9,096 bases of DNA from Deltaproteobacteria bacterium RIFOXYA12_FULL_61_11 (GTDB taxonomy: Bacteria > Bdellovibrionota_F > JAHFAK01 > YA12-FULL-61-11). The notes under the pieces were generated by a model that was not told where the DNA came from, did no database searches, and saw only the letters and a program-made list of their open reading frames with translations. Numbering within the stretch: position 1 is the stretch's first letter; each line of letters opens with the position of its first letter. Positions 1 to 9,096 of the stretch are shown here, piece after piece. Location: NCBI GenBank assembly GCA_001799195.1, contig MGSU01000158.1, positions 1 to 9,096 of the forward strand, read 5' to 3'. The position numbers and the translations under genes were made by a program.

Positions 1-9
1 CTCTCACAC

Positions 10-216
10 CGACGCCGCTGCATCCTGCGCGTCGCTTGGAGGTCCGCATCCTTGCGGTCGCCCCCACCATGCTCATCCTTGCGCCCGATGGTGCTGCATC
101 CTGCGCACCACCTGGAGGTGTGCATCCTTGCACTCACCGTGGTGGGGGTCCCCCGTCGGTGCCACCCCAGCGAGGTAGTGTCTATCCAGGGCACTACACC
201 CAAGACTGGACTATTA
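10..216 (+). repeat. Dispersed hairpin-rich repeat, copy A
   Basis: Non-coding structured repeat upstream of the thyX-like gene; it probably continues left of the window. Two blocks recur in inverted orientation at 5727-5782 (copy B). Block 1, 63-84, matches 5782-5761 at 20 of 22 bases. Block 2, 139-173, matches 5760-5726 at 32 of 35 bases and carries the core GGGGGTCCCCC (144-154) inside a stem 139-144/160-165. The right edge also resembles copy B, with ACACCCAAGA against CCACCCAAGA. Copy A carries 54 nt (85-138) between the two blocks that copy B lacks, made of extra small hairpins. No convincing protein is encoded. The type of element (MITE-like, REP-like or RNA-acting) is not known to me. 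Confidence 0.7.
17..138 (+). repeat. 76-bp-period direct duplication of a two-hairpin unit inside copy A
   Basis: Positions 17-55 recur at 93-131 with 33 of 39 bases identical. Each unit holds two hairpins. Hairpin 1 has an inner stem GCA/TGC with loop TCC (20-28 and 96-104), closed by an outer stem 11-15/29-33 (GACGC/GCGTC) in unit 1 and 90-94/105-109 (GGTGC/GCACC) in unit 2. Hairpin 2 has loop TCCT: CCGCA/TGCGG at 44-57 and GTGCA/TGCAC at 120-133. The substitutions between units fall largely in paired positions and keep the pairing. A related CATCCTTGCGC stretch lies at 74-84. Confidence 0.65.
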
Positions 217-276
217 CCTTGTTCCCTTGCTCTTCACTAGAATGAAGGGAGACAACCTTCGAACCCCGGCTCTCGA

Positions 277-306
277 TTGACCGGGTATCGGGCGCAGAGG
301 TATGCT
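277..306 (+). promoter_or_regulatory. Possible sigma70-type promoter for the thyX-like gene
   Basis: TTGACC (277-282) and TATGCT (301-306) are separated by 18 nt and would start transcription about 25-30 nt before the ATG at 340. The rest of 217-339 shows only a small inverted repeat (CTTCA 232-236 / TGAAG 243-247). This is a sequence match only, and chance matches are common. Confidence 0.3.
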
Positions 307-339
307 CCGGCCCCGCGGCCTGCACCCTAGGAGCCTGCC

Positions 340-2001
340 ATGCCCCGTTACGACGACCTGCGCGACCTGCCGGCCGAACTCCGGACCAGCCTCGCCGCCT
401 TCGTCTCCGACCTCGACGGCGACACCTTCGTCCTCTCCGGCCTGCCTCCGGAGCTCTCCGGCGGAGTCCTGGCCCGCTACTCGCGCGCGAAGAGCGGCCT
501 GCGGCTCACGCTCGCCAACGAGTTCCTCGATGCTCGGGGAAAACCCTCGGCCGAGCGCGGCAGCGCGCTCATGGACCGCGTGCTCAACGCCTTCGGCGAC
601 GACTCGGTCGGCGAACTCGAGGGCATGCATGCCGGCCTCGAGGACCTCTCGCAGCTCTGCGCCAAGCTGATCGAAGACCGCCGTATCGGCGGCTCCCCCA
701 TCGAGCAATCCACCCGGTACGTGGTCTACGACCGCCGCGACGAGACAGGCCGCTGGAGGTACCTCCGACCCGAAGAGATTATGACCACTACCCTGGGTCC
801 GCGTTACCTCGCCTTGTGCGACCGAGCCTTCGCGCTCTACACCGAGGCGGTCGGCCTCCTTGGCGAACTCTTCCGCTCGCGCCTTCCGGCCTCGGCCTTC
901 ACCATCGTCGGCACGAGGAACGGCCAGGAGGTGCGTCTCGGCCAAAACGAGCTCTCGGGTGACGACGAGCGTAAAGCCTTCCGCACCGCCCATGCCTTCA
1001 CCGTCCGCTGCGCCGCCCTCGACGTGGCCCGCGGCCTGCTCCCCGCTTCCACCCTGACCCAGCTCGGCCTTTTCGGCAACGGCCGCTACTTCACCCATCT
1101 GCTCAGCGCCCTCAAGAGCAGCCCCCTGTCCGAGGCCAACACCCGCGCCGCCTCGCTGGAACGGGAACTCGGGAAAGTCCTCCCGACCTTCATCAAACGC
1201 AACGCCGCCGACCCGCAGCTCTCGAGGCGCGATACTGCTCTCCGCGAACAGGCCGAAGCCCTTGCCGTGGGCCTGGTACCGGAAACCACCCCCGTGACCC
1301 TCCTGCCGTCCGACGCCCTCGAGCACGACATCCTCGCCGCTGCTCTGTACCCCGAGTCGCGCCTCTCCCTGAGGCAGCTCCGCGAGCTGGTCGCGACCTT
1401 GCCGGCCGAGACCCGCGAGTCCTTGCTGGGGATCTATCTCGGGCAACGGCCTTCCCGCCGTCGGCGCAGCGGCAGAGCACTCGAGGCCGGCTATCCGCTG
1501 ACCTTCGACCTGCTCGCGACCTTCGCCGAGTACCGGGACCTGCAACGGCATCGCGTCCTGACCCAGCAACGCCAGCACCTCTCGCCCGAACTCGGCTTCT
1601 CCCTGCCCCCGGACCTCGGTGAGGTCGGGCTGGAGAGCAAGACCTCGGAGCTGGTCGCGGGCTTCGAGGACCTCCACGCCGACGTGCGTCGCGCCGTCGG
1701 TCCCGAGGCCGCGCAGTACGTCACCCTCTTCAACCATCGCCTGCGCTTCCTGCTCGGCATGAACCTGCGCGAATTCCAGCACCTCGCCGAGCTGCGCACG
1801 CAACCGGCGGGACATCACGGCTACCGGGCCTTGGTGCAGGACATGGTCAGGGCGGTGGTGGCGCGCTATCCCTTCGCAGCGGCCTGTCTCGAACACGTCG
1901 ATTGGAGCGACCCCGGCGAACGGATCGCCCGGCAGCGGGAGCAAGGCAGACTGGCCGGCCGGCTGCTCGAGCGGGGTCTGGACCCTTCGTTGGACCTCTG
2001 A
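340..2001 (+). CDS. Long (tandem-fold) FAD-dependent thymidylate synthase, ThyX family
   Basis: Predicted to make dTMP from dUMP with methylene-tetrahydrofolate, using FAD and NAD(P)H, in the cytoplasm. The protein is 553 aa, about twice a canonical ThyX (roughly 220-250 aa), and reads as two ThyX-like halves. The family signature is RHRxxSxNExSxR. In half 1 it appears at residues 114-126 (RRIGGSPIEQSTR), keeping the S..E.S.R part but not RHR. In half 2 it appears at 403-415 (RHRVLTQQRQHLS), keeping RHR but not the rest. Each half ends in a helix-rich stretch resembling the ThyX C-terminus (about 243-290 and 462-498). AGGAG at 329-333 lies 6 nt before the ATG and fixes the start. The gene stands alone and converges on the minus-strand group 13 bp away. 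The family call is fairly secure. Whether it is the active thymidylate synthase, rather than a diverged paralogue, cannot be told here. Confidence 0.78.
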   Translation: MPRYDDLRDLPAELRTSLAAFVSDLDGDTFVLSGLPPELSGGVLARYSRAKSGLRLTLANEFLDARGKPSAERGSALMDRVLNAFGDDSVGELEGMHAGLEDLSQLCAKLIEDRRIGGSPIEQSTRYVVYDRRDETGRWRYLRPEEIMTTTLGPRYLALCDRAFALYTEAVGLLGELFRSRLPASAFTIVGTRNGQEVRLGQNELSGDDERKAFRTAHAFTVRCAALDVARGLLPASTLTQLGLFGNGRYFTHLLSALKSSPLSEANTRAASLERELGKVLPTFIKRNAADPQLSRRDTALREQAEALAVGLVPETTPVTLLPSDALEHDILAAALYPESRLSLRQLRELVATLPAETRESLLGIYLGQRPSRRRRSGRALEAGYPLTFDLLATFAEYRDLQRHRVLTQQRQHLSPELGFSLPPDLGEVGLESKTSELVAGFEDLHADVRRAVGPEAAQYVTLFNHRLRFLLGMNLREFQHLAELRTQPAGHHGYRALVQDMVRAVVARYPFAAACLEHVDWSDPGERIARQREQGRLAGRLLERGLDPSLDL

Positions 2002-2014
2002 ACGTCCTCCGGCG

Positions 2015-2917
2015 CTACTTCCCTGAGCCGCCTTCGCGCCCGGGAACGCTCGGAGGCGGCTGCGTACACAGCTCGGTCAGGAGTTCGGGAACCCCCTGGC
2101 CGTACCGCCGCACCGCGGCCTGGACCTCTTCGGTGACCGAGACCATGGTACCCAGCCGTTCGCAGCGCCTCTCCCCGCCGGAGAGTTGGTGGTAGAAAGC
2201 CCCCGTGGTGGCCTGCTTGTGACGGAACTCTTTGAAATAGTGATCATATCGTTGGTGGAGCCGCAGGAGGTCGAGGTGGTACTGGGGGTGCAAGCGGACC
2301 TTCCACGCCAGCGCTGTCCGCGCTTTCCCTGCCCGGCGGAGGACCAGGATCAAACGATAGGTGTCCTCGGCGTGGAGGCTGAGCAGGAAATCGAGGTGCT
2401 CGCCATGATAGACCGCCCGATAGTATTCTCCAGCCTCGCGGTCGACCTCTTCGACGCGCAGGCTGAAACCCTGGCCTTGCAACCTCAGCACCAGACCCCA
2501 CAGCTCTTCGTAACTGCGCACGACCAGGTCGTGCCGTTCGGTCAACAGCGCGGTGGCTGCCTCGACCACGCCTCGATAGAGGTGTTTGAAATCGAACCAG
2601 CCTACGAACGAGTTCCAGGTGCCGACCCCGGGCAGTCGTTCCGCGGGAACCTTGAAGCTGCCCTGGGGAGGGGCCACGGTCAGGCGCAGGTTGACGCGCT
2701 CGGCTCCCGGTGGATTGGGGATGAGCAGGAAGACCGCGGTGCCGCGAGTATCGCCGAGGAACTCGACCTCGCGCGGCGAGGGCCTCTTCTCGGTTGGTGC
2801 CAGCAGCTCGGCGATGACCGAGAAGTCCTTCTCGAGCTGCGAGGCGGACAATGAGGATCCCCACAGGAAGACCGCCAGTGCTGCACCGCTCCACCTGACC
2901 TCTCGGTACTGCCTCAT
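2015..2917 (-). CDS. Exported protein of unknown function downstream of the HDOD gene
   Basis: I do not recognise a family. With the start at 2917 the product is 300 aa. Residues 1-25 form a signal peptide: basic start (MRQYREVR), hydrophobic GAALAVFLWG, then SSLSAS, a plausible signal peptidase I site with no lipobox. The mature part is mixed alpha/beta. It has a proline-rich strand segment (about 65-95), then an aromatic- and histidine-rich stretch (about 140-250) containing HPQYHLDLLRLHQRYDHYF, and a short disordered-looking tail ending GREGGSGK. The frame is open up to 2953, but that earlier start would overlap the HDOD gene and bury the signal peptide. The ATG at 2917 has GAGG about 7 nt upstream. 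It lies 7 nt after the HDOD stop, so the two are almost certainly cotranscribed and probably coupled. A periplasmic or surface location is inferred from the signal peptide. Confidence 0.75.
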   Translation of the reverse strand: MRQYREVRWSGAALAVFLWGSSLSASQLEKDFSVIAELLAPTEKRPSPREVEFLGDTRGTAVFLLIPNPPGAERVNLRLTVAPPQGSFKVPAERLPGVGTWNSFVGWFDFKHLYRGVVEAATALLTERHDLVVRSYEELWGLVLRLQGQGFSLRVEEVDREAGEYYRAVYHGEHLDFLLSLHAEDTYRLILVLRRAGKARTALAWKVRLHPQYHLDLLRLHQRYDHYFKEFRHKQATTGAFYHQLSGGERRCERLGTMVSVTEEVQAAVRRYGQGVPELLTELCTQPPPSVPGREGGSGK

Positions 2918-2924
2918 CCGAACC

Positions 2925-4184
2925 TCAGTTGTACTGTTGCATGAACTCGTCAACCTCGATCTTGATCATCTCGAATTCCGTGGAGGAGAGTTTGAGGATA
3001 CCGCGCAGCTCTTCGAGTTGTTGGGCCGTGTCAGCCTCGATGCTTACGGCATGGCCGATGATCTTGGCCAGGGCATTCCCGAACTGTACACAGCACAGCT
3101 CCAGGTCTCCCGGATAGACCCTGGCGTGATGGTTGGCCGCGACAAGAGAGAACTTGTAGTCAAAACCCCAATTCTTCAAGAGTCTCTCGCCCAGCTTCTG
3201 ATGCAACTGCGCGAAGAGCGGATAGAGGCTTCTCTCGAGCTGTTCTCCCGCTACCAGGTCCCCCTCACCCATTATTTCGTTGAATATATTAATTAAACAC
3301 AGTTTTCCGATGTCATGGAACAAGGCCAGGAGCAGGATCCGGTCGGCCTTGAGATCGAGCTTGCGTGCGACCAGATACGCGGCATTCGCGGTCGCGACGG
3401 CGTGATCGCGGAGCTTCGCCATGAGGTTGTCGAAGGGCGTGGCCTTGGGTTGGTAGATGTCCCGGGTGGTGAAGAGGTAGAGGTGTTTGCGCACCTCGAG
3501 CAACCCGATCCTGACGATGGCCGTCTCGAGGCTCTTGGTCTTCGTGATGCCCCCGTAGATGGCAGAATTGGAGATCGAGATCAGCTTCGAGGCGATCTCG
3601 ATCTCGAACTTGAGATCCTCGGCGATCTTGGTGACCGTGAGATTACGATCCTCGAGCATTTTCAGGACCTTCTGCGCTGCCTGGGGAAACAGCGGCACGG
3701 CGTAGCGTCCGGTCCGTATGGCTTCGATGACCTCGCGGATGGGTTGCCGGATGGTTACCTCCTCCTCTGGGCGTTGAGTCTCCTTCAGAGACGTCCGCTC
3801 TCCGCGAGCAGGCTGCTCAGTCCGGTCCTCGGCGCCGAAGACGGTGCCGTGCCGTGCCGAACGGTAAACTCGAAGAATAATGCCGTCGAGGCTGTCGAGT
3901 TGGCCGCGGTCGAGGGTGGCGAGAATTTCGCTGAACCCGGCCTTTACCTCGACGTTGTCGATCTGCCGGAGCAACCGCTTGACGTTGAGATCCCGGTCCT
4001 CTTTGCCGCTCGCGGAACGGTCTTGTTCCCCGAGATGGTAGACGAGGGTGAGGAACGCCTCGAGGTTGTGTTTCTCGGTGTCGTCGAGATCGATCAGCAG
4101 CTCGCTGAAATCGGCCTTTGCTCGGTCATTGCCGAGTTGCTTCAAGAGCTGCCGTAAGGAAATCGTGACATTGTCGGAATGCAT
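2925..4184 (-). CDS. HDOD-domain signalling protein with a duplicated N-terminal module
   Basis: The 419-aa cytoplasmic protein has an HDOD domain at about 150-385. This family is related to HD phosphohydrolases and commonly acts as a scaffold or output module in bacterial signalling and motility. Diagnostic stretches are PLFPQAAQKVLKML (164-177), the helix ending ISNSAIYGG (204-212), SLETAIVRIGLLEVRKHL (218-235) and FHDIGKL (289-295). H261, H290-D291 and H352-H353 remain from the HD fold, so some metal binding is possible, although HDOD proteins are usually considered non-catalytic. Residues 10-51 and 68-109 form an internal duplication aligned at an offset of 58, sharing for example FSE (26-28 and 84-86) and VY (48-49 and 106-107). 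A charged linker (110-148) joins them to HDOD. The ATG at 4184 has GGTGAGG just upstream. Its base composition looks less GC-rich than its neighbours, especially around 3270-3310. Confidence 0.88.
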   Translation of the reverse strand: MHSDNVTISLRQLLKQLGNDRAKADFSELLIDLDDTEKHNLEAFLTLVYHLGEQDRSASGKEDRDLNVKRLLRQIDNVEVKAGFSEILATLDRGQLDSLDGIILRVYRSARHGTVFGAEDRTEQPARGERTSLKETQRPEEEVTIRQPIREVIEAIRTGRYAVPLFPQAAQKVLKMLEDRNLTVTKIAEDLKFEIEIASKLISISNSAIYGGITKTKSLETAIVRIGLLEVRKHLYLFTTRDIYQPKATPFDNLMAKLRDHAVATANAAYLVARKLDLKADRILLLALFHDIGKLCLINIFNEIMGEGDLVAGEQLERSLYPLFAQLHQKLGERLLKNWGFDYKFSLVAANHHARVYPGDLELCCVQFGNALAKIIGHAVSIEADTAQQLEELRGILKLSSTEFEMIKIEVDEFMQQYN

Positions 4185-4328
4185 GAAGCCTCACCGGGGT
4201 CGCTCTGCGGGAACCAACCCCTCTGTCCCGGGGCATTGTACGCACCGAGCGCAGCCCGATGCAAGCCTGGCCTGAAGAGGCCTCCCAGGAGAGGAGGGAT
4301 CAGGACTCCCGACCTTTTCAATACGTTG
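4185..4328 (-). other. Intergenic leader of the HDOD gene with a tRNA-3'-end-like stretch
   Basis: This 144-nt gap lies between the cysteine-rich gene and the HDOD gene. It holds a short hairpin GGCCT-GAAG-AGGCC (4269-4282). On the minus strand, about 4315-4280, there is a stretch resembling a tRNA variable loop, T-arm and acceptor: AAGGTCGGGAGTCCTGATCC, followed by CCTCCTCTCC. No D-arm or anticodon arm can be folded 5' of it, and the T-loop is not canonical, so this is not an intact tRNA. No T-run terminator was found, which leaves read-through from the upstream gene possible. Confidence 0.4.
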
Positions 4329-5603
4329 TTATTCATCGGCAAGACAGGCGTGATCGGCGGGCCGGGGCAACCTCGTGCACCGTTCGGCCCTGACCTTTCG
4401 GTCGGGATAGGCCTCGACCAGGGCCCGGACCAGGCGCTCGAGGCAGAAGGCGTGCAGCTCGCTCTGTTCTTGGCAAAACGCCAGCGCCTCGCCGGGCTCT
4501 GCCACCAGGTGCTCGAGATGGTTGTCGAGGAACAACTCTACACAGACAACCTGTTGCCAAGCCGGGAAATCCCGACAGGCTTCGGGGAGCGCTCCGGTTT
4601 GATCCAGGGCTTCGGCAAGGCCTCGGGTGCAAGCCCGGCTTGCTCGGCCTCCGAGTTCCGCACAGCGCGCGAACCGTTCCTCGCCGGTCAACCCCATGCC
4701 AAACGAGAACGCCGCCCCCTCTACGCAGGCGTCGGCCGCCGACCGCGGCAGAAACTGGGCACACCGGGCCTTCGCCGCCGAGAAAGCTCCTCCCGCGCGA
4801 ACGGAGAACCCCTGGCCCATCCGGGCGAAACAGCCCTCGCGGTCTCGTGCCCGTACCGTCAGAGAGCAAAAGGCCCGGGCCACCTCCTCGCTGTGCAAGA
4901 AATAGAGGACATGATCCTGACAGTGATAGTTTCGAGCCATGGTCGACCGGGCGCACAGCTCCACCAGCGTCGCCGGATCCGGGGAAGCCTCGGCCTGGGC
5001 CAGTTCGTCGGCCAGCGTGTACCAGCACTCGGAACGGTACTCGGGGGTGCGCATCTGCTCGCACAAGGTCTCGATCGCGGCGCGAGCCATCGCCTCATCC
5101 TTCAGGCGGATCGACCAGGCAAGGACCTGGTAGTAGCGGCATTCGTCGCGCTGCTCCTCGGTGGGGGCTGCGGTGCAGACGTCGGCCGCTTCCCCGTGAA
5201 TGGCAGCGGAGGCAGCAGCGGCCTCGAGATAGCGGCAGAGCAGGCCATCGGGAGGGACCCGCCCGGGACAAGAAAAAGAGCCGGAAGGCTCCCGCGTCTT
5301 CCCGCGTCTGGTCAGGAACTCGCGCATGTGCGGCCGCCAGGTGAGGCGATCGCAGAGCCGGCCGAGATACGGATCAACGATACCCGGACACGGGTTGACG
5401 TCCGAACTCGCGGCCGCGTTGGCATAGCTGCTGAAAAAACAGAGGTCTCGAGCCAGGGAGTCGGGCTCGCCGTCGCAGAGCCCAGGCACTCCGGCCGGCA
5501 CCTCTGCCTCCGGAGGAACGCCGGGCCGCACGAGGATGAACCCGAGGACGACGCCCAATCCCAGCACGGCAGCACCGGCAAGGAATCGGCGATTTCGGCG
5601 CAT
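4329..5603 (-). CDS. Exported cysteine-rich repeat protein with 12 C-X(9-11)-C pairs
   Basis: This 424-aa protein belongs to no family I recognise. It has a basic N-terminus followed by a hydrophobic segment (about 7-25, FLAGAAVLGLGVVLGFILV), either a signal anchor or an uncleaved signal peptide, and then a proline-rich linker to about 40. All 24 cysteines fall into twelve pairs: 43/55, 72/84, 112/123, 143/155, 181/193, 217/228, 246/258, 281/293, 314/325, 343/354, 377/387 and 409/420. Pairs recur every 29-40 residues within helix-forming sequence rich in A, E, R and L. This suggests an alpha-helical hairpin repeat (superficially Sel1/TPR-like), each unit clamped by one disulfide in the oxidising periplasm or at the surface. 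The ATG at 5603 is chosen because it directly precedes the hydrophobic segment and has GAGGGG about 5 nt upstream. The frame is open to 6119, but that extension crosses repeat B and looks non-coding. A partner-binding scaffold is a guess. Confidence 0.8.
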   Translation of the reverse strand: MRRNRRFLAGAAVLGLGVVLGFILVRPGVPPEAEVPAGVPGLCDGEPDSLARDLCFFSSYANAAASSDVNPCPGIVDPYLGRLCDRLTWRPHMREFLTRRGKTREPSGSFSCPGRVPPDGLLCRYLEAAAASAAIHGEAADVCTAAPTEEQRDECRYYQVLAWSIRLKDEAMARAAIETLCEQMRTPEYRSECWYTLADELAQAEASPDPATLVELCARSTMARNYHCQDHVLYFLHSEEVARAFCSLTVRARDREGCFARMGQGFSVRAGGAFSAAKARCAQFLPRSAADACVEGAAFSFGMGLTGEERFARCAELGGRASRACTRGLAEALDQTGALPEACRDFPAWQQVVCVELFLDNHLEHLVAEPGEALAFCQEQSELHAFCLERLVRALVEAYPDRKVRAERCTRLPRPADHACLADE

Positions 5604-5635
5604 CGTGCCCCTCGACCTGACATCGTCTTGCCGAT

Positions 5636-5665
5636 AGGGTAGAACAGGGACAGGTCCCGGGGCAA
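5636..5665 (-). promoter_or_regulatory. Weak candidate promoter with an operator-like inverted repeat
   Basis: Read on the minus strand, TTGCCC (5665-5660) and TACCCT (5641-5636) are 18 nt apart, upstream of the cysteine-rich gene. Between them lies a 12-bp inverted repeat GGGAC-AG-GTCCC (5647-5658) that could bind a dimeric regulator. The -10 match is poor, so this is tentative. Confidence 0.2.
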
Positions 5666-5689
5666 CCCGAGACGTCATCATTAAGCTTG

Positions 5690-5827
5690 CACGTTCGATC
5701 TTGGGTGGATGGCAGACAGTATCTTTCACTGGGGTGGCGCCGACGGGGGACCCCCGCCACGCGCAAACATGAGCATGGTGGGCGCGAGAGGCGACAGGAC
5801 CCCAGTATCCACCCAAGAGTGAACGTG
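5690..5827 (-). repeat. Dispersed repeat copy B with terminal inverted repeats (MITE-like)
   Basis: About 138 bp, inverted relative to copy A. Its ends, 5690-5710 and 5807-5827, form an inverted repeat with 19 of 21 bases paired, including 12 uninterrupted pairs (TCTTGGGTGGAT / ATCCACCCAAGA). Internally, 5734-5739/5755-5760 form the stem GTGGCG/CGCCAC enclosing CGGGGGACCCCCG (5744-5756). This is the same stem as copy A 139-144/160-165, where two pairs are G-T wobbles instead of G-C. The block 5761-5782 is shared with copy A 84-63. It fills most of the divergent gap between the cysteine-rich gene and the glycosyltransferase, and its right end coincides with the stop codon that closes the glycosyltransferase frame on its 5' side. 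It encodes no transposase. Confidence 0.65.
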
Positions 5828-5828
5828 A

Positions 5829-7748
5829 ACATCGTGGGGGTGGGTTCTGCAGTCGTTCCCGGTCTTCCTCGCCCTCGACGGTCTGCTCGCCCTGGGCTGC
5901 TGGCGCATAGTCTCGAGGCATTGCGCCCCCACGGACGGTCGAGCCTTCGTCCTCGTCGCCACCGGCATCCTGTTCTTCTCCGCGCTGACCTTCACTGTTT
6001 TGCTCCTCGGGCTCGCCAGCCTGCTCGCGCCGCCGACGATCCACGCTAGCGCCGGAATTCTCGGGTTGCTCTTCCTGGGTCTCTCTCGCGGTCCCGCAAG
6101 AACCGTCTCTCCCGCGCACGCTCCTCCGCTTCTCCTCGGGACGAAACTCCTGCTCTGCCTCGTCGGCCTCGAGGCGCTATTTTTGGCGGCGCGACTCTGG
6201 CTCTTCCCTCCCCGCATCCTCGATGCCCTGACCTATCACCTCCCCCCGGCCGTGCAGTGGTACCACCTCGGCGCAATACCCGCGATCCTGGAGACCGGTG
6301 TCACGCGCGTGGATTCGATGGCGCTGGGCAGCACCCTCCTCTCGCTCTGGGCCTTCACCCTGCTCGGCCACGACGCGCTGATCGAACTCCCGCACTTCCT
6401 CTGGGCCCTCTTGCTGCTGCCCCTGACCCGCGAGTTGGCCGGGCGCTTGGGCGTCTCCCGACCCTGGGCCTGGACCTGCGCCGCGCTGGCCTTCACCACC
6501 CCCGCGGTCCTGCTCCAGGCTGACACGGCCCTGGATCACCTTGCCCTCGGGGTCAGCACCCTGGCCGCGCTGCTCTGCCTGTTGCGTTGGTTGGAGAGCG
6601 GCAGGCGCCTGCATCTCCTCGTGTTCGCGCTGGCTTCGGGCCTCATGCTGGGCTACAAGCTCAGCGCTCCATTGCACCTCGGGGTCTTCTGGCTGGGGGC
6701 ATGGTGGGTGCGGCGCGGTAGTGCTTCCCCTCACAAGCCTCTTCTCGAACCCGCCCCCCGCCTCCTGCCGAACCTGGGGCTCGCCGCCTCGCTCTCCCTC
6801 GTCCTCGGCGGGTACTGGTATTTGCGCAATCTCCTCGTCCACGGCCGGCCCCAGGGGAACTTCCACCACCCCATGTTCGACTTCTCGCCCGGGTCCGAGG
6901 CCGGCTACCTCGGCTATCACCTCGGGCTCCTCGGGCAGAACCTCACCGACCTGCCCTCCCGGCTCCTCGACGGTGAAGCTTGGTTCAGTCCGGACCTGCC
7001 CTTCATGTCCGGCTTCGGACCGCAATTCTTTACCTTCGGCCTGCTCGGCCTGGTCTGGACCCTCGTCGGGCTGCGCGAGAAGACCGCCAGAGCGCGACTG
7101 GCCCACCTTCCCATGCTGTGCAGCCTCGCGCTCCTGCTGCAGTATTTCTGGCTCTACGCAACGCCTTTCTCCTATCGTTTGTACCTGTTCCTACCGCCCT
7201 GTGCCCTGGCCGCCGGCTTCGCCGCCCTCGAGCACACCGGTGCATTCAGGCACAAGGGCAAGCGCTTGTTCCTGGCAGCCCTGGCCCTTGGCAGCGGATT
7301 GTGGTCCATAACCATGACCGCCCTACCCCTGACCCACCAACCCGATTTCATGCCCACCTTCTTGGCCCTCCCGCGGGAACACCGCACCGTGGCGAACTTC
7401 CTACCCATCACCCCGGCGCACCTGCCCTACCGTTTCCTGGCCAACGCGGTCGCCGCGGACGAACCCCTGGCCTATGTCGGCGGAGAAGATGACTGGAGCT
7501 ACGTCTTCGTCGACCCGGCCTGGCGCCGCCGCCTAGTCCATCTCGAGGACGCCTGCCTGGAAACCTCGACCCCCGGGACCCAGCGCCTCGCCCCACGCTG
7601 TGCCCACCGTCTTGCAGCGGCCGGGGTTCGGCTGCTCTGCACCTGTCGCTACACCTCCTGCGCTGTCCTGGAGCCGGGCAGCGGCACCCTACTGGTGCCC
7701 GGCCTCTATCTTGTGCCCCTTCCCGGGGAGGCCACGCATGCACCTTGA
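5829..7748 (+). CDS. GT-C-type polytopic membrane glycosyltransferase (GT39/ArnT/PMT-like)
   Basis: Predicted inner-membrane enzyme moving a sugar from a polyprenyl-phosphate donor to an envelope acceptor. The open frame gives up to 639 aa with about 10-13 hydrophobic helices and a short soluble C-terminal part from about 7440. The family mark is the Asp in the first outer loop followed by YHLP: DALTYHLPPAVQWYH, with the Asp codon at 6222-6224. Further support is LDHLALGVSTLAALLCLLRWL (from 6531) and FSYRLYLFLPPCALAAGF (from 7168). The start is unresolved. The frame opens after TGA 5826-5828 and already encodes two convincing membrane segments before 6000 (5847-5911 and 5944-6026). Yet it has no ATG, GTG or TTG until TTG 6000, which has no ribosome site and would cut into the second helix. 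CTG 5847, preceded by a G-rich run, is one possibility; loss of the true 5' end to repeat B is another. Substrates cannot be named. Confidence 0.75.
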   Translation, partial: TSWGWVLQSFPVFLALDGLLALGCWRIVSRHCAPTDGRAFVLVATGILFFSALTFTVLLLGLASLLAPPTIHASAGILGLLFLGLSRGPARTVSPAHAPPLLLGTKLLLCLVGLEALFLAARLWLFPPRILDALTYHLPPAVQWYHLGAIPAILETGVTRVDSMALGSTLLSLWAFTLLGHDALIELPHFLWALLLLPLTRELAGRLGVSRPWAWTCAALAFTTPAVLLQADTALDHLALGVSTLAALLCLLRWLESGRRLHLLVFALASGLMLGYKLSAPLHLGVFWLGAWWVRRGSASPHKPLLEPAPRLLPNLGLAASLSLVLGGYWYLRNLLVHGRPQGNFHHPMFDFSPGSEAGYLGYHLGLLGQNLTDLPSRLLDGEAWFSPDLPFMSGFGPQFFTFGLLGLVWTLVGLREKTARARLAHLPMLCSLALLLQYFWLYATPFSYRLYLFLPPCALAAGFAALEHTGAFRHKGKRLFLAALALGSGLWSITMTALPLTHQPDFMPTFLALPREHRTVANFLPITPAHLPYRFLANAVAADEPLAYVGGEDDWSYVFVDPAWRRRLVHLEDACLETSTPGTQRLAPRCAHRLAAAGVRLLCTCRYTSCAVLEPGSGTLLVPGLYLVPLPGEATHAP

Positions 7749-8166
7749 ACGGTCGGCACCCTGGCTGTGTGGCCTGGGTTTCCTCTGCTATATGACCTGG
7801 AACCTGTTGCCGGGCTCCGGCGACCGGCCTCCCCGCCCGCTCGAGTTCTTGGCCCGAGCGGAGCAAGTCCTTTCGGCCAAGCCCGCGCCCTTGCTCGTTG
7901 CACACCTCCCCGACGGCCGATCCGTGCACTGGGCTTTGCCTCCTCCCAGTCTCCTCCCAGACCACGAGCGGCCAGTCTTCTTCCTGCGTCAAGACCTCGT
8001 GGGTCTGCGCGACCTCGCTGCAGGGACCGTCACGCTCGACGGCGCGGCCTGCAGCGTGCACACACAAGGGCCGAATTACCTCGGCCTCGCTTGCGCGGGA
8101 AGAGCAGTGCTGGTCCTCGCTACCTCGGACCTGGACGAACTCGCCGGGCTTCTCGGAGCGCTGTAA
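7738..8166 (+). CDS. Small membrane-anchored protein coupled to the glycosyltransferase
   Basis: This 142-aa product is not recognised. Residues 7-24 (APWLCGLGFLCYMTWNLL) form one hydrophobic segment, a signal anchor or signal peptide. The remainder, about 30-142, would lie outside the membrane. It reads as a compact beta-rich domain (PLLVAHLPDGRSVHWALPP, PVFFLRQDLVGLRDL, AVLVLATSDLDELAGLL) with one internal pair of cysteines about 16 residues apart (AACSVH, LACAGRA) that could form a disulfide. The ATG at 7738 has GGGGAGG about 6 nt upstream and overlaps the end of the glycosyltransferase by 11 nt. The frame is open further upstream, but that part is a shadow of the glycosyltransferase. The overlap implies translational coupling and suggests an accessory role for the enzyme, which is inference only. 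Confidence 0.72.
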   Translation: MHLERSAPWLCGLGFLCYMTWNLLPGSGDRPPRPLEFLARAEQVLSAKPAPLLVAHLPDGRSVHWALPPPSLLPDHERPVFFLRQDLVGLRDLAAGTVTLDGAACSVHTQGPNYLGLACAGRAVLVLATSDLDELAGLLGAL

Positions 8167-8180
8167 CTCGGCGGACACGA

Positions 8181-9096
8181 CTACCGCAATCCCGGCAGGA
8201 TACGGAAATCCCGCAGGCGCTGGAGGATCACTCCGGCTTGGCGCGGACGGACCATTTTCCCGAGCGCGAGCAGACGCGAGGGTTTGGAGAGGAAGAAGCG
8301 CAGGAAGGCCCGTTTCTGGGCCTCTTGCAGATCTTTGCGGGTCAACCCCTCGGGCAACCACTCCGGCTCGCGGAAGCTGCCCTTGTGCCAATCCGGGGTG
8401 AAGGACCCGTCCAATTCGTCCCACAGCGCCGACCCCGGCAGGATGTCGAGGATGAGGAACTGGGCAATGCTCAGCCGGGAAGCACATGCATAGTCGATAC
8501 TGCGTTCGAGGGTTTCCCTCGTTTCGCCGGGCAACCCGAAGACGAAGAACCCCTGAGCCAGGATCCCGGCTTCGTCCAAGGCCTCGATGGCCGTGCTGAT
8601 GGCTTCCAGGCTTTCGCCTTTGCCTATGGAGGCCAGCAGCGTCGGGTCCGCGGTCTCGATCCCCAGGCCCGCGCGGTAACATCCGGCCTCGGCCAAGGAC
8701 CGTGCAAGGGGACGATCCACCCGGTCGGCGCGAATACCGTTCGGGCAGGCAAAAACGAGCCGCCCGGGGAGGGCCGCCAAACGGGAACAAAGCTCTTCCG
8801 CGTGGTCACGACGCAAGGTGAGGTTGTCGTCCTCGAAGTGGAGTTCCCGGACGCCGTGAGCTCGCTGCAACCAGCGCACCTCTGCTTCCACGGCCGCGGG
8901 AGAGCGGAACCGGATGCGCCGACCGTAGAAGCCGGGGCTGGCGCAGAAACGGCAAGCATAGGGACACCCCCGGGAGGACATCACCGGGGCCAGGGGCACG
9001 GCGCGGACCAGCCCCCCATGGGGCGCAAGTTGGTAGTGGCGAAGCTGCACCCGCTCCCAGTCTGGGAAGGGCAGGGAGTCGAGCTCTTCGACCGTT
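8181..9096 (-). CDS. Radical SAM protein, cobalamin-binding-domain type, 5' end outside the window
   Basis: This is the C-terminal part of a radical SAM enzyme. The [4Fe-4S]/SAM motif CxxxCxxC is GCPYACRFC (8966-8943), followed by FEDDNLT (about 8844-8824), GLGIET (about 8669-8652) and GFFVFGLPGET (about 8552-8520). This order is typical of B12-binding radical SAM (BchE/Elp3-like) proteins. A GTG at 9050 is in frame, but translation continues upstream without a stop as TVEELDSLPFPDWERVQLRH, the usual linker between a cobalamin-binding domain and the SAM domain in this family. The true start and any B12 domain therefore lie beyond position 9096. The substrate is unknown; methylation or rearrangement of a lipid, pigment or natural product would be typical. 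It converges on the small membrane-protein gene with 14 bp between stops. Confidence 0.87.
   Translation of the reverse strand, partial: TVEELDSLPFPDWERVQLRHYQLAPHGGLVRAVPLAPVMSSRGCPYACRFCASPGFYGRRIRFRSPAAVEAEVRWLQRAHGVRELHFEDDNLTLRRDHAEELCSRLAALPGRLVFACPNGIRADRVDRPLARSLAEAGCYRAGLGIETADPTLLASIGKGESLEAISTAIEALDEAGILAQGFFVFGLPGETRETLERSIDYACASRLSIAQFLILDILPGSALWDELDGSFTPDWHKGSFREPEWLPEGLTRKDLQEAQKRAFLRFFLSKPSRLLALGKMVRPRQAGVILQRLRDFRILPGLR

Follow-up and report, generated by a model that had tools for sequence, protein, structure and literature searches.

The described systems closest to the repeats reported here are the REP sequences and the RAYT enzymes linked to them. REPs lying within palindromes or genes are on record (PMC3733652, PMC6006769), as are complementary stem variants inside REP families, and most REP dimers in the literature are inverted (PMC3733652). 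RAYT and IS200 enzymes bind single-stranded hairpins, using a tetranucleotide guide located 5′ to the foot of the hairpin; in the RAYT superfamily, N119 is essential in vivo and HuH, W, and Y are listed as conserved residues (PMC6006769). The spread of REP-type hairpins is still poorly understood. The genome analyzed here, from a host lineage with almost no sequenced relatives, offers such hairpins in layers, as sites with and without a unit, inserts nested in one another, tandem arrays, and composites in a transposon with readable 8-bp duplications.

The window, meaning the whole 9,096-nt stretch that was analyzed, is contig C158 of a 4.64-Mb MAG composed of 342 contigs. Its positions 1 to 150, used as a query, matched 41 places in the same genome, and the pattern CCATGCTCATNNTTGCGC occurred at 92 places genome-wide, 87 of which, as their flanks showed, are copies of a single dispersed element that we call element I. 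This element is about 130 to 245 bp long, is dispersed intergenically, and has the consensus ends GTAWNNNTTCAGTCTTGG...CCAAGACTGAANNNWTAC in the 73 copies alignable at both ends. In those 73 copies, the two 8-bp flanks are 50.9% identical, compared with 26.0% for shuffled partners (500 shuffles; maximum, 32.2%). The signal singles out 8 bp: identity falls to 36.8% at 9 bp and lies near background at 6 and 10 bp. Given that it is non-coding and has terminal inverted repeats (TIRs) and a target site duplication (TSD) of constant length, element I is a MITE.

The window opens inside a long form of element I (positions 1 to 217, plus strand), delimited by the core common to the 87 copies and by the ends of the 73 aligned copies; its left end is missing because the contig begins there. 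Several contigs, C158 included, start or stop within element I, a pattern expected when repeats break an assembly. The arms of the core hairpin, CCCCCACCA at 61 to 69 and TGGTGGGGG at 140 to 148 (both plus strand), appear in DNA and RNA folds and are kept across copies. The right TIR, CCAAGACTGGACTATTAC, occupies 200 to 217 on the plus strand; its consensus across the 73 copies, CCAAGACTGAANNNWTAC, is followed by the 8-bp TSD. A second copy (L039), a short form without inserts, lies between divergent genes at 5687 to 5830 on the minus strand, with TIRs at 5687 to 5704 and 5813 to 5830 and a TSD that is not recognizable (1 of 8 positions matching). The window also encodes, at 340 to 2001, an unusually long protein of 553 amino acids with two stretches matching Thy1 (thymidylate synthase complementing protein).

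The genes flanking element I are divergent in 31 cases, convergent in 3, and codirectional in 32, as judged with a simple strand caller that was correct for all eight test stretches in the window. Among codirectional genes its two orientations occur 20 and 12 times, a bias that is not significant. The prevalence of divergent-gene intervals places element I chiefly upstream of genes; REPs, by contrast, lie mostly downstream of them (PMC3733652). Promoter-region targeting or a regulatory effect is possible. A search of the genome for an autonomous partner found none, and places that have only the TIR were truncated copies or chance matches in genes. IS66 elements have GTAA ends and an 8-bp TSD. 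An IS66-type transposase is present on C91, where the gene is cut by the contig end and ends matching element I were not seen at that edge. The enzyme that moves element I would be a DDE-type transposase.

Many copies of element I carry inserts of 54 bp. No insert is present in 47 of the 87 copies, the rest have one at site A, site B, or both, and two copies have a further 54-bp insert at a site C. In the window, unit A fills site A at 9 to 62 (plus strand; covariance model match, 76.8 bits) and is absent from the copies that lack an insert there. Unit B fills site B at 85 to 138 (plus strand; 78.0 bits), within the core-hairpin loop beside the 3′ arm, and copies in which this site is empty read CTTGCGC^GTGG. 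Perfect (8/8) TSDs flank both long forms (L007 with A and B; L029, L127, and L130 with A; L022 with B) and short forms (L028, L057, L063, and L065), which indicates that the composites were copied as wholes; copying of whole composites accounts for the recurrence of the same unit type at the same site. One unit outside the window (L035, C338:18635-18688) is a chimera of the 5′ half of A and the 3′ half of B with an unpaired hairpin 1, as if a deletion had occurred between the TGCATCCTGCGC motifs common to A and B.

Each unit folds into two hairpins, as assigned from the curated alignment and its pair counts. In unit A, hairpin 1 spans 13 to 34 (stem 13-18 with 29-34, a C15×T32 mismatch, and an inner GCA-TCC-TGC), and hairpin 2, CCGCA-TCCT-TGCGG, spans 44 to 57. 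In unit B, hairpin 1 (TGGTGC t GCATCCTGC GCACCA) spans 89 to 110, and hairpin 2 (GTGCA-TCCT-TGCAC) spans 120 to 133; all four are on the plus strand. A first-pass annotation of this DNA had recognized a pair of related double-hairpin sequences at an offset of 76 bp, and the covariance model places them at the coordinates given above. It had described them as a 76-bp duplication differing at 6 of 39 bases. The two are not in tandem, since 76 bp is the sum of a 54-bp unit and 22 bp of element I and the units are absent from many element-I copies, and they differ at 12 of 54 aligned columns. Units A and B are paralogous mobile inserts, and their divergence probably predates their arrival in element I.

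The same annotation had counted four complete base pair swaps between the two sequences. Those in hairpin 2 are exact: C44-G57 and C45-G56 become G120-C133 and T121-A132, and the loop is unchanged. Those proposed for hairpin 1, A12-T32 and C13-G31 becoming G91-C108 and T92-A107, do not join homologous positions, because 12-13 align to 88-89; GACGC/GCGTC of unit A had been compared with GGTGC/GCACC of unit B in a shifted register in which the 5′ sides are non-homologous. In the homologous register, C13-G34 becomes T89-A110 and C16-G31 becomes T92-A107, both complete swaps, and the C15×T32 mismatch becomes the pair G91-C108. The count of four swaps thus holds, with one repaired mismatch in addition, but the hairpin-1 pairs are different ones.

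Fourteen distinct units align nearly gap-free. A MAFFT alignment (A1) misplaced the hairpins of types C and K, and a cleaner seed (A2) was therefore used for the covariance model. The unit structure, ....((((((.(((...)))))))))........((((((....))))))...., has 15 pairs, with 85.7% of cells paired in the 14 units, compared with 22 to 44% when the structure is slid along the alignment. Nine pairs change on both sides, and cells with two-sided changes number 37, compared with 14.1 ± 2.7 after shuffling and at most 12 in slid structures. The first-pass annotation had suggested that the folded form is what is maintained and had proposed a genome-wide covariance model search with a check of covariation. 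The search (model R1) found 91 double-hairpin units in the MAG and none in the single other genome that made up the phylum comparison, and covariation is strong. Among 93 aligned matches, which form 70 distinct rows, two-sided changes occur at 10 of 15 pairs, and the covariation score is 0.319, compared with 0.106 ± 0.008 shuffled and at most 0.074 in slid structures, in an alignment that leans towards the structure because it was fitted to the model.

We also applied an R-scape-like null, in which equal numbers of changes per column were dropped randomly on the branches of a FastTree tree in 60 simulations. The top six of 1,275 column pairs are all stem pairs. Two of them, both in hairpin 2, are individually significant (E < 0.02; no simulated score as high), and the four in hairpin 1 have E values between 0.2 and 1. 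One hairpin-2 pair occurs as CG, GC, UA, and AU. These results support the suggestion that the fold is maintained. Direct swaps of C-G to G-C and of C-G to T-A with few G-U intermediates could also arise if replication template switching between the arms kept them complementary and introduced double changes in one step, with no selection on the fold, and the creation and maintenance of hairpins by template switching have been documented (PMC8794818). We consider this improbable as the explanation of the units, given that the conserved apex motif, the linker, and the linkage to a transposase described below need another cause; the process is nonetheless compatible with the explanation that we favor.

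Covariation could also reflect selection on a transcript, with the units acting as functional RNA structures such as mRNA stabilizers, terminators, or small RNAs. None of 200 shuffled sequences folds as well as the 215-nt region, which has z scores of -3.0 as RNA and -4.0 as DNA, and REPs elsewhere do work as RNA elements (PMC3733652). These observations and the strength of the covariation agree with an RNA function, which we nevertheless judge quite unlikely. The window has no Rfam match at the gathering score, and G-U accounts for only about 12 of 841 paired cells, a pattern more like DNA than like long-selected RNA. Element I is without orientation bias between codirectional genes and lies mostly upstream of genes, and units are also found nested in the hairpin loops of others or within coding frames. 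The few G-U pairs, the absence of strand bias relative to flanking genes, and the linkage to an HUH enzyme lead us to lean towards single-stranded DNA, rather than RNA, as the working form.

The layout of the unit is constant: hairpin 1, a linker ending in GGAGG or GTAGG, and hairpin 2 with a conserved NNGC-ATCCYT-GCNN apex. Both hairpins have a GCATCC-TGC apex in the same orientation, rather than the two inverted REPs of a REPIN. A search for the REP guide GT[AG]G found GTAG before hairpin 2 in type C units only, and most units have GGAG there. Readings of the units as attC sites, CRISPR, or riboswitches were considered and dropped.

A repeated gene has several of the units at its 3′ end and encodes a Y1_Tnp domain that scores above the Pfam cut-off. 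A search with the transposase protein gave 43 matches in the genome, many of which are fragments or lie where a contig ends, and H59, H61, Y115, and N119 of E. coli RayT (NP_414763.1), which comprise the HUH motif, the catalytic tyrosine, and N119, are invariant in all seven aligned ORFs. The best NCBIfam model is the REP-associated tyrosine transposase (NF047646), with scores of 19.8 to 36.5 bits that fall below the cut-off of 80 and make these proteins distant RAYT-like ones. A PDB sequence search with the transposase returned no match.

Of the 33 units located elsewhere than in element I, 10 have a RAYT-protein match no more than 700 bp away, compared with an expectation of about 0.45 (binomial p ~1.6e-11, a value that overstates the linkage because it treats tandem and nested units as independent). 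The linkage spans six contigs (C56, C194, C289, C192, C199, and C306), further contigs without a scored RAYT match have the same gene end, and several other units end in the gene's 3′ sequence CGACGCGTCGAAAAAAGACTGA. The 54-bp unit is thus physically associated with a RAYT gene, as REPs are. Transposase genes without a unit occur on C341, C5, C295, C161, C141, and C25; those on C341 and C5 end in ...TTCCGACACGTCGAAAAAAGACTGA, and the others end similarly. Paralogous gene ends carry one unit on C56, C35, C199, C306, and C104 and two on C194. Unit-free and unit-bearing ends differ by clean 54-bp steps, the empty sites being paralogous copies in the same genome.

At one locus (L370, C192:1-3000), the transposase gene is internally deleted and both ends are kept with their units, resembling a miniature derivative. 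At transposase gene 3′ ends (e.g., L389 near 2160), the stop codon falls within a strong hairpin, AAGACTGAGCCGA-CCTC-TCGGCCGTCTT. The 8-mer AAGACTGA from this hairpin recurs in the element-I TIR, perhaps by chance.

The 33 units outside element I occupy varied settings. On C287, units stand in tandem with an exact 54-bp period and also lie within another palindromic repeat with CCTCACCCC ends. The same contig holds a family of palindromic repeats bounded by ACCTCACCCC...GGGGTGAGGT, in part with tandem 54-bp units (L287, C287:1200-4200). Other units are found 3′ of genes or in open frames (e.g., on C62 and C188). Two of them (L375, C62:15127-15180; L374, C188:7480-7533) appear to be in frame in long ORFs, contributing 18 codons and no stop, like Rickettsia palindromic elements. 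The 54-bp unit is, like a REP, an imperfect palindrome that is extragenic in high copy, with a few copies in coding frames.

The units could instead be inactive passenger DNA, i.e., duplicated pieces of transposase gene ends that recombination and element I have dispersed. In favor of such an origin, the sequence at the unit start, CCGACGCCGCTGC, also ends some transposase genes on the 3′ side, and the tandem arrays on C287 and the chimeric unit formed by deletion between A and B would fit it. We regard it as very improbable, because units occur at unrelated sites (C188, C62, C161:26315, C287, and element II) and nested in loops and because their stems covary.

Nesting was found in at least eight places (L142, L243, L361, L364, L370, L376, L377, and L379), where one unit sits in the loop of hairpin 1 of another, right before the 3′ arm. 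Removal of the inner unit restores a canonical outer unit. Unit B is placed likewise, at the 3′ foot of the core-hairpin loop of element I. The nested cases involve two inner types, and independent events may therefore be few; a comparison of insert junctions revealed no clear common target motif. The positions of unit B inside the core hairpin and of inner units inside hairpin 1 of outer units raise the possibility that the RAYT-like enzyme inserts units at the loop/3′-arm junction of existing hairpins, so that target and substrate are the same and structures grow by recursive nesting, with a DDE-type MITE adding a second transposition system. We offer this proposal tentatively and consider it rather unlikely.

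We favor, with a probability of roughly two in three, an explanation with two layers of mobile DNA, in which REP-like, RAYT-linked units are carried by a MITE, element I. The 54-bp units, each with its two hairpins in direct order, would be REP-like modules of the genome's RAYT-like Y1/HUH transposase family. Judging from the sequences, this family most likely recognizes the units and moves them, or once moved them, as single-stranded hairpins; such recognition would leave the stems free to change while still pairing. Element I, a non-autonomous transposon with TIRs and an 8-bp TSD, would have received units at three sites, and a DDE-type transposase would then have copied the composite, leaving the same unit type at the same site in many copies. 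By analogy, the unit appears to match a RAYT/IS200 substrate in outline, with a conserved apex, stems that are free but paired, and GGAG or (in type C) GTAG before hairpin 2. Full REP membership is opposed by a guide that is mostly not GT[AG]G, by direct-order hairpins, and by a multicopy transposase.

The element-I core and the units were absent from the one other genome of the phylum, and the plasmids, phages, and viral contigs searched gave no match. A scan of genome contigs with a poorly specified 18-nt pattern (16 specified bases) gave matches at chance level, with flanks unlike the core. A search of open-access papers turned up no description of double-hairpin modules in direct order that nest mutually and ride a MITE. 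The compensated stem variants form a natural series for asking whether a RAYT-like enzyme reads the pairing, the apex, or the guide.

Compared with bacterial MITEs (e.g., RUP, NEMIS, and ERIC; PMC10969869), element I is likewise short, non-coding, bounded by TIRs and a TSD, and dispersed between genes, but it has a conserved hairpin core that took up RAYT-linked modules. Rickettsia palindromic elements (PMC10969869) are also small palindromic repeats found both between genes and in frame in ORFs. The units differ from them in sequence, length, and architecture and are linked to a transposase family. Fungal mitochondria have double-hairpin elements that, like the units, show two hairpins with a short linker, compensated stem changes, and nesting. 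No transposase is known for them; they are organelle DNA, with no sequence relation to the units shown. The closest likeness is to REP/REPIN sequences and RAYT (TnpA-REP), which share short GC-rich hairpins in many copies, complementary stem changes among subfamilies, and units at HUH/Y1 transposase genes with the catalytic residues of E. coli RayT. In contrast to that system, the units here have two direct-order hairpins in a fixed 54-bp module, have mostly GGAG instead of GT[AG]G, nest in each other's loops, and ride a MITE, and the usual single RAYT is replaced by transposase genes in multiple copies, many of them fragments.
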